Positions 1-64,000 of a stretch of 64,000 nt of DNA are shown here, in pieces; the stretch's first letter is position 1, and every line of letters starts with the position of its first letter. The stretch comes from Citromicrobium bathyomarinum. Lineage in GTDB: Bacteria; Pseudomonadota; Alphaproteobacteria; Sphingomonadales; Sphingomonadaceae. The notes beneath the pieces are model-generated. The model saw only the letters and a list, made by a program, of their open reading frames with translations, was not told the origin of the DNA and searched no databases. The stretch spans positions 744,001-808,000 of the forward strand of contig CP155577.1 of assembly GCA_001306305.2 (NCBI GenBank), written 5' to 3'. A program made the position numbers and the translations under genes.

Positions 1-562
1 CATCGGCAATCTCCCCGCGGATCCGGCTGGCTTCCGCCTCGTCGTCGGTGGCGTCGAGGCTTGTCGCCAGTTCGGCGCGCTGGCTGGTCAGATCCTCGCG
101 CTCCTTCTCGAGCGCGCTGTCGATCTGCTTCATGTCGGGCGCGGAGATATCGGTCGGGGTGGTGAAGCCGACCGCCTGGAACACCGCAAACATCAGGAAC
201 ACGGTGAACAGGAACATCGCCATCGGCGAGACGAAGAACGCGCGCTCGCCTGCGATATAGCGGCGGGTGAGATCGCCCGGCCGCCACGCGAGCAGCGGCA
301 GCGTGTGCCACAGCTTGCCGTCGAGGTGCAGCACGCCGTGGACCAGATCGTGCCCTACGGCGGACAGGGTGCGATGCAGGTGCGCCGCCTGACCGCAGGT
401 GTGGCAATGCGGGCCGACCAGCTCGGTCCCGCAATTGAGGCAGGCGGTTTCGGCGAAGTGTCCGTCCGCGTCGAGCGCGCTCCCGCCACTCTCACGCGAA
501 ATCGCGCGCGCGAACAGGCCGCCTTCGCTTGCCGTACCGATTGCCTCGGGAATATCGCTCAT
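1..562 (-). CDS. DUF3667 family zinc-ribbon membrane protein (3' end outside window)
   Basis: Reading leftward from an ATG at 562, the frame stays open to the window edge and begins MSDIPEAIG. Residues about 36-55 form a zinc ribbon (ACLNCGTE, then HCHTCGQ). This is followed by the DUF3667 signature around residues 90-125, including DLTRRYIAGERAFF and SPMAMFLFTVF, the latter being a membrane segment. A charged, coiled-coil-like stretch rich in Glu, Asp and Arg follows up to the edge. The function of the family is unknown. It is divergent from nothing nearby and may share a transcript with the membrane protein gene upstream (640-1395). The family call rests on recognised motifs, and the C-terminus is not visible. 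Confidence 0.8.
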   Translation of the reverse strand, partial: MSDIPEAIGTASEGGLFARAISRESGGSALDADGHFAETACLNCGTELVGPHCHTCGQAAHLHRTLSAVGHDLVHGVLHLDGKLWHTLPLLAWRPGDLTRRYIAGERAFFVSPMAMFLFTVFLMFAVFQAVGFTTPTDISAPDMKQIDSALEKEREDLTSQRAELATSLDATDDEAEASRIRGEIAD

Positions 563-639
563 GCCCGTCTGCCCCCTGACCGTCCGCCTGCGCCTCTAGC
601 ACAAGCACATCGCCCGTCGAGCCGTCACGCGCGCAGTCG

Positions 640-1395
640 TCAGCCCAGCATGCCGAGCCTGACGAGGACGATCCGAGCGCCGATGAGGATCACGGTCAGC
701 AGCACCAGCAGGGGGGCAAGCCGCAGCAGCGTGGTCGCCCGGTCGAGCCGCGCATGATCGCGCAGCCGCCATGCGTTGAGGACCACCATCGCGCTGACCA
801 GCGGGGCGAGCACGAATTGCGCCGGCAGCCCCAGCTGGTGCAGCGCGAGTGCGAGCGCGATAAACGCGGCCGAGCCGCCCAGCGCTTCGCCCGCGAAGAT
901 CACTGGCCATTGCGGGTGGCGCATGCCCGTGGCGGGGCAGGTCAGCCGCGCGGAGAGCGCGCCCAGAGGCAGCAGCAGCCAGCCCAGCGTCCACAATTCG
1001 CCGAGGAAGGTCAGCAGCGCGGAGGCGCCGCGATCCTGCTCGGCAGCGTCCGTCTGGTCGATCTCGCCTCGTCGCCAGGCGAGGTTCGCCTGCTCGACGA
1101 AGAACGCCGCCGACTGCGCCCGCTCGCGCCGTTCCGCGCTGTCCACGTCCGAAGCATCGGGTGTCTCTTCCCCGATGTCGCCCACCACCGTGGCCAATGC
1201 TTGATCGGTGCCTGACAGCGCCCGGTCGATCGCGATATCCTCGCCCGCCCGGCCGCTCGGCTCGCTCACCAGGTCGAGCGCGAGCAGCAGCACCATCCCG
1301 GCAAGGAACACCGCCAGCGCGCGGATCAGCGGGTCGGCGAAACGGCCGCCGAGCATCGGCGCTCGCTCGGTTGCGGGAGGGGAGGCGTCGGGCAT
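640..1395 (-). CDS. Multi-pass membrane protein of unknown function
   Basis: I do not recognise the family. The 251-residue product, starting MPDASPPATERAP, has a hydrophobic segment at about residues 24-45 and then an acidic, Glu/Asp-rich soluble loop of about 80 residues. Four more hydrophobic segments follow in the C-terminal half, including ELWTLGWLLLPLGALSA, FIALALALHQLGL and a final LLVLLTVILIGARIVLV. The frame is open further upstream, but the ATG at 1395 is the start that gives a sensible N-terminus next to the first membrane segment. It probably sits in the inner membrane. It lies head to head with the DUF3072 gene at 1501. Confidence 0.6.
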   Translation of the reverse strand: MPDASPPATERAPMLGGRFADPLIRALAVFLAGMVLLLALDLVSEPSGRAGEDIAIDRALSGTDQALATVVGDIGEETPDASDVDSAERRERAQSAAFFVEQANLAWRRGEIDQTDAAEQDRGASALLTFLGELWTLGWLLLPLGALSARLTCPATGMRHPQWPVIFAGEALGGSAAFIALALALHQLGLPAQFVLAPLVSAMVVLNAWRLRDHARLDRATTLLRLAPLLVLLTVILIGARIVLVRLGMLG

Positions 1396-1500
1396 GATGC
1401 CGTCATAGCGTGCCTCTTCCCCAACGCCAGCCTGTGCGACCGTGCCTAACGGGAACGTATGGAGAACGTCGCTCGTTGCACAGGAAAGGAGACACGTACC

Positions 1501-1734
1501 GTGGAAGAGATCACCCAGCACCCCAAGGCCGAGCCGACCTCGAATGCCGAGAAGGCTCCCGAAAACTGGACCACCGGCGATGAACGGATGACCGGCGCGC
1601 AGGCCAGCTATCTGAAAACGCTGGCGGAAGAGGCTGGCGAGCCGGAGGCGTTCGATCCCGGCCTGAGCAAGGCCGATGCGTCGCTGCGCATCGATGCGCT
1701 GCAGGAAAAGACCGGCCGCGGAAGCGGGGACTAA
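1501..1734 (+). CDS. DUF3072 domain protein
   Basis: This small acidic protein contains the DUF3072 signature: MTGAQASYLKTLAEEAGE, FDPGLSKADAS and RIDALQEKTG. Its function is unknown; relatives are short proteins found widely in proteobacteria and actinobacteria. I chose the GTG at 1501 because a strong AGGAAAGGAG Shine-Dalgarno stretch lies about 10 bases ahead of it. An in-frame ATG at 1459 would add 14 residues (MENVARCTGKETRT) that look non-conserved and overlap the ribosome-binding site. The gene ends four bases inside the 3' end of the convergent ParA-like gene. Confidence 0.75.
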   Translation: MEEITQHPKAEPTSNAEKAPENWTTGDERMTGAQASYLKTLAEEAGEPEAFDPGLSKADASLRIDALQEKTGRGSGD

Positions 1735-2462
1735 CCCTTCGCGAGCGCTCGCTCGATCTTGGTCCACAGGGCCTTGAACGCGCGCGCGCCCGGGCTGCGC
1801 GGGGCGAAGGCGCCGACCGGGGCCTGCTGCGCCGCGCATTGTTCGATCGCGCTCGACGCGGGGATCACCGCCCAGTCCGCTGAGGCCGCGATCGCATCGC
1901 GGTGAAGCGTGCGGCGACGATCAACCATCGAGAATACCGGCATGATCGGCGGGGCCTTCTTGCCCTCCGCCCCCACTTCCTCGCGCACGATCTCAAGCGC
2001 GCGGGCGGACAGGGGCGAGGGCGGGATCGGCACGATCACGAGGTCGGCAGCGCGCACGATCTGGCTGGAGAGTTCGTTGAGCACCGGCGGGCAATCGAGC
2101 AGCAGCCGGTCGTAATCCTTGATCAGGTCGGCGGTCAGCTTCGCGATCCGGTTCTTCTTGCCGATCTCGGCCAGCTGCGCGTCGATCGCACGGATCGATT
2201 CGTCCGCCGGCAGCAGGTCGAGCCGGGGGTAGCCGGTCTTGCGGATCAGCTTGGCAGGATCGATCTCCTTGCTGATCACGCTGGTCGCGAGCCGTTTCTT
2301 CTTCGGATCGACGCCCAGCAGGAAGCCCGCGCCGCCCGCCGCATCCAGATCCCACAGCAGCGTCCGGCGGCTGGAATGGGTCGCTGCGCACCATGCCAGG
2401 TTGGCGGCGAAAGTGGTTTTACCGACCCCGCCCTTCACGCTGTAGATCGCGACGACCGCCAT
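1731..2462 (-). CDS. ParA/MinD-type P-loop ATPase
   Basis: A 243-residue ATPase of the ParA family. The deviant Walker A motif KGGVGKTT lies at residues 11-18, followed by the A' region LLWDLDAAGG and a Walker B-like DRLLLDCPP. The family moves plasmids, chromosome origins or protein cargo by ATP-dependent dimerisation. No ParB gene or parS site is visible beside it, so this is more likely an orphan ParA than the chromosomal ParA, which normally sits with parB and the gid genes. It stands alone between the DUF3072 gene and the rpoZ terminator. A DNA- or membrane-cargo role cannot be chosen from the sequence. Confidence 0.85.
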   Translation of the reverse strand: MAVVAIYSVKGGVGKTTFAANLAWCAATHSSRRTLLWDLDAAGGAGFLLGVDPKKKRLATSVISKEIDPAKLIRKTGYPRLDLLPADESIRAIDAQLAEIGKKNRIAKLTADLIKDYDRLLLDCPPVLNELSSQIVRAADLVIVPIPPSPLSARALEIVREEVGAEGKKAPPIMPVFSMVDRRRTLHRDAIAASADWAVIPASSAIEQCAAQQAPVGAFAPRSPGARAFKALWTKIERALAKG

Positions 2463-2590
2463 GCCTGCCCGTCTCCTTCTGCGCGCGGGTGAAGAGGCGC
2501 GCCGTGTTGCAGCTTCATTACATATATCAGTTTGCTCCCCGCAAAAGCGGGGTTCTCTCCGGTTCGCATGGTCTGGATGAACAGGCCCCG

Positions 2591-2631
2591 AAACGAAAAA
2601 CGGGGCGGCACCTCCTGAGAGGTCCGCCCCG
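2591..2631 (-). terminator. Intrinsic terminator of rpoZ
   Basis: On the minus strand a GC-rich hairpin (CGGGGCGGACCTC, four-base loop, then GAGGTGCCGCCCCG) is followed directly by TTTTTCGTTT. It lies 43 bases beyond the rpoZ stop codon and also separates rpoZ from the ParA-like gene. Confidence 0.85.
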
Positions 2632-2673
2632 CTTCAATCTGTTCGGGAGGGCTGCGTGTCAGCCCAAGGCAGA

Positions 2674-3018
2674 TCAGCCTTCGTAGTCGCCGCCGACCGA
2701 GGTCGAACGGGCCGGGGTCGCCGCGGTCACGCGCAGCGCTTCGGCCGACTGGCTGAGCGAGCCGATTTCATCGACCTCGTCATCGTCGTCCGGCAGGATC
2801 TTCTGCAGGTTGGTGACCATGCTTTCCTGCAGGTCCTTGGGCTTCACGGTCTGCTCGGCAATTTCGCGCAGCGCGACGACCGGGTTCTTGTCGCGGTCGC
2901 GGTCGAGGGTGATTTCCGCACCGCCCGAGATTTCGCGCGCGCGCTCTGCGGCCAGCAGCACGAGATCGAAGCGGTTGGGAATCTTGTCGACGCAATCTTC
3001 AACGGTAACGCGCGCCAT
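2674..3018 (-). CDS. rpoZ: DNA-directed RNA polymerase omega subunit
   Basis: A 114-residue omega subunit, which helps assemble and stabilise RNA polymerase. The N-terminal core [17 protein letters not shown], then [12 protein letters not shown] and the helix [11 protein letters not shown], are the standard family features. The C-terminal tail is acidic and low in complexity ([10 protein letters not shown]), as in other alphaproteobacteria. I chose the ATG at 3018; the open frame extends seven residues further (MHGVPPL), but these do not fit the family start. It is followed by a good hairpin terminator. Confidence 0.95.
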
Positions 3019-3129
3019 AAGCGGAGGCACTCCATGCACTTAAATTTCGGGATCGAAGTGACCTATAGGGGCTTGCGCCGCGATTTTCAACGTGAATCCG
3101 GTGCGTGGCCCCGCGCCTGATCCTCGCCC

Positions 3130-4671
3130 CTACTCTTCCCCGAAGTCCGAATAGTCGCGGTACGAGGGCGAGCTGAACTTGGTGTATTCGCTCTGGAAGA
3201 TCAGCGGCACGTTGCCGGTGGAGCCGTGACGCTGCTTGGCGACAATCAGCAGCGCCTTGTTCACCAGCTTCTGATGCTCCTCCATCCAGTCCTGGTATTT
3301 CTGCGCGTCGTCGGGCGATTCGGAGCCGTCGGGCACGTTGGGCATCTGCGCCTTGTGGTAATATTCGGCGCGGTAGATGAACCACACCATGTCGGCGTCC
3401 TGCTCGATCGAGCCCGATTCGCGCAGGTCGGCGAGCTGGGGTTTCTTGTCCTCGCGCTGTTCCACCGCACGGCTGAGCTGCGAGAGCGCGATCACCGGCA
3501 GTTCCAGCTCCTTGGCCATGGTCTTGAGGCCACGGCTGATCTCCGAAATCTCGTTCACGCGGTTGTCGTTGGCGCGGCCCGAGCCCTGCAGCAGCTGCAG
3601 GTAGTCGACCACGACGAGGCCGATCTTGTTCTTCCGCTTCAGCCGCCGCGCGCGCATGCGCAGCGCATCGATGGTCAGCGCGGGGGTGTCGTCGATATAG
3701 AGCGGCAGGTCGGCGAGGCGCTGGCTCGCTTCGGAAAGCCGGGTGAATTCATCGCGCCCGATATCGCCCGAACGCAGCTTTTCCGAGCTGATCTCCGCCT
3801 GTTCCGCAAGGATACGCGTGGCGAGCTGGTCGGCGCTCATTTCGAGGCTGAAAAACGCGACCGGCGCACCGCCGCTGTCCGGCCCGCCGTCACGCATCTG
3901 CTTCAAATATTCGTACGCGGTGTTGAACGCGATGTTGGTCGCGAGCGAGGTCTTGCCCATGCCCGGACGCCCGGCGAGGATCACGAGGTCGGAATTGTGC
4001 AGACCCGCGGTCTTGTCGTCGATGGTCGAGAGGCCGGTGGTCCGGCCAGACAGGCCGCGATCCGAATTCATCGCCTTCTGCGCCAGCTTCAGTGCCGCGA
4101 TCGAGGCATCCTTGAAGGTGCTCGCGTCGGAGCCGATGTTGGTCCCCTCGGCAATCTCGTAGAGTGCGGCCTCGGCCTTCTCGATCTGCTTGAGCGGCTC
4201 GACCGTTTCCGAGGTATCGAGCGCACCGCCCACCAGCGCGCGGCCCACCGTCACCAGTTCGCGCAGCAGCGCGAGGTCGTAGATCTGTTCGGCCAGCTGG
4301 CGCGTTGCGAGCAGTCCGTGACCGTCCGCGGTCAGCCGCGCGAGATAGGTCGTCCCGCCGAGCGGTTCGAGATGCTCGTTACCATCGAAATAGGGCTTGA
4401 GCGTCACCGGGCTCGCGGTCGCGCCGCGCTCCATCATGGTCAGCACGCGTTCCATGATCAGGCGGTGCGCGGGGACGAAGAAATGCTCGGGCCGCAGGGG
4501 GTTGGGCAGTTCCTCGTAGACCGAATTGTCGATCAGCACCGCGCCGAGGAAGGCGGCCTCGGCCTCCACGTTGGAGGGCAGCGAGCGGCCTTCCTCGCCA
4601 ACGGCGGTGGCGGGGGCGTCGCCTGCGGAACTGGCGGGGGCGGAATCGAGGATCAGACTGCTATCGGACAT
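3130..4671 (-). CDS. dnaB: Replicative DNA helicase DnaB
   Basis: A 513-residue hexameric helicase that unwinds DNA ahead of the replisome. After a variable Ala-rich N-terminus comes the DnaB N domain (LPSNVEAEAAFLGAVLIDN). The RecA-like domain has Walker A GRPGMGKTSLA, the FFSLEMSADQL element, Walker B LVVVDYLQLL and a C-terminal RHGSTGNVPL arginine-finger region. The start at 4671 (MSDSSLI) gives the normal family length; the long in-frame upstream extension is intergenic. It is divergent from the UPF0262 gene, leaving about 140 bases for two promoters. Confidence 0.97.
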   Translation of the reverse strand: MSDSSLILDSAPASSAGDAPATAVGEEGRSLPSNVEAEAAFLGAVLIDNSVYEELPNPLRPEHFFVPAHRLIMERVLTMMERGATASPVTLKPYFDGNEHLEPLGGTTYLARLTADGHGLLATRQLAEQIYDLALLRELVTVGRALVGGALDTSETVEPLKQIEKAEAALYEIAEGTNIGSDASTFKDASIAALKLAQKAMNSDRGLSGRTTGLSTIDDKTAGLHNSDLVILAGRPGMGKTSLATNIAFNTAYEYLKQMRDGGPDSGGAPVAFFSLEMSADQLATRILAEQAEISSEKLRSGDIGRDEFTRLSEASQRLADLPLYIDDTPALTIDALRMRARRLKRKNKIGLVVVDYLQLLQGSGRANDNRVNEISEISRGLKTMAKELELPVIALSQLSRAVEQREDKKPQLADLRESGSIEQDADMVWFIYRAEYYHKAQMPNVPDGSESPDDAQKYQDWMEEHQKLVNKALLIVAKQRHGSTGNVPLIFQSEYTKFSSPSYRDYSDFGEE

Positions 4672-4812
4672 TGCCCGCTTCTTGTGCGAGGCGGCGGCGG
4701 CCCGCAAGCGATCCGCCCAGGAGAAATGCCTCGCCCCCCTGTGAATATCGCGCACAAGCGTTAAGCGCCTTGCCCGAGGCCCCGATAGTCTGCGAAGGCA
4801 ACCCGTAACGAC

Positions 4813-5295
4813 ATGGCCGATTATCGCATCTCTAACATCTCGCTCGACGACTCGACGATCCTGTGGCGCAATGCCGATGTCGAGCAGGAGCGGCGGGTGG
4901 CGATCTTCGATCTGATCGAGGAGAACACCTTCAAGCCGGTCCGTTCTGCGGAGCGCGGGGCGCACGGCCCCTATCATCTCGCGCTGTCGGTGCGCGACGA
5001 CCGGCTCGCGCTCGATGTCACGACCGAGGGTGGGGACGAACTGGAGACGATCCTGCTGGGCCTGGCGCGCTTCCGCCGCCCGATCCGCGACTATTTCGCG
5101 ATCTGCGACAGCTATTATCAGGCGATTCGCAAGGCGACCCCGGCAGAGATCGAGACGATCGACATGGCCCGCCGCGGCGTCCACAACCGCGCGGCCGAGC
5201 TGCTGGTCGAGCGGCTGGAGGGCAAGGTCGAGACCGATTTCGCGACTGCGCGGCGGCTGTTCACGCTGATCTGCGTCCTGCACATTCGTGGCTAG
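4813..5295 (+). CDS. UPF0262 family protein
   Basis: A 160-residue protein with typical UPF0262 sequence throughout: MADYRISNISLDD at the start, ERRVAIFDLIEEN, the GPYHLALSV core and RRLFTLICVLHIRG at the end. The family is confined to alphaproteobacteria and has no established function. The predicted protein is soluble and mixed alpha/beta. The GH25 gene starts eight bases before its stop, which suggests translational coupling. Confidence 0.9.
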   Translation: MADYRISNISLDDSTILWRNADVEQERRVAIFDLIEENTFKPVRSAERGAHGPYHLALSVRDDRLALDVTTEGGDELETILLGLARFRRPIRDYFAICDSYYQAIRKATPAEIETIDMARRGVHNRAAELLVERLEGKVETDFATARRLFTLICVLHIRG

Positions 5296-6004
5296 GCGCA
5301 AGATGGCCCGCAAGACGAAGCGCCCGCTATGGCTCAAGGCGTTGCTGGTGCTGCTGATCGCCGCGCCGGTGGGCGTCGCCGTGTGGCTTTATCAGGATCT
5401 GCGCCACTGGCGGCCGGAGGAAAGCGCGTTTCCCGAACAGGGCGTGGACCTTTCGCGCGGCACTGCGGGCGTCAATTTCGAGGTGCTGAAAGGCAGCGGC
5501 GCCGATTTCGTCTATCTGTCCGCCAGCGCGGGCGATGGCGAGCGGTCGGCGGAATTCACCCGCGCGCTGGTCGCCGCGCGCAAGGCAGGGCTGGAGGTCG
5601 GTGCGGTCCACCGATTCGATCCCTGCGTCCCGGCAGACGGGCAGTCGGCCAATTTCGTCACCATCGTACCGCGCGATCCCGCGCTGCTGCCGCCTGCGAT
5701 CGAGCTGAGCGATCCCGGCGCAGACTGCATCGATCCAGTCGATAGCGGGCAGGTGCGCAGCGAACTGACGATCCTTGCCAACCAGATAGAGGCCCATGCG
5801 GGCAAGCCGGCGATCCTCAAGGTGAGCCGCGAGTTCGAGGCCGCGCACGGCGTCGCCGCGCGGATCGAGCGCAACCTGTGGCTGGTGCGCACGCGGTTCG
5901 AGCCGGATTACGGCGGGCGGCCCTGGCTGCTGTGGACCGCGAACGAGAATTATGTAGGCCCCGGTAGCGAGGAGCCGATCGAATGGATGGTGGTGCGACC
6001 GTGA
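5288..6004 (+). CDS. Glycoside hydrolase family 25 (lysozyme-like) protein, membrane anchored
   Basis: A 238-residue protein with a basic N-terminus and one membrane segment (residues about 15-33, ALLVLLIAAPVGVAVWL), followed by a GH25-like barrel. Family features are GVDLSRG at the first beta strand, FVYLSASAGDG in place of the usual FVYIKATEG, an acidic strand PPAIELS, and a C-terminal WLLWTANENY. GH25 enzymes cleave the muramyl-glucosamine bond of peptidoglycan, so a periplasmic wall-remodelling role is likely. Several catalytic acidic positions are not at textbook spacing, so activity should not be assumed. It overlaps both neighbours (UPF0262 and cdd). Confidence 0.75.
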   Translation: MARRKMARKTKRPLWLKALLVLLIAAPVGVAVWLYQDLRHWRPEESAFPEQGVDLSRGTAGVNFEVLKGSGADFVYLSASAGDGERSAEFTRALVAARKAGLEVGAVHRFDPCVPADGQSANFVTIVPRDPALLPPAIELSDPGADCIDPVDSGQVRSELTILANQIEAHAGKPAILKVSREFEAAHGVAARIERNLWLVRTRFEPDYGGRPWLLWTANENYVGPGSEEPIEWMVVRP

Positions 6005-6417
6005 ATGATGACGAACTGATTGCCGCAGCGCGCGAGGCGGCGGCCACGGCCTATGCGCCCTATTCGGACTATCCGGTCGGCGCCGCGCTGCGCTTTGCCG
6101 ACGGGGCGATCATCACCGGCACCAATATCGAGAACGCGAGCTACGGCCTGTCGCTGTGCGCGGAGACGGTCGCGGTCGCCAAGGCGCTGGCCGAAGGGCG
6201 GCGCGGTGGTCTGGAGCGGCTCGCGGTGACCGGCCCGAAGGGCAAGGGCGGCGATGCCCCGATCACCCCGTGCGGGCGGTGCCGCCAGGTGCTCAACGAA
6301 ATCGCCCAGCTGGGCGGCACGGACCCGGCGATCCTGTGCGTCGGTGCGCACGAGGTGATGGAACTGCGCCTGTCGGACCTGTTGCCCCACGGCTTCGGCC
6401 CCGCGCACCTCGATTAA
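6001..6417 (+). CDS. cdd: Cytidine deaminase
   Basis: This enzyme deaminates cytidine and deoxycytidine to uridine and deoxyuridine in pyrimidine salvage. The zinc-binding motifs are clear: LSLCAETVA (with catalytic Glu) and ITPCGRCRQVL. The substrate-binding IENASYG element is also present. I prefer the GTG at 6001, which overlaps the TGA of the GH25 gene (GTGA), a common coupling arrangement. An in-frame ATG at 5983 would add six residues. The length of about 138 residues fits the homotetrameric class. Confidence 0.93.
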   Translation: MNDDELIAAAREAAATAYAPYSDYPVGAALRFADGAIITGTNIENASYGLSLCAETVAVAKALAEGRRGGLERLAVTGPKGKGGDAPITPCGRCRQVLNEIAQLGGTDPAILCVGAHEVMELRLSDLLPHGFGPAHLD

Positions 6418-6425
6418 CCGCAACT

Positions 6426-6515
6426 CCCTTCCCCATGGGGAGGGGCGGGGGGTGGGGGGCCCAGACATCGGCCCGGGGTGCACCCCCACCCAACCTCCCC
6501 CTTGAGGGGGAGGGG
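6426..6515. repeat. Intergenic GC-rich double palindrome
   Basis: Between the convergent cdd and M14 carboxypeptidase genes there are two small hairpins. One is CCCTTCCCC with GGGGAGGGG around 6426-6445; the other is CCTCCCCC-TTGA-GGGGGAGG at 6494-6513. They are separated by a G-rich then C-rich stretch that can also pair. The layout resembles REP/BIME-type intergenic repeats and could end transcription from both sides. No T-run follows, so this is not a classical terminator. Confidence 0.55.
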
Positions 6516-6526
6516 CAAGCTAGGCC

Positions 6527-7666
6527 TTAGCCCTCGTCGCTCTCCAGCCATTCGAGCAGCGCGCCGAGGCAATCGCGGGCGAGCAGCTTGGAGCGTTCGG
6601 GGCTCCATCCCTGCAGTTCGTCGGGATAGTCGGCATTGTCCTTGAACGGCATTTCCAGGGTCATCGCGGTCGCGGCATAGCGTTCCGCCACCTGGTTGGT
6701 GCTGATCGTCAGGTTGGCCTTGCCCGGACCGGACTTGGGATAGCCCTTGGCGGTCTGGAAATCGGGGCTGCGGCGTTCGAGAATGCGCTGGTAGCGATAG
6801 AATCGCTCGCCATGCTCGTCGCTCCAGCTGGGGATGCCCTCGAACCCGGCGAGGAACACGGCGTCGATCGCCTCGTCGCCGTGGACGTCCATCGCGAAAT
6901 GCACCCCGGTATCGTCCATCGCATTGCGGATCGCGAGCACTTCGGGCGAATTCTCCGCAGTGGGTTCGGCCCATTCGCGGTTGAGGTTCACGCCCTTGGC
7001 ATTGGTCCGCAGGTGGCCGCGGCGGCTGCCGTCGGGGTTGCAGTTGGGCACCACGTGGAACCGGCACTTCTCGCGCAGCGCGCGGCCCAGCGTATCTGCC
7101 GGATTGCCGAGCACTTCGAGCGCGCCTTCCATCCACCATTCGGCCATGCTCTCGCCCGGGTGCTGGCGGCCGTAGAGCCACACCTGCGTCTCGCCCTCGC
7201 CCATTTCGAGGCAGTCGAGCGGCTGCCCGTCGAGCGTTTCGCCCAGCTTGCGGTAGGTCACGCCTTCGGTGCTGGCGCATTCGGCGACCAGATCGTGGTG
7301 CCGTTCCATCGAGAACGGCGCGAAATAGGCGAACCACACCAGATCGCAGGTCGGGGTGAAGCGGATCGTCAGCGTGCCGCCTTCCTCGTCCTTGTCGAAG
7401 GTGGAGGGCGCGCGGCCCCAGAAGGCGCGGTCTTCGCTGACGCAGGCGTTGTAGTCGGGCCAGCCCGCCGGATAGGCGCTGTCGTTCAGGCCGACGATCT
7501 TGATCACCAGTTCGCGCCCGCCGGTATTGGCGACGCGGAAGTGGAACCACTGCTTGAATTCGCTCTGGTAATCGTTCTTCAGACGCAGCATCGCGCTCGC
7601 CTGGTGCACGGTCATGACCTCGATGCTGCCGCTGTCGAAGCCTGTGTCGATGGTGATATTGCTCAA
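6527..7666 (-). CDS. M14 family zinc carboxypeptidase (cytosolic carboxypeptidase-like)
   Basis: A 379-residue metallopeptidase. An N-terminal beta-rich domain (residues 1-120) precedes the M14 fold, as in the cytosolic carboxypeptidase subgroup. Zinc ligands are in HPGES (His, Glu) and DVHGDE (His). The substrate-binding pair is in [10 protein letters not shown] and LNREW, and the general base is the Glu of TLEMPF. There is no signal peptide, so the protein should be cytosolic. The start is TTG at 7666: GGAGGT lies about six bases ahead, and the TTGA overlaps the stop of the preceding lipoprotein gene, suggesting coupling. The physiological substrate is unknown. Confidence 0.9.
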
Positions 7667-8283
7667 GGATTGACCTCCACTTCGATGGTTTCACCGCTGT
7701 TGCCGGGGAAGCCCCGGAACAGCGCCTCGGCGAGAGCCGCTGCCGCTGCGTCGTTTTGCGCAAGACGGGAGCCGACCGGCGCGTCGAGTCGCGCGCGCCC
7801 TTCCCACAACACGGTGCCGCTTGTCACGTCGCGAAGACTGACAGAGAGGCGGGTGATCACCCGCTCGTCCGCGCCGCCGCCCAGATTGATGCCGACGCCC
7901 AGCCCTACTCCGCCGCCGTAGCTGCCCGCCGAACCGCCCGCGCCGACCGAGACCGGGCTGCTCCGCCCGCCTTCGGTCAGCTGTTCGCGCTCGACACTGA
8001 CGCTGGCGAGCTGCCGCGCTGCGGGCCGCGCGTTCTCGGCATAGCCGAACGTGCTCAGCTCGCGCGCCACGGCCTGCGTGTAAGGCAGCATCGCGAGGCC
8101 CTGCTCTTCTGACCCGGGCGCGGTTTCCACCCTGAGCGTGGTGTCGCCCAGCTGCGCGCGCGAATCGGGCGCGATGAAGCGGGTCACCTCGATCGGGCCG
8201 GCAGGGCGCGCGGTGGTGCAGGCGGAAAGCGGCAGCGCGGCGATCGCTGCGATAAGGGCGAATGTCCTGTGGCGGGCGGTCAT
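7663..8283 (-). CDS. DUF4136-like lipoprotein
   Basis: A lipoprotein with an N-terminal signal ending in the lipobox LSAC at about residue 18 ([18 protein letters not shown]). The body resembles DUF4136: a beta strand [10 protein letters not shown], a Gly-rich central region and [17 protein letters not shown]. It ends with the element [13 protein letters not shown], which also ends the lipoprotein at 55229-55876. The ATG at 8283 has AGAGGA about ten bases upstream; an ATG at 8295 is also possible. It is upstream of, and overlaps, the M14 peptidase gene. The product is probably anchored in the outer membrane; its function is unknown. Confidence 0.7.
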
Positions 8284-8536
8284 GGCGGTGTGCATCCTCT
8301 GGCGATAGTGCTTGAATTCGGGCGCGAAACCGGGTCTGGCATGGCGGTAACGCATGGACCGGGCAAAGCGTGCCCCGTGGCGTTGGGCCGCGCAGGTGCC
8401 CGCGACCGCGATGCTTGACTTTAGAGCCTTCGTGACTAGATAGCGCCGCAATGATGCCGGCATCGCAGGCTGTTCTGCGGTGCCGTTTCTTTTGCAGTCG
8501 ATTTTTTTCGGTCGATGATTTTTCCAGGGTAGTGCC

Positions 8537-8662
8537 ATGAAGATTCGCAACAGCCTCAAGTCGCTCAAGAACCGTCACCGCGATAACCGCGTGATCCGTC
8601 GTCGCGGCCGGACCTATGTGATCAACAAGACCAACAAGCGGATGAAGGCGCGCCAGGGCTGA
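8537..8662 (+). CDS. rpmJ: 50S ribosomal protein L36 (bL36)
   Basis: A 41-residue basic protein, [14 protein letters not shown] through RMKARQG, matching the short alphaproteobacterial L36 form without the four zinc-binding cysteines. The motif [19 protein letters not shown] is family-typical. A T-rich leader (ATTTTTTTCGG) precedes it, and a bidirectional hairpin terminator follows about 100 bases downstream. Confidence 0.95.
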
Positions 8663-8763
8663 TTCGCCCCGGTGGCTGCTATCATCGGATAGAGTTTCGC
8701 GAGCGGAGCGTGGGGCCACCGGGCCCCGCGCTCCCTTCGTTGCGTCGGTTGGCGACGCCATGA

Positions 8764-8799
8764 AAAAGCCCTCCAGGCCATAATGGCCGGAGGGCTTTT
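8764..8799. terminator. Bidirectional intrinsic terminator
   Basis: A perfect 11-bp stem, AAAAGCCCTCC with GGAGGGCTTTT, encloses a second short stem (GGCCA/TGGCC). T-runs occur on both strands, so it can end rpmJ on the plus strand and the small secreted protein gene on the minus strand. Confidence 0.9.
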
Positions 8800-8845
8800 C
8801 CTTTGCCGGTCGTCTGGGAGGCCGACCGGCAGGTGGATCGTTCGA

Positions 8846-9193
8846 TCAGGCTTCTTCGGTCTTGCAGCTGGCGAGGGTCGCCTCGTCCACATCCTTGCCC
8901 GCGACCGAGAAGCTTGCGATCGGGCCGAATTCGCCGGCCAGCTTCTTGCACACCAGTTCGGGGCGCGAGCGGGCCTTGGTGCCGACGCATACGGTGCCCG
9001 AGCAGATGAAGGTGCCGCCGCGGATGATCTCGGTCCGCTTTTCGACCGGCTGCTGCAGCGTGGCGCGGTAATAGGCACCCGACTGCGCGTAGGCCGGTGC
9101 GGGGGTCACCGTGGCGCCGAAGGTGAGCGCGGTGGTCAGCACGGCAACGCTGCCGATGGCAAGCTGGCGAAGGGGGTTCACGCGGTTGGTCAT
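8846..9193 (-). CDS. Small secreted protein with paired cysteines
   Basis: A 115-residue protein with a Sec signal peptide (to about residue 36, TPAPAYA then QSG). The mature part has conserved-looking YYRATLQQPVEKRTE, then FICSGTVCVGTKARSRPELVCKKLA and a final LASCKTEEA, giving four cysteines that could form two disulfides. It resembles the small alphaproteobacterial CC_3452-type secreted proteins, but I make that link from memory only. Function is unknown. It is divergent from the HxlR regulator gene, with an operator-like dyad between the two. Confidence 0.65.
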   Translation of the reverse strand: MTNRVNPLRQLAIGSVAVLTTALTFGATVTPAPAYAQSGAYYRATLQQPVEKRTEIIRGGTFICSGTVCVGTKARSRPELVCKKLAGEFGPIASFSVAGKDVDEATLASCKTEEA

Positions 9194-9243
9194 CTCGATC
9201 TCCTGTTGGCGATAATCGGGCCGCAGAATTGGCCGGTAGCTTT

Positions 9244-9287
9244 AGGTTGCGAATCACTACCTATCTGACTAGGTTGCAGGTTGCAAC
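9244..9287. promoter_or_regulatory. Candidate HxlR operator between divergent genes
   Basis: The divergent promoter region holds three copies of AGGTTGC (9244-9250, 9271-9277, 9278-9284). It also has the inverted repeat ACCTA-TCTGAC-TAGGT (9259-9274) and the palindrome GTTGCAAC (9280-9287). It lies between the secreted-protein gene and an HxlR-type regulator, a class that usually binds such dyads as dimers. Binding is inferred. Confidence 0.45.
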
Positions 9288-9355
9288 TAAAAATCGAGTT
9301 TCAATTTTGTGACCCCGCGCATTTGGGGTAAGCCTGCCATTTGGAGAGGTTGACG

Positions 9356-9898
9356 ATGGGTACAGACGTTCGCGAACCGCTGAAGGAGCTGAGCGCCTGC
9401 GGGCTGCCCGCCGCGCTGGAGGTGATGGGCGAACGCTGGAGCTTCATGATCCTGCGCGCCAGCTTCAACGGCGTGCACCACTTCGAAGAATTCCTGAGCG
9501 AGCTGGGCATTGCCCGCAATATCCTGTCCAACCGCCTCAGCCGGCTGGTCGAACATGGCATTCTGGACCGGGTGCAGGACGAACAGGATCGCCGCCGGGT
9601 CGAATATGCGCTGACCGAAAAGGGCTTCGACCTGCTGCCCGCGATGGTTTCGCTGCGGCACTGGGGCCTCAAATACGGCGTCGAAGGTATCGGGATGGAC
9701 CCGGTGATCGTGGACGAGCGTGACCGGATGCCGATCGGCCCGGTCGCGATGCTGGCGCATGACGGGCGCATTCTGGGCCCGGCGGACCTCAACATGATGG
9801 CCCGCAAGGATCTGCCCGAAGCCGGGCGCAACCGCCGCGAAGGTGCCCCTGCCGACGGCGAGGCCGCGCAGGACCTGCCGCGCGAAGCGGCGGAGTAA
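9356..9898 (+). CDS. HxlR family winged-helix transcriptional regulator
   Basis: A 180-residue regulator. Residues about 10-100 form the HxlR winged helix: ACGLPAALEVMGERWSFMIL, then FEEFLSELGIARNILSNRL and LVEHGILDRV followed by the wing YALTEKGFDLLPA. A C-terminal extension of about 70 residues ends in a charged, low-complexity tail. Family members often respond to aldehydes, thiols or redox signals; the Cys near residue 14 is at the position used by some of them. The ATG at 9356 is preferred because GGAGAGG lies seven bases ahead; a TTG at 9341 overlaps that site. Confidence 0.9.
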   Translation: MGTDVREPLKELSACGLPAALEVMGERWSFMILRASFNGVHHFEEFLSELGIARNILSNRLSRLVEHGILDRVQDEQDRRRVEYALTEKGFDLLPAMVSLRHWGLKYGVEGIGMDPVIVDERDRMPIGPVAMLAHDGRILGPADLNMMARKDLPEAGRNRREGAPADGEAAQDLPREAAE

Positions 9899-10149
9899 CA
9901 GCCCGCGGGCCACGCCGCTTGGCGCAAGGCGCTGTTCGCGCATCGATATTGATTGCGCGGAGCACCGCCGCGGATTATAAAAGCACCACGTTACCGGGCC
10001 CCTCTGGCGAGTGCGTTTTGCGCGCTCGTGATGTCGGAACGAGATGTTATCCGCAGCTCAACCCGGTCCGTTCCCATGACTTTTTCGCACCCGATGCGCG
10101 TTTCGTTGATGACCGAATCTCCTCGCCCCGTGCGGTGCGGGGGTGCCGC

Positions 10150-10404
10150 ATGATGCCGGCCATCGTCTATCTCCTCGATGCGGCGATCGTGATCGCGGCC
10201 GTTCTCTCCGCGTGGTTCTGGCTACGCGCGAGCGGGAAGCGCGTGCGCCGGGTCAGCAAGCACGAAACCTTCGACTATGCCGATATCAACCGGCTGGTCG
10301 TCGCCCTCAACCGCGCGCAGATCCTCAACGCCAGAGCAGCCAAGGCCACCGCCGCAGCTGCCCTGCTGGGTGGGCTGCGCGTCCTGCTGGATTTCCTCCC
10401 ATGA
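10150..10404 (+). CDS. Small single-pass membrane protein
   Basis: An 84-residue protein with one N-terminal membrane segment (IVYLLDAAIVIAAVLSAWFWL), a basic stretch KRVRRVSKHETFDYADINRL and a second hydrophobic helix near the C-terminus. I do not recognise a named family, though such proteins are common in sphingomonads. Its TGA overlaps the ATG of the CaCA antiporter (ATGA), so the two are probably co-translated. The 250 bases upstream hold no gene I can support. Confidence 0.6.
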   Translation: MMPAIVYLLDAAIVIAAVLSAWFWLRASGKRVRRVSKHETFDYADINRLVVALNRAQILNARAAKATAAAALLGGLRVLLDFLP

Positions 10405-11378
10405 CGATTCTTCTCCTGATTGGGGGCCTCGTCCTGCTGGTGGTGGGCGGCGAGCTGCTGGTGCGCGGCGCAGTCGCGATTGCGGGCAAGCTGGGCGTAT
10501 CGCCGCTGATGATCGGCCTGACCATCGTCGGCATGGGCACTTCGATGCCCGAACTCGCCGCGAGCGTGCAGGCGGCCCTCGCAGGCTCGCCCGGAATTGC
10601 GCTGGGCAATATCGTCGGCTCCAACATCGCCAACAGCATGCTGATCCTCGGCGTGGCGGCGCTGCTCGCGCCGATAGCGGTCGCGCGCGGCACGCTGTGG
10701 CGCGATGGCGGTGTCGGCGTGCTGGCGGCGGTCGCGCTGCTGGCACTCGGCCTGACCACCGGGCTGGGCAGGGTGGCCGGGCTGACGCTGATCGTGCTGA
10801 TGGTCGGCTACCTCGTGCTCGCCTACCGGCAGGAAAAGCGCGCCGCCGCGCACAGCGCCGCGTTCGACAAGGCTGCGGCGCTGGAGAATATCGACCCCGC
10901 GCTCGGTACCCAGACGCAGCGTCAGTCGGGCTGGGCCGTGTCGCTCGCCTTTCTGATCGCGGGGCTGGCCTGCATCGTCGGGGGCGGCACGCTGCTGGTC
11001 AATGCGGCGGTCACCATCGCCAGAGAATTCGGCATGTCGGAAACGCTGGTCGGCCTGACCATCGTGGCGGTCGGCACCTCGCTGCCCGAGCTGGTGACGT
11101 CAGCGGTGGCCGCGCTGCGCAAGCAGTCCGAAGTCGCGCTGGGCAACGTGCTGGGATCGAACATCTACAACGTGTTGTTCATCGGCGGGGTCACGGGAAC
11201 GATCGCGCCCACGACGGTGCCCCAATCGATCCTCGGCTTCGATCTGCCGCTGCTAATCGCGGTCTCGCTGGGGGTGATGGTGCTGGCATGGACCGGCGCG
11301 CGACTCTCGCGGATCGAAGGTCTGGCTCTGGTGGCCGGTTACGCGCTCTATATCGCCTTCACCGCCGGGCTTATCTAG
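10401..11378 (+). CDS. Calcium/sodium antiporter of the CaCA family (YrbG-like)
   Basis: A 325-residue inner-membrane protein of about ten hydrophobic segments arranged as two homologous halves. Each half has the alpha-repeat motif: GMGTSMPELAASV with GNIVGSNIANS in the first and AVGTSLPELVTSAVA with GNVLGSNIYNV in the second. These carry the acidic and Asn residues that bind cations. The family exchanges Ca2+ for Na+ (some members use K+). The length and symmetry fit bacterial YrbG-type exchangers. It is translationally coupled to the small membrane protein ahead of it. Confidence 0.93.
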   Translation: MTILLLIGGLVLLVVGGELLVRGAVAIAGKLGVSPLMIGLTIVGMGTSMPELAASVQAALAGSPGIALGNIVGSNIANSMLILGVAALLAPIAVARGTLWRDGGVGVLAAVALLALGLTTGLGRVAGLTLIVLMVGYLVLAYRQEKRAAAHSAAFDKAAALENIDPALGTQTQRQSGWAVSLAFLIAGLACIVGGGTLLVNAAVTIAREFGMSETLVGLTIVAVGTSLPELVTSAVAALRKQSEVALGNVLGSNIYNVLFIGGVTGTIAPTTVPQSILGFDLPLLIAVSLGVMVLAWTGARLSRIEGLALVAGYALYIAFTAGLI

Positions 11379-11428
11379 CGCCAGTGCCCGCCGGTGGCAT
11401 TTTCGGGCTCGCGACGTAGCTCTCTCGC

Positions 11429-12343
11429 TCAGCAGTACTTGTTGACCGGATTGCCCAGGCACAGGTTCTTCTCGTACCGCTGCCAGTTGGCGATATCGCG
11501 CGCCGAGCTGCCGAAGGGTGTGGTCGGCGCGCGGTAGGTGCCGGGCGAGGTGTAGCCTGCGTTATAGGCCTGCGATCGCCATGCGCTGGCCTGCTGTGCA
11601 GCCGCCTCGCGCCGCATCTGCGCCTCCCGGGCGGCGTCTGCCTGCCGATCCTCGTAGTCGACGCGCTTCTTCAGTCGCGCGGCGTCGGGGCAGCTTTCCT
11701 GCAATCCCGTTTCGCACGCCTTGCGATGGAACCGGTAGGCGCGGCGATGATCCCAGTTGGCCTCCAGCGCCTCCGCCCAGACGCGGCAGGCGCTGCCCGA
11801 TTCGTACCGCTCGCACAGCGTCTCGGCGAGGTCGTAGGTGATCGCGTTGTAGAAGCCCTTCTCGTTCCGGAAATAGGCCAGCGCGCGGTAACACGTGTCG
11901 GGAAGGGCTCCCTGCATGCACATGTCGGCCATCACCAGCGCGCGCTTGCCCGGATCGGTGGTTTCGAAATCGTCCCACGGACGGCACAGATCGGATATTC
12001 CCGCAAAGCAGGAAACGCGCGCGAACATGTGGGAGATGGGGTGCGGGTCTTCCGCGAAAGTCGTGTTCTTGAACCGGCGATAGCCGATTTCGCAGCGGTC
12101 CTGATCCCCGGCAAGGCAGGCCTTCATCCAGGTGGTTGCGACATCGCGGTCGGTGCGTTCGAACAGCTGCGCGGCCAGCTCGACTGCTTGGTCGCATGCG
12201 GCGCGGTTCTGCGAACTGCATGCCTCAAGGCTGGACCACCACTGCGCGCGTGCGGCCTGGGTATCGGTGCCCTGCGCTGCTGCGACCCCTCCAGTCGACA
12301 GCAGCAGCAGGGCAAGGACGAACGAGACCAGCCGGGACGGCAT
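11429..12343 (-). CDS. Cys-rich secreted protein with repeat-like helices
   Basis: A 304-residue protein with a signal peptide (VSFVLALLLLSTGGVAAAQ). The mature part has about a dozen cysteines, often in pairs spaced like Sel1/TPR-type helical repeats (ACLAGDQDRCEIGYRRF, MCMQGALPDTCYRALAYF, ACETGLQESCPDAARL). The C-terminal third is an Ala/Arg/Gln-rich coil followed by a Pro/Thr tail ending in NKYC. It is probably periplasmic. No specific family is recognised. It overlaps the preceding gene by one base and so is likely co-transcribed with it. Confidence 0.65.
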   Translation of the reverse strand: MPSRLVSFVLALLLLSTGGVAAAQGTDTQAARAQWWSSLEACSSQNRAACDQAVELAAQLFERTDRDVATTWMKACLAGDQDRCEIGYRRFKNTTFAEDPHPISHMFARVSCFAGISDLCRPWDDFETTDPGKRALVMADMCMQGALPDTCYRALAYFRNEKGFYNAITYDLAETLCERYESGSACRVWAEALEANWDHRRAYRFHRKACETGLQESCPDAARLKKRVDYEDRQADAAREAQMRREAAAQQASAWRSQAYNAGYTSPGTYRAPTTPFGSSARDIANWQRYEKNLCLGNPVNKYC

Positions 12344-12864
12344 CAGCTATTATCGGTCTCGCAATCGTCCAGCGCGGTCCACACCGCGCCCGTACCGGTC
12401 CAGGTGAAGGGGCCATAGCTGTTCCCATCCATCTCGACGGAAAACGAGCTCGCCCCCTTCAATGCGGCGTAGGTGGCATCCGATGCCGCACCCGGACCCC
12501 AGCCGGCCCAGGCATATTCCTGAAAGCCGCCGACATCGTATCCGCCCGAGCGCGAGGGCGCGCTGCTGCCGGTGTCGAACACCACCGTGACGGGGTAGTT
12601 AGCGTCGGGATCGGCTTGGCGGAATTTCTGGATGAACGGGCCGTAGAGCGACACGCCCAGATTACCGTCGCGCAACCGGCGCGAGAATTCGGCGCGGATC
12701 TGCTCGCCATCGCCATCTGTGCCGAACAGGCTGACCCGGCACACGCCGTTGCCATAGTCGACCGCCATGCCGTTCGTGTCGGGCTTGGGCCCGTCGACGA
12801 TGGTCAGGCTCTGCAAGGCAAGGGCAGGCGACAGGGCGAGCCCGAGGGCGAAGGCGATACTCAT
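12343..12864 (-). CDS. Secreted protein of unknown function
   Basis: A 173-residue protein with a short signal peptide (FALGLALSPALALQ). The mature part is predicted to be beta-rich, with two cysteines (GVCRVSLFG and DDCETDN) that may pair. I recognise no family. Its stop codon shares a base with the start of the Cys-rich secreted protein gene, so both probably form a two-gene operon for envelope proteins. Confidence 0.55.
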   Translation of the reverse strand: MSIAFALGLALSPALALQSLTIVDGPKPDTNGMAVDYGNGVCRVSLFGTDGDGEQIRAEFSRRLRDGNLGVSLYGPFIQKFRQADPDANYPVTVVFDTGSSAPSRSGGYDVGGFQEYAWAGWGPGAASDATYAALKGASSFSVEMDGNSYGPFTWTGTGAVWTALDDCETDNS

Positions 12865-12968
12865 GGACGAAGCTCCCGGCGAAGTGGAGTTCGCAAGGTA
12901 GCCGGGGCGCCGGCGGGCTCCAGTTACAAACCCTGTCAGGTTTGCCCGCGCGGACTATCGGGCGCGTT

Positions 12969-14081
12969 TCAGCCCCACACCTCGATCTGGTCGCGACGTT
13001 CGACGCGGATCGGCAGGTCGATGTCGATCAGGTCGGACAGCTCATGTTCGGCGAACAGCGCCTTGGCCGCGGGATGGCGACCCGCCGCGATCAGCCGCTG
13101 CCACAGGAAGAAGGTGTAAGGCTGCACGCCGCCGGTATAGGCCACGCCGCGGAACGAGGTTTCGACCGTGCCGATCACGCGGCGGTGCGGCCTGTCCGTC
13201 ACCGGATCGCCGGCCTTGGGCTGATGCTGCGCCACGTAGTCGCGCAGGAAGGCGAGCCGGTCGGTCAGGTCGGGGATCAGTTCGCGGCCGATCTGCGCGA
13301 GCAGCGGCGCAAGTGTTTCGGGCAGGTCGCCATCGGGGAACTCGGGTGCGGGCGTGGGATAGTCCACGCTGTCGAGATCGGGCGCATGCATCCGCTCGAC
13401 CCAGCGGAACACGTTCGGCGCCTCGCGCTGCATGATCGCGAGCGGCACCGGATCGCGCCCCAGATGCGCGAAGAGCGGGCCGAACATTGCATAATCGGCA
13501 ATGCTCGGGCTCGCGCCCAGCAGGAACGGGTAGTCCTCGAAATGCGGGTCGAGATGGGCGAGCAGCTCGTGATAGCTTCGCTCGATCTGTGGAATCGTCG
13601 CCGCATCGACGCCCAGCATCGGCAGGTAGGAGTGCATCCGGCCCATCGTCGCCTCGGCGCGGCTCGTATCGCTGCCGGTGGCGAAGGCGTGGCGCAGGAA
13701 AGCCTCCTGCTCCCCCAGATAGCTCCAGCGATAATGCATCGCGTGCCGGGTCAGGCCGACGACGGCATAGATCTCGAACAGATGCGCCAGCGCCAGCAGG
13801 CGTGCGTCGGCGGGGTAAGCGGGGTGCGGCACCGGGCCATGCGCGGTGCCCTCGCGCTCGAAATGGTCGATGATGTCGACCGTGTCCTGGATGATCGTGC
13901 CGTCCGCCAGCTCCACCACCGGGATGATCGCGCGGCCAATCGCGGGGAGGATGCGCTCCGCAAAATCGGGCTGGGTCGGCGGGCGTTCGATATAGGCGAT
14001 GCGCTGCTTGCGCAGATAGCTGCGCGCACGGCCGGTGTAGAGGGAATGTGGCAGGCCCCACAGGGTAACGGGTTTGGTCAT
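12969..14081 (-). CDS. Glutathione S-transferase family protein (large form)
   Basis: A 370-residue protein. Residues 1-85 form a thioredoxin-like GST N domain (TLWGLPHSLYTGRARSYLRK, then IIPVVELADG with the cis-Pro, and IQDTVDIIDHFER). The helical C domain follows, with FLLGASPSIADYAMFGPLFAH as the usual N-capping motif. The last 120 residues extend beyond a classical GST. The active-site position carries Ser/Tyr rather than Cys. The ATG at 14081 was chosen because the motif begins at residue 5. Substrate is unknown. It probably acts in the cytosol. Confidence 0.85.
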   Translation of the reverse strand: MTKPVTLWGLPHSLYTGRARSYLRKQRIAYIERPPTQPDFAERILPAIGRAIIPVVELADGTIIQDTVDIIDHFEREGTAHGPVPHPAYPADARLLALAHLFEIYAVVGLTRHAMHYRWSYLGEQEAFLRHAFATGSDTSRAEATMGRMHSYLPMLGVDAATIPQIERSYHELLAHLDPHFEDYPFLLGASPSIADYAMFGPLFAHLGRDPVPLAIMQREAPNVFRWVERMHAPDLDSVDYPTPAPEFPDGDLPETLAPLLAQIGRELIPDLTDRLAFLRDYVAQHQPKAGDPVTDRPHRRVIGTVETSFRGVAYTGGVQPYTFFLWQRLIAAGRHPAAKALFAEHELSDLIDIDLPIRVERRDQIEVWG

Positions 14082-14141
14082 GCCCGCCGTGGTCCGGCCT
14101 GCGCGCGGCAAGGTCAAGCCTGACCTGCCACGCGCAAACCG

Positions 14142-14179
14142 TCGCCCGGGGGGAGGGTGCGGGGAGGGAACCCGGGCGA
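14142..14179 (-). terminator. Hairpin after nhaA
   Basis: TCGCCCGGG (14142-14150) pairs with CCCGGGCGA (14171-14179) around a G-rich loop, 12 bases beyond the nhaA stop codon. The minus-strand transcript has no good U-run after it, so this may act as an RNA-stability hairpin rather than a strict terminator. Confidence 0.5.
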
Positions 14180-14190
14180 AGGGGAAAGGA

Positions 14191-15393
14191 TCAGGCGGGG
14201 GCGGTCTGTTCCTCCCGCGTCTCTGCCGCAGCGGGCAGGCCCGCCTTGAGGAGGAAGAACCCGGCCAGCGCGGCGATCACGGACCCGGCCAGCACCCCGA
14301 TCTTGACCGCGTCGACCTGTGCTGCGCTGTCGAAGGCGAGGTTGCCGATGAACAGGCTCATGGTGAAACCGATCGCGGCGAGCAGCGATACGCCGTGGAC
14401 CTGTCGCCAGCCGACATTCTCCGGCAGGCGCGCCAGCCCGGTCTTCACCGCGATAAAGGCGAAGCCGAAGATGCCGATCTGCTTGCCGATCAGCAGGCCC
14501 AGCGCGATGCCCAGCGGCAGCGGTGCGAGCAGGTCGGCAAATTCCAGCCCGCCCAGCGAGACGCCCGCATTGGCGAAGCCGAAGATCGGGATCACCAGGA
14601 AGGCGACCCACGGGTGCAGGAAGTGCTCCATCCTCTCGAGTGGCTGCGATCCGTCGCGTGCGCGCATCGGGATGGTCATCGCTGCGGCGACGCCGGCCAG
14701 CGTGGCATGGACGCCCGACTTGAGGATGAACACCCACAGCACGATCGCGAGCAGGATGTAGGGGATGCTCGACCCGACCTTGAACCGGTTGAGCACGATC
14801 ATCGCCGCCAGCGCCAGCGCGCCGCCGCCCAGCATCGCGGTGTCGATCGAGCCGGAATAGAACAGCGCGATGATGGTGATCGCGCCGATATCGTCGATCA
14901 CCGCGATCGCCAGCAGCAGCGCCTTGAGCGCCACCGGCACCCGCGGGCCGAGCAGCGAGAGGATGCCCAGCGCGAAGGCGATGTCGGTCGCGGCAGGGAT
15001 CGCCCAGCCGGAGATATTGGCCGGGCTGCCCATGTTGAGGCCGACGAAGATCAGCGCAGGCATCGCCATCCCGCCGATCGCCGCGACCAGCGGGAGCGAG
15101 GCCTGGTTCCAGCTCGAAAGCTGGCCTTCCACCACCTCGCGCTTCACCTCCAGCCCGACGAGGAAGAAGAACACCGCCATCAGCCCGTCGTTGATCCACA
15201 GCAGCAGCGGCTTGTCGATCGCGAAGCTGCCGACCGCCACGGTGACGGGGGTGTCGAGCGCGCCGAAATAGCTGCCCGAGAACATGGTGTTCGCCGCCAG
15301 CAGCGCGAGCGCCGCGGCGGCGATGAGGACGATGCCGCCCGCGCTTTCCTGCTTCAGGAAGTCGCGCAGGGCGGCTGCTGCCGATACGATCAT
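14191..15393 (-). CDS. nhaA: Na+/H+ antiporter NhaA
   Basis: A 400-residue inner-membrane antiporter that exports Na+ in exchange for protons and supports growth in salt and alkali. Hallmarks are LLLWINDGLMAVFFFLVGLEVKRE, ISGWAIPAATDIAFALGIL and ALLLAIAVIDDIGAI; the last carries the two adjacent Asp residues that bind Na+. About twelve hydrophobic segments are visible. It begins seven bases after the small DUF465 gene, so the two form an operon, divergent from an OxyR-like regulator. Confidence 0.97.
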   Translation of the reverse strand: MIVSAAAALRDFLKQESAGGIVLIAAAALALLAANTMFSGSYFGALDTPVTVAVGSFAIDKPLLLWINDGLMAVFFFLVGLEVKREVVEGQLSSWNQASLPLVAAIGGMAMPALIFVGLNMGSPANISGWAIPAATDIAFALGILSLLGPRVPVALKALLLAIAVIDDIGAITIIALFYSGSIDTAMLGGGALALAAMIVLNRFKVGSSIPYILLAIVLWVFILKSGVHATLAGVAAAMTIPMRARDGSQPLERMEHFLHPWVAFLVIPIFGFANAGVSLGGLEFADLLAPLPLGIALGLLIGKQIGIFGFAFIAVKTGLARLPENVGWRQVHGVSLLAAIGFTMSLFIGNLAFDSAAQVDAVKIGVLAGSVIAALAGFFLLKAGLPAAAETREEQTAPA

Positions 15394-15400
15394 GAAATGC

Positions 15401-15580
15401 TCATCCCTTGGCCGTGGTGCGATCGGGCTGCGAAAGCGCGGCGATCCTGTCCTTCAGGCGGAGCCGCAGGCGCTTGAGCCGCTTGACCTCTTCCTGTCGC
15501 GCCAGCGCGCGGGTGGTGTCGATCAGACGATCCAGCGCGCGGTGGCGCTGGCGCAGGTTGTCGAGGCGTGGCTGGCTCAT
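15401..15580 (-). CDS. DUF465 (YdcH-type) small coiled-coil protein
   Basis: A 59-residue, very basic, helical protein: MSQPRLDNLRQRH, LDRLIDTTRALARQEEV and KRLKRLRLRLKDRI. This matches the DUF465 pattern of short proteins ending in a KxxRLxLKDxI helix. Its function is unknown. It starts at the ATG at 15580 and ends seven bases before nhaA, so it is likely co-expressed with the antiporter. Confidence 0.8.
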   Translation of the reverse strand: MSQPRLDNLRQRHRALDRLIDTTRALARQEEVKRLKRLRLRLKDRIAALSQPDRTTAKG

Positions 15581-15654
15581 GCTTGCTCTCCTTATGCTGG
15601 AAACAACCTAGGGCCGCGCTGCAATTGATACCAATTGATTTGCAGAGCCGATCC

Positions 15655-15667
15655 GATAGGCACTATC
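15655..15667. promoter_or_regulatory. Candidate LysR/OxyR-type binding dyad
   Basis: GATAG-GCA-CTATC is a perfect inverted repeat with a three-base centre, 10 bases ahead of the OxyR-like gene and in the divergent promoter shared with DUF465-nhaA. The GATAG/CTATC arms match the half-site style of OxyR-class boxes. It may be an autoregulatory site. Confidence 0.45.
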
Positions 15668-15676
15668 TATCACCGC

Positions 15677-16591
15677 ATGGTTTCGCTCCGCCAGCTCGAA
15701 TATCTCGTCGCGCTCGACGATCACGGCCATTTCGGTCGCGCGGCCAATGCGCTCAACGTCACCCAGCCGACGCTGAGCCAGCAGGTGAAGCAGCTTGAGG
15801 TGCGGCTGGGGTGCGACCTGGTCGAACGCACCTCGACCGGCGCGATCCCGACCCCGGTGGGGCGACAGGTGGTCGAGCGTGCGCGGCAGGTGCTGATCGG
15901 GGTCGACGATATCCGCAAGCTCGCCGCGCAAGCCTCGGGCGGGCTCGTCGGCACGATCCGTTTCGGGGTGACGCCCACGCTCGGCCCCTATCTGATGCCG
16001 GTGGTGATCTCGCGCCTGCACCGCGCCTATCCCGATGTGCGGATGCATGTGCGCGACGGTATTCCGGACGAGCAGCTGGACGATCTGCGGCGCGGCCATC
16101 TCGACCTGATGCTCGCCCCCCTGCCGCTGACCGGCGACGATATCGAGATTCAGCCGCTGTTTCGCGAACGGCTGGTGCTGGTCGCCCCGCCCGACGATCC
16201 GCTGTTCGACCGGGCGAGCGTCACCCGCGCCGATCTCGCCGGCGCGGCGCTGCTGGGGCTGGACAAGCGGCACCACCACCACCGGCAGGTGATGCGCACG
16301 GCGGAAGAGCTCGGCGCGCAGGTGCTGGGCGATTACGAGGGCACCAGCCTCGATTCGATCTGCCAGATGGCCGCCAGCGGGCTGGGGCTGGCGCTGCTGC
16401 CCGAACTCTACCTGCTGTCCGATGCGAGCGCGAACAACTCGGTCCGCCGGATCGAGGTGGAGGACTGGTCCGCCAGCCGATCGATCGCAGCCGTCTGGCG
16501 CCGCGGCTCCCCGCTCGAAGCAATGTTTGCCGAGATCGCCGAACGGATCGCGCACGAGGCGCGGGCGACGCTGGAGGGGGTGGGGGGCTAG
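15677..16591 (+). CDS. LysR family regulator, OxyR-like but without redox cysteines
   Basis: A 304-residue LysR-type regulator. Residues 1-60 form the winged helix (MVSLRQLEYLVALDDHGHFG, then TQPTLSQQVKQLE). The effector domain is OxyR-like: GTIRFGVTPTLGPYLMP, MLAPLPLTGDDIE and GTSLDSICQMAASGLG. Where OxyR has its peroxide-sensing Cys inside GHCLRDQ, this protein has RHHHHRQ (residues 198-204), and the second redox Cys position (about 209) is Ala. It therefore cannot sense peroxide through that disulfide; the His cluster could bind metal. The ATG at 15677 gives the standard start. It is divergent from DUF465-nhaA. Confidence 0.85.
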   Translation: MVSLRQLEYLVALDDHGHFGRAANALNVTQPTLSQQVKQLEVRLGCDLVERTSTGAIPTPVGRQVVERARQVLIGVDDIRKLAAQASGGLVGTIRFGVTPTLGPYLMPVVISRLHRAYPDVRMHVRDGIPDEQLDDLRRGHLDLMLAPLPLTGDDIEIQPLFRERLVLVAPPDDPLFDRASVTRADLAGAALLGLDKRHHHHRQVMRTAEELGAQVLGDYEGTSLDSICQMAASGLGLALLPELYLLSDASANNSVRRIEVEDWSASRSIAAVWRRGSPLEAMFAEIAERIAHEARATLEGVGG

Positions 16592-16674
16592 GGAGGCACG
16601 GCGTAGCCGGTGTCGCGCACGCTATCGCGTTCAATTCGCTTGTCGGCCGATGGGGAATGTGTTCCCCTCCATGC

Positions 16675-17505
16675 ATGAAGCGCGGACTTCTTCTCGGCAT
16701 TATGGCCTGTCTTGTTCCGGCCCAGAGTGGTGCGGCCAAGGACGAGCCGACAATTGCGCTGCAGGATGTCGAGCGTGCCGACGCGATGGCGATCGCCGAT
16801 CGTCTGCTGCCGCCAGAGATCCTCTCGACCGTGATCGAGGGCACGGTGCGCCGCGTGTGGCTCCCCGGCAACGTGTTTGTCGCAAACTATCGGACCGCTC
16901 CGCGCCCAACCGAACCGGACCTGTGCGAAAGGACGCTCTATTCCGTCCGGATGAGCGGTGGCCAGCCGCCGCCGGGGACGGTCAGTGGCGGTACCGATCT
17001 CACGATAGGCTCGATCGAGGCAACTCAGCTGGAAGCAGTCGTCTTTCCTGCCGCTCGCGCCGATGCGGAAAGCTGCCGCCTGACCGAGGGTTACATTGCG
17101 CTGGGCCCGGGCATGAGTCCGGCCGAGCCGGAGATGAGGCTCGCGGCCTATCGCCGTCTGGTCGAGAGGATGCGCGCCGCGAGGGGGGCCGCGCCGCTGG
17201 AATTCGAGATCGTGTGCAAGCCGCTCGACGATCCTCCATGCACCGACCCGCGGGCCGCGCTGGCCAACCTGCCGCTGGCCGCGCTCTTCAGGATCGATCT
17301 CGATAGTGCGCGCTACGAAATCATCAGCGAAGAGGGCCGCGTGAGCTTCAGGCAGAGGCTGCCGGTCGAACCGGCTCGCGACTACAAAGTGGTGTTCGAA
17401 TTCGGGCCGTCGGACGGGGATGCCATGTCGTGGCGCGTGTCATGGGAGGAGGGCACGCCAGAGCCTGCGATGTTGCTCGAAAGACAGGCGATCATCTATC
17501 ACTAG
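16675..17505 (+). CDS. Secreted protein of unknown function
   Basis: A 276-residue protein with a typical signal peptide (MKRGLLLGIMACLVPAQSGAA). I recognise no family. The mature part has three or four cysteines (PDLCERTLYSV, AESCRLTEGY and FEIVCKPLDDPPC) and alternating hydrophobic strands. The ATG at 16675 is chosen because it starts the signal sequence; an ATG at 16657 would add MCSPPC. It is convergent with the acylase gene. Confidence 0.6.
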   Translation: MKRGLLLGIMACLVPAQSGAAKDEPTIALQDVERADAMAIADRLLPPEILSTVIEGTVRRVWLPGNVFVANYRTAPRPTEPDLCERTLYSVRMSGGQPPPGTVSGGTDLTIGSIEATQLEAVVFPAARADAESCRLTEGYIALGPGMSPAEPEMRLAAYRRLVERMRAARGAAPLEFEIVCKPLDDPPCTDPRAALANLPLAALFRIDLDSARYEIISEEGRVSFRQRLPVEPARDYKVVFEFGPSDGDAMSWRVSWEEGTPEPAMLLERQAIIYH

Positions 17506-17715
17506 CAAGAGGCCGGGTTTTTGGCCGCGAAACTGCGGCCCGGTTATTGCGAAGGCTGTCCTACACGCGCCCATCGCGCTAGCCCCTAAGGCGCTCTTTC
17601 ACACCGTCGATCTGCCGCCGGAAATGCGCCTCAAAAGGTCCGCAGGTTTTCGCCCCCTGGACTGTGTGTCAGGTGTGTCAGGGCCGACCCTCCAGCCGGC
17701 CCCGACAGGTCTTGC
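17506..17715. other. Convergent intergenic region with hairpin and 9-bp tandem repeat
   Basis: This 210-base gap between converging genes contains a GGCCGC/GCGGCC hairpin (17523-17540) inside further complementary GC tracts. It also has two adjacent copies of TGTGTCAGG (17665-17682). I see no gene here. The hairpin may end transcription of the secreted-protein gene. Confidence 0.5.
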
Positions 17716-19974
17716 TCACTCCGCGATTCGCAGCACGTCGCCCTGCCGCGCGGCCTCGATCTCCTCTGCCGAGAAGGGCAGGCGGTTCCATGCCTTGATC
17801 GCGTAGGCCTCGGTCTGGTCCGCGTAGTGCGGAGAGGCGGGGTTGGTCGATTGCGAATAGCTCAGGATCGCGTCGGCCACCGGCCCGTCCTCGTCGAAGC
17901 CGACGATCTGGATGTAGCTGGTTCCGTGGAACGGCGTGATCCCGCCCTCGATCGGGTTGGCATACTGCACGTTGAGGATGCCCGCATCGCCCGGTCCGCC
18001 ATGGATCGGGATCCGCGTGCCGTTGCGCGGTGCGAACTGGACCTCGCCCCACGGCGCGTCGAGCGCGATGCCCTTCGCCTCGACCTCGCCCGCCGCCTCG
18101 ACCAGCGCGGCGAGCAGCTTGGTGCCCGCCTCGCCTTGCGTGTTGAGATCGCGCGGGGTGTTGACCGGGTCGGCGGGGGCGAACGGGGTGCTCCACAGGT
18201 CGGGGCGCTTGCTCACCTTGTCCCAGAAGCTGGTGAAGAGGAATGCGCCGCGGCTGTCGATCTCGACCCGGCGGTCCCACCCCGCGAGCACGCCGCACGC
18301 GGCCTTCGCCGCCGGTTCTGCCTCGCAGATGGATAGCAGCGGGTCGACCACCATCTCCGCCGCGAGGCTGCGGTTGGAGAAGGCCAGCGCCTGCGCGCGC
18401 TCGCGGGTCAGCGGGCCGATCGCCAGCACCGCGTCGGTCTCCTGGAAGTTGGCGCGGGTGCGCAGCGTCACCGGCTCGCCCCAGGCGCCAAGGATGGGGG
18501 AGAGCCGCTTGTTGGGTGCGCTCGCATTGCTCAGCCAGTAGCTGTCGTTGCTGTTGGTCACCGAATCGCGGCGCTGCTGGATCGCCTGCTCGCTGGCGGG
18601 CAGCAGGCCGGGGACGGGCGTGCCCTTCGTGACGGTCCAGTTGCACTCCGACCGGGCGCCGTCGAGCAGCGTCAGGCGCGAGGCGACGAGGCCGGAGAAG
18701 GGCGTGGCGCACTCCGCGACCTTCTCCGCCGACACGTTCGGCACCGAAGTGACATCGGCGTGCAGCGCATTGCCATAACGGTCGGCGACGATCGTGTTGA
18801 CCCAGGGAATGCCCAGCGTCTCGGTCACGGCCTTGCGCACGTCGTCGACATTGGTCGCCTGCGCTATCCGCACCCATGTGCCCAGCGCGCGCTGGTTGGC
18901 GCTGTTCGCGTCGCGCATCGAGAAGGCCATTGTGTCGGTCCACGCGAGACCGACCTGCGGCATCGCCACGAGGGGTCCGTAGATGGTCGAATAGAGCGTG
19001 CGCTCCACCGGCTCCGCCCCATCGGGCATCGGCACGCTGACGGTGCGCTTGGTCATCTCCATCGGCTTGCCGTCGACCAAGTACCGGGTCGGGTTCGCCG
19101 GATCGAGCGCGAGCTGGAACAGCGTGAAGTGCCGCGCGGCGGTGACGGTGTGGGTCCACGCGATGTCGCGGTTGAAGCCCAGCGTCGGGATCGGGCCGCC
19201 CGCCAGCGTGCTGCCCATCACGTCCAGCTTGCCGGGGATGGTGGCGTGGACCTGCCAGAAGCGGTTGGGCCCCTGCCACGGGAAGTGCGGGTTGCCGATC
19301 ACGAGGCCGCGCCCGTCTTGCGTCACGTCTCCGCCGAAGGCCCAGCCGTTGGAGCCCACGCCCATGTCCTCTCGCTCGGGCAGGTCCATCGCGGAGGCCT
19401 GCGCGGGCACACCCGGAGGCGCTGCGTTGGCAATCGCGGGGAGGAAGGGCATCGCGCTCGCCAGCAGCATCTGCTTCTCGGTCAGGCGCAGCATGTCGTC
19501 ATTGGTGATCGGCTTGACCCACGGCTTGCCCCGGCATTCGGCGGGGATGCCTTCGGTGCCAGCGTCACGCAGGAAGCGGTTGTACCCGGCGACATAGCCC
19601 GCCGCGAGGAGGTTCGCCTCGCGCCCCTGGGCACCCGCGCCGGCGCGCAGGCGCGGCAGGTCGATCACGGAGCGCATGAAGACGTCGGAACTGAGGTTGT
19701 CGACCTCCTGAGAGCCGTGGAGCACCGTGCCTTCCGGCCCGAAATACATCGAGCGTTCGCCCCGGATGGTAACGAACTCCTCGGCCAGCAGGCAGAAGTT
19801 GTCCTGCGCATAGGCATAGGCGACGCCGTAGCCGATCCCCTCCCAGCTGTCCGCAGTCACATGCGGAATGCCATAGTCGGTGCGTACGATGGTCGCGTCG
19901 AGATCGTCCTGCGCCTGCGCCGCAACCCCGGTCACAGACGCTGCGGCCAATGCCGCCCAACCGATCATCCTCAT
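17716..19974 (-). CDS. Penicillin acylase family protein (N-terminal nucleophile hydrolase)
   Basis: A 752-residue periplasmic precursor with a signal peptide (WAALAAASVTGVAAQAQ). The alpha-chain region starts ATIVRTDYGIPHVTADSWEGIGYG. The beta chain would begin at Ser208 in GVGSNGWAFGG after self-cleavage, with RGLVIGNPHFPWQGPNRFWQVH downstream. This layout matches the penicillin G acylase, cephalosporin acylase and acyl-homoserine-lactone acylase group. The substrate cannot be told from the sequence; quorum-signal or long-chain amide hydrolysis are candidates. The product would be a heterodimer after removal of a linker. It is the last native gene before the interrupted comM. Confidence 0.9.
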   Translation of the reverse strand: MRMIGWAALAAASVTGVAAQAQDDLDATIVRTDYGIPHVTADSWEGIGYGVAYAYAQDNFCLLAEEFVTIRGERSMYFGPEGTVLHGSQEVDNLSSDVFMRSVIDLPRLRAGAGAQGREANLLAAGYVAGYNRFLRDAGTEGIPAECRGKPWVKPITNDDMLRLTEKQMLLASAMPFLPAIANAAPPGVPAQASAMDLPEREDMGVGSNGWAFGGDVTQDGRGLVIGNPHFPWQGPNRFWQVHATIPGKLDVMGSTLAGGPIPTLGFNRDIAWTHTVTAARHFTLFQLALDPANPTRYLVDGKPMEMTKRTVSVPMPDGAEPVERTLYSTIYGPLVAMPQVGLAWTDTMAFSMRDANSANQRALGTWVRIAQATNVDDVRKAVTETLGIPWVNTIVADRYGNALHADVTSVPNVSAEKVAECATPFSGLVASRLTLLDGARSECNWTVTKGTPVPGLLPASEQAIQQRRDSVTNSNDSYWLSNASAPNKRLSPILGAWGEPVTLRTRANFQETDAVLAIGPLTRERAQALAFSNRSLAAEMVVDPLLSICEAEPAAKAACGVLAGWDRRVEIDSRGAFLFTSFWDKVSKRPDLWSTPFAPADPVNTPRDLNTQGEAGTKLLAALVEAAGEVEAKGIALDAPWGEVQFAPRNGTRIPIHGGPGDAGILNVQYANPIEGGITPFHGTSYIQIVGFDEDGPVADAILSYSQSTNPASPHYADQTEAYAIKAWNRLPFSAEEIEAARQGDVLRIAE

Positions 19975-20059
19975 AGTCCACCCTCTCCTGTGTCTTTTGC
20001 GGGAGGGCTATGGGGCGGGCCGCAACTTTGCAATCCCATTCCCGCGATCGGGCTGGAGG

Positions 20060-20659
20060 CTAGGCGCGCGGTGCCTGCCGCCGATAGCTGAGCGCCTCGG
20101 CCACATGGACCCGGCCGACCTGTTTGCTGTGCGAAAGGTCGGCGATGGTCCGCGCCACCCGCAGCATCCGCACATAGGATCGCGCGGACAGCCGCATCGC
20201 CTCCGCCGCCTGCATCAGCAGCGCGCGGCCTGCCTCATCGGGCGTGGCGAAGCGCTCCAGCATGTCACCGTCGAGCTCGGCATTGGTACGCACGCTGGCC
20301 TCTTCGCCGCGCCTGCCCTGCACCGCGCGAGCCGCCGCGACCCGCGCTGCGACCTCGGCGCTCCCCTCGGCAGGGGGCGGCAGCGCGAGGTCGGCGGCGC
20401 TGACCGGCTCGACCTCGACATGCAGATCGATCCGGTCGAGCATCGGCCCGCTGACCTTGCTCTGGTAATCGGCGGCGCACTTGGGCGCGCGGCTGCAGGC
20501 GAGCGAAGGGTCGCCCAGATGGCCGCAGCGGCACGGGTTCATCGCCGCAATCAGCTGGACTCTCGCGGGGAAGCTGACATGCGCATTGGCGCGCGCCACG
20601 TCGACCTTGCCCGTCTCAAGCGGCTGGCGGAGTGAATCGAGCACCGGGCGCTGGAATTC
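20060..20659 (-). pseudogene. comM: comM/yifB, C-terminal fragment, cut by transposon
   Basis: This frame encodes the C-terminal 197 or so residues of a YifB/ComM Mg-chelatase-like ATPase. It begins in the segment FQRPVLDSLRQPLETG and includes VARANAHVSFPARVQLIAAMNPC, the zinc-like CRCGHLGDP and the terminal HhH-like region RSYVRMLRVARTIADL. ComM is a hexameric helicase that extends DNA uptake-derived strands during natural transformation. The N-terminal part lies 13 kb away at 33865-34781. The Walker A and sensor parts are thus separated, and neither fragment should work alone. Joining both through one copy of TGGAATTC gives 503 codons with no frameshift. Confidence 0.95.
20652..20659. repeat. 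Target-site duplication, left copy (TGGAATTC)
   Basis: Eight bases directly outside the left inverted repeat, repeated exactly at 33865-33872. The comM reading frame needs only one copy. Confidence 0.93.
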
Positions 20660-20685
20660 CGGTATGGTGGAGCTATTGCACCAAA
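20660..20685 (+). repeat. Left terminal inverted repeat of the transposon
   Basis: It starts CGGTATGGTGG and ends GCACCAAA. It matches the reverse complement of 33839-33864 at 25 of 26 positions; the difference is T versus C at position 9. After position 26 the two ends diverge. Confidence 0.93.
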
Positions 20686-20758
20686 TCTGAGATAGAGAGC
20701 TGATCCATAAAGAAAAAGCGCTGTCCGAATCGGATAAAGACCAACCTATGGGGAGCGC

Positions 20759-20790
20759 ATTTTAAGGGTGGGCGAGCCCACCCTTAAAAT
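20759..20790. terminator. Perfect 15-bp palindromic terminator
   Basis: ATTTTAAGGGTGGGC and its exact complement are separated by two bases. It lies just beyond the stop codon of the DUF6471 gene. With A/T-rich arms it can stop transcription in both directions, and it may shield the element from outside transcription. Confidence 0.8.
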
Positions 20791-20811
20791 TTTCGCGGGC
20801 ATGCCCGCCCC

Positions 20812-21123
20812 TCAATTTTCGCTTGCTGGTTTTTTCGCCAAGGCCTGCGCACCATGCTTGCCGATCGCGAATGCGCCGGATCCATCGGGTGCCCCTGGGA
20901 TCTGCAGCCAATCGACTCCCATTGCCGTCATACACTGCAGGAAGAACACGGCGCTAAACTTACCGCGGCTCATCTTGCTCTTGATTGCCCCTTCGGTGTC
21001 CTCGACGCCGATCTCGGCCAGAGCATCCCGCAGCGAGGCATAGGACATCCCACGCGTCATTAGCTGACCCCGAACCAGGTTGCGGGCCAACTGCTCCCAA
21101 TCGTCTTCATGCGTCCTTGTCAT
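20812..21123 (-). CDS. DUF6471 family protein
   Basis: A 103-residue protein with the DUF6471 pattern: DDWEQLARNLVRGQLMTRGM, then YASLRDALAEIGVEDTE and IKSKMSRGKFSAVFFLQCM. The fold looks like a small helix-turn-helix domain similar to phage repressor DNA-binding domains. It is divergent from the IS1595 transposase, with two mirror-image dyads in the shared promoter (21164-21219). It is therefore a reasonable candidate for a regulator of transposition, but no function is established for the family as far as I know. Confidence 0.8.
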   Translation of the reverse strand: MTRTHEDDWEQLARNLVRGQLMTRGMSYASLRDALAEIGVEDTEGAIKSKMSRGKFSAVFFLQCMTAMGVDWLQIPGAPDGSGAFAIGKHGAQALAKKPASEN

Positions 21124-21163
21124 ATGCCAATTATAGAAGCGGGATGCGAACTCGGCAACTCAG

Positions 21164-21219
21164 GTGTCATATACGACACTTTCTGATTGAAATTGGCCGC
21201 TGGGTGTCGTATATGACAC
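21164..21219. promoter_or_regulatory. Paired mirror-image dyads controlling the transposase
   Basis: GTGTCATATACGACAC (21164-21179) and GTGTCGTATATGACAC (21204-21219) are exact reverse complements of each other, spaced 40 bases start to start. Each is itself almost palindromic (GTGTC...GACAC). The second ends four bases before the transposase ATG at 21224. Bound protein would block ribosome or polymerase access. No Shine-Dalgarno sequence is visible for the transposase. Confidence 0.7.
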
Positions 21220-21223
21220 TTCA

Positions 21224-22294
21224 ATGGCCACGCGTGCAACCAAACCATTCAAGCGTAAGAAGCAGGGGCAGCACTGGCTCAAGAATCCTGCCAGCCGCAC
21301 GCTAAGCATCCACGATGTTTTCAGAATGGGCGAAGAGGGCTGTAGAGATTTCTTCTTGCGAGCCAGATGGCCTGACGGAAATCCTGTCTGTCCTGACTGC
21401 GGTTCGCGGCGAACCTACAACATCAAGTCCCAGAACCGATTCAAATGCGCGAACTCGGAGTGCTACAAGTTCTTCTCGATCACCAGCGGGACGATGTTCG
21501 CGCATAAGCGCATAAGCTATCTCGAGCTTATGCTCATCGTCCGCGCCATGGCGGTCCATGCCAAGGGAGCGGCCTCGATCTGGCTCTCCCACGACTACGA
21601 TCACGACTATAAGACTGTCTGGGTGCTGACCGACAAGCTGCGCGAGGTGATGTTCCTCGACCAGGAAGACGTTCAGCTCGTCGGCGAGGTGGAGATCGAT
21701 GGTGCCTACTTCGGGGGCTACCTCAAGCAGGCCAACAAAAAGGACGAGCGGATCGATCGGCGGCGTATTCCCCTCAACGGGCGTAAACGGCAGTGTGTTG
21801 TCCTCCTTCGCGAGAGAGGCGGCCAAGGTCGTCTCCTAACCCGGACTTTCAAAAGCGAACGTCAGGCTGTCTCCTGGATCACCGAGAGCGTTGACCGCAC
21901 CGCCCTAATCCTTGCCGACGAGGGCTCGGGTTGGGAGCCGCTTTATGCCAGCCATCAGCTCGAGCGAGTGAACCACAAGGAAGAATACTGCACCGACGAA
22001 GGTGTCCATACCAACGGCGCCGAAAGTGCTTTCTCCCGCATGCGTAGAGCCGAGATCGGCGTCCACCACCACATTGCTGGAGACTACCTCGATTTCTACG
22101 CCGCAGATGGTGCCTGGCGCGAAGAGAACCGACGTCTCGATGACCGGGCCAAGGTCGAGAAGCTCATCCGCGCTGCAATGGGCCTACCGCCCTCGCGCAC
22201 TTTCGCCGGCTACTGGCAGACATCAGGACCGCGACGCGAGAACGACCGCAATCACGACGTGCTGAGAGCACTCGGTATCAACGACAACGATTAA
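21224..22294 (+). CDS. IS1595 family transposase
   Basis: A 356-residue DDE-type transposase. The N-terminal zinc ribbon is CPDCGSRRTY followed by FKCANSECYKFFSITSGTMF. The catalytic core has EVEIDGAYFGG (first Asp), LILADEGSGWEPL (second Asp) and the IS1595-type end TNGAESAFSRMRRAEIGVHHH with YLDFYAADGAWREENRR. The length is normal for the ISXO2-like group. It probably mobilises the whole 13.2-kb element. The gene starts inside or right beside an operator-like dyad, so expression is likely kept low. Confidence 0.95.
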   Translation: MATRATKPFKRKKQGQHWLKNPASRTLSIHDVFRMGEEGCRDFFLRARWPDGNPVCPDCGSRRTYNIKSQNRFKCANSECYKFFSITSGTMFAHKRISYLELMLIVRAMAVHAKGAASIWLSHDYDHDYKTVWVLTDKLREVMFLDQEDVQLVGEVEIDGAYFGGYLKQANKKDERIDRRRIPLNGRKRQCVVLLRERGGQGRLLTRTFKSERQAVSWITESVDRTALILADEGSGWEPLYASHQLERVNHKEEYCTDEGVHTNGAESAFSRMRRAEIGVHHHIAGDYLDFYAADGAWREENRRLDDRAKVEKLIRAAMGLPPSRTFAGYWQTSGPRRENDRNHDVLRALGINDND

Positions 22295-22415
22295 CGCCCA
22301 CTAGGGCCACATCTCTGGATCCCGACGGTGGGTGACCATCGGAAGGAGATAGATGATGGAAAATGTAATTGGGATTATAGCGCTGGCCTTGTTTTCGCTC
22401 TTGCCAGAAACCGTG

Positions 22416-23309
22416 TCAGGAGATCTGGACCCAACTCCCGTCTTCAACGCGGAACGCCTCGGCTCGGTCGCGGCATTGCCCGGACCCATCCTTGTAGTGC
22501 AGCGCCACATTCAAGCTCCCGTCGGCGGGCACGATGCTCTGACTGGTAACAGAAAGTTCTTCTCCGGCCTGAAGAACGGATCGTCTGAGGGGGAGATCGT
22601 CCCCGCCAATTTTCAAGGCGATATTGGTGGCTACGCCCGTGCCAGCATTGATCAGCCTCAGCTTACCACTTTCGATGCTTCCGGCAGGACGCACGGTAAG
22701 CAGCGGCAGCATGCCTTCCTTCATCAAGCTTACCGCTCTGCTGGCGTCGCGCGCGGCCACAGCAGCAATGGATACGGCCAAGACGGTAGCGACGAAGGCC
22801 AAAGCACTAATAAGGGCCGCGAAAGAGGAGACCCTGTAGTTTTCAGCTCCGATCCGGTTTCCATAACGGGAAGCAGCGACGCTCGCCCATTGAGCACAAA
22901 GATCGGAATATCCCGTATCCATCGGAGGATCTTGGCAAGTGTGTCTATGGTCGTCGGACTCATATTCGGTCCCCTCCTGATCGGCTGGGTTCTCTTTGGT
23001 GGCAAGCCGCTCCTCACGCGATATCGGGAGAACGACGCCATCTTGGGAGGCATCATAACGAATATAGGCTTCGCGGCCTTTATCTACCTCGCCTTCATCC
23101 CCATCGGCTTCCAGAGTTCTTGAAGGCTGGTCCAGTTCCGTGTGAGGTGATGCGGTCATCCGATCATATGCCGCTGACGTTTCGATCGTTCCTTGAACAA
23201 ACAACCAACCGAACACCAAGATCAATAAGATGATGAATATGACCGTTTTGGGATGGCCCCGCATCCATTCCCGGTCCTCTAAAAGTGTTTCTCTCATTGG
23301 CCCCCGCAT
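22416..23309 (-). CDS. Two-segment membrane protein of unknown function
   Basis: A 297-residue protein. A membrane segment at residues about 22-40 (KTVIFIILLILVFGWLFV) is followed by a charged, probably disordered region with a few cysteines. A second segment lies at about 165-190 (ISALAFVATVLAVSIAAVAA), and a C-terminal beta-rich domain of about 95 residues contains LPLLTVRPAGSIESGKLRLINAGTGVATNIALKIGGDDLP. I recognise no named family; similar membrane proteins with a C-terminal beta domain are often seen in accessory islands. Starts at 23309 or 23297 are both possible. It lies between the transposase and hsdM, pointing leftward. Any defence or accessory role is inference. Confidence 0.65.
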   Translation of the reverse strand: MRGPMRETLLEDREWMRGHPKTVIFIILLILVFGWLFVQGTIETSAAYDRMTASPHTELDQPSRTLEADGDEGEVDKGREAYIRYDASQDGVVLPISREERLATKENPADQEGTEYESDDHRHTCQDPPMDTGYSDLCAQWASVAASRYGNRIGAENYRVSSFAALISALAFVATVLAVSIAAVAARDASRAVSLMKEGMLPLLTVRPAGSIESGKLRLINAGTGVATNIALKIGGDDLPLRRSVLQAGEELSVTSQSIVPADGSLNVALHYKDGSGQCRDRAEAFRVEDGSWVQIS

Positions 23310-24295
23310 GACGCAGTCCGGCTAAGATTCGGTGAATCACAGGCATTCCGCATGCCGCCAACTCCCCAACAACTCTGAAGGATTAGCTCCATGGCTCCCA
23401 ATACTCGCGCCGCTGCCCGCGGCCGCGCGCCATCCTCCGCTTGGCTGTCACGCAACACGCATCCTATAAGCCCCCCTAAACAGGGGAAATCTTCCATGCA
23501 GAACAATAAGGTCCGCGAACTCGCCAACTTCATCTGGAACACCGCGGATACTCTCAGAGGCAAATTCAAGGCACATGATTACGGCAAGGTGATCCTGCCT
23601 TTCTTCGTGCTGCGACGCCTCGACTGCCTCCTCGCTGAGACCCAGGAAGCCACGATCGAGATGGCTGACACACTGCCCGAAGGCATTGACGAGGATACGC
23701 GCGACCTGCTGCTCTTCGACGTCGCGAACGCCGGGAAAGTCTACAACTTATCTCCGCTTACTTTCGCCAGGATCAAGGGACAGAACCCCTCCGACCTTCA
23801 CGACAACCTCATCGCTTACATCACTGGCTTCTCAGCCAACATGCGTGACATCTTCATCGACAAGTTCAAGTTCCTCGAGCAGCTCAAGGAACTGAAAGAT
23901 CACGACATCTTGTGGGAAGTATTCGAACAGTTCACTGACGTCGACCTTAGCCCGAACGAAGTTTCCAACCTTGAGATGGGTTACGCATTCGAGGAACTGA
24001 TACGCCGCTTCTCGGAGCAGTCCAACGAGACGGCTGGTGAGCATTTTACGCCGCGTGAAGTCGTCCACCTAATCGTCGACTTGCTCATCGCCAATGACAA
24101 GGCTCTGACTGGCCGCGGACTTATCCGCACCGTCTATGACCCAGCCTGTGGCACAGGCGGGATCCTGTCGATCGCCGAAGCAGAAATTAAAGCAATCAAC
24201 GAAGGGGTGCGGGTCGAACTCTACGGTCAGGAACAGAACAAAGAGTCCTATGCGATCTGCCGCTCCGATATGTTGGTGACCGGGCACGACCCTGA

Positions 24296-25250
24296 GAGCC
24301 TGACTCAGAAGTTTATGCGATCTGGCAGTGGCTTGCGATGAGGCGGGTGAGGCGGCGGATGTGGGCGATGGTAGTCCATGCGGTGGAACTTTCGATAGTT
24401 CTTTCCCAGTCCTTTGCGAGCCGTCGACATCTGCCGAGCCAGGCGAAGGTGCGCTCGACCACCCAGCGGCGCGGGAGCAGAACAAAGCCCCTGGCGGTGT
24501 CGCAGCGGCGCACGATCTCGAGCGTCCATTGCCCATGCCCTTGAAGCGCGCCGATGAGCTTGTCGCCTGCGTAGCCCCCATCGGCGAAGAGGTGGCGCAG
24601 CCACGGGAAGCGGTAGCGGATTGCCTTGATGAGATCGACCGCCCCGTCGCGATCCTGAATGCTGGCAGCGTGGATGGTGACGAACAACATCAGTCCGAGC
24701 GTATCGGTGATGATGTGACGCTTGCGTCCCATGATCTTCTTGCCCGCATCGTAGCCCCGTGGGCCGCCACTCTCGGTGGTCTTGACGCTCTGGCTATCGA
24801 TCACCCCGGCGCTGGGGCTGGCCTCGCGCCCTTCGATCTGGCGCGCAGCCATCACCAGCAGGTGATTGATCGTCTGCCATAGGCCGCTGTCGCGCCAGGC
24901 ATAGAAATAGCGTTGAACCGTCGAGAGCGGAGGGAAATCCTTGGGCAGCATCCGCCATTGGCAACCGCTTGTTGCCAGATAGAGGATCGCGTTCATCACC
25001 TCGCGCAGGTCGGCGCAGCGCGGCCTGCCGCCAGGTTTCGCGGGCGGCAACAGAGGCTCGATCAAGGCCCACTCGGCATCGCGCAAATCGCTTGGATAAC
25101 GTAGACCCGGGCGGCTATGCTGCTGCCGGGAGGTATCGGTCCACATCGCTTATTCCTCGGTCGTTTCTGGCGAAACCCCGGAATCAGCGATGCACCAGCG
25201 CGTCAAGCGCAACCAGCTGATATCTCCCAACTACTTTTGAAGACAGGCTC
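24296..25250 (-). mobile_element. IS5-family insertion sequence (IS427-like) in hsdM
   Basis: The ends are GAGCCTGACTC on the left and the inverted AGACAGGCTC on the right, imperfect inverted repeats. The target CTGAG (matching CTNAG) appears on both sides (24292-24296 and 25250-25254), consistent with a TGA duplication as in the IS427 group. The length is about 955 bp with one transposase gene on the minus strand. Confidence 0.9.
24313..25146 (-). CDS. IS5 family transposase
   Basis: A 277-residue transposase. The N-terminal DUF4096-like part is RYPSDLRDAEWALIEPLLPP with GGRPRCADLREVMNAILYL and the GCQWRMLPKDFPP motif. The DDE core is GVIDSQSVKT (Asp), HLFADGGYAGDKL (Asp) and RWVVERTFAWLGRCRRLAKDWER (Glu). 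It is uninterrupted and full length, so the IS may still be active. It is read opposite to hsdM. Confidence 0.95.
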   Translation of the reverse strand: MWTDTSRQQHSRPGLRYPSDLRDAEWALIEPLLPPAKPGGRPRCADLREVMNAILYLATSGCQWRMLPKDFPPLSTVQRYFYAWRDSGLWQTINHLLVMAARQIEGREASPSAGVIDSQSVKTTESGGPRGYDAGKKIMGRKRHIITDTLGLMLFVTIHAASIQDRDGAVDLIKAIRYRFPWLRHLFADGGYAGDKLIGALQGHGQWTLEIVRRCDTARGFVLLPRRWVVERTFAWLGRCRRLAKDWERTIESSTAWTTIAHIRRLTRLIASHCQIA

Positions 25251-26462
25251 TGAGCAGATTGCTTTCGGAGACACGCTCGCCAACGATCAGCACCGCGGCC
25301 AACGCTTTCACTGGATGATGTCGAACCCGCCCTACGGCGTTGACTGGAAGGCATCAGCCGACGCGGTCAAGGCGGAATGGAAGGAGTTGGGCGACGAAGG
25401 CCGCTTTGGTGCCGGCCTGCCGCGCATCTCGGACGGTCAACTTCTGTTCTTGCAACACATGATCTCCAAGATGCGTGACGACGAGCAGGGTTCGCAGATC
25501 GGAATCGTTATGAATGGCGCTCCGATGGGGACGGGCGACGCAGGTTCTGGAGAGAGCGAAATTAGGCGTTGGCTCTTCGAAAGTGACTATGTGACCGCGA
25601 TAATAGCTCTTCCCCCTGATCTTTTCTACAATACTGGCATCCAGACCTTCATCTGGATATTGAACAATCGCAAACCGGATTTTCAAAAAAATAAGGTGCT
25701 TATCATCGATGCATCTTCAGAAGATTTCTTCCAGCCACTTAGAAAAAGCCTCGGCGACAAGGCTAATTTTATCACCGATGAGGCCAGATCAAAGATAGTC
25801 AACGCTTTCGCCGATGGCTTCTCTGGAAAAGGCAGTAGCTTCGCCGAGGTATTCCCGGTGAGCTCGTTCGCCTACCGGCTGATCAGGATTCAGCAGCCAA
25901 AGAGAAGGCGCTTCAGCGTTGATGAAGATGGCATGGCTCGCCTTTCTGAAACAAAGCCCTTTTCCCAATTAGAGCAGCTCGAAAAGGATCTGCTAATCAG
26001 TATCCTCAGCGATCCAATCTTCGGCAAATCATGGTCGGATGGGAATGCCTTTCATGCGAAGGTGGCAGGCGCGGCGACTGATAAGGAATTCAAGATTACC
26101 GCTCCCCTTAGATCCGCGATCGAAGATTCCTTTGGCACGCTTGATCCAGAGGCGGAAATCATCCGCGACAGTAAAGGAAAACCTGAGCCCGATAAGCTGC
26201 TGCAATACTTCGAGCGCGTGCCGGTTGATAGAAAATGGGAAGAGTTTTTCGCTGAGGAGGTCGAGCCATTCGCTCCGGGCGCGTGGGTTGACACGAAATA
26301 CATCGATCGGACTGACAAGAAGGTTGGCCGCCTCGGCTATTCCGTTCCCTACAACACGTTGTTTGCCAAATTCGAACGGCCGCCGGCCCTTTCAGACGTG
26401 AATGCCAACATAGCAGCACTGGAAGACAGCCTCGCGCAACTTTTGACGAAGGTGATCTCAAA

Positions 26463-27164
26463 ATGACGTTGCAAGAGACCGTATTTGGCGAAGCGCCTCC
26501 AGCCCATTGGGAAATCACCAAGGTTAAACATGTCCTTCGGTTAAAGAAGGGTAATCTCAACGCTGGTATGGTCGAAAAAAACCTGCTGTCACTTAGCTAT
26601 GGACGGATCGTGCGCCGCGATATCGAAAGCAGCGAAGGTCTCGTTCCGGAGTCATACGAAGGGTATCAGATCGTCGAGCCAGGCGACATAATCCTTCGAT
26701 TGACTGACTTTCAGAACGACAAAAAGAGCCTGAGGCAAGGGCTGGTCACTGAGCGAGGAATTATCACATCGGCGTATGACGCGGTAACATGTCGGGAGTC
26801 CGACCTCTCCGAATACTGGTATTACTTCCTCTACGCGCTTGACCTCTGCAAATACTACTACTCGCTTGGAAGCGGTGTCCGTCAATCGATCTCCTTTGCA
26901 GACTTTCCGAATGACTGGATCAGCGTTCCACCTCGTGATGAACAACGGTCCATCACCGATCGTATCAGAGTCGGCATCGATGAATGTGACGATCTGATTT
27001 CCATCGTCGGAGGAAATCGCGCCGCGCAAGTCGCACTGCCCGGTTCACTCCTTCATTCCTTATGGGTTCGAAAGGCCTCTACCGTCATCGAGGAAATCAG
27101 CGGAGGCAAGCTTGATAGCGAAGACGAAGCAATCATCAGCGCTGAAGGGAATTCGCAACAATGA
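26463..27164 (+). CDS. hsdS: Half-size type I specificity subunit HsdS
   Basis: HsdS sets the DNA sequence recognised by a type I system. This one has only 233 residues, about half the usual length, with one target-recognition domain. It starts with the conserved APPAHWEITKVKHVLRLKKG and contains RQSISFADFPNDWISVPPRDEQRSI, the usual end of a recognition domain. A single conserved helical region (ITDRIRVGIDECDDLI) follows. Both ends overlap neighbours (hsdM and hsdR) in ATGA style, so it looks like a natural half-gene and not a truncation. Two copies could pair to recognise a symmetric split site. Confidence 0.85.
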   Translation: MTLQETVFGEAPPAHWEITKVKHVLRLKKGNLNAGMVEKNLLSLSYGRIVRRDIESSEGLVPESYEGYQIVEPGDIILRLTDFQNDKKSLRQGLVTERGIITSAYDAVTCRESDLSEYWYYFLYALDLCKYYYSLGSGVRQSISFADFPNDWISVPPRDEQRSITDRIRVGIDECDDLISIVGGNRAAQVALPGSLLHSLWVRKASTVIEEISGGKLDSEDEAIISAEGNSQQ

Positions 27165-30160
27165 AAAAACCCCATAAAGCGTCGCAGGTCCACCTCGAGG
27201 ATGTGCTTGAACACCACATGGTCGACGAGCTCGTAGAGCATCAGGGCTATCGTCTGCGGACCGACGCTGACTACGACCGCGATCTAGCTCTTGATCCGCA
27301 ACTCACCGTCGAGTTCGTGAAGTCAACCCAGCCGTCCGAATGGGAGAAGCTGGAGAGCCATTACGGCAGTTCGGCCGAAAAGGAATTTCTGACCCAAGTC
27401 GCGGCCAATCTGAAGCGCTCCGGGACCCTACCGGTATTGCGTCAAGGCATCAAAATCGTGCCGGGGATCAAGTTCGTCCTGTGTGCTTTCCAGCCTGCCT
27501 CGAACGTCAATCCGGCTCTGCAACGCCGTTACGAAGCCAACATCCTCTCAGTCACACGCCAAGTTCACTACAGCCGGCGCAACGAGAACGCGATCGACGT
27601 AGTGGCCTTCGTCAACGGGATTCCGGTGGTAACCTTCGAGCTGAAAAACGAGCTTACCGGTTCCACTTTCCGCCACGCTGAGAAGCAGTATCGCAAGGAT
27701 CGCTCGCCTGCCAACGAGCCACTGCTGACCTTTAAGCGTGGCGCACTCGTTCACTTCGCGATGGATACCTGCAACGTGTCGATGACGACCAGACTCATGA
27801 ACGGAAAGACCCGCTTCCTCCCGTTCAACCGTGGGCGCGACAAAGGCGCAGGAAACCCTGACATCAAGGACGAGCAACGCACCGCTTACATGTGGGCCGA
27901 CCAGCCCGAAGGGCGCGCCGTGCTCTCGCGCGAAGTGCTGCTCGATATCATCGGCAATCTTCTGCATCTCGAGACCGAGGAAGTGTTTCTGCCAGACGGA
28001 TCGCTGGACAAACGCGAGACGATGATCTTCCCGCGCTTTCAGCAGCTCGATGCCGTCCGGCGGATTATGGCCGATGCGCGTCAGCACGGCACCGGTCGTA
28101 ATTACCTGGTCCAGCATTCGGCGGGATCAGGCAAGACGAACACCATCGCCTGGACCGCGCATCGCATCATCACGCTGCACGATGACGACGACGCTCCCTT
28201 GTTCGATACCGCGATTATCGTCAGCGATCGTCTCGTCCTCGACCGTCAGCTCCAGAGCACCGTCCAGAAACTCGCACAGACGCCCGGGGTGGTGAAGATC
28301 ATTGATGGCACGTCAAAGCAGCTCAAAGCCGCGCTCGACAGCGGTGCCCGTATCATTGTGACCACCATCCAGAAGTTCTCAACTGAACATCTGAGCACCA
28401 TCACAGGCCAAGCGGGTCGGAAGTTCGCCGTCATCATCGACGAAGCCCATGGCAGCCAGTCTGGCAAGAGTGCTCAAGCGATGTCGGAGGCGCTGTCGCG
28501 CGACGAGGAGCGCACAGCAGAGACCTTCGAGGACCTTGTTGCAGCCTACCAAGACGCCCGCGGCCCACAGCCGAACATCAGCTATTTCGCCTTCACCGCA
28601 ACGCCCCGGACAGCCACACTGGAGCGCTTTGGGCGCAAGGGCGAAAACGGCACCCCCGAGCCGTTCCATCTCTACTCGATGAAGCAAGCGATCGAGGAGG
28701 GCTTCATCCTCGACGTTCTCCAGAATTACATGACCTACAAGGCATATTACCAGTTGGAAAAGGCCATCGAGGACGATCCCGACCTCGACACGAAGCGGAG
28801 CCGGCGACGCATCGCACGGTTCGCATCCTTGCACCCGGCAGCCATCGACCAGAAGGTGGAGGTTATTGTCGAACACTTCCGCCGCCACGTAGCGCGCGAA
28901 CTGGATGGCCAGGGTAAGGCCATGATCGTCACGCAAAGCCGCGAGCACGCCTACAACTACTACAGGCGCCTGCAAGGTTACATCGACGCCAATGGATACG
29001 ACGACCTCAAGGCACTCGTCGCCTTCTCGGGGCCGCTGCGCATCGATGGGGAAACCTACACCGAAGCAGAACTGAACGGGTTCGCCGAAGCGGAACTACC
29101 CAAGCGATTCGATGGCGACCAATATCAAGTGCTCATCGTCGCCGAGAAATATCAGACCGGCTTTGATCAGCCCAAGCTCGTAGCCATGTATCTCGACCGG
29201 AAGCTCGCGGGTCTACAGGCAGTGCAGACCCTGTCTCGTCTCAACCGGATCTATCCCGAAAAGCGGCGAACCTACGTTCTGGATTTCCAGAACACGATCG
29301 AGGATATCCAGACGGCATTCGAGCCCTTTTATGGTGAGACCAGCTTGGAGGCGAACTCGGATCCCAACCAGATCTACACGCTCGAACGCCAGATGCACGA
29401 TTTCGGCATCATCCACGATGACGAAGTCGAGCGGTTCGCCGAAATCTATTACCGGTCGGAGCTAGATGGTCATGACCGTGCAAAGCTCGAAGGCATTGTC
29501 CGGCTCGCGGTCATGCGCTTCGAGACGGAAGACGAGGAAGAGCAGGAAGAATTCAGGCAGGTCGTGAAGAGCTACCTGCGCTTCTACAGCTTCCTCAGCC
29601 AAATCATGGCTCTCGGCGACACTGACCTTGAAAAGCTCTACTCTTACTGCACCTGGCTCCACCGGTTGCTGCCAAATCGAGAGATGCCGGCAGATATCGA
29701 GATTACCGACGACATGGTGCGGCTGCAGGCCGTGACCCTGAAGGAGAAGGAAAAGGGGTCCGCTTCGCTCGCGCCCGACGCAGGGGCGCAACTCAGCCCT
29801 ATCAGCGAGTTTGGGGCGAAGCCCTATACCGAAGAAGAGCAGCGCTCTCTTTCCGAGATCGTGTCATCATTCAACGAGCGTCACGGGACCGACTTCACCG
29901 ACGCAGACTTCGTGCGCTACGAAGCGGTCAACGAGGAAATCATGAACGATGATCTCGTGGAGATGCTCCGCAACAATCCCGAGGACGTCGTCTACAAGGC
30001 ATTCGCCGAGATGTTCTTCCGCGGCTCGGTTCGGTCGTTCCAGCGAGATAACGAAATGAAGAGCGCCATGCTCACTGACCCGAAGGTTCGAGAGCAGATC
30101 ACACGGCATTTCTTTAGACGTGCGCGCCGTCTGGCCAATGAGGACAGGGACGCGGCCTGA
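27161..30160 (+). CDS. hsdR: Type I restriction endonuclease subunit HsdR
   Basis: A 999-residue DNA translocase and nuclease. The N-terminal PD-(D/E)xK nuclease has NAIDVVAFVNG and VVTFELKNELTG. The superfamily 2 motor has Walker A HSAGSGKTNTIAW, DEAH box VIIDEAHGSQSG, SYFAFTATPRTATLERFG and the later motif VAEKYQTGFDQPKL. Length and order match family HsdR. It needs HsdM2-HsdS to reach DNA, and hsdM is broken, so restriction should be off at present. The start overlaps the hsdS stop. Confidence 0.96.
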   Translation: MKKPHKASQVHLEDVLEHHMVDELVEHQGYRLRTDADYDRDLALDPQLTVEFVKSTQPSEWEKLESHYGSSAEKEFLTQVAANLKRSGTLPVLRQGIKIVPGIKFVLCAFQPASNVNPALQRRYEANILSVTRQVHYSRRNENAIDVVAFVNGIPVVTFELKNELTGSTFRHAEKQYRKDRSPANEPLLTFKRGALVHFAMDTCNVSMTTRLMNGKTRFLPFNRGRDKGAGNPDIKDEQRTAYMWADQPEGRAVLSREVLLDIIGNLLHLETEEVFLPDGSLDKRETMIFPRFQQLDAVRRIMADARQHGTGRNYLVQHSAGSGKTNTIAWTAHRIITLHDDDDAPLFDTAIIVSDRLVLDRQLQSTVQKLAQTPGVVKIIDGTSKQLKAALDSGARIIVTTIQKFSTEHLSTITGQAGRKFAVIIDEAHGSQSGKSAQAMSEALSRDEERTAETFEDLVAAYQDARGPQPNISYFAFTATPRTATLERFGRKGENGTPEPFHLYSMKQAIEEGFILDVLQNYMTYKAYYQLEKAIEDDPDLDTKRSRRRIARFASLHPAAIDQKVEVIVEHFRRHVARELDGQGKAMIVTQSREHAYNYYRRLQGYIDANGYDDLKALVAFSGPLRIDGETYTEAELNGFAEAELPKRFDGDQYQVLIVAEKYQTGFDQPKLVAMYLDRKLAGLQAVQTLSRLNRIYPEKRRTYVLDFQNTIEDIQTAFEPFYGETSLEANSDPNQIYTLERQMHDFGIIHDDEVERFAEIYYRSELDGHDRAKLEGIVRLAVMRFETEDEEEQEEFRQVVKSYLRFYSFLSQIMALGDTDLEKLYSYCTWLHRLLPNREMPADIEITDDMVRLQAVTLKEKEKGSASLAPDAGAQLSPISEFGAKPYTEEEQRSLSEIVSSFNERHGTDFTDADFVRYEAVNEEIMNDDLVEMLRNNPEDVVYKAFAEMFFRGSVRSFQRDNEMKSAMLTDPKVREQITRHFFRRARRLANEDRDAA

Positions 30161-30225
30161 CCTTTCCACTATAGAACATTGATAGAACAATTGCCTACAC
30201 CGTGAACGGTGGATAGGGATGCCTG

Positions 30226-33200
30226 ATGAACGACTCACTGAATAAGCGCGATTATTTCGACATTGGCCTTGTCGTCCCGTTGGAAGACGAGCTGCTCCAG
30301 ATGATCAACCAATTTCCCCCAATCGAAGACAGGGGAACCGACACGGTATGGTGCCACGTCGTCGACAGTGGGTGCGCTGAAGTGCGAATGATCGTCATTC
30401 AGCAGCAATCGATGGGAAACCGCAATGCGACAAATGCAGCACAATACCTGCATGAGCGCTTCGACATCGGACTGACAGTCTGCCTCGGAATTGCAGGTGG
30501 CATCAGCAATGACCTCGACCTCGCGGACATCTGCTACAGTGGCCACATCGCCGACGTGCTCGACAACAACAAGGTAGTGGACATCGACGAAGGCAAGGCC
30601 CTCGATATCGAATTCTCTCCCACGCACTACTCGACGCCGACGCGCTTCACGCAGGCATTCAACTTCATGCGGACTCAGCCGAAATTGATCCCGGTTTACG
30701 ACGCATGGCAGCAGGCGCGTGAAGCCATCGCCGCGAAAGACATTCCAAATGAGGTTCCCAGCCACGGTGATACCACTGAAAGGGTCGGGAAGACTAAGAC
30801 CAAGGATGGCACAATCGTCTGCGGAATGGTCGACAAGAGCGCGCTCTATAACAAGAAGCTCAAGGGCATAGAGCGCGCCCTTCTCGCAATCGAAACTGAA
30901 TCTGGCGGTGTGTTCTCACAGGCGAAGTATCGCGACGACAAGCCGGCGATGACTATTCGAGGAATTTCCGACTACGCGGATGGCAACAAAACCAAGCTCG
31001 AGAACGCGACCAAGGGAGCTGTGAGGAAGATGGCTGCGGCCAACGCCGCAAGCTTTCTTCATCTTAACATCACGAGCAATCCCTACTTTCAGCGTGCCCT
31101 CCTCGATCTGCGGGGCGGTGGCGATGATTTGCTGGACTTCGGAGAGGACGATCAAGCTGATGTCCCGTTGAAGCAGGTTATGCAGGCGATCGAAACTGAG
31201 ATCGACGAAACACTTCGACGTCTATCGCCGGAATACAAATTGCAGGAGAAAGGCTATCGACTGCCCGTTCCCCGCATTCGCAAGACGCCGCAAGCTGGTG
31301 ACCCGGTGGAATCGCAACAAGAAGCGATTGATGTCCGCGAGGTCCTCAAATCGCGCGAACGCACGCTGATCAACATTCCGCGCTCTTACCCCGATCAGAG
31401 CCTTCCTTGGGTAATCGCCTCAGACCTGCTCACCTGTGAGATCGACGATCGACAAGTCATCCCGATCGTTATTGATGGCGAAGCTATCCGCGGGAAGAAG
31501 GATACCTTTGAAAATGCCACGCCCGTAGAGTTGACAAAATTGGCGCAGACCGATGGCGTGAAACTGGTCTTCATCGTGGAGAATATGCCGTTTTCTTCGA
31601 AGCACCGGATCGACACAATCCTGGAGCAGTGCGACGCATATCCCGATGCCCGATTCATCTTCGTGAGCCGTGGTGACGACGCCTTGATCGGCGAGACCTC
31701 GTTCATGAATCGCTCTGCCGCTGCTCCGTATGATTCCGGTAAGGTCTCCTTCTTGGAGATCGCATTCTTTCTCGAAAAGAATTTCGAGATGGGCAGCCAA
31801 GAATCCGAAGTTATTGCCAACCGGCTATACAGGACTTTCGACAGCTTCCGCCTCGATGCCCATCCCACCTACTTCGCTGGAATTCCAAAAGAGACGCTCA
31901 CGGCTCTCCTTAATGCCAATCGTCGCTCCGAATTGATCCAGCTGGCCGTCGTAGGCTTCCTCACATTCCTCGTAGCGGGCGACCAGGCAGACGTTAGTCT
32001 CGGTCGCACAACCCGCGAACGCTTCTTGCGCAAGCTGGTCGTCGAGATGAGGCTCGAGAAGCGGAGCTTCGACGAATCGGCACTGGTCGCGTTCGCCAAG
32101 GATTTCGCAGACAAGCATGATTTCCAGATCAAGCCGTTGCAGTTCATCAACGATTTCGTCGACAATGGGATCATGCACTTCGAGCAAGGACGAGCGCGGA
32201 TCTCGCTCCCGTTCATCGAATCTTACTTGCTGGCCGAAGAGCTGCACGACCACCCCGATCTGGCCGCGCGCTACTTCCAGATGGTCGAGCCATTCGATTA
32301 CCGGGCGTTCGAACTATATGCCGAAATCGGGGCGTCCAACGAAATCGTGCAGGCGGTCATCGATACGCTCAAAGCGGCAACAGACGAGCTGAAGGAACGC
32401 AACCCCGGCGAGAATATCATGCTTTCCGAGGATATATCGCCAATCGCGATAAGGCGGACCGAAGCGACCGACAGGATGCGCGAACGACTGAAAAACGCTG
32501 CCAAGGCGGTTCGCGAAGGATCCCGAAATGCTGAACAGAAGCAGCAGATGCTCGACGTTTCAGAGCAGGTCCGCGAGGAAGCCGGCAAGCAGTTTGCTGA
32601 CGATGACGACGATGCGATGAGCGCCCGCTACGAGCACCTCGATCGCTTGGGCGCTGCTTGGACTCGGGCAGTGGTGCTATTGGGACAAGGAGCCGAGCAT
32701 CTCGAGGCCAAGGAGAAGCGCGATCTTAGCGCGAAAGTGGTCGATGGCGCGGCCGTGGCTCTCGACGAATGGAGCCGGATCAACCTCGAGCTCGACTTTG
32801 GCAAAATGAAGGAAGATCTGACCACCGACGAAGCGCTGAACGCCAAAGAATTCCCCGACGATATTGCCGACCGACGCAAGTTCGTTGAGAGCATCATCGA
32901 CGTGATGGAATATGCCATACTGGCACAGCCCATTCGTCAGATATTCGGCTACCTGGCAGAGCAGGCTCGACATCCTGCCCTCTATATGAGCGTCGACAAG
33001 TCAGAGGTCGAGGGCAAGCTTGAGAGGCTGATCAAGGCGTCCTGGATGGTCGACCTCATGCCTAAGAATGGCAAAAAGTTCCTGAAGGAAAGCATGAGGG
33101 ATCTGCCGCGCGCGAGCTTCCTGCGATACACAATCGCGAGCCACTACCTTTCGCGCCTGTTCTGGGCCCATTGGGACAAGGAAAACCGGACGGTGATGCT

Positions 33201-33285
33201 GGAAGCGGCTCAAGATGTCGTGAAGCCCCTAGGAGTGAATATCGACAAGCCCAAGCTCGAGAGGCTGATCAAGGACAATGATTGA
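30226..33285 (+). CDS. Nucleoside phosphorylase/nucleosidase-domain protein with STAND-like middle (candidate defence protein)
   Basis: A 1019-residue soluble protein. Residues about 10-282 form a purine nucleoside phosphorylase/MTA-SAH nucleosidase-type domain: DIGLVVPLEDELL, VCLGIAGGIS (84-93), then AIETESGGVF (221-230) and TIRGISDYADGNK (243-255), with the catalytic-type Glu and Asp. Residues about 376-490 look like a STAND/AAA NTPase core with hydrophobic strands VIPIVIDGEA, KLVFIVENM and ARFIFVSRGD. At the P-loop place, however, the sequence is INIPRSYPDQSLPW, with no GxxxxGK[ST]. A long helical C-terminus follows. Such nucleosidase-sensor fusions occur in phage-defence proteins that destroy nucleotides. 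It sits next to hsdR with its own leader. The function is inferred. Confidence 0.75.
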   Translation: MNDSLNKRDYFDIGLVVPLEDELLQMINQFPPIEDRGTDTVWCHVVDSGCAEVRMIVIQQQSMGNRNATNAAQYLHERFDIGLTVCLGIAGGISNDLDLADICYSGHIADVLDNNKVVDIDEGKALDIEFSPTHYSTPTRFTQAFNFMRTQPKLIPVYDAWQQAREAIAAKDIPNEVPSHGDTTERVGKTKTKDGTIVCGMVDKSALYNKKLKGIERALLAIETESGGVFSQAKYRDDKPAMTIRGISDYADGNKTKLENATKGAVRKMAAANAASFLHLNITSNPYFQRALLDLRGGGDDLLDFGEDDQADVPLKQVMQAIETEIDETLRRLSPEYKLQEKGYRLPVPRIRKTPQAGDPVESQQEAIDVREVLKSRERTLINIPRSYPDQSLPWVIASDLLTCEIDDRQVIPIVIDGEAIRGKKDTFENATPVELTKLAQTDGVKLVFIVENMPFSSKHRIDTILEQCDAYPDARFIFVSRGDDALIGETSFMNRSAAAPYDSGKVSFLEIAFFLEKNFEMGSQESEVIANRLYRTFDSFRLDAHPTYFAGIPKETLTALLNANRRSELIQLAVVGFLTFLVAGDQADVSLGRTTRERFLRKLVVEMRLEKRSFDESALVAFAKDFADKHDFQIKPLQFINDFVDNGIMHFEQGRARISLPFIESYLLAEELHDHPDLAARYFQMVEPFDYRAFELYAEIGASNEIVQAVIDTLKAATDELKERNPGENIMLSEDISPIAIRRTEATDRMRERLKNAAKAVREGSRNAEQKQQMLDVSEQVREEAGKQFADDDDDAMSARYEHLDRLGAAWTRAVVLLGQGAEHLEAKEKRDLSAKVVDGAAVALDEWSRINLELDFGKMKEDLTTDEALNAKEFPDDIADRRKFVESIIDVMEYAILAQPIRQIFGYLAEQARHPALYMSVDKSEVEGKLERLIKASWMVDLMPKNGKKFLKESMRDLPRASFLRYTIASHYLSRLFWAHWDKENRTVMLEAAQDVVKPLGVNIDKPKLERLIKDND

Positions 33286-33319
33286 CCTTGTGGGGTTGGG
33301 ATATGCCTCGGTGAATAGG

Positions 33320-33793
33320 TCACTGGGGATTCAGCGACCACACAAGCAAGCCTTCATTGCCGCGCTCGGATGAGACGAGACCGCGATCTCGCATATTTCG
33401 CAAGGCGGCTCCCACCCTCTTCTGAATCGTCTTGAGCAATTTGGTGTCGGCCGCATTGAGTTCACGTTCAGCCATCAGACGGAGCGTGATCGCCTTGCTA
33501 TCCAGCGCTTCACCAGTGGTTCGGAGCATATGCAGGATTGAGCGTGTAACCTGGCCCTTGAAGGCAACGTGACGCGGAGGCAGCGGCTTCGCCTTCACTT
33601 CCGCGAGATCAGCCTCAGGGTCGAAAAGCAGGATCGTCTGGTCGATGTGATCGAGATTGATCAGTGCTTCTCGTAACCGGTCCTGCAGTCCCTCGACGAG
33701 GCCTGCTATCTCGCTTCGCTTCGTCATCAGGCCTGATAAGACATTCGGGCGATCAGTTGCGGCTAGTTCTGGAAACGTGTCTGAGGTTGTCAT
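33320..33793 (-). CDS. Small winged-helix-like protein at the transposon end
   Basis: A protein of 157 residues (168 if started at an ATG at 33826). Residues about 20-60 are helical and probably coiled coil (MTKRSEIAGLVEGLQDRLREAL). The rest looks like a winged helix: VTRSILHMLRTTGEALDSKAI, a linker, then IQKRVGAALRNMRDRGLVSS and a wing GNEGLLVWSL. I do not recognise a named family, though proteins of this shape are common in alphaproteobacterial mobile elements. It reads inward from only about 70 bases inside the right inverted repeat, so it may act in transposition or its control. That role is inference. Confidence 0.6.
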   Translation of the reverse strand: MTTSDTFPELAATDRPNVLSGLMTKRSEIAGLVEGLQDRLREALINLDHIDQTILLFDPEADLAEVKAKPLPPRHVAFKGQVTRSILHMLRTTGEALDSKAITLRLMAERELNAADTKLLKTIQKRVGAALRNMRDRGLVSSERGNEGLLVWSLNPQ

Positions 33794-33838
33794 GGACTCG
33801 CTTGGTAACGGAAAACCTGTTATCATTCATTAGGATAT

Positions 33839-33864
33839 TTTGGTGCAATAGCTCCGCCATACCG
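33839..33864 (-). repeat. Right terminal inverted repeat of the transposon
   Basis: Read on the minus strand it starts CGGTATGGCGG and ends GCACCAAA, matching the left end at 25 of 26 positions. Confidence 0.93.
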
Positions 33865-33872
33865 TGGAATTC
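33865..33872. repeat. Target-site duplication, right copy (TGGAATTC)
   Basis: Exact copy of 20652-20659, lying directly outside the right inverted repeat. The eight-base length agrees with IS1595-family transposition. Confidence 0.93.
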
Positions 33873-34781
33873 GGGCAGTTCGTCGAGGAACAGTACGCCC
33901 AGATGCGCGAGGGAGACCTCGCCGGGCCGCACTTTCAGCCCGCCACCGGTCAGCGCCGCCATGCTCGCCGAATGGTGCGGCGCGCGAAACGGTCGCGAGC
34001 GGCTGATCCGCCCGCCCTCCAGCAGCCCGGCGACCGACTGCACCATGCTCACCTCCAGCGCCTCGGCTGGCGTGAGCGGAGGAAGGATGCCGGGCAGGCA
34101 CGCGGCGAGCAGGCTCTTACCCGCTCCCGGCGGCCCGCTCATCAGCAGGTTGTGGCCCCCCGCCGCCGCGATCTCCAGCGCGCGCTTCGCAGTCTCCTGC
34201 CCCTTCACCTGTTTGAGATCGGGCCCGGGCACCGCCTCTTCGACCTCGCCAAGCTGCGGCGCGGAGAGTTGTTGGGTGCCCTTCAGATGGCCGAGCAGGC
34301 TGACCAGATCGGGCGCGGCGATCACCGGGATGCCGCTTGCCCAGCGGGCCTCCGCGCCCTGCACGGCGGGGCAGATCAGCCCGCACTCGGCCTCGCTCGC
34401 ATGCATCGCGGCGAGCAGCACGCCGGGCGAGCCGACGATGCGGCCATCCAGCGCGAGTTCGCCCACCGCAACGAAATCGGTCAGCTGCTCGCGATCGACC
34501 ACGCCCATCGCGCCGAGCAGCGCGAGCGCGATCGGCAGGTCGTAATGCGATCCGTCCTTGGGCAGGTCGGCGGGCGAGAGGTTCACCGTGATCCGCTTGG
34601 GTGGGAGCGCGAGGCCCATCGCGGCGAGCGCGGCCTGCACCCGCTCGCGGCTCTCGCTCACTGCCTTGTCCGGCAGGCCCACGACGCTGAAGCGCGGCAG
34701 GCCCGAGGCGAGCTGGCACTGCACCTCGACGCTGCGGGCTTCGAGCCCGAGATAGGCGACCGTGCGCACCAGCGCGACCAC
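33865..34781 (-). pseudogene. comM: comM/yifB, N-terminal fragment, cut by transposon
   Basis: This encodes the N-terminal 305 residues of a ComM/YifB ATPase. It has the Lon-protease-like domain (VALVRTVAYLGLEARSVEV, FSVVGLPDKAVSESRERV, NLSPADLPKDGSHYDLP) and the ATPase Walker A MSGPPGAGKSLLA. It ends in LFLDELPEF, the Walker B region, where the transposon enters. The GTG at 34781 is preferred: GGGGGAGGG lies about nine bases ahead and the residues after it match the family start. If transcribed, it would read into the element as HGMAELLHQN and stop at 33753, giving a truncated ATPase. Confidence 0.95.
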
Positions 34782-34945
34782 AAGCAGGCCCTCCCCCAAG
34801 AGCGACCGCCACGCGGCCAGCCCCGCAATGTCTGCCGCTTCGCCGCTGGCTTGTCGAGTTGGCAATCTTGCGCGAACCCTGAAAGGGTTAGCGGCGTGGC
34901 AACCATTTTCACGAGGGCAATGGTAACGCGACGGGCGGCAAGAAT

Positions 34946-35797
34946 TTGCCGGTGCGTTGGCAAATCCCCCTCATACCCGCACTGATCGCGTCTCTCGGCC
35001 TGCTCCCTTCCCCCTTGCAGGCCGAGAGCTGGGTGATTCAGGTGACGGAAACGGAAGAGTGGATCGAGGAGAGCGATCCGCGCTTCTACGAGGACGATGC
35101 GGCGCCCGAATTCCTCTACGCCGAAGATTTCGTCGACGAGCCGCGGCTGGAATACGCCATCGCCGATCGCGCGATTTCGTCTTTCCGGGCTCGCGCGCCC
35201 AGCGCGATCGCCGCGTTCGGCCCGTTCCGCGTGGTCGACCCTTCGCGCGCGGTTCTGGTGGGCACCACCAATGCGGCGACACCGGGCCAGTTCGCCGCAT
35301 TGCTGAACGCGTATCCGGGGCTGCGCACGCTCGACCTGGTGGAGGCACCGGGGACGGAGAACGACCGCGCCAATCTGGAAGTCGGGCGGATGATCCGTGA
35401 GGCGGGGTTGACCACGCGGGTGCCCGCAGGCGGATCGGTCCGCTCGGGCGCGGTCGAGCTGTTCCTCGCCGGCGTCCGGCGCGAGGTCGAGGATGGCGCA
35501 CGCTTCGCGGTCCATTCCTGGCGCGACAATCGCGGGCGCGAGGCGCGCGACTTTGCCGCCGGGGCACCAGAGCACCGCTATTACCTCGACTATTACCGCG
35601 AAATGGGGATGAGCGATGAGGGCGCGCGCAGTTTCTACGCGATGACCAATTCGGTACCCAACGCCCGGGCCCGCTGGCTCGATGCTCAGGACATGCGCGG
35701 GTGGCTCGCGCGCACGATCGGTGCGGCCGCGAACGACAACGCGCCGGAGGTGGCACCACGCATCGCCTATCTTGACGTGACCGCCGCGATCCCTTAG
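34946..35797 (+). CDS. Secreted ClpP/crotonase-fold-like protein
   Basis: A 283-residue protein with a signal peptide (IPLIPALIASLGLLPSPLQA). The mature part begins with an acidic stretch and then resembles the periplasmic ClpP-like proteins of COG3904. Shared features are LRTLDLVEAPGTENDRANLEVGRMI, then GSVRSGAVELFLAGVRREV (Ser at the nucleophile place) and ARFAVHSWRD (His). A possible third acidic residue is in MSDEGARSFYAMT. Annotators often call relatives alpha/beta hydrolases. Activity is not certain, and the substrate is unknown. The start is TTG at 34946; a GTG six bases later is equally possible. Confidence 0.6.
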   Translation: MPVRWQIPLIPALIASLGLLPSPLQAESWVIQVTETEEWIEESDPRFYEDDAAPEFLYAEDFVDEPRLEYAIADRAISSFRARAPSAIAAFGPFRVVDPSRAVLVGTTNAATPGQFAALLNAYPGLRTLDLVEAPGTENDRANLEVGRMIREAGLTTRVPAGGSVRSGAVELFLAGVRREVEDGARFAVHSWRDNRGREARDFAAGAPEHRYYLDYYREMGMSDEGARSFYAMTNSVPNARARWLDAQDMRGWLARTIGAAANDNAPEVAPRIAYLDVTAAIP

Positions 35798-35893
35798 TGG
35801 CGCGCGCTTGAAGTTCCGGCCTTTCGGGTCGGAGGCACCTGAGACCGATTCGCGCCTCGCGCGGTTGGTCGATCCAGTTTTCTCGAGGGTATC

Positions 35894-36028
35894 ATGAAGC
35901 GGACTTTCCAGCCCAGCAATCTCGTTCGTGCGCGTCGCCACGGCTTTTTCGCGCGCAAGGCGACCACCGGCGGCCGCAAGGTTCTCGCCGCACGCCGCAA
36001 GCGTGGCCGCAAGAAGCTTTGCGCGTAA
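35894..36028 (+). CDS. rpmH: 50S ribosomal protein L34 (bL34)
   Basis: A 44-residue very basic protein, [18 protein letters not shown] with [18 protein letters not shown], a clear L34. It heads the conserved rpmH-rnpA-yidD-yidC-engB cluster. CGAGGG lies nine bases ahead of the ATG. Confidence 0.98.
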
Positions 36029-36121
36029 GCCGATTCGGTTTTTACGCGAGCGAGGGCTCTCGTGCCTGACGCTCAAGCTTGCGGGCTCCCGATCGGGGGC
36101 CCGTTTGCCTTTCCGGGTTCC

Positions 36122-36508
36122 ATGAGCACGCGTGTAACCAGCCAGGATGTGTTGACCGCCCGCGCGGATTTCCTCGCGGCGAATCGCGGTCTGCGCGTGC
36201 CCGCGCGCGGTTTCGTGCTGCTGGTGCGCCCCAACGAGGGGCGCGGGATGCGCTACGGCATCACCGTGACCAAGAAGATCGGCAACGCGGTCGTGCGCAA
36301 CCGGATGAAGCGCCGCTTTCGCGAGCTGCTGTGGGCCCATCTGCCCGAACACGGCCTGCCCGATCACGATCATGTGCTGATCGGCCGCGATGGCGGGGTG
36401 GAACGCGATTTCGCTAAGCTTTCCAGCGAACTGGTCGGCGCACTCGAAAAGGCTGCGCGCGGCGAAGGGCAGCGCGGGCGTCCGCCGCGCAGGAAGCGTA
36501 CGAAATGA
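36122..36508 (+). CDS. rnpA: Ribonuclease P protein component
   Basis: RnpA binds the RNase P RNA and helps mature the 5' ends of tRNAs. The conserved part begins [15 protein letters not shown], continues [26 protein letters not shown] and carries the RNR signature [14 protein letters not shown]. The start is unclear: I use the ATG at 36122, but a GTG at 36062 would add 20 residues with no family match and a GTG at 36146 would shorten it. It is followed by yidD with a four-base overlap. Confidence 0.93.
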
Positions 36509-36723
36509 AGCCGGTCAGACGTGTCATGGTGCTGCTGATCCGCGGCTGGCAGCTTGGCCCCAGCGCGATCCTGCCGCCCTCCTGCCGGTTCCAGCCCAGC
36601 TGTTCCCAATATGCGATCGAGGCGATCGAGAAGCATGGGCCAATCAAGGGTGGATGGCTGGGCTTCAAGCGTATAATGCGCTGTCATCCATGGGGTGGCC
36701 ACGGCCCGGACCCGGTGCCCTAG
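36505..36723 (+). CDS. yidD: Membrane protein insertion efficiency factor YidD
   Basis: A 72-residue protein with the family signature: [27 protein letters not shown], then [32 protein letters not shown]. The three cysteines are in place. It probably binds the inner face of the membrane through its amphipathic N-terminus and aids YidC. The ATG overlaps the rnpA stop. Confidence 0.97.
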
Positions 36724-36780
36724 GGCCAAGGCCCAACCCCGCTCCCTTTCGCGTTACGATTACCAGCAGGACCGCAGTTC

Positions 36781-38538
36781 TTGGACAACCAGCGCAATCT
36801 CATCCTCGCCGTGGTGCTGTGCGGCATCCTGATTCTCGGCTACGAAGCCGCGGTCACCTATTACTATCCGACCCCGCCGGAGACCGAGCAGGTCGACCGG
36901 GCGACGACGGCGGAACAGCGCGTTACGCAGGACACGGCGCAAAATCCCGCCATCGCCGCAGCCGCGATCGATGAAGCGGTCGATCTCGACGAAGCGCTGA
37001 GTGCGGGCAACCGCGTCGCGATCGATGCGCCGCGTGTGGAAGGGTCGATCAACCTCGTCGGCGCGAAGATCGACGATATCGAGCTCAAGGATCACCGCGC
37101 GACGGTCGACAAGGATAGCGGCCCGGTGCAGCTGTTCGCGCCCGCCGGCACGCCGATCCAGAACTTTGCGCAGTTCGGCTTCGTGGGCGAGGGCACGCAG
37201 GTGCCTGGTGCGGACACCGTGTGGCAGGCGAGCGGCGAGGCGCTGACGCCCGACACCCCGATTGATCTCAGGTGGGACAATGCGCAGGGCCAGCGCTTCC
37301 GCATCCGCCTGTCGATCGACGACAACTACATGATCACCGCGGAGCAGACCGTTGCCAATACCGGCGACGCGCCGGTGGTCGTCTCCCCCTTCGCGACCAT
37401 TACCCGCACCAGCCTGACCGCGAGCAAGAGCACCTGGATTTCGCATTCCGGGCCGATCGGCACCTTCGGCGGCACGGTCGACTATGGGCCGGACTACGAC
37501 GACGTGGTCGAACAGAAGGTGGTCTCCGGCGCGGCCGACCCGGCATGGCTCGGCTTTACCGACATCTACTGGCTGGGCGCGCTGATCCCCGAAGCCGGGA
37601 GCGCGCCTGACACCGGTTTCCGCTCGCTCGGCGACAATCTGTTTCGCGCCGACCTGATCTACAATCCGGCGACGCTGCAGCCTGGTCGCCAGATCACCCG
37701 CACCTCGCGGCTGTTCGCGGGCGCGAAGGAAAGCGGCGTTCTCGACGCCTATCAGGATGCCGGCATCGCGCAGTTCGGTCTGGCGATCGACTGGGGCTGG
37801 TTCCGCTGGTTCGAGAAGCCGATCCTGTGGTTGCTGCGCCAGATCTTCTCGGTCGTCGGCAATTTCGGCGTCGCGATCATCCTGCTGACCTGCATCGTGC
37901 GCGGTCTGATGTTCCCGATCGCGCAGAAGGGCTTCTCCAGCATGGCGAGCATGAAGGCGATCCAGCCGGAAATGAAAAAGCTGCAGGAGAAGCACAAGGA
38001 CGACAAGGTCACCCAGCAGCAGGAAATGCAGAAGCTGTTCAAGGAACGCGGTGTCAATCCGGTTGCCGGATGCCTGCCGATGCTGCTGCAGATTCCAGTG
38101 TTCTTCGCGCTATACAAGGTGCTGATCCTCGCGATCGAGATGCGCCACCAGCCGTTCATTTTCTGGATCAGGGACCTGTCCGCGCCCGACCCGGCGCATA
38201 TCCTCAACCTGTTCGGCATGCTTCCGTTCGAGGTGCCGGGCATGCTTGCTCTCGGCCCGCTCGCGCTGCTGCTGGGCTTCACCATGTGGCTCACCTTCCG
38301 CCTCAATCCGGCGGCGATGGACCCGGTGCAGCAGCAGGTCTTCTCGATCATGCCGTGGGTGATGATGTTCGTGATGTCGCCTTTCGCAGCCGGGCTGCTG
38401 CTGTACTGGAACACCTCCAACATCCTGACGCTGGCACAGCAGAAGTACCTCTATTCCAAGCATCCGCAGCTGCGTGAGGCGGCGGAGAAGGAGCGGGCGG
38501 AAAAGGCAGCCAAGGCCCAGTCGGAAAGCAAGGCGTGA
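36781..38538 (+). CDS. yidC: Membrane protein insertase YidC
   Basis: A 585-residue insertase that places proteins in the inner membrane alone or with SecYEG. It has the N-terminal membrane segment (LILAVVLCGILILGYEAAV), a large periplasmic beta domain (residues about 60-340) and the conserved five-helix core. Core features include WFRWFEKPILWLLRQIFSVVGN, the hydrophilic-groove Arg in CIVRGLMFPIAQKGF and GCLPMLLQIPVFFALYKVL. The start is TTG at 36781 with AGGACC upstream. The tail is Lys/Ala/Glu rich. Confidence 0.97.
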   Translation: MDNQRNLILAVVLCGILILGYEAAVTYYYPTPPETEQVDRATTAEQRVTQDTAQNPAIAAAAIDEAVDLDEALSAGNRVAIDAPRVEGSINLVGAKIDDIELKDHRATVDKDSGPVQLFAPAGTPIQNFAQFGFVGEGTQVPGADTVWQASGEALTPDTPIDLRWDNAQGQRFRIRLSIDDNYMITAEQTVANTGDAPVVVSPFATITRTSLTASKSTWISHSGPIGTFGGTVDYGPDYDDVVEQKVVSGAADPAWLGFTDIYWLGALIPEAGSAPDTGFRSLGDNLFRADLIYNPATLQPGRQITRTSRLFAGAKESGVLDAYQDAGIAQFGLAIDWGWFRWFEKPILWLLRQIFSVVGNFGVAIILLTCIVRGLMFPIAQKGFSSMASMKAIQPEMKKLQEKHKDDKVTQQQEMQKLFKERGVNPVAGCLPMLLQIPVFFALYKVLILAIEMRHQPFIFWIRDLSAPDPAHILNLFGMLPFEVPGMLALGPLALLLGFTMWLTFRLNPAAMDPVQQQVFSIMPWVMMFVMSPFAAGLLLYWNTSNILTLAQQKYLYSKHPQLREAAEKERAEKAAKAQSESKA

Positions 38539-39191
38539 GCGCGCCCGGCCCGGGCCCGCAGACGCCTGAGGAGGTCGCCGCTGCGCGCATGGTGAGCGGG
38601 CGGGTCGAATTCCTGCTGTCCGCCCCGCAGCTCAAGTTCCTGCCCGAACCGACCGTGCCGGAAATCGCGCTGGCGGGCCGCTCCAACGTGGGCAAAAGCT
38701 CGCTGCTCAACGCGCTGACCATGCGCAAAGGCATCGCGCGTGCCTCGGTCACGCCGGGACGCACGCAGGAGCTCAATATTTTCGAGGTGGGCCAGCCGAC
38801 CCAGTTCCGGCTGGTCGACATGCCCGGATACGGCTTTGCCAAGGCGCCCAAGAGCGTGGTCGAGAAATGGCAGAACGTGGTCCGCACCTACCTGCGCGGA
38901 CGGCCGGTGCTGGCGCGCGCCCTCGTCCTGGTCGACAGCCGCCACGGTCTCAAGGACACCGACCGGGCGATGATGAAGATGCTCGACGAGGCGGCGGTGG
39001 GCTATCGCATCGTCCTGACCAAGAGCGACAAGATCAAGGCGAGCGCGCTGGCCGAAACGCACGACAAGGTCGCCGCCGAGGCCAAGAAGCATCCCGCAGC
39101 CTACCCCGAAATCCACCTGACCAGTGCCGAAAAGGGGCAGGGGATTGCGGCCCTGCGCGCAGCGATTGTTGCCGACGCGCTGACCCCGTAA
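38535..39191 (+). CDS. engB: Ribosome biogenesis GTPase EngB (YihA)
   Basis: A 218-residue GTPase needed for large-subunit assembly. The G1 motif is GRSNVGKSSLLNAL, G2 lies in TPGRTQELNIF, G3 is LVDMPGYGFAK and G4 is LTKSDK, with the family C-terminus HLTSAEKGQGIAALRAAI. The GTG at 38535 overlaps the yidC stop (GTGA), so it is likely co-translated with yidC. Confidence 0.97.
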   Translation: MSAPGPGPQTPEEVAAARMVSGRVEFLLSAPQLKFLPEPTVPEIALAGRSNVGKSSLLNALTMRKGIARASVTPGRTQELNIFEVGQPTQFRLVDMPGYGFAKAPKSVVEKWQNVVRTYLRGRPVLARALVLVDSRHGLKDTDRAMMKMLDEAAVGYRIVLTKSDKIKASALAETHDKVAAEAKKHPAAYPEIHLTSAEKGQGIAALRAAIVADALTP

Positions 39192-39284
39192 GCCTCCTCC
39201 CTGTCATCGCCGCCACGCTCGACAGCGGCGAGGCGGCGCTCTAGGCGCGAGGTTCATCCCGGTAAGGCCCGACGCGACAGACCC

Positions 39285-39953
39285 ATGAAACTGATTATCG
39301 GCAACAAGAACTATTCCAGCTGGAGCCTGCGCGGCTGGCTGGCATGCAAGCAGGCGGGCCTCTCCTTCGAAGAGCTGCTCGTCCCGCTGTTCGGCGAGGA
39401 TTGGGACGCGCTCAAGCAGAAGGAGGGCGACCTCACGCCCTCGTCCGGCAAGGTGCCGGTGCTGTGGGATAACGAGGCGGTCGTGTGGGACAGTCTCGCG
39501 ATCCTCGAATATCTGGCCGACAAGGTCGGTCGCGATCGCTTCTGGCCCAAGGAAGATGCGGCGCGCGCGATGGCCCGCGCAATGGTCGCCGAAATGCACA
39601 GTTCGTACCTGTCGCTGCGGCGCGAATGCCCGATGAATATTCGCGCGCGGCATACGGACGTGAAGATTTCCGAGGGCACCCGGCACGATGTCGTGCGCAT
39701 CCTCGGCCTGTGGGCGGAGGCGCGTGCGCGGTTCGGCAGTGGCGGGCCGTTCCTGTTCGGCACCTTCGGCGCGGCGGATATTTTCTACGCCCCCGTAGTC
39801 AGCCGTTTCATCACCTATGGCTTCGGTGTACCGGGCTTCGCCGACAGCTACATGCAGGCGGTCTGGACGCACGACTGGCTCCAGCAATGGATTGCCGCCG
39901 CCGAGGACGAACAATGGGTCATCGAACAATACGAAAGCGTGCCACAGGCTTGA
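39285..39953 (+). CDS. Glutathione S-transferase family protein
   Basis: A 222-residue GST. The N domain starts MKLIIGNKNYSSWSLRGWLA, with the Ser that activates glutathione thiol in this class, then KVPVLWDNEAVVWDSLAILEYLA. The helical C domain has FLFGTFGAADIFYAPVVSRF. It belongs to the zeta/theta-like bacterial group often labelled GST N-terminal SxxW. The substrate is not known; it acts in the cytosol. The S1/P1 nuclease gene follows 14 bases later. Confidence 0.9.
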   Translation: MKLIIGNKNYSSWSLRGWLACKQAGLSFEELLVPLFGEDWDALKQKEGDLTPSSGKVPVLWDNEAVVWDSLAILEYLADKVGRDRFWPKEDAARAMARAMVAEMHSSYLSLRRECPMNIRARHTDVKISEGTRHDVVRILGLWAEARARFGSGGPFLFGTFGAADIFYAPVVSRFITYGFGVPGFADSYMQAVWTHDWLQQWIAAAEDEQWVIEQYESVPQA

Positions 39954-39967
39954 GGCGCGGGGTTGGC

Positions 39968-40837
39968 ATGCGCATCGGCGCTGCGCTGGCGGGAATCGCC
40001 TTGCTGCTGCCGAGCGCGGGCCATGCCTGGGGCTACTACGCGCACGGCATCACCGCAGAGATCGCGCAGGCCAATATCCGGCCCGAGACGCGCACAAAGC
40101 TCGACAGGCTGTTCGCCGCCGAGCCGCTGATCGGCACGCCCGACTGCCCGTTGGGCAATCTGGTGGAGGCGGCGACCTGGCCCGATTGCATCCGGCGCGA
40201 GGGCTGGCGCTGGGGCTATACCTCCGCCTGGCATTACCAGACCGAGCCGGTGACCGAAGACTACGACGTGCGCAAGAACTGCTCCGGCGGCAATTGCGTC
40301 AGCGCGCAGATCGAGCGGAATTTCCGCATTCTCGCCGACGAGAGCCTGCCCGCCAATGTCCGCCTGCAGGCGCTCGCCTTCGTGGTCCACTTCACCGGCG
40401 ACATCCACATGCCGCTGCACTCGGGCGATCTGGACGACCGCGGCGGCAACGACCGCGAGGCCGCCTACGGCATCGCGCCGGGCCTCAACCTCCACTGGAT
40501 CTGGGATGGCCCGCTGGCCGAACGCGCGATCACCAGCGCGCGGCCCTCTCTGGTGCGCCGCTACACCGCCGCCGAGCGTGCCGAGCTGGCGGGCGGCACG
40601 CCTGCCGACTGGGGCCGCGAGAGCTGGGCGACGGCGCGCGATTTCGTCTATCCCAACGCCTTCGACCGCAGCCCGCTCGACGGCCCGCTGCCCGACGAGA
40701 CCGTGCTGACGCAGCAGGCGATCGAAACGGCAGTCCCCGTCTCGCAGCGCCGCGTCACGCAGGCCGGGCTGCGGATCGCGGAGCTGCTCGACCGGGCGAT
40801 GGAGCCGGGGCCGCTGCCTGAGCCCGCGCGCGATTAA
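39968..40837 (+). CDS. S1/P1 family nuclease, secreted
   Basis: A 289-residue zinc-dependent nuclease precursor. The signal peptide ends GHA, so the mature chain begins with Trp (WGYYAHGITAEIA), whose amino group is a zinc ligand in the family. Further ligands are in SAWHYQTEP, VVHFTGDIHMPLHSGDLDDRGGND and LNLHWIWDG. These enzymes cleave single-stranded DNA and RNA and release 5'-nucleotides. It is periplasmic or exported, perhaps for phosphate scavenging. The 3' end overlaps the cupin gene by four bases, tail to tail. Confidence 0.93.
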   Translation: MRIGAALAGIALLLPSAGHAWGYYAHGITAEIAQANIRPETRTKLDRLFAAEPLIGTPDCPLGNLVEAATWPDCIRREGWRWGYTSAWHYQTEPVTEDYDVRKNCSGGNCVSAQIERNFRILADESLPANVRLQALAFVVHFTGDIHMPLHSGDLDDRGGNDREAAYGIAPGLNLHWIWDGPLAERAITSARPSLVRRYTAAERAELAGGTPADWGRESWATARDFVYPNAFDRSPLDGPLPDETVLTQQAIETAVPVSQRRVTQAGLRIAELLDRAMEPGPLPEPARD

Positions 40838-41301
40838 GGCGTGCGCTTCGCCGCGTAACGCGTGCCATCCTTGCGGGCGTATCCTTCGGCGTCGAACACC
40901 ATGTCGATATCGGGATATGCGCCCGAATCCTCGGCCTTCGGCCCCGCGCTGATCGCGATGAACACGCAGTCGGCGTCGCTGCGGTTCTGCAGATGGTGGC
41001 CGTTCTCCATGCCAGCGGGCCAGGCGAGGACATCGCCGGGGTGGATGATGCTCTCGCCCTCATCCTCGACCAGCACCGCCTCGCCCGCCAGCATCACGAC
41101 CAGCTCGTCCTCCGCGCTGTGCCAGTGGCGCTGGCTCGACCACGCGCCGGGCTTGAGCGTCACATGGCTCGCCCCCATCCGCGTCAGTCCGGCAACGGGC
41201 GCAAGACGGCGATACCAGCGGCCCTGCACTTCGCGGTCGAAGGGGGCGGGATAGCCGGTCGCGTTGGTCTGAGGGATCGCATCGAGATCGAGCTTGGGCA
41301 T
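40834..41301 (-). CDS. Cupin domain protein
   Basis: A 155-residue single-domain cupin. Motif 1 is RHWHSAEDELVVMLAGEAVLVEDEGE with the two His and Glu metal ligands, and motif 2 is HPGDVLAWPAGMENGHHLQN with a further His. The likely fold is a metal-binding beta barrel. It could be a dioxygenase, isomerase or sensor; nothing in the context decides. It is divergent from dapE, with only 29 bases between starts. Confidence 0.85.
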   Translation of the reverse strand: MPKLDLDAIPQTNATGYPAPFDREVQGRWYRRLAPVAGLTRMGASHVTLKPGAWSSQRHWHSAEDELVVMLAGEAVLVEDEGESIIHPGDVLAWPAGMENGHHLQNRSDADCVFIAISAGPKAEDSGAYPDIDMVFDAEGYARKDGTRYAAKRTP

Positions 41302-41330
41302 TGGCGAAGTCTCCTGCTAGCGCGCAAGAC

Positions 41331-42464
41331 ATGACTGATGTTCTCGACCTCGCCAAGCGGCTGATCGCCGCGCCCAGCGTCACCCCCGCAACCGGAGCGG
41401 TGTTCGATGAGATGCAGGCGATGCTGGAGCCGCTCGGCTTCACCGTCCATCGCTTCACGCGCGGTAGCGGGCCTGCCGGGTCGGACGAGGCCCCGGTCGA
41501 AAACCTGTTCGCGATCCGCGCCGGAGCAGGGCCGAAGCACTTCGCCTTTGCCGGGCACCTCGATGTGGTTCCGCCGGGAGAGGGCTGGGAAAGCGGCGCA
41601 TTTGCGCCCGAAACCAGGGGCGACCTGCTCTACGGGCGCGGCGCGGTCGACATGAAGGGCGCGATCGCCTGCATGGTTGCCGCCGTTGCGGAGGTGCCCG
41701 CCGATGCCGGGACGATCAGCTTCATCATCACCGGGGACGAGGAGGGGCCCGCGCTGCACGGCACCCGCGCGCTGATCGATTTCATGCACGCGAACGATCA
41801 TGCGCCCGACCTGTGCCTCGTGGGCGAACCCACCAGCGTCAACCGGCTGGGCGACATGATGAAGATCGGCCGCCGGGGCTCGGTCAACATGTGGCTTAGC
41901 GCCAAGGGCACGCAGGGCCACGTTGCCTATCCGCATCTGGCCGACAACCCGATCCCGCGACTGGTCGCCGCGATGGCGGAACTGGAAGCGCTCGAGCTGG
42001 ACGAGGGCACCGACTGGTTCCAGCCGAGCAATCTGGAGATCACGGATATCGAAGTCGGCAATCCGGCGCACAACGTCATTCCCGGCGAGGCGCGGGCGCG
42101 GCTGTCCATCCGCTTCAACGATCTGCACTCGGGTGCCTCGCTGAGCGAGAAAGTCACCACGATCTGCGCCCGTCATCAGGTCGATGTGCGTCCCGTCATC
42201 TCGGGCGAGCCGTTCCTGACCCCGCCGGGCGAGTTTTCCGGCATGATCGCCGCTGCGGTGGAGGCGGAGACGGGCGTGGTGCCCGAAGCCTCCACCAGCG
42301 GGGGGACGTCGGACGCCCGGTTTCTGCGCAGCGTCTGCCCGGTGATCGAGTTCGGGCTGGTCAACGCGACCATGCACAAGACCGACGAAGCGGTCGCGGT
42401 GGCGGACCTTGCCGTCCTTGCGCGGATTTATGCGCGGGTTGCACGCGCCGCATTGGAGAGCTGA
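41331..42464 (+). CDS. dapE: Succinyl-diaminopimelate desuccinylase
   Basis: A 377-residue dizinc hydrolase of the M20 family that makes LL-diaminopimelate for lysine and peptidoglycan. Metal and catalytic residues lie in FAGHLDVVPPGEGW, GRGAVDMKGAIACMV and FIITGDEEGPA (general base Glu). C-terminal ligands are in STSGGTSDARF and LVNATMHKTDE. The dimerisation domain occupies the middle. The start is the ATG at 41331. dapB of the same pathway lies 2.5 kb downstream on the other strand. Confidence 0.95.
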   Translation: MTDVLDLAKRLIAAPSVTPATGAVFDEMQAMLEPLGFTVHRFTRGSGPAGSDEAPVENLFAIRAGAGPKHFAFAGHLDVVPPGEGWESGAFAPETRGDLLYGRGAVDMKGAIACMVAAVAEVPADAGTISFIITGDEEGPALHGTRALIDFMHANDHAPDLCLVGEPTSVNRLGDMMKIGRRGSVNMWLSAKGTQGHVAYPHLADNPIPRLVAAMAELEALELDEGTDWFQPSNLEITDIEVGNPAHNVIPGEARARLSIRFNDLHSGASLSEKVTTICARHQVDVRPVISGEPFLTPPGEFSGMIAAAVEAETGVVPEASTSGGTSDARFLRSVCPVIEFGLVNATMHKTDEAVAVADLAVLARIYARVARAALES

Positions 42465-42533
42465 ACGCGCAAGGCTTGCCGTCTTCCTCCGGCAACGGCA
42501 CTAGAGGCGGCTAGAGATTCTAGGGGGAAGTGA

Positions 42534-43814
42534 ATGTTCAAGGCCTGGTTCGCCACACCGCTGTGGGCGCGCGTGCTGCTCGCGCTGATACTGGGCGCGA
42601 TCGTTGGGTATTTCTGGGGCGAGGATGCCGAGAGCATCAAGATCGTCGGCGATGTCTTCATCGACTTCATCAAGATGCTGATCGTCCCGCTGATCTTCCT
42701 CAGCCTGGTGTCGGGGGTGACCGCGATTGGCGATCTCGGCAAGCTGGGCAGCGTCGGCTGGCGCGCAATCCTCCTGTTCGTGGTTACCGGTCAGATCGCG
42801 GTTTGGCTGGGCCTGGGGCTGGGGACCTTCTTCGCGCCCGGCATCGGCCTCGACACGAGCGGGATCGAGATGGGTGCGGTGCCCGAGCCTGCGCCCTTCG
42901 ACTGGCGCGAAATGGTCCGCTCGATGATCCCGGTCAGTCCGGTGAAGGTGATGGCGGACGTCAACGTGCTGCCGCTGATCGTTTTCTCCCTGCTGGTCGG
43001 CATCGGCATCCTGCTCGCCAAGCGGGAAGAGGATAAGGAAAACCCCGAGGCGCCGGGCGCGACAAGAGGTGCGGTGGCGGCAGTCGCCGGTGCCTTCGAT
43101 GCGGGCGCGGTGATCTTCCAGAAGATCACGATGGTGATCATGGAACTCACGCCTTTCGGCGTTTTCGCGCTGATCGCCTGGGTGGTCGGCACGCTCGGCC
43201 TTGATGCCGTCGCTGCGCTCGGCAAGCTGGTCGCGCTCAACTATGCCGGGTGCCTGCTGATCATTGCGATCATGTACGTCGCCATCCTGTTGCTGTCGCG
43301 CGTGTCGGTGATCGGCTTCTTTCGGGGAATGATCGATGCGATCGCAGTGGCCTATTCGACCGCTTCCTCCAGCGCGACGCTGCCGGTGACGCTGCGCTGC
43401 ACCCAGCGCAACCTCGGTGTCAGCCGCCCCACTTCCAGCTTCATCGTCTCGCTCGGCTCGACCATCAATATGGACGGAACGGCGATGTACCTCGGTCTTG
43501 CGACGCTGTTCGGCGCGCAGATCTTCGGGGTCGATCTAAGCTGGGGCGATTACGGGATGATCGCCCTGCTCGCGACCGTGGGCTCGATCGGCGCGGCGGG
43601 GATCCCCGGCGGCGGGCTGGTGATGATGGGCGCGATCTTCACCGCCGTTGGCGTGCCGCTGGAAACCATTGCCTTCGTTGCGGGCGTCGACCGGATCATG
43701 GACATGATGCGCACCGCGACCAACGTCACCGGCGATGCCACGGTGACGGTGGCCACGGCGACCATGCTGGGCGAGATCGACAAGGCCGAGCTCGCCAGCG
43801 CGGACGACGTCTAG
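42534..43814 (+). CDS. Dicarboxylate/amino acid:cation symporter (DAACS family)
   Basis: A 426-residue inner-membrane transporter of the glutamate/C4-dicarboxylate family. Conserved elements are MLIVPLIFLSLVSGVTAIGDLGKLG, the serine-rich hairpin YSTASSSATLPVTLRC, the SLGSTINMDGTAMYLGL motif and IPGGGLVMMGAIF, with GVDRIMDMMRTATNVTGDA near the end. The substrates could be Glu/Asp or succinate/malate. GGGGGAAG precedes the ATG at a good distance. Confidence 0.93.
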   Translation: MFKAWFATPLWARVLLALILGAIVGYFWGEDAESIKIVGDVFIDFIKMLIVPLIFLSLVSGVTAIGDLGKLGSVGWRAILLFVVTGQIAVWLGLGLGTFFAPGIGLDTSGIEMGAVPEPAPFDWREMVRSMIPVSPVKVMADVNVLPLIVFSLLVGIGILLAKREEDKENPEAPGATRGAVAAVAGAFDAGAVIFQKITMVIMELTPFGVFALIAWVVGTLGLDAVAALGKLVALNYAGCLLIIAIMYVAILLLSRVSVIGFFRGMIDAIAVAYSTASSSATLPVTLRCTQRNLGVSRPTSSFIVSLGSTINMDGTAMYLGLATLFGAQIFGVDLSWGDYGMIALLATVGSIGAAGIPGGGLVMMGAIFTAVGVPLETIAFVAGVDRIMDMMRTATNVTGDATVTVATATMLGEIDKAELASADDV

Positions 43815-43820
43815 CGTGGG

Positions 43821-44249
43821 CTAGTTGTCCATCGTTGCCGGCGCATCGCTGACCGTGTCGGCATATTCGACCGGCACGAACTCGCCGAGGCCGCAGGCGG
43901 CACCGCGCGAGAGCTGGCCGCCGATATTGTTGAGCTCGAAGACGATCTCCCCGCTGCACAGGTTGCCGCCGCGCACATCGTAGGCGATGGCATCGCCGCG
44001 GCGCAGCGCGGGGCAGCCTTGCGACAGTGCGTTGCGATAGATCTTGCCGTCGTCGAGCTCGAAATCGATCACCCCGTCGCCGCGCACCTTGGTGTTACGT
44101 ACGAGCGAGGCGGAAATGCAGCTCTTCGCCGCGCCGGTGACCTGCACCGCAGGCTTGACCTCGGCAGGCACAGTGTCCGGCTGGTCGACCGGCGCACAGG
44201 CGCACAGCGCGATCATTCCGGCAAGGGGGGCTGCTGCAAGTTTCATCAT
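43821..44249 (-). CDS. Small lipoprotein of unknown function
   Basis: A 142-residue protein with a lipoprotein signal (LAAAPLAGMIALCAC). The mature part has a pattern of cysteines (KSCISASLV, QGCPALRRG, GNLCSGEIV, AACGLGEFVPV) and the phrase DGKIYRNALSQGCPAL. This resembles DUF6491-type proteins of sphingomonads, but I am not certain. It is probably periplasmic and tethered to a membrane. GGAGAA lies just ahead of the ATG. Confidence 0.6.
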   Translation of the reverse strand: MMKLAAAPLAGMIALCACAPVDQPDTVPAEVKPAVQVTGAAKSCISASLVRNTKVRGDGVIDFELDDGKIYRNALSQGCPALRRGDAIAYDVRGGNLCSGEIVFELNNIGGQLSRGAACGLGEFVPVEYADTVSDAPATMDN

Positions 44250-44284
44250 GGGGGTTCTCCGCTGCGACCTGTGCGCGGCGAGAA

Positions 44285-44938
44285 TCAGCGCCGCGCCTTG
44301 GGCGGTTCTACCACCTTCTTGCGGAAGCTGCACAGATCGGAAACCTCGCAGCGCCAGCATTCGGGCGTGCGCGCCTTGCACACGTAGCGGCCGTGCAGGA
44401 TCAGCCAGTGGTGTGCGTGAAGGCGAAATGGACCGGGGACGCGCTTTTCCAGCTTCGCCTCGACCGCCTCGGGCGTCTTGCCTTTGGCGAGGCCGGTGCG
44501 GTTGCCGACGCGGAAGATGTGCGTGTCGACCGCGAAGGTTTCCTGCCCGAAGGCGCAGTTGAGCACGACATTGGCGGTCTTACGGCCGACACCGGGCAGC
44601 GTGACGAGTTCCTCACGCGTCTGCGGCACCTCGCCGCCATGCTCGTCGACCAGCAGCCGTGCCATCGCGATCACGTTCTTCGCCTTGGAGTTGAACAGCC
44701 CGATCGTCTTGATGTGCTCCTTCAGCCCATCCTCGCCCAGATCAATCATCTGCTGCGGTGTCTTTACGTCCGCGAACAGCGCACGGGTCGCCTTGTTCAC
44801 GCCCACATCGGTCGCCTGCGCGCTCAGCGTCACTGCGACCAGCAGCTGATACGGGTTGCCGTATTCAAGCTCGGTCTCGGGTGAGGGATTGCCCTCCGCC
44901 AGCCTGCTAAAGAATTCGAAGATCTGGTCCTTGGTCAT
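44285..44938 (-). CDS. nth: Endonuclease III
   Basis: A 217-residue DNA glycosylase/AP lyase that removes oxidised pyrimidines. The helix-hairpin-helix is LVTLPGVGRKTANVVL, and the catalytic Lys/Asp pair is in that region and in AVDTHIFRVGNRTG. The [4Fe-4S] cluster ligands are in CKARTPECWRCEVSDLC, with the usual spacing. The gene begins six bases after dapB ends, so they are probably one operon. Confidence 0.97.
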   Translation of the reverse strand: MTKDQIFEFFSRLAEGNPSPETELEYGNPYQLLVAVTLSAQATDVGVNKATRALFADVKTPQQMIDLGEDGLKEHIKTIGLFNSKAKNVIAMARLLVDEHGGEVPQTREELVTLPGVGRKTANVVLNCAFGQETFAVDTHIFRVGNRTGLAKGKTPEAVEAKLEKRVPGPFRLHAHHWLILHGRYVCKARTPECWRCEVSDLCSFRKKVVEPPKARR

Positions 44939-44944
44939 GCCCGA

Positions 44945-45673
44945 TCAGATTCCCAGCACGTCTTCCATCGAATAGCGCCCGGGCGGCTTGCCGATCAGCC
45001 AATCCGCGCCGGTCAGCGCGCCGCGGGCGAACAGCGTGCGGTCCTCGGCCACGTGGCTGAGCACGATTCGCTCGTTCTCGCCTGCCAGGATGACCGAGTG
45101 CTCGCCCGCGACCGTGCCGCCGCGCAGGCTTGCGAAGCCGATCGCGCCATCACCGCGTGCGCCGGTGTGCCCGTCGCGGCCGCGCTCGGAATTCTGCGCG
45201 AGGTCGATCCCGCGTCCGCTTGCCGCGGCTTCGCCCAGCAGCAGCGCGGTGCCAGACGGCGCGTCGACCTTTGCGCGGTGGTGCATCTCGACGATCTCGA
45301 CATCCCAGCCCTGCGCCAGCGCCCCTGCCGCTTCGCGCACCAGCCGCGCGAGCATGGTCACGCCGAGCGAGGTATTGCCCGTCTGCAGCACCGCGACCGC
45401 GCGCGCGGCGTTGTCTATCGCGGTGTGGTGATGTTCTTCCAGCCCGGTGGTGCCGATCAGCAGCGGAACGCCTGCGCCGACGGCGGCGTGCAGATTGCTC
45501 TCGAGCGCCTGCGGAGCGGAGAAGTCGATCAGCACCTCGCTGCGATCGGCAAGGCCGGCGACATCCTCGCCCTTGTCGACCGCGCCTGCCAGCGTGTGTT
45601 CGCCGCTCTCGATAGCCGCAGCGATTGCCTGCCCCATGCGCCCGTCGCGCCCGATGATTCCGATTGCTGCCAT
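44945..45673 (-). CDS. dapB: 4-hydroxy-tetrahydrodipicolinate reductase
   Basis: A 242-residue NAD(P)H-dependent reductase in lysine/diaminopimelate synthesis. The nucleotide-binding motif is IGIIGRDGRMGQAI, with LIGTTGLEEHHH and the substrate-binding EIVEMHHRAKVDAPSGTAL motif containing the conserved HH and K. The start is the ATG at 45673. It is divergent from the sirtuin gene, with 33 bases between them. Confidence 0.96.
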   Translation of the reverse strand: MAAIGIIGRDGRMGQAIAAAIESGEHTLAGAVDKGEDVAGLADRSEVLIDFSAPQALESNLHAAVGAGVPLLIGTTGLEEHHHTAIDNAARAVAVLQTGNTSLGVTMLARLVREAAGALAQGWDVEIVEMHHRAKVDAPSGTALLLGEAAASGRGIDLAQNSERGRDGHTGARGDGAIGFASLRGGTVAGEHSVILAGENERIVLSHVAEDRTLFARGALTGADWLIGKPPGRYSMEDVLGI

Positions 45674-45706
45674 TGCCCTCGCGCCTTGCCGGTGTTTGAT
45701 GGGTGC

Positions 45707-46420
45707 ATGGCAGACATTCGCAACATCGTCATCCTGACCGGCGCAGGAATTTCCGCAGAAAGCGGGATCGACACGTTCCGCGACGCGGGCGGGCTGTGGG
45801 AGAAGCACCGGATAGAGGACGTCGCCACGCCAGATGCCTTCGCGCGCAACCCGGCGCTGGTGCAGGGGTTCTACGATGCGCGGCGCGCGGCGCTCGACAC
45901 GGTGGAGCCCAATGCGGCGCACCGGGCGCTTGCCCGGCTCGAGTCCGAATGGCCGGACGCCGAATCGCACAGCCTGCTGATCGTCACCCAGAACGTCGAC
46001 GACCTGCACGAGCGCGCGGGCGCGAAGAGCGTGCTCCACATGCATGGCCGACTGCGCAGCGCGCTGTGCACGGCGTGCCGCGCGCGCATGGAGTGGCACG
46101 GTCCGCTGAGCGATGCGCCGCCCTGCGAGGCGTGCGGCGCGCCCGCGCTGCGGCCCGACATCGTGTGGTTCGGCGAGATGCCCTACGAGATGGAGCGGAT
46201 TTATGCCGCGCTGGCCGGTGCGGACCTGTTCGTCTCGATCGGGACCAGCGGCGCGGTCTATCCTGCGGCAGGTTTCGTGCAGGAGGCTGCGGCCTACGGC
46301 GCGCGCACGCTGGAGCTCAATCTCGAACGCAGCGAAGGCTCGCACTGGTTCGACGAATCGCGTCAGGGCAGGGCGGGAGAACTCGTACCCGCGTGGGTGG
46401 ACGAGCTGCTAGGCGGCTGA
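45707..46420 (+). CDS. NAD-dependent protein deacylase (sirtuin, class III)
   Basis: A 237-residue Sir2-type enzyme that removes acyl groups from lysine with use of NAD+. Motifs are GAGISAESGIDTFRDAGGLW, VTQNVDDLHERAG, the catalytic HMHG and a zinc site (CTACRARM and CEACGA). FYDARRA supplies the Tyr-x-x-Arg pair that favours negatively charged acyl groups such as succinyl, so it is CobB/SIRT5-like. It overlaps the 3' end of the moeB-like gene, tail to tail. Confidence 0.93.
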   Translation: MADIRNIVILTGAGISAESGIDTFRDAGGLWEKHRIEDVATPDAFARNPALVQGFYDARRAALDTVEPNAAHRALARLESEWPDAESHSLLIVTQNVDDLHERAGAKSVLHMHGRLRSALCTACRARMEWHGPLSDAPPCEACGAPALRPDIVWFGEMPYEMERIYAALAGADLFVSIGTSGAVYPAAGFVQEAAAYGARTLELNLERSEGSHWFDESRQGRAGELVPAWVDELLGG

Positions 46421-47182
46421 GCCGCACCCTTTGCACGCCGGATCTTTCGCAATCTGAAAACTGCGCATCGCGGGGCTGAGCCCCTCCATCAGATGCAGCG
46501 TACCCCATTGCGGATCGCCCAGCGCGCTCACCCCGCACAGCAGCACGCGGATCGCCTGCATTGCGGCGAAGCTGCCGACCCAGCCGACCATTGCGCCCAG
46601 CACGCCGTCTTCGGCGCAGGTGTCGCAATCCTCGGCATCGAAGGCATCGCCGACGAAGCAGCGGTAGCAGGCGTGTTCGGGCAGGTGACCGGCGAACGCG
46701 CCGACCTGGCCCTGGAAGCGGCCCACAGCGGCGGAGAGCAGCGGCACGCGCGCCGCAACACACGCGTCCGACACGGCGAGGCGGGTGGCGAAATTGTCCG
46801 TCCCGTCGAGCACCAGATCCGCATCCTCGATCAATGCGGCCGCATTGGCCGCATCGATCCGGTCGTCACGGACATCGGCGGTCAGGCCGTTGTCGAAATT
46901 GGCGAGCCAGCGGCGTGCGGCGACCGCCTTGGCATGGCCGATGTCGCGGGTGGTGTAGATCGTCTGGCGCTGGAGGTTGGACAGCTCGACATCGCCCGAA
47001 TCGACCAGCGTGAAACGACCCACGCCTGCGCCCGCGAGATATTGCAGCGCCGGGCTGCCGATTCCGCCCAGGCCGATCAGCGCGACATGCATGTCCGCGA
47101 GCGCGGCCTGCCCCGCGCCGCCCACTTCGGGCAGCACGATGTGACGCGCGAAACGCTCCAGCCGTTCGGGTGCGATGGTCAC
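46409..47182 (-). CDS. E1-like adenylyltransferase (MoeB/ThiF family)
   Basis: A 257-residue enzyme that adenylates the C-terminal Gly of a ubiquitin-like sulfur carrier. The ATP-binding motif is LIGLGGIGSPALQYLAGAGVG, with NLQRQTIY and VLDGTDNFATRL. The zinc cysteines are in HACYRCF and PACKGCG, and the catalytic-loop Cys lies in CDTCAEDGVLG. MoeB (molybdopterin) and ThiF (thiamine) cannot be separated here, as no carrier gene is adjacent. The GTG at 47182 overlaps the TGA of the DUF983 gene. Confidence 0.9.
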   Translation of the reverse strand: MTIAPERLERFARHIVLPEVGGAGQAALADMHVALIGLGGIGSPALQYLAGAGVGRFTLVDSGDVELSNLQRQTIYTTRDIGHAKAVAARRWLANFDNGLTADVRDDRIDAANAAALIEDADLVLDGTDNFATRLAVSDACVAARVPLLSAAVGRFQGQVGAFAGHLPEHACYRCFVGDAFDAEDCDTCAEDGVLGAMVGWVGSFAAMQAIRVLLCGVSALGDPQWGTLHLMEGLSPAMRSFQIAKDPACKGCGSAA

Positions 47183-47604
47183 GGTTTGTCGGAATCCTCG
47201 TCGCGCCGCTCCTGCACGAAGCTGCCGATGCCGAACCACCAGAGGAAGGCGATCACGCCGCCCTTTACCGGCTGGAGCATCGCCAGCAGCATCGCCACCG
47301 CGACCGGCAGGATGATCGCCAGCGTCAGGATCGGCGACATGTCGTAGGTCCCGATCATCGCGATCACGACCGGTGCGAGCAGATGCCCGACCACGAAGAT
47401 GCCGATATAGGCGGGGAAGTCATCCGCCTGCTGGACCGACCAGTCCTGCGCGCAATGCGGGCAGGCATCGACCGGCTTGATCCACTTGCGAAACAGCCGC
47501 CCCTCGCCGCAGCGCGGGCAGGTGCTGCGCAAGCCCCGCAGCAGCGCGGCGCCGAGCGTGGCGGGCAAGTCGACTCGCTGTGGGCAAGGCTGGGGATCGG
47601 CCAT
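47179..47604 (-). CDS. DUF983 membrane protein
   Basis: A 141-residue protein with an N-terminal zinc ribbon (STCPRCGEGRLF and DACPHCAQDW), the motif ADDFPAYIGIFVVGHL and two membrane segments (VVIAMIGTY..., LAIILPVAVAMLLAML). It matches DUF983; the function is unknown. The ATG at 47604 is chosen; an in-frame upstream extension encodes only the repeat region. It is coupled to the moeB-like gene. Confidence 0.9.
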   Translation of the reverse strand: MADPQPCPQRVDLPATLGAALLRGLRSTCPRCGEGRLFRKWIKPVDACPHCAQDWSVQQADDFPAYIGIFVVGHLLAPVVIAMIGTYDMSPILTLAIILPVAVAMLLAMLQPVKGGVIAFLWWFGIGSFVQERRDEDSDKP

Positions 47605-47727
47605 GGACACGCTGTTGGCAGCCTGTGGCCGAGCTGTCGACAGACCTGTGGATGGGTCTGTCGACAATCGGTGTGCAAGCTGTCGATCGGCTGTGGGCTG
47701 AGTGTGGGCCGGCTGTGGGTGGTGCGA
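47605..47727. repeat. CTGTGG/CTGTCG-rich repeat cluster with 12-bp hairpin after dnaA
   Basis: The 123 bases between dnaA and the DUF983 gene contain five TGTGG and three TGTCGA copies. A perfect 12-bp inverted repeat (47635-47646 with 47655-47666) has TGTGGATG as its loop. The loop resembles a DnaA-box core (TGTGGATAA), with mismatches. It may end dnaA transcription or bind DnaA; no T-run follows. Confidence 0.5.
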
Positions 47728-49182
47728 TCAGCTTTCGAGCTGGCGCAGCAGGCTGCGAACGTCTCCGTCCATGTCCGCATCGCGGGTCCGCAGATCCTCG
47801 ATCAGCTTGACCGCGTGGATCACGGTCGAATGGTCGCGCCCGCCGAACTTGCGCCCGATTTCGGGATAGCTGCGCGGGGTGAGCACCTTGGACAGGTACA
47901 TCGCGACCTGACGCGGGCGAACCACGGCGCGGGTGCGGCGCTTGCTGCTCATCTCGCTGCGGTCGATGCGGTAGAACTGGCACACGGTGCGCTGAATCTC
48001 GTCGATCGTGATCCGGCGGCGGTTGGCCGACAGGATATCGGTCAGCTGTTCTTCGGCCAGCTGCAGCGAGACCGGCTGGCCGGTCAGCTGGGCATAGGCG
48101 ATCAGCTTGTTGAGGCCACCGACCAGCTCGCGCACATTGCGGGTGATCGTGCGGGCGAGGAAGTCGACCACATCGTCGGGTACGCTGAGCGGCGCGAACC
48201 GGGTTAGCTTCGATTCGAGGATCGAGCGGCGCAGTTCCAGATCGGCGGGCTGGATGTCCGCGACCAGACCCATCGACAGGCGGCTGAGCAGGCGCGGTTC
48301 GACCGAGTCGAGCGCCTGCGGTGCGCGGTCGGCGGCGAAGACCAGTCGCTTGCCCTCCGACAGCAGGTGATCGATCGTATAGAGCAGCTCTTCCTGAGCG
48401 CTCGCCTTGCCGATGATGAACTGCAGATCGTCGACCAGCAGCAGGTCGAACCCGCGCAGGCGCGTCTTGAACTCGATCATCCGGTTCTGCTTCAGCGCTT
48501 GGACGAACTCGACCATGAAGCGCTCTGCCGAACAGTAGAAGATCCGCGCACGCGGGTGCTGGCTGAGGAACTGGTGGCCGATCGCGTGCAGCAGGTGCGT
48601 CTTGCCCTGACCGGTTGCGGCCTTGATGTAGAGCGGCGAGAACTGCGGCTTCTCGTTCGCGGCCATCCGCTGCGCGGCGTTGCGGGCGAGCACGTTGGCA
48701 TCGCCGGTGACGAAGGCGGCGAAGGTCAGCGAGGCGTCGAGGCCGACGCTGCTGAAGCCAGGATCGCCGAAGCCGCCATCGGACACCACGCGCAGTTCGG
48801 GCCCGTCATTGGCCGGGCGACGCGAATCGCCCAGCGAGATGTCGGCCATCCGCTTGCGGCTGGGGTGCACCTCGATCGCGACGGTCTTGATCTCGGAACG
48901 CATGATCTTCCACGCGAGCGAGAGGCGGTCGGCGAAATGCTTGCGGACCCACTCGGCGGCGAATTCGGACGGCAGGTACAGCGCCAGCGTGCCGGTTTCG
49001 GAGTCGAACTCGCCCAGCTGGATCGGCTTGATCCACTGGCTGTGCAGCTGATGGCCCAGATCCTTGCGCAGGCCGGTGCTGATATCGTCCCAGTCCGCGG
49101 CCAGCGCCACGCGCTCCATATCTTCGCCTTCGCCTTTGGCCCGCTTGCGCGCGGCACCGTTCGTATCGGGAATACGTGCCAT
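47728..49182 (-). CDS. dnaA: Chromosomal replication initiator protein DnaA
   Basis: A 484-residue initiator. The N-terminal domain is followed by a linker and the AAA+ core with Walker A AATGQGKTHLLHAI, Walker B FDLLLVDDLQFI and sensor regions. Domain IV is the DNA-binding part, with the DnaA signature GRDHSTVIHAVKLIE. The start at 49182 gives MARIPDTNG; an ATG at 49119 is an alternative. The long upstream gap probably contains the promoter. DUF983 and the moeB-like gene follow on the same strand. Confidence 0.96.
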   Translation of the reverse strand: MARIPDTNGAARKRAKGEGEDMERVALAADWDDISTGLRKDLGHQLHSQWIKPIQLGEFDSETGTLALYLPSEFAAEWVRKHFADRLSLAWKIMRSEIKTVAIEVHPSRKRMADISLGDSRRPANDGPELRVVSDGGFGDPGFSSVGLDASLTFAAFVTGDANVLARNAAQRMAANEKPQFSPLYIKAATGQGKTHLLHAIGHQFLSQHPRARIFYCSAERFMVEFVQALKQNRMIEFKTRLRGFDLLLVDDLQFIIGKASAQEELLYTIDHLLSEGKRLVFAADRAPQALDSVEPRLLSRLSMGLVADIQPADLELRRSILESKLTRFAPLSVPDDVVDFLARTITRNVRELVGGLNKLIAYAQLTGQPVSLQLAEEQLTDILSANRRRITIDEIQRTVCQFYRIDRSEMSSKRRTRAVVRPRQVAMYLSKVLTPRSYPEIGRKFGGRDHSTVIHAVKLIEDLRTRDADMDGDVRSLLRQLES

Positions 49183-49624
49183 GACTTGCTAATAGACCTC
49201 CGCTTCCGGAAGCGCGTGTCGCCTCCGGGGTTCCCTGTTTACATTCGATGGATACAGCGCCCCCTTCACCGGAATCGCGTGTCATCGCGAGCAGTGTTGA
49301 GGCCCCCCACCGGCCATCTTCGATTTAGTCCCAGCCGCGGTGTCCCTCCCCGGCGGTGACGATCAATAGACAGGTCTGGGGGCCGATGGGCAAGCGCGAA
49401 ATGGTAGCGAATTTGAAATAAAGAAATTGACAGTGGTGTGAGCCGCAGCCTTCCGTTTAAGGCGCTGTAAACGCTGTTTTTTCGCCCCGGATGACCCCTC
49501 GAATCGGCGGGATTCCTAGGCCGAATCGCGAAGCCTGTGCGTCGGTTTTAAGACAAAACCAAAAGGGGCCGTCGCACACGGCGACGACCCCGAAAACGCG
49601 GTCAGATTGTGGTCTGAAAGCAGC
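49183..49624. other. Intergenic region between dnaA and rpsT
   Basis: This 442-base stretch holds no gene I can support. It contains the dnaA leader, a short AT-rich run near 49405-49430 and the rpsT terminator at its right end. I see no cluster of consensus DnaA boxes (TTATCCACA), so I do not call it oriC. Confidence 0.6.
49553..49592 (-). terminator. Intrinsic terminator of rpsT
   Basis: On the minus strand GGGGTCGTCGC pairs, with one bulge, with GCGACGGCCCC and is followed by TTTTGGTTTTG. It lies 33 bases beyond the rpsT stop. Confidence 0.8.
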
Positions 49625-49885
49625 TTAGAGAGCGGCAACCCGCTTGGAAAGCCGGCTCATCTTGCGCGACGCGGTGTTCTTGTGGAGAACGCCGCGGGCA
49701 ACGCCGCGCGCCAGCTCGGGCTGAGCAGCGCGAAGGGCGGTCTGTGCGGTTTCCTTGTCGCCGCCTTCGATGGCGCTTTCGACCTTCTTGAGGAAGGTGC
49801 GGATGCGGCTCATACGCGCACCGTTGATTTCGGCGCGACGCTCGTTGCGACGGATGCGTTTGCGGGCTTGCGGCGTATTGGCCAT
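49625..49885 (-). CDS. rpsT: 30S ribosomal protein S20 (bS20)
   Basis: An 86-residue helical, basic protein. It begins [21 protein letters not shown], continues [17 protein letters not shown] and ends with [22 protein letters not shown], all standard for S20. mutM lies upstream on the same strand. Confidence 0.98.
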
Positions 49886-50020
49886 GGTCGTCCTTGTCTC
49901 TGGCCGCGAAGCGCGCAGCCAACTGCTTTTAAAATCAATGCCTGGAAGCGGCGATTGCTCGCCGGAAGGGCGCGCACATAGGGCGCGGTGTCCGGCTCGT
50001 CAAGGAAATTGGCCGAAAGC

Positions 50021-50836
50021 CTACCTCTGGCAGACCGGGCAATACCAGGTGCTGCGACCGCCCTGTTCGATCCGGGCGATATGCCCGCCATCCTCGCGTC
50101 GGCACGATTCGCCGGTGCGGCCATAGACGTCGAACCGGGTGGAGAAATAGCCCAGCTCGCCATCGGGCCGGGCATAATCGCGCAAGGTCGATCCGCCATC
50201 GCGAATCGATTGCTCCAGCACCTCGCGAATCGCCGTAACCAGCCGTTCCAGCGCCGCGAGCGAGACGCGGCCACCTGCACGCTTCGGGCTGATCCGGGCG
50301 CGCCACAGCGCCTCGCACACGTAGATATTGCCGAGCCCGGCAACGATTCTCTGGTCGAGCAGCAGCAGCTTGATCGCCTGCCTGCGGCCCGCCAACGCGG
50401 CGCGCAGATGGGCGGCGGTAAGATCGGGGCCGAGCGGTTCGGGCCCCATGGTGACGAAGCTGGGCCACGCATCGAGCGCAGCGGTGTCGACCAGATCGAC
50501 CCAGCCGAATCGGCGTGGGTCGTTCAGCGCGAATCGATTCGATTCGGTTTCGATCAGCAGGTGATCGTGCCGGTCGGGCTGCTCGGGATCGATCCGCCAG
50601 CGCCCGCTCATCCCCAGATGGAAGATCAGCGTCTGGTCGCGGTCGGTATGGATCAGGCCGAACTTGGCGCGCCGCCCCAGTGAGGTCACCCGCGCGCCGA
50701 CCAGCGCCTGCTCCAGCCCTTCGGGAAAGGGCCTGCGCATGTCGGGCCGTGCGGTGCGCGCGGCGGTGATGGTGCGGTTTTCCAGATGAAGGGCGAGCCC
50801 GCGCACGGTGGTCTCGACCTCGGGAAGTTCGGGCAT
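50021..50836 (-). CDS. mutM: Formamidopyrimidine-DNA glycosylase (MutM/Fpg)
   Basis: A 271-residue enzyme that removes 8-oxoguanine and formamidopyrimidines and nicks the DNA. The N-terminal MPELPEVETT gives the catalytic Pro2 and Glu3, and IFHLGMSGRW with NDPRRFGW follows. The helix-two-turn-helix is LGNIYVCEALWRARI. The C-terminal zinc finger is unusual: GESCRREDGGHIARI replaces the normal CxxC pair, while the second pair WYCPVC is intact. The start is the ATG at 50836. Confidence 0.95.
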   Translation of the reverse strand: MPELPEVETTVRGLALHLENRTITAARTARPDMRRPFPEGLEQALVGARVTSLGRRAKFGLIHTDRDQTLIFHLGMSGRWRIDPEQPDRHDHLLIETESNRFALNDPRRFGWVDLVDTAALDAWPSFVTMGPEPLGPDLTAAHLRAALAGRRQAIKLLLLDQRIVAGLGNIYVCEALWRARISPKRAGGRVSLAALERLVTAIREVLEQSIRDGGSTLRDYARPDGELGYFSTRFDVYGRTGESCRREDGGHIARIEQGGRSTWYCPVCQR

Positions 50837-50896
50837 TGGTTTTCCGGCGATTGGGAACGTGTTGGTGGTGGATATGGCGGTTCGCCGGAGGCGGTG

Positions 50897-50966
50897 CCAG
50901 CCCTCTCCCCCTCCCAACCACCCGACAGCATAATGCCATGGGTGGTTGGGAGGGGGAGAGGGCTGG
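50897..50966. repeat. Perfect 27-bp inverted repeat between mutM and ubiE
   Basis: The left arm (50897-50923) begins CCAGCCCTCTCCCCC and ends CCACCC. The right arm (50940-50966) is its exact complement, with a 16-base loop. It lies in the divergent promoter gap. It resembles sphingomonad intergenic repeats; a transcript would fold into a very stable hairpin upstream of either gene. Confidence 0.75.
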
Positions 50967-51027
50967 TGCCGATCAAACCAAGCTAGCGAATAGACGCCAC
51001 AAACCTTTCCCCCTAAGGCCCAACTCC

Positions 51028-51759
51028 ATGAGCGATACCGTTTCCTTCGGCTACGAAGATGTCAGCCCCGATGAGAAGACCGCGCGCGTTGGCGGCGTCT
51101 TTTCCAGCGTCGCCGCCAAGTACGACGTGATGAACGATGCGATGTCGGGCGGGATGCACCGATTGTGGAAGGATCGCTTCGTGCGGCGGGTCAAACCGCA
51201 GCCGGGCGAGGCGATTCTCGACATGGCGGGCGGCACCGGCGACATCGCCTTCCGCATGGCCGATTGCGGCGCGGACGTGATCGTGTCCGACATCAACCAG
51301 GACATGCTCGACGTGGGCGTCGAACGGGCGATGGAGCGCGGGATCGACGGCCTCGTCTGGTCGTGCCAGAACGCCGAGGAGCTGACCTTCTCCGACCGCC
51401 AGTTCGATGCCTACACGATCGTGTTCGGCATTCGTAACGTGACCCACATCGACAAGGCGCTGGCCGAGGCGCACCGCGTGCTGAAGCATGGCGGGCGGTT
51501 CTACTGCATGGAGTTCTCCAGCACCGACTGGCCCGGCTTCAAGGAAGTTTACGACCTCTACTCGCACCGGCTGATGCCGCTGATGGGCAAGCTGATTGCC
51601 AATGACGAGGAGAGCTATCGCTACCTCGCCGAATCGATCCGCCGCTTCCCGCGCCCGCCCGAGTTCGAGGCGATGATCAAGGCGGCGGGCTTTACGCAGA
51701 CCCGTGTCGAGACGATCCTCGGCGGGGCTGTGAACATTCATTCCGGCTGGAAAATCTGA
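51028..51759 (+). CDS. ubiE: Demethylmenaquinone/ubiquinone C-methyltransferase UbiE
   Basis: A 243-residue SAM-dependent methyltransferase in ubiquinone synthesis. It has FSSVAAKYDVMNDAMSGGMHRLWK, the SAM motif ILDMAGGTGDIAFRM and the family segment FGIRNVTHIDKALAEAHRVLKHGG. It ends GGAVNIHSGWKI. ubiB starts four bases after the stop, in the common ubiE-ubiB order. Confidence 0.96.
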   Translation: MSDTVSFGYEDVSPDEKTARVGGVFSSVAAKYDVMNDAMSGGMHRLWKDRFVRRVKPQPGEAILDMAGGTGDIAFRMADCGADVIVSDINQDMLDVGVERAMERGIDGLVWSCQNAEELTFSDRQFDAYTIVFGIRNVTHIDKALAEAHRVLKHGGRFYCMEFSSTDWPGFKEVYDLYSHRLMPLMGKLIANDEESYRYLAESIRRFPRPPEFEAMIKAAGFTQTRVETILGGAVNIHSGWKI

Positions 51760-51763
51760 TCGC

Positions 51764-53323
51764 GTGACACGCCCGTCTCGCCATATCTGGCGCCTGCTGA
51801 AATGGGGGCGGACCGCCGCGCGTCACGGCGCGCTGCGCGGGATCGAGAGCGATCCCAACACGCCTGCGCCGGTCAAGCGTCTGGTCAGGCTCGCCCGGTT
51901 CGGCACCCGCCAGCCCGCGACTCCCGACTATGCAGGCGCGTTCCGCGCGATCGGCCCGGCGGCGATCAAGCTGGGCCAGTCGCTCGCCACACGGCCCGAT
52001 CTGGTCGGGGACGAGGCGGCGCTCAACCTTCTGTCCTTGCAGGACAACCTGCCGCCGGTCCCGTTCGAGAGCCTGCGCCCGGTGATCGAATCGACCTTTG
52101 CCCAGCCGGTCGACGCGCTGTTTGCCGAGATCGACCCCAAGCCCGTCGGCGCGGCGTCGATCGCGCAGGTCCACCGCGCGATCACCACCGATGGACGGCA
52201 GGTCGCGGTCAAGATGCTGCGCCCCGGCATTCGCGAGCAGTTCGCGCGCGATATCGCGACCTACGAATGGGCCGCCGCGCATGTCGAGGCGATGGGGGGC
52301 GAGGCCGCGCGCCTGCGGCCTGCGCTGACCATCGCCAACTTCAAGCGCTGGACCAATACCGAGCTCGACCTGCGGCGCGAGGCTGCCGCCGCGAGCGAGC
52401 TGGCCGAGGCGATGAAGGGTTTTGCCGGCTATCGCATCCCCGCGGTCGACTGGGATCGCACCAACGGTCGCGTGATGACGATCGAATGGATCGATGGCAT
52501 CAAGATGAGCGACCGCGAAGGGCTGGTCGCTGCTGGGCATGATCTGGAGCAGCTGGCCGAACGGCTGGTGCTCGCCTTCCTCACGCAGGCGATCAGCTAC
52601 GGCTATTTCCATGCCGACATGCACCAGGGGAACCTGTTCGTGGAGCCCGACGGCACGATCGCGGCGATCGATTTCGGGATCATGGGCCGGATCGACCGGC
52701 GCGCACGGCAGTGGCTGGCGGAGATCCTCTACGGCCTGACCACGGGCAATTACCGCCGGGTCGCGGAAATCCATTTCGAGGCGCAATATGTGCCCAGCCA
52801 CCACTCGGTCGGCGAATTCGCCACGGCGCTTCGCGCGGTGGGTGAGCCGATGCGCGGCAAGCCGGTGAGCGAGCTGTCGGTCGGCCAGATGCTCGACGGG
52901 TTGTTCGCGATCACCCGCGATTTCGACATGCAGACGCAGCCGCACCTGCTGCTGCTGCAAAAGACGATGGTGATGGTCGAAGGCATCGCCACCCAGCTCA
53001 ATCCCAAGATCAACATGTGGGACGTCTCCGCGCCCTTCGTGCGCAGCTGGATTCGCGACGAGCTGGGCCCCGAGGCCGCGATTGCCGAGCGTCTGCGCGA
53101 GGATTTCGACACCCTGCAGCGCATCCCGGGGCTGGTCCGCCGGCTCGAGGAGAAATACCCGCCCAAGGGCGGCGCGCCCGAGCCCGCTCCGCTGCCCGAG
53201 ATCGAGCTGATGTGGGACCGGCGCGTGCGTGAAAGCGGCCCCGGCTGGCTTGGCCAGGCGGCGCTGGTGCTGGGCGGCGCGGGCCTGATGGCGGGCCTGT
53301 TCGCTTTGGGGGTGATCGGCTGA
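51764..53323 (+). CDS. ubiB: Ubiquinone biosynthesis kinase-like protein UbiB
   Basis: A 519-residue ABC1/UbiB atypical kinase needed for ubiquinone synthesis. Signature parts are the KxGQ motif AIKLGQSLATRPDLV, the Ala-rich loop VGAASIAQVHRA, FHADMHQGNLFV and AAIDFGIMGRI. Two hydrophobic C-terminal stretches (QAALVLGGAGLMAGLFAL) anchor it. The start is GTG at 51764. Its TGA overlaps the coaBC ATG. Confidence 0.95.
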   Translation: MTRPSRHIWRLLKWGRTAARHGALRGIESDPNTPAPVKRLVRLARFGTRQPATPDYAGAFRAIGPAAIKLGQSLATRPDLVGDEAALNLLSLQDNLPPVPFESLRPVIESTFAQPVDALFAEIDPKPVGAASIAQVHRAITTDGRQVAVKMLRPGIREQFARDIATYEWAAAHVEAMGGEAARLRPALTIANFKRWTNTELDLRREAAAASELAEAMKGFAGYRIPAVDWDRTNGRVMTIEWIDGIKMSDREGLVAAGHDLEQLAERLVLAFLTQAISYGYFHADMHQGNLFVEPDGTIAAIDFGIMGRIDRRARQWLAEILYGLTTGNYRRVAEIHFEAQYVPSHHSVGEFATALRAVGEPMRGKPVSELSVGQMLDGLFAITRDFDMQTQPHLLLLQKTMVMVEGIATQLNPKINMWDVSAPFVRSWIRDELGPEAAIAERLREDFDTLQRIPGLVRRLEEKYPPKGGAPEPAPLPEIELMWDRRVRESGPGWLGQAALVLGGAGLMAGLFALGVIG

Positions 53324-54720
53324 TGGCGGCGCTGAGCGGCATCAAGGTGCTGCTGGTGATCGGCGGCGGGATCGCGGCCTACAAGTCGTGCGAGCTGATC
53401 CGCCTGATCCGCAAGAACGGCGGCAGCGTCACCTGCGTGCTGACCGAGGGGGGATCGCACTTCGTCACTCCGATGACGCTAGCCGCGCTCAGCGAAAATC
53501 CCGTCCACACCACGTTGTGGGATCTCAGGAACGAGGTCGAGATGGGCCACATCCAGCTCAGCCGTGAGGCGGATCTGGTGGTGGTGTGCCCTGCGACCGC
53601 GAACATGCTGGCCAAGATGGCGGCGGGTATTGCGGACGATCTGGCGACCACCCTGCTGCTCGCGACGGACAAGCCGGTGATGGCGGTGCCCGCGATGAAC
53701 GTGCGCATGTGGAGCCACGCCGCAGTGCAGGCCAATGTCGCGCGGCTGCGAGAGGCGGGCGTGATCGTGCTCGATCCGGACGAAGGGCCGATGGCCTGCG
53801 GCGAATACGGCGCAGGCCGCCTGCCCGAACCGCCCGCGATCTGGAATGCGATCGCCAGCTGGGCGGGGCAGGATACCGGCACCGAGACGCGCGAGCGCGA
53901 GTCGCAGGGCGGCCTCGGTGGACTGATCGCATCGCTGATTCCGCGCGGGGGGCGGAAGGCGGCGCCGCAGCCGGACACGCTGCTGGCAGAGAAGGGCGGC
54001 GCGGCTGCGGCTGCGCCCGAAGAGGATCGCGGCGCTCTCTACCATTTCGACGGGGCACCGCTGGCGGGCCGCCACGTGCTGGTGACAGCCGGGCCGACGC
54101 ATGAGCCGATCGATCCGGTGCGCTACATCGCCAACCGTTCCAGCGGGAAGCAGGGCTTCGCGATTGCCGCCGCTGCCGCAGCGGCAGGCGCGCGGGTCAC
54201 GCTGGTCGCGGGGCCGGTGGAGCTGGCGACGCCGCCTGGCGTCATGCGCGTCGAGGTGCAGACCGCGCGCGATATGGCGGCTGCGGTGCGCGAAAGCCTG
54301 CCCGCCGATATCGCGATCATGGCCGCCGCCGTCGCCGACTGGCGCACGCGCGATGTGGCTGAGAGCAAGATGAAGAAGCGGGGCGACGCTCCGCCCGCGC
54401 TCGAGCTGGCGGAAAACCCCGACATCCTCGCCACGCTGGGCGCTTCGGACGCCCGCCCCGGCCTGCTGATCGGCTTCGCTGCGGAGACCGACGATGTGGT
54501 CGAGAACGCGCAGGCCAAGCGCGCGCGCAAGAAGGCCGACTGGATCATCGCCAATGATGTGTCCGGCGGCGTGGGGCAAAGCGTGATGGGCGGGGCGCAC
54601 AACACCATCCATCTCGTCACCGAAGAAGGCGTCGAGGACTGGCCGCAGATGCCCAAGGAAGAGGTCGCCATGCGGCTGGTCGAACGGATCGCGCTGGCGC
54701 TGGAGAATGATGATGACTGA
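53323..54720 (+). CDS. coaBC: Bifunctional phosphopantothenoylcysteine decarboxylase/synthase CoaBC
   Basis: A 465-residue enzyme for two steps of coenzyme A synthesis. The CoaC half (residues 1-185) binds [30 protein letters not shown] and the [13 protein letters not shown] active-site region. The CoaB half has [27 protein letters not shown]. The two halves are joined by a longer than usual, Gly/Ala/Glu-rich linker of about 50 residues (around 190-240). It follows ubiB without a gap and overlaps dut by 14 bases. Confidence 0.95.
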
Positions 54721-55171
54721 TACGGTCGGCGTGGCGATTCTGCGCCTGCCGCATGGCAAAGGCCTGTCGCTGCCCGTCTACGCCACAGATGGCGCGGCGG
54801 GGATGGACGTGTGCGCGGCGGAGGATGTCGACCTCGCCCCCGGCGCGCGCCATGCCGTCGCCACGGGCTTAGCGGTGGCGATTCCGCAGGGGTACGAGAT
54901 TCAGGTTCGCCCACGCTCCGGCCTCGCATTCAAGCACGGCATCTCCGTACCCAATGCGCCCGGCACGATCGATTCGGACTATCGCGGCGAGCTCAAGGTG
55001 CTGCTGATCAACCACGGCGACGAGAGCTTCGCGATCCGCCGCGGCGACCGCGTGGCGCAGCTGGTGCTCGCCCCCGTCACCCGAGCGGCCTTTACCGAGG
55101 TGGACGATCTGGATGACACCGCGCGCGGCAGCGGCGGTTTCGGCTCGACCGGCGGCCACGCCACGCTCTGA
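54707..55171 (+). CDS. dut: dUTP diphosphatase
   Basis: A 154-residue trimeric dUTPase that keeps uracil out of DNA. All five motifs are visible: [51 protein letters not shown] and [11 protein letters not shown]. Three consecutive ATG codons (54707, 54710, 54713) are possible starts, all inside the end of coaBC. A hairpin terminator follows. Confidence 0.97.
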
Positions 55172-55175
55172 TACG

Positions 55176-55206
55176 AAAAAGGCGGACCATCCGGCCCGCC
55201 CTTTCC
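55176..55206. terminator. Hairpin terminator after dut
   Basis: AAAAAGGCGG and CCGCCCTTT flank a short GC loop, five bases after the dut stop. A/T runs on both sides suggest it also ends the convergent lipoprotein gene. Confidence 0.75.
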
Positions 55207-55228
55207 TGTTTCGCATTCCGGCCCGGTC

Positions 55229-55876
55229 TTACCGCTCTTCCGGCTTGATCGAGATACGCACGGTTTCGCCCGAATTGCCGGGGAAGCCGGTGAACATCGC
55301 GTCGACCAGATTGGGAACCAGATATTGCAGGTTGTCGCTGGGCGATACGGCCTTGGCTGTGCCTTCGAACAGACGCTGGCCGGTCCGCCGGTCGTCGATG
55401 TCGAGGTCGATCTCGCTGGTATAGACGGTGTAGCTGTCGATCCGGCTGCTGCTGGAGAGCCACGGGTCGTAGTAGCCGTAACCCCAGTAGCCGCGCGGGA
55501 CGAAGGCCCCGGCACGGTAACGATACCAGGGATCGTAGAAGGGATCGCGGAAGCCGGTCCCGGTCGAGCGGACCCGTTCGCGCCCGTTATCGACATCGTA
55601 GTCGAACCGCACGATCAGGTCGGCATTGGCAGGCGTGCCGGGGACGTAGCCCAGTCGCGCCATCTCACCGCTTACCAGCTCGGCATACTGGCCGAACTCG
55701 ATCCCGCCAGCGAGCGAGGGATCGTCCGCGACCACCGCGAAGGTCTGGCCCTGCGGCGCAGGCAACTGCGCCTGGAAGCGGGAGACATCGGCCTGGAAGC
55801 CGGTCGCACAAGCGGTCAGCCCGGCGCCGAGAATGCCCAGCGCGCCGACGGCAGCGAGAAAACGTGTTTTGATCAT
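55229..55876 (-). CDS. DUF4136 family lipoprotein
   Basis: A 215-residue lipoprotein with lipobox LTAC near residue 22 (GALGILGAGLTACATG). DUF4136 features are DVSRFQAQLPAPQGQTFAVVA, ANADLIVRFDYDVDNG, a Tyr/Pro/Gly-rich central loop and IDLDIDDRRTGQRLFEGTAKA. It ends in [13 protein letters not shown], nearly the same closing motif as the lipoprotein at 7663-8283, so the two look like distant paralogues. Function is unknown. The ATG at 55876 is preferred over 55942, because it directly starts the signal peptide. Confidence 0.85.
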   Translation of the reverse strand: MIKTRFLAAVGALGILGAGLTACATGFQADVSRFQAQLPAPQGQTFAVVADDPSLAGGIEFGQYAELVSGEMARLGYVPGTPANADLIVRFDYDVDNGRERVRSTGTGFRDPFYDPWYRYRAGAFVPRGYWGYGYYDPWLSSSSRIDSYTVYTSEIDLDIDDRRTGQRLFEGTAKAVSPSDNLQYLVPNLVDAMFTGFPGNSGETVRISIKPEER

Positions 55877-56019
55877 GGCAAGTGCCCCTGGGTGAGGGGA
55901 GGCGCTCCGTGGGGATGCCCCCCGCATGACATTACGATTCACGTCCTAGACAGGTTCCCCTGAACGCTGCTTTAACCTCTTGAAGTCCTTAACTTTCCTC
56001 GACTTAGCGGGATCTGCGA

Positions 56020-57036
56020 TCAGCCACGGACCAGTCCGAGCGCTTGGTAGGTCGCAGCCAGCGTGGGCGCAGCGCGGTCGCGCGCCCTGGCTGCGCCGCG
56101 TGCAAGGATTGCGTCGAGCGCCTCGCGATCTTCGAGCAGCTGGTTGAACCGTGCCGAGATCGGCCGCAGCGTTTCGATCAGCACCTCGCCCAGCGCAGGC
56201 TTGAACGCGCCGAAGCCCTGCCCGCCATGTTCGGCCAGCACGTCATCCACGCTCCGGTCGGTCAGCGCGGCGTAGATCGTCACGAGGTTGAGCGCTTCTG
56301 CGCGGCCTTCGAGCCCGTCGCGCTCGGAAGGCAGCGGCTCGGGATCGGTCTTGGCCTTCTTGACCTTCTTCATCACCTCGTCCGGATCGTCGGACAGGTT
56401 GATCCGGCTCATGTCCGAAGGGTCGGATTTGGACATCTTCTTGCTGCCGTCGCGCAGGCTCATGATCCGCGCCGCATCGGGCGGAGTGATCGGTTCGGGC
56501 AGGGTGAACAGCGGGGCGTCTTCGGTGCAGAAGTCGTTGTTGAACTTCTGCGCGATGTCGCGTGCCAGCTCCAGATGCTGCTTCTGATCGTCGCCCACGG
56601 GCACGTGGGTCGCCTGGTGGACCAGCACGTCGGCGGCCTGCAGCACCGGGTAGGTGAACAGCGCGACCGATGCGCCTTCGCGGTTCTTGCCCGCCTTGTC
56701 TTTCCACTGCGTCATCCGGTTCAGCCAGCCCATCCGCGCGGTGCCGTTGAGCAGCCATTGCAGCTCTGCGTGCTGGGGCACCTGCGCCTGGTTGAACAGG
56801 ATCGAGCGATCGGGATCGATCCCGCAGGCGACCAGCGCGGCGGCCATTTCCAGCGTGGCGCGGCGCAGTTCGGCGGGTTCGTGCGCCATCGAGATCGCGT
56901 GCAGATCGGCGAGGAAGAACAGGCACTCGCTGTCCGCATCCATCTCGTCCTGCATCCGCACCCAGTTGCGGATCGCACCGAGATAATTGCCGAGGTGAAG
57001 GTTGCCGGTGGGCTGGATGCCGGAAACGACGCGCAT
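56020..57036 (-). CDS. trpS: Tryptophanyl-tRNA synthetase
   Basis: A 338-residue class I synthetase that charges tRNA-Trp. The HIGH-type motif is IQPTGNLHLGNYLGAI, and the KMSKS motif lies in SKKMSKSDPSD. The Trp-binding region has VPVGDDQKQHLELARDIA. Length and order are normal. It is downstream of murJ and secB on the same strand, with a gap of about 180 bases. Confidence 0.97.
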   Translation of the reverse strand: MRVVSGIQPTGNLHLGNYLGAIRNWVRMQDEMDADSECLFFLADLHAISMAHEPAELRRATLEMAAALVACGIDPDRSILFNQAQVPQHAELQWLLNGTARMGWLNRMTQWKDKAGKNREGASVALFTYPVLQAADVLVHQATHVPVGDDQKQHLELARDIAQKFNNDFCTEDAPLFTLPEPITPPDAARIMSLRDGSKKMSKSDPSDMSRINLSDDPDEVMKKVKKAKTDPEPLPSERDGLEGRAEALNLVTIYAALTDRSVDDVLAEHGGQGFGAFKPALGEVLIETLRPISARFNQLLEDREALDAILARGAARARDRAAPTLAATYQALGLVRG

Positions 57037-57217
57037 GATGATAGCTCTTTCGAAAATCGAACGGATAATGGCTTGGTGCCGGGTTGGCCCCCGGCGGTCA
57101 GATCAAAGCTGACCCAGCCATCGCCAGGCCGCCCGCCCGCGCGTTGCAAAGCGGCGCGGTGCAGTGTTCACTGGCTGAGCAATCCGGTCCATGGCGGCGA
57201 GCCTTATCACACGCAGT

Positions 57218-58822
57218 CTATTCGGCAACATCGTCCGGCCCGTCGCTTGCAGGCACCGGGGTCTTGCGGGTCAGCGTGGTGATGCGCTGGCGGTCGATCG
57301 CGCCGATCGCAAAGGCGATCCCGAAATAGACAGCGCCCGCGCAGACGACGAGCGCGGCGAGCGCGCCTGCCCGCGCGAACAGGCCCGCATCGTACCACCC
57401 GGTCAGCAGGTCGCGCGTGAACCACAGGGCAGCGCCCATCGCCGCGGCGGCAACCAGCTGGCGCGCAATCCGCCCGACCAGCTTCAACGGGATGCGGTAA
57501 TAGTCGCGCTTGACCAGCACCACATAGAGATAGCCGACATTGATCCAAGCGCCGATCACGCTGGCAAAGGCGACCCCGACCACACCGAACCGGCCGATCG
57601 TCGCGACGTTCATCGCCGCGAACACGACCAGCGAGATGAACGCGGCGTAGACCGGCGTGCGCGTGTCCGACCGGGCGTAGAAATTGGGCACCAGCACCTT
57701 CACCAGCACATAGGCGGGCAGGCCGAGGACCAGCGCGGCCAGCACATTGCCCGTCAGTGCCGCCTGTTCGACGCTGAAGCGGCCGCCCTGGAAGATCATC
57801 GTGACAAAGGGCTCGGCACAGATCGCAAGGGCAACGGCCGCGGGGATCGTCAGCAGCATGGCGAGCTCGATCGCATCGGACTGGATGCGATCGGTCCCTG
57901 CCCGGTTCTTCGCGCCGACGAATTTGGAGAGCGTGGGCAGGATCGCGGTCGACAGGGCGATGCCGATGATCCCCAGCGGCAGCTGGTTCAGCCGGTCGGC
58001 GTAATTCATGTAGCTGATCGAGCCACTGTCGAGCTGGTTGAGGAAGTAGAGCTGGACCAGCGTGTTGATCTGGTACGCGCCGCCACCGATCGCGGCGGGA
58101 AACGCGATGATCGACAGGCGCTTCACCTCGGGCGTGATACGCGGCCACAGCAGCTTGGGCCGGAAGCCCTCCACCCGGGTCCAGTAATAGAGCCAGGCGA
58201 GCTGGATCGCACCGCCCACCGTCACCGCCCAGGCCTGGGTGTAGCCCACCTGACGCGTGGTCCAGCCCCATTGCGAGATGGCATGATCGCCGATCAGCAG
58301 GTTCGCGATCAGCACCAGGTTGAGGATGATCGGAAAGCTTGCCCCGGGCGCGAAGCGGCTGACCGAATTGAGCATTCCGGTGAACAGCGTCACCATGCTG
58401 ACCAGCGCGATGTAGGGGAACATGATCCGCGCGAAGTCGACTTCCATCGCGAAGTCGGCGGGCGAGGAATCGCCATCGCCGAGCAGGCGAATGACCAGCG
58501 GCATCGCCAGCATCATGACCGCGCAGACCGCGATCAGCACCGGCAGGAACACGCTCAGTACGTCATTGGAGAAGCTGCGCGCTTCCTCGATCCCGCCGTC
58601 TCCATGCAACCGCTTGGAGAACATCGGCACGAAGGCGGCCGAAAATGCGCCTTCCGCAAACATGCGGCGGAAGACGTTGGGGATGATGAACGCCTGAAAC
58701 CAGGCGTCGGTGACGGCATTGGCACCGAGCACGCGGGAGAAGATCATCTCCCGCGCGAGCCCGGCAAAGCGACTGACCAGCGTCAGCCCGCCGATCGTCC
58801 CGACATTCCTGAGCAGGCTCAT
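57218..58822 (-). CDS. murJ: Lipid II flippase MurJ (MviN)
   Basis: A 534-residue membrane protein with about 14 hydrophobic segments. It moves lipid II across the inner membrane for peptidoglycan synthesis. The N-terminus MSLLRNVGTIGGLTLVSRFAGLAREMI and FIIPNVFRRMFAEGAFSAAFVP are family hallmarks. Arg residues thought to line the cavity are present (SRFAGLARE). It starts about 38 bases after secB ends. Confidence 0.96.
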   Translation of the reverse strand: MSLLRNVGTIGGLTLVSRFAGLAREMIFSRVLGANAVTDAWFQAFIIPNVFRRMFAEGAFSAAFVPMFSKRLHGDGGIEEARSFSNDVLSVFLPVLIAVCAVMMLAMPLVIRLLGDGDSSPADFAMEVDFARIMFPYIALVSMVTLFTGMLNSVSRFAPGASFPIILNLVLIANLLIGDHAISQWGWTTRQVGYTQAWAVTVGGAIQLAWLYYWTRVEGFRPKLLWPRITPEVKRLSIIAFPAAIGGGAYQINTLVQLYFLNQLDSGSISYMNYADRLNQLPLGIIGIALSTAILPTLSKFVGAKNRAGTDRIQSDAIELAMLLTIPAAVALAICAEPFVTMIFQGGRFSVEQAALTGNVLAALVLGLPAYVLVKVLVPNFYARSDTRTPVYAAFISLVVFAAMNVATIGRFGVVGVAFASVIGAWINVGYLYVVLVKRDYYRIPLKLVGRIARQLVAAAAMGAALWFTRDLLTGWYDAGLFARAGALAALVVCAGAVYFGIAFAIGAIDRQRITTLTRKTPVPASDGPDDVAE

Positions 58823-58860
58823 CCGCCCGCCTCCCTACTGGCCTCCCTGCCGGGCGGTGG

Positions 58861-59388
58861 TCAGGCGTTGCCGCCCGGTGCCGCGCCGCCCGCAGCGGCG
58901 TCTTCCGCCTGCCGTTCCTGAAGGCGCTGCAGGTACAGCCCGTTGAAGTCGATCGGATCGACCATCAGCGGCTGGAAGCCCAGATCGCGGGTCGCATCGG
59001 CAACCACACGGCGGGCGAAGGGAAACAGGATGCGCGGCGCTTCTGCGAACAGGAACATGTGCATCTGGTCTTCGGGCATGTTGCGCACGCCGACGAGGCC
59101 GGCATAGACCAGCTCAATCACGTAAAGCTGCCCGTTTTCGCAATTGGCGGTCGCGTTGATCTTCAGTTCGACTTCGCTGATCTCGTCGTTCACCGGGTTC
59201 GCGCCGATGTTGAACTGCAGGTCGATCTGCGGCGCGTCCTGCCACTGGAAGCTGGCCGGAGAGTTCGGATTCTCGACCGAGAGATCCTTGATATACTGCG
59301 TGATGAAGCCCGCGGTCGGGCGGTTGTCCGCGCCATTGCCGGTGGACGGGGTGTTGAGATCGGTCAGAACGTCGCCTTCGTCGGCCAT
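58861..59388 (-). CDS. secB: Protein-export chaperone SecB
   Basis: A 175-residue cytosolic chaperone that holds precursors unfolded for SecA. Family features are FITQYIKDLSVENPNSPASFQW, VELKINATANCENGQLYVIELVYAGL and the SecA-binding segment PRILFPFARRVVADATRDLGFQPLMVDPIDF. Extra residues occur at both ends. It is divergent from the Tim44-like gene, with about 257 bases between. Confidence 0.97.
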   Translation of the reverse strand: MADEGDVLTDLNTPSTGNGADNRPTAGFITQYIKDLSVENPNSPASFQWQDAPQIDLQFNIGANPVNDEISEVELKINATANCENGQLYVIELVYAGLVGVRNMPEDQMHMFLFAEAPRILFPFARRVVADATRDLGFQPLMVDPIDFNGLYLQRLQERQAEDAAAGGAAPGGNA

Positions 59389-59645
59389 GGAAGAGCACTC
59401 TTTCGAAAGGTTGGGATACCCGGGCGGCAGCTTGACCTTGCGCCCGCGTGGTCGGTGACACGCCGCCTAGCAGCCGCTTTCCCGCCCCGCAACGGGCACG
59501 AACCGCCGCAGCGGGATACTTAGGCAGCCGTTGTGCATTTGATATCGCGCCCTATGTGTGGGATTGAAGGCCCATTACACGAATACAGGGCTCGGTCGGC
59601 TTTGCGGTCGGCCACAAAGGCCCGCAGGATCAGGTACCCCATTCA

Positions 59646-60308
59646 GTGATCTACGAAATCGTCATTCTCGCCATGATCGCAGTCTTTCTGGGGCTGCGGC
59701 TCTATTCCGTCCTCGGCCGCCGGGCCGAGCATGAGGAAGAGCCCGTGCCGCATCGTTTCGATGCGAAGGACAAGGCGGGGCTGGCAGCCGCACCGCAGAC
59801 CACGCAGGCTCCGCCGCGCGCGGTGACCGAACAGGAAGCCAAGCCCGACGTGCTGCCGGTGGTGGAGCGCGGCGTGCAGTCGATCATCGCGGCGGATCGC
59901 GGGTTCGACATCACCAGCTTCCTCGAAGGGGCGAAGGGTGCCTATGGCATGATCCTGGAAGCCTACTGGAAGGGCGACAAGGAAACCCTGCGCGATCTGT
60001 GCGACGAGTCGGTCTATCAGGGCTTCGCCCAGGCGATCGACGCGCGCGAGGAAGCGGGCGAAACGCTCGACAACCGGCTGATCCGGATCGAGGACGCGAC
60101 CATTCGCGATGCCGAACTGGAGCGCAAGGAAGCGCGGATCACCGTGCGCTTCGTCGCCGATATCGCCGCCGTCACCCACGACCGCGATGGCAACATGGTG
60201 GCCGGATCGCTCGACGATGCGATCGAGAGCCGCGACATCTGGACGTTTGCTCGCCGAGTCGACTCGCGCACGCCGGACTGGCAGCTGGTCGAAACCGACG
60301 AAGGCTGA
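59646..60308 (+). CDS. Tim44/TimA-like protein
   Basis: A 220-residue protein with an N-terminal membrane anchor (IYEIVILAMIAVFLGLRLYSVLGRR), an Ala/Pro/Glu-rich linker and a Tim44-like domain. The domain includes FDITSFLEGAKGAYGMILEAYWKGD, LRDLCDESVYQGFAQAI and DIWTFARRVDSRTPDWQLVETDEG. The family is related to mitochondrial Tim44 and is thought to help membrane protein handling. The start is GTG at 59646. It is divergent from secB and precedes mltA. Confidence 0.92.
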   Translation: MIYEIVILAMIAVFLGLRLYSVLGRRAEHEEEPVPHRFDAKDKAGLAAAPQTTQAPPRAVTEQEAKPDVLPVVERGVQSIIAADRGFDITSFLEGAKGAYGMILEAYWKGDKETLRDLCDESVYQGFAQAIDAREEAGETLDNRLIRIEDATIRDAELERKEARITVRFVADIAAVTHDRDGNMVAGSLDDAIESRDIWTFARRVDSRTPDWQLVETDEG

Positions 60309-60383
60309 GGCTAAGGCTGAGACTTGGGGGCCCGGGGCGCACGCGCGGCCCGGCCCGATCCATAACGCCGGGGGGAGAGCGCG

Positions 60384-61571
60384 ATGTTCAAGTGGATATG
60401 GCCGCTCGCGGCGCTGGTCGCTCTCTCAAGCTGCGTCGGCCCGGGTTCCGACAAGCCGCCTTTCCCGCCGATCGACAAGCCCGCGCCACCCGCTTTCGAG
60501 AGCGCGGTGGCTGCCGGAGTCGCGCCGGGGCCTGCGTTCCGTTCGCTCCGCCTCGACGCAGCCGATGCCTCCGCCGCGCTCACCGCATTCCGCTCCAGCT
60601 GCAACTGGCCGTCCGAGAAGGCCGACGCTAGCGGCCTGACCCGGCCCGAAGATTGGCTGCCGGTCTGCACCGCCGCGCTGCGGTGGGATGGCGACGCGCT
60701 GACCTTCTTCGAAACCTTCTTCGAAACCGCCCGGATCGGCGATGGCGCGGCCTTTGCAACCGGCTATTTCGAGCCAGAGATCCTCGGTAGCCGCACGCGC
60801 CGCGCAGGGTACGACGTACCCGTTTATCGCCTGCCCGAAGATCTGGTGCGCGCATGGCCCGCCGACATGCCCGAAAGCGAGCGCGAGGGGCGCCCGCCGC
60901 TCGGCCGTTACGACGATACGGGCGCTTTCGTCCCCTATTACAGCCGCGCAGAGATAGAGGATGGCGCGCTCGCCGGGCGCGGCCTCGAAATCGCGTGGGC
61001 GGCCGACCCGGTCGAGATGTTCTTCCTCCAGATCCAGGGCTCTGGCCTGCTGCGCCTGCCCGACGGCAGCCGGATGCGGATCGGTTATGCGGGGCAGAAC
61101 GGGCGCGGCTATACCGGGATCGGCGGGCTGATGCGCGAGCGCGGGCTGCTGGGCGACGGGCCGGGCCAGTACCCCGGATCGATGCAGGGCATCGTCCAGT
61201 ACATCCGCGACAACCCGGAGGAAGGCCGCGCGCTGATGCGCGAGAACGAGAGCTGGATCTTCTTCCGTGAGCTCGACACCTCCGGCCCGCTCGGCTCGCT
61301 CGGCGTGCCGGTCACGCGGCAGAACAGCGTCGCGGTCGATCCCCGCTTCGTCCCTTACGGCGCGCCCGTGGTGCTGGAGATGGACCGTCCGGTCGCCTCC
61401 GGCATGTGGGTGGCGCAGGATACCGGCGGCGCGATCAAGGGGCCCAACCGGTTCGACACCTTCTGGGGCAATGGCGGCGACGCACGCGAGATTGCCGGCG
61501 GGATGAGCGCGCGCGGCACCGCGCTGGTGCTCCTGCCCAAGGGGACCGTCGCACGCCAGACCGGGCGATGA
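60384..61571 (+). CDS. mltA: Membrane-bound lytic murein transglycosylase A
   Basis: A 395-residue lipoprotein (signal LAALVALSSC with Cys near residue 17) that cleaves peptidoglycan with formation of 1,6-anhydromuramic acid. The MltA domain has FATGYFEPEILGSRTR and VEMFFLQIQGSGLLRLPDG. The 3D domain has MWVAQDTGGAIKGPNRFDTFWGNG, which includes the catalytic Asp. Its TGA overlaps the ATG of the Smr gene. Confidence 0.95.
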   Translation: MFKWIWPLAALVALSSCVGPGSDKPPFPPIDKPAPPAFESAVAAGVAPGPAFRSLRLDAADASAALTAFRSSCNWPSEKADASGLTRPEDWLPVCTAALRWDGDALTFFETFFETARIGDGAAFATGYFEPEILGSRTRRAGYDVPVYRLPEDLVRAWPADMPESEREGRPPLGRYDDTGAFVPYYSRAEIEDGALAGRGLEIAWAADPVEMFFLQIQGSGLLRLPDGSRMRIGYAGQNGRGYTGIGGLMRERGLLGDGPGQYPGSMQGIVQYIRDNPEEGRALMRENESWIFFRELDTSGPLGSLGVPVTRQNSVAVDPRFVPYGAPVVLEMDRPVASGMWVAQDTGGAIKGPNRFDTFWGNGGDAREIAGGMSARGTALVLLPKGTVARQTGR

Positions 61572-62125
61572 GACACGCGCCGCGCGGATTGTCTGTCGAA
61601 GAGGCCGCCGCTTGGGCGGCGCTGGCCGCGACGGTCGATCCGATCCGCCGCACTCCAGCAGTCCGCGCAGTACCCGTTCCCCCAGCCCCTTCGCCTGCCC
61701 CGCTGCCCAAACAGTCGGCTAGGCCGCCAAAGGCGATCGCGCCCGCGCCGTCCGCAAGGCGTTCCGGCCGCAACCCACCCGGTAATCTCGATTCCCATTG
61801 GGACCGCCGCCTGAAGGCAGGCGAGATCGCGCCCGATGTGAGCCTCGACCTTCACGGCCACGGGCTGGAGCGGGCCTATGACCGGTTGATGGACGGGATG
61901 GCGCAGGCGCGCAGCATGGACGCGCGCACCGTGCTCGTGGTCACCGGCAAGCCGCGCGGTGGGGACGCCGCCGACCGGGGCGAGCGGCGCGGCGCGATCC
62001 GCGCCAAGATCCTCGACTGGCTTGCTGCGAGCGAACATGGGGGCTCGATCGCTGCCGTGCGCTCCGCACACCGCCGCCACGGGGGCGAGGGCGCGCTGTA
62101 TATTGTTCTGAGGAGAGGTCGCTGA
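61568..62125 (+). CDS. Smr/MutS2-type domain protein
   Basis: A 185-residue protein with a Pro/Ala-rich N-terminal half and an Smr domain after about residue 85: VSLDLHGHGLERAYDRLMDGM, RTVLVVTGKPRG and a C-terminal HGGEGALYIVLRR. Stand-alone Smr proteins are nucleases or nucleic-acid binders; the LDLHG motif is present. It overlaps both mltA and msrQ by a few bases, which suggests an operon. Confidence 0.92.
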   Translation: MRHAPRGLSVEEAAAWAALAATVDPIRRTPAVRAVPVPPAPSPAPLPKQSARPPKAIAPAPSARRSGRNPPGNLDSHWDRRLKAGEIAPDVSLDLHGHGLERAYDRLMDGMAQARSMDARTVLVVTGKPRGGDAADRGERRGAIRAKILDWLAASEHGGSIAAVRSAHRRHGGEGALYIVLRRGR

Positions 62126-62715
62126 TGGCGCTGCTGCGCTCTCGGCCGTTTCTATGGCTGATCCTCGCTCTGCCCGGCGTGTGGATGCTTGGGCGCTGGT
62201 GGTTCACGCCGGACCTTTACGGCTACGGCCACATCATCGGCGATAGCGGGGACTGGGCGGCGTGGCTGCTGATGGTCACGCTCGCGGTGACGCCGCTGCG
62301 GCTGGCACTGCGCCGCAACCGGTTCGTGCAGTATCTGATGCGCAAGCGGCGCGATCTCGGCGTGGCGAGCTTCGCCTATGCCGCCGGGCACACGATCATC
62401 TACCTGTGGCGCAAGAGCGATCCGGCGATTATCTGGGATGAGGCATCGACGCCTTACGTCCTCGCCGGGTGGGCGGCTCTCGCGCTGTTCATACCGCTGG
62501 CGATCACGTCCAACGATGTGTCGATGCGGATGCTCAAGCGCTCATGGAAGACGCTGCACCGGCTGGTCTATCCCGCTGCGGTGCTGGTGTTCGTGCACTG
62601 GGCGCTGTCCGCCTTCGATCCGACCACCGCCTATATCAACATCGCGATATTGGCGGCGATCGAGATCGTCAGGGTGGCGCTGCAATGGCGCCAGCGCAGG
62701 CGGGTTAAAGCGTGA
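62125..62715 (+). CDS. msrQ: Heme-binding membrane protein MsrQ-like
   Basis: A 196-residue protein of the ferric-reductase-like transmembrane family. About six hydrophobic segments are visible, with heme-ligand-like His residues in FAYAAGHTIIYLW, LHRLVYPAAVLVFVHW and YGYGHIIGD. MsrQ passes electrons to the periplasmic methionine sulfoxide reductase MsrP. No msrP gene is in the window, so the partner must lie elsewhere or differ. It overlaps the 3' end of the next gene, tail to tail. Confidence 0.88.
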   Translation: MALLRSRPFLWLILALPGVWMLGRWWFTPDLYGYGHIIGDSGDWAAWLLMVTLAVTPLRLALRRNRFVQYLMRKRRDLGVASFAYAAGHTIIYLWRKSDPAIIWDEASTPYVLAGWAALALFIPLAITSNDVSMRMLKRSWKTLHRLVYPAAVLVFVHWALSAFDPTTAYINIAILAAIEIVRVALQWRQRRRVKA

Positions 62716-63223
62716 CGTACTGGCGGAAGCGCGCGACTTCCGATTCGTCGACATATTTGCCGATTTCGCGATCGAACACGCCCATGTCGGCATAGGGGCG
62801 GTATTCCTCGAACTCGTGGACCATCTTGTCGGTCATGCCGGGAACGAGGCGGATTTCCTCTTCGCTCGCGGAGTTGAGGTTGATCGGCACGAACACGTTG
62901 ACCAGCACGGCCTTGGCTTCGTCCTCGCTCAGCGTTTCCTTCAGCTTGGCGTCGAGATCGGTGACGCTGGCATAGGGCTGGCCGGCGACGATCGCGGCGG
63001 CGAGTTCGGGCGAAACGCCGTCGACGGCGGCGAGTTCGCTCTCGGTCGCGTCGTTGGCGTTGAGCACGGTGGAGGCGGCGTCGGGCGACTCGACCGCATC
63101 TGCGTCGGGCGTCGCGGTATCGGTCGCGGCGGTTTCATCGGTGGTCGCTTCGGGAGCTTCCGAGCAGGCGGCGAGCGCCAGTGCGGATGCGGCGACGGGG
63201 GCGAGGAACTTCAGTGTGCGCAT
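62705..63223 (-). CDS. Lipoprotein with helix-hairpin-helix motifs
   Basis: A 172-residue lipoprotein (VAASALALAACSEAP, Cys near residue 19). An acidic, Thr/Ala-rich spacer is followed by two helix-hairpin-helix-like units: LNANDATESELAAVDGVSPELAAAI and INLNSASEEEIRLVPGMTDKM. Such units, as in ComEA-type proteins, can bind DNA nonspecifically, which would suit an envelope DNA-binding role. A purely structural role is equally possible. The ATG at 63223 is used; the frame extends further upstream without a signal peptide. Confidence 0.8.
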   Translation of the reverse strand: MRTLKFLAPVAASALALAACSEAPEATTDETAATDTATPDADAVESPDAASTVLNANDATESELAAVDGVSPELAAAIVAGQPYASVTDLDAKLKETLSEDEAKAVLVNVFVPINLNSASEEEIRLVPGMTDKMVHEFEEYRPYADMGVFDREIGKYVDESEVARFRQYVTL

Positions 63224-63321
63224 GATATGCCTTCCTTTTTGCGAAGGGCTCGCATTAACAGGCTTGGCAGCCATGTCGATGGGCGATTTTGCGCTCGCCC
63301 ACCGACATCGACCATCAGGGG

Positions 63322-64000
63322 CTATTGTGCACCCTGACGCTGTTTGATCCATTCCGCGCTCGCCATTCCGGGCGCGGTGGACTTGCCGCCGATCATTTCG
63401 CGCACTGTGTCCTCGATCCGCTGGCCGATCGTCTTGTCGACGTTCTTCCAGTATTCGAAAGCACGCACGAGCACCTTCTCGCTGACGCCGTCGGCGAGGT
63501 GGCCGGAGACATTGGAGACGAAGCGATCGCGCTGTTCGTCGTCCATCACATCGTTCACCAATGCGCGGGCCTGCGACCAGTCGTCGTCATCCTCGCGCAA
63601 GGTATAGGCCTGCCGCACCATGTCGCCGTCGGAATACCAGGTCGCCTCGCCGCCGACCTGCGGCTGCGCGGCGGGGCCGCCGTAGGAGTTCGGCGCGTAG
63701 ACCGGGTCGACCGCGTTCTGCGTCCGCATGTGCCCCGCGCGGCTATAGGAATGCACATCGGCATTCTTCGCCGCGTTGACCGGGATCTGCTTATAGTTGA
63801 CGCCGAGCCGGGCGCGGTGGGCATCCGAATAGGAGAAGCCGCGCGCCAACAGCATCTTGTCGGGCGACAGGCCGATGCCGGGCACCATGTTGTTCGGCTC
63901 GAACGCGAGCTGTTCGATCTGCGTGTCCCAGTCGACCGGGTTTTCGTTGAGCGTTAGCGTGCCGACCTCGATCAGCGGATAATCGGCGTGCGGCCAGGTC
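63322..64000 (-). CDS. Catalase (5' end outside window)
   Basis: The C-terminal part of a heme catalase that breaks down hydrogen peroxide. Visible parts are WPHADYPLIEVGTLTLNENP, FEPNNMVPGIGLSPDKMLLARGFSYSDAHRARLGVNY (with the Tyr that ligates heme), then IPVNAAKNADVHSYSR. The helical tail ends KQRQGAQ. This is the short-subunit (clade 3) type. The gene runs off the window at its 5' end. It is adjacent to the HhH lipoprotein gene on the same strand. Confidence 0.95.
   Translation of the reverse strand, partial: TWPHADYPLIEVGTLTLNENPVDWDTQIEQLAFEPNNMVPGIGLSPDKMLLARGFSYSDAHRARLGVNYKQIPVNAAKNADVHSYSRAGHMRTQNAVDPVYAPNSYGGPAAQPQVGGEATWYSDGDMVRQAYTLREDDDDWSQARALVNDVMDDEQRDRFVSNVSGHLADGVSEKVLVRAFEYWKNVDKTIGQRIEDTVREMIGGKSTAPGMASAEWIKQRQGAQ

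What the first reader, a model, noticed from the sequence alone, without database searches (positions are those of the whole stretch)
20660..33864. 13.2-kb transposon, apparently IS1595-driven, carrying defence genes and inserted in comM
Seen: 26-bp inverted repeats (25/26), an exact 8-bp duplication TGGAATTC, and a comM frame of 1509 bases (503 codons) when the element and one copy are removed. Known: IS1595-family elements make 8-bp duplications and some carry passenger genes, but the ones I know of reach only about 8 kb. Inference: one IS1595-type transposase moves a much larger defence cargo, which would be an unusually large member of this group.
Basis: partly seen in the sequence, partly recalled or inferred. 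Interest (0 to 1): 0.9.

Follow-up and report, generated by a model that had tools for sequence, protein, structure and literature searches.

The report
comM-targeting transposon with swappable target-choosing protein
A 13.2-kb jumping element carrying defence genes sits in a DNA-uptake gene, and it belongs to a group of elements that hit the same exact spots in that gene again and again, probably steered by a small exchangeable DNA-binding protein.

Summary
In detail: 20660-33864 is a 13,205-bp element with 25/26-bp ends and an exact 8-bp duplication in comM (YifB family), with an IS1595-family transposase. It belongs to a family delimited here in 71 copies. Of the 69 besides the window and its closest relative, 29 lie in comM, at exactly two nucleotide positions and in both orientations. 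Three genes form a core: DUF6471 (67/71), transposase (71/71) and an unnamed right-end protein, RE (69/71; window 33320-33826), modelled as a long helix plus winged helix. Target tracks RE: eight target groups need 7 changes on the RE tree (the minimum), 16 on the transposase tree, 19 on the DUF6471 tree. Among 18 new RE loci, RE kinship named the right glycosyltransferase site 8 of 8 times, but comM only 3 of 8 (one more unreadable). Best explanation: RE is a modular target selector, comparable in role to TnsD of Tn7, and breaking comM protects the element from loss by transformation. No binding or transposition was tested. The window copy and its Qipengyuania relative (16.2 kb) are the largest of the set and carry a type I restriction system, whose hsdM is broken in the window by an IS5-type insertion.

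The parts
20652..20659 (.). left copy of the 8-bp target duplication TGGAATTC
20660..20685 (+). left 26-bp terminal inverted repeat
20660..33864 (.). whole transposon, 13,205 bp
20812..21123 (-). DUF6471 protein, core gene (67 of 71 elements)
   Evidence: PF20075 E 2.1e-26; AlphaFold2 helical bundle, pLDDT 81
21224..22294 (+). IS1595-family DDE transposase, core gene (71 of 71)
   Evidence: PF12762, PF12760, NF033547
22416..23309 (-). 297-aa protein without family match, variable cargo (61% to L033)
23391..24295 (+). hsdM, first part (broken by the IS5-type insertion)
   Evidence: HsdM_N, N6_Mtase; intact 705-aa frame in L033
24296..25250 (-). nested IS5-type insertion sequence, about 955 bp, 3-bp duplication TGA
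   Evidence: NF033580
25251..26466 (+). hsdM, second part
   Evidence: N6_Mtase, PADLOC MTase_I
26463..27164 (+). hsdS, 233 aa
   Evidence: PADLOC Specificity_I
27161..30160 (+). hsdR, 999 aa
   Evidence: HSDR_N, SWI2_SNF2, PADLOC REase_I
30226..33285 (+). 1019-aa protein with N-terminal phosphorylase domain; effector-like
   Evidence: PNP_UDP_1 E 6e-9, PADLOC 'Effector' PN-superfamily E 7e-10
33320..33826 (-). RE, right-end protein, 168 aa: probable target selector, core gene (69 of 71)
33839..33864 (-). right 26-bp terminal inverted repeat
33865..33872 (.). right copy of the 8-bp target duplication TGGAATTC
33873..34865 (-). comM, 5' part
   Evidence: TIGR00368 YifB family
20060..20651 (-). 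comM, 3' part

Best explanation
The element is an IS1595-family transposon with a three-gene core: DUF6471, a DDE transposase and a right-end winged-helix protein (RE). Shown here by comparison: the family inserts at exact recurrent sites, two of them in comM, and the site goes with RE rather than with transposase, DUF6471 or the left-end gene. Inferred: RE is a sequence-specific target selector that binds the target near the insertion point and recruits the transposase, perhaps through its long helix. RE genes are exchanged between elements, which retargets them. Breaking comM (important for efficient incorporation of imported DNA) protects the element from removal by transformation. The stretch between transposase and RE holds the larger cargo, here a type I restriction system and a phosphorylase-domain protein.
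For: 29 of 69 delimited elements in comM at two exact sites, 9 and 7, 6 and 7 in the two orientations (crude expectation 0.03). RE nearest neighbour at the same comM site 28 of 31, transposase 16, DUF6471 12, shuffles about 7 with maxima 15-17. Target changes on trees: RE 7, transposase 16, DUF6471 19. Left-terminal gene: 2 of 17. Natural swaps: L048/L053 transposase 97%, DUF6471 99%, RE 35%, different targets; L054/L069 92% and 25%; L051/L060 92% and 26%. Same site in opposite orientation with RE 96% (L069/L094) or 92% (L058/L064). Window RE 62% to that of L055 at the same site, transposase 48%. Same genus: G934 has another element (transposase 48%) at the same comM nucleotide in the opposite orientation. 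New RE loci: 8 of 8 glycosyltransferase sites right. RE model: helix 27-68 plus winged helix, pLDDT 86. No guide-like match of element to its own target.
Against: Of nine new RE loci assigned to comM only 3 are there, 5 are elsewhere, 1 unreadable; L161 has an RE 87% like the window's but lies outside comM. Four of the elements in the A and B clades are outside comM (L040, L044, L108, L116); L044/L061 share RE at 97% with different targets. Of these nine misplaced elements comM is intact in five hosts. GTa is not one RE clade and clade A has support 89/88. RE is missing in 2 of 71 and internal in L083. The tracking signal is not confined to the winged helix. No biochemical test.
Confidence: 0.78

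Rival explanations
1. The transposase itself chooses the site; RE is a regulator or passenger.
For: Transposase neighbours also share comM sites more than shuffled labels (16 of 31 against about 7).
Against: Transposases 88-97% identical go to different targets when RE differs; target needs 16 changes on the transposase tree, 7 on the RE tree.
Confidence: 0.09
2. RE and target are linked only because insertions are inherited, or because the right end recombines together with the flanking comM.
For: RE lies next to one flank in most elements; the window and L033 share site and orientation and could be one old insertion (comM DNA about 81% identical, element DNA 75-85% by segment).
Against: Same-site elements with RE 75-96% identical stand in opposite orientations (13 pairs); the left-terminal gene shows no such link (2 of 17); RE kinship names the glycosyltransferase site in new genomes (8 of 8).
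Confidence: 0.07
3. A guide RNA encoded near the right end chooses the site, as in IS110/IS1111, and RE hitchhikes.
For: Related elements share targets, as there (PMC11187229, abstract).
Against: Longest match of element to own target 9.56 against 9.52 for other targets; best 18-mer 13.87 against 13.93. A guide with many mismatches or split parts is not excluded.
Confidence: 0.03
4. An ordinary large IS1595 transposon that landed in comM by accident; insertion is random and comM hits survive selection.
For: Transposase, ends and duplication are IS1595-like; loss of comM may be tolerated.
Against: 29 of 69 relatives in comM at two exact nucleotides; selection alone would spread hits over the gene.
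Confidence: 0.03

Closest known systems
IS1595 family, including passenger-carrying members such as MTnSag1 and tISCpe8
   Same: DDE_Tnp_IS1595 and zinc ribbon in the transposase, about 25-bp ends, 8-bp duplication (PMC5704250, PMC8101967, passages)
   Different: 13-16 kb, DUF6471 and RE core genes, exact recurrent targets; I saw no mention of such targeting for the family in the passages read
Tn7 with its target selector TnsD (recalled, not from a call)
   Same: works like it: a separate protein would direct insertion to one site of a conserved gene
   Different: single IS1595 transposase, 8-bp duplication; no AAA+ ATPase (TnsC-like) gene is part of the core found, and RE is not related to TnsD by any search
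comM-inserting elements of Acinetobacter, Aggregatibacter, Mannheimia, Francisella and Pseudomonas (PMC4774983, passages)
   Same: target is comM; said to disturb transformation
   Different: there an integrase is described; here an IS1595 transposase at two other-defined sites; whether the sites coincide was not tested
IS110/IS1111 with seekRNA (PMC11187229, abstract and outline)
   Same: each group of related elements has its own target
   Different: DDE enzyme with duplications; no guide-like match found; a protein tracks the target

Membership tests
IS1595 family | DDE_Tnp_IS1595 catalytic domain and N-terminal zinc ribbon | tested here: met
   PF12762 E 9.1e-37, PF12760 E 1.3e-11, NF033547 above cut-off
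IS1595 family | terminal inverted repeats and 8-bp duplication | tested here: met
   69 relatives with exact 8-bp duplications
IS1595 family | placement in an ISfinder subgroup (ISNha5, ISPna2, ISNwi1 and others) | not testable with these tools
   no ISfinder sequences at hand; Siguier 2009 seen only as a reference
Tn7-like elements (by function only) | separate target-selecting protein | tested here: inconclusive
   strong co-segregation of RE and target, no binding test
Tn7-like elements (by function only) | TnsC-type AAA+ ATPase linking selector and transposase | tested here: not met
   core genes found are DUF6471, transposase and RE; no AAA+ match in the window's ten element ORFs scanned other than restriction helicase domains. 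Not filed as Tn7-like
IS110/IS1111 (guide RNA) | element-borne sequence matching the target | tested here: not met
   own 9.56 against other targets 9.52

The most novel reading that the evidence does not exclude
A single-DDE-transposase family has a modular, sequence-specific protein target selector without an AAA+ adaptor: exchange of the roughly 145-aa RE gene retargets the transposon between exact sites (two in comM, two in an NfrB-like glycosyltransferase and others), and this module is used to disable natural transformation while carrying defence islands.
Probability: 0.68. Interest if true: 0.92.

Novelty: new variant of a known kind. Interest (0 to 1): 0.85.

Why it matters
If true, it adds a small, protein-guided and naturally retargetable insertion system (transposase, RE, perhaps DUF6471, 26-bp ends) and shows that another kind of mobile element has converged on breaking comM. 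That makes the idea that mobile elements disable transformation to avoid being removed testable in Alphaproteobacteria, and the RE groups give ready pairs for mapping which residues set the site.

Tried and rejected
Guide-RNA test by sequence match: nothing. Solved-structure search with the RE profile: best E 0.0019 to coiled-coil stretches of PI3-kinase regulatory subunit, not convincing. PHROGs: no match for three REs, the window's DUF6471 or the 297-aa protein. Plasmid search with RE: 6 records, all under 60% identity. Dissection of RE: helix, linker and winged helix all track the target, so no specificity part could be singled out. Inherited single insertion as the cause of the comM hits: rejected for the family as a whole (opposite orientations, empty site in the same species, another element at the same site in the same genus), not excluded for the pair window/L033.

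Papers: searches listed nothing that I could recognise as describing comM targeting by IS1595 elements or a target selector in that family; the library holds open-licence papers only. Passages seen: PMC8101967, PMC4774983, PMC7371123, PMC11092175, PMC3281130, PMC6209633, PMC4046053, PMC5704250. Abstract and outline: PMC11187229. The rest as listings only. Siguier 2009 (the paper that defined the family) was seen only as a reference. In 'comM' also matches 'comm.' and the like.

From the class search L114-L130 of 30 loci were scanned for ends and four with ends were added (L115, L116, L117, L125); L114, same genome as L012, has ends outside comM and was not added. Loci of the order search (L004-L032, largely the same elements as in L034-L113) were not counted in the 69; L018 and L020 there also lie in comM, L032 near comM codon 223. 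Of 30 RE loci, 12 have an RE 100% identical to a known row (one is the window) and were left out of the prediction count; L173 (best match 43-45%) was not assessed; L154 had no readable end. Two of the 18 (L144 = genome of L009, L147 = genome of L012) had flanks already seen. L144's nearest RE is the unlabelled L040; the nearest labelled one gave the prediction. The DUF6471 tree lacks four of five GTa elements, so its count is on fewer rows.

Full report
Observation. comM is a YifB-family ATPase. The transposase is of IS1595 type. GC is 56% inside and about 67% outside. The ends occur once each in the own genome. Of nine other genomes of the genus searched with the 5' part of comM, five have it in a long open frame (same-species G856, and G353, G887, G967, G912), two have it interrupted (G934, G954) and two gave no match; the five show one copy of the target, GAATTCCA or GAGTTCCA.

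A family, not a single oddity. A transposase search of 396 genomes of the order gave matches in 120; apart from the window one relative has 92% identity (G379) and the next ones 50% or less over most of their length. G379 (Qipengyuania sp. XHP0211) carries a 16,206-bp element with matching ends, the same duplication and the same comM nucleotide. Its extra 3.9 kb holds a large serine recombinase and two ParB/RepB-like genes. A profile search of named genomes kept 80 loci. Of these, 65 show paired ends (19 or more of 24 bases) and exact 8-bp duplications; four more came from the class search. Of these 69, 29 lie in comM: 16 at codon 268-270 (9 and 7 in the two orientations) and 13 at codon 332-334 (6 and 7), the latter being the window's site. 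Hosts at the comM sites include Sphingomonadales, Rhodobacterales (Tropicimonas, Palleronia, Pseudoroseicyclus, Sulfitobacter), Methyloligella and a Caulobacteraceae bacterium. A crude random expectation is 0.03.

Other recurrent targets: an NfrB-like glycosyltransferase at two sites about 22 codons apart (GTb, GTc; families, sites), another glycosyltransferase at GGTSNHF (GTa, 5 elements), a small HNH protein (3), a GTCATTCC site (2) and an AACTTGTT site (2). L107 and L029 lie beside a tRNA-Gln gene and L160 beside a tRNA-Ser gene. I set these labels from shared gene and site before the prediction test.

Core genes. Profile searches over the ORFs of 71 elements (69, the window, L033) found the transposase in 71, DUF6471 in 67 and RE in 69. 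RE in most lies within about 120 bp of the right repeat and points inward; in L065 and L066 it lies further in and in L083 it is internal. RE has no match in Pfam, PADLOC and NCBIfam for the window's copy, in Pfam for three others, or in PHROGs for three. AlphaFold2 gives a long N-terminal helix and a C-terminal winged helix, mean pLDDT 86. The top Foldseek hits are mainly winged-helix regulators, none at E 0.001 or better. DUF6471 models as a small helical bundle, pLDDT 81.

Target follows RE. In the same elements, the nearest neighbour stands at the same comM site for RE in 28 of 31, transposase 16, DUF6471 12; shuffles average 7 with maxima of 15 to 17. Eight target groups need 7 changes on the RE tree, 16 on the transposase tree and 19 on the DUF6471 tree; B is one RE clade with support 100/99, A one with 89/88 (unlabelled rows left out), GTa is not one clade. 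The left-terminal gene, a control for linkage to the flank, agrees in 2 of 17. Natural swaps exist in both directions: L048 and L053 share transposase (97%) and DUF6471 (99%) but not RE (35%) nor target. The window is itself such a case: transposase 48% but RE 62% identical to those of L055, which lies at the same site. In the window's genus G934 (L193) has a 3,541-bp element with a 48% transposase at the same site in the opposite orientation. L044 and L061 go the other way: RE 97% identical, different targets.

Prediction test. RE was sought in 397 genomes of the family: 54 matched, 30 loci were kept, 18 of them not already in the set. By nearest labelled RE, 8 were assigned to one of the two glycosyltransferase sites and all 8 are at that site. 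Nine were assigned to comM: 3 right (L144, L155, L162), 5 elsewhere (L147, L156, L160, L161, L163), 1 without a readable end (L154). One (L173) was not assessed. None assigned to one comM site was found in the other. Of nine elements with A- or B-type RE outside comM (L040, L044, L108, L116 and the five), comM is not found, split or holds stops in four hosts (L108, L161, L044, L156) and looks intact in five. So specificity is strong but not absolute, or some RE subtypes have shifted.

Cargo. Window: type I restriction genes, hsdM broken by an IS5-type insertion and intact in L033, and a 1019-aa phosphorylase-domain protein. A second relative with a window-like RE (87%), L194, lies outside comM on a 13.5-kb contig that ends before its transposase end; it carries a C5 methylase, two ORFs matching a type II restriction-enzyme model and an SNF2-type helicase. 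Among the 130 longest cargo ORFs of the other 69 elements, Pfam found SocA_Panacea in 5 and KilA-N, Fic, NYN and IrrE-like in 2 each; PADLOC found BstA and an RmrA model in 3 each. Most of the 25 commonest matches concern one to three ORFs, so most cargo is unnamed.

How it most likely works (inferred). The transposase binds the 26-bp ends; RE binds the target gene and recruits it; DUF6471 may regulate. Breaking comM would lower removal by transformation, as argued for other comM-inserting elements (PMC4774983, passages). In the same genus G954 has comM broken at codon 241 by yet another kind of element, with serine recombinases and a CD-NTase (SMODS) gene, which fits that view. Natural transformation of these hosts was not examined.

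Novelty. IS1595 elements with passengers and 8-bp duplications are known (PMC5704250, PMC8101967, passages), and comM as an insertion target is known for other elements (PMC4774983). The listed searches showed me no description of comM targeting by IS1595 elements or of a target selector in that family. I rate it a new variant of a known kind, with a strong case for a new targeting module.

Noticed in passing
L192 1345-9040 (G954, same genus as the window): comM interrupted at codon 241, between the other two sites' neighbourhoods and at the ATP-binding loop, by about 7.7 kb with two serine recombinases and a SMODS (CD-NTase) gene: a third kind of element in comM within one genus.
   Followed up: partly
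L041, L057, L067, L059, L068, L158, L159, L164, L166, L168-L170, L172: An NfrB-like glycosyltransferase gene is hit at two exact sites about 22 codons apart by elements of this family, as comM is.
   Followed up: partly
window 24296-25250: IS5-type insertion splits hsdM, so the restriction system of the window copy is probably inactive.
   Followed up: partly
L033 3755-7387: Large serine recombinase with two ParB/RepB-like genes lies between the phosphorylase-domain gene and RE of the Qipengyuania element.
   Followed up: partly
L107 and L029 (tRNA-Gln), L160 (tRNA-Ser): Some elements of the family lie directly beside the end of a tRNA gene.
   Followed up: partly
plasmids NZ_OW485602, NZ_OW485603, NZ_OW485604 (Rhodovastum atsumiense): Transposase and an RE-like gene next to each other on three plasmids of one species.
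   Followed up: no
window 30226-33285: 1019-aa protein with an N-terminal nucleoside-phosphorylase domain and no other family match; 88% identical in L033. Possibly a defence effector.
   Followed up: no
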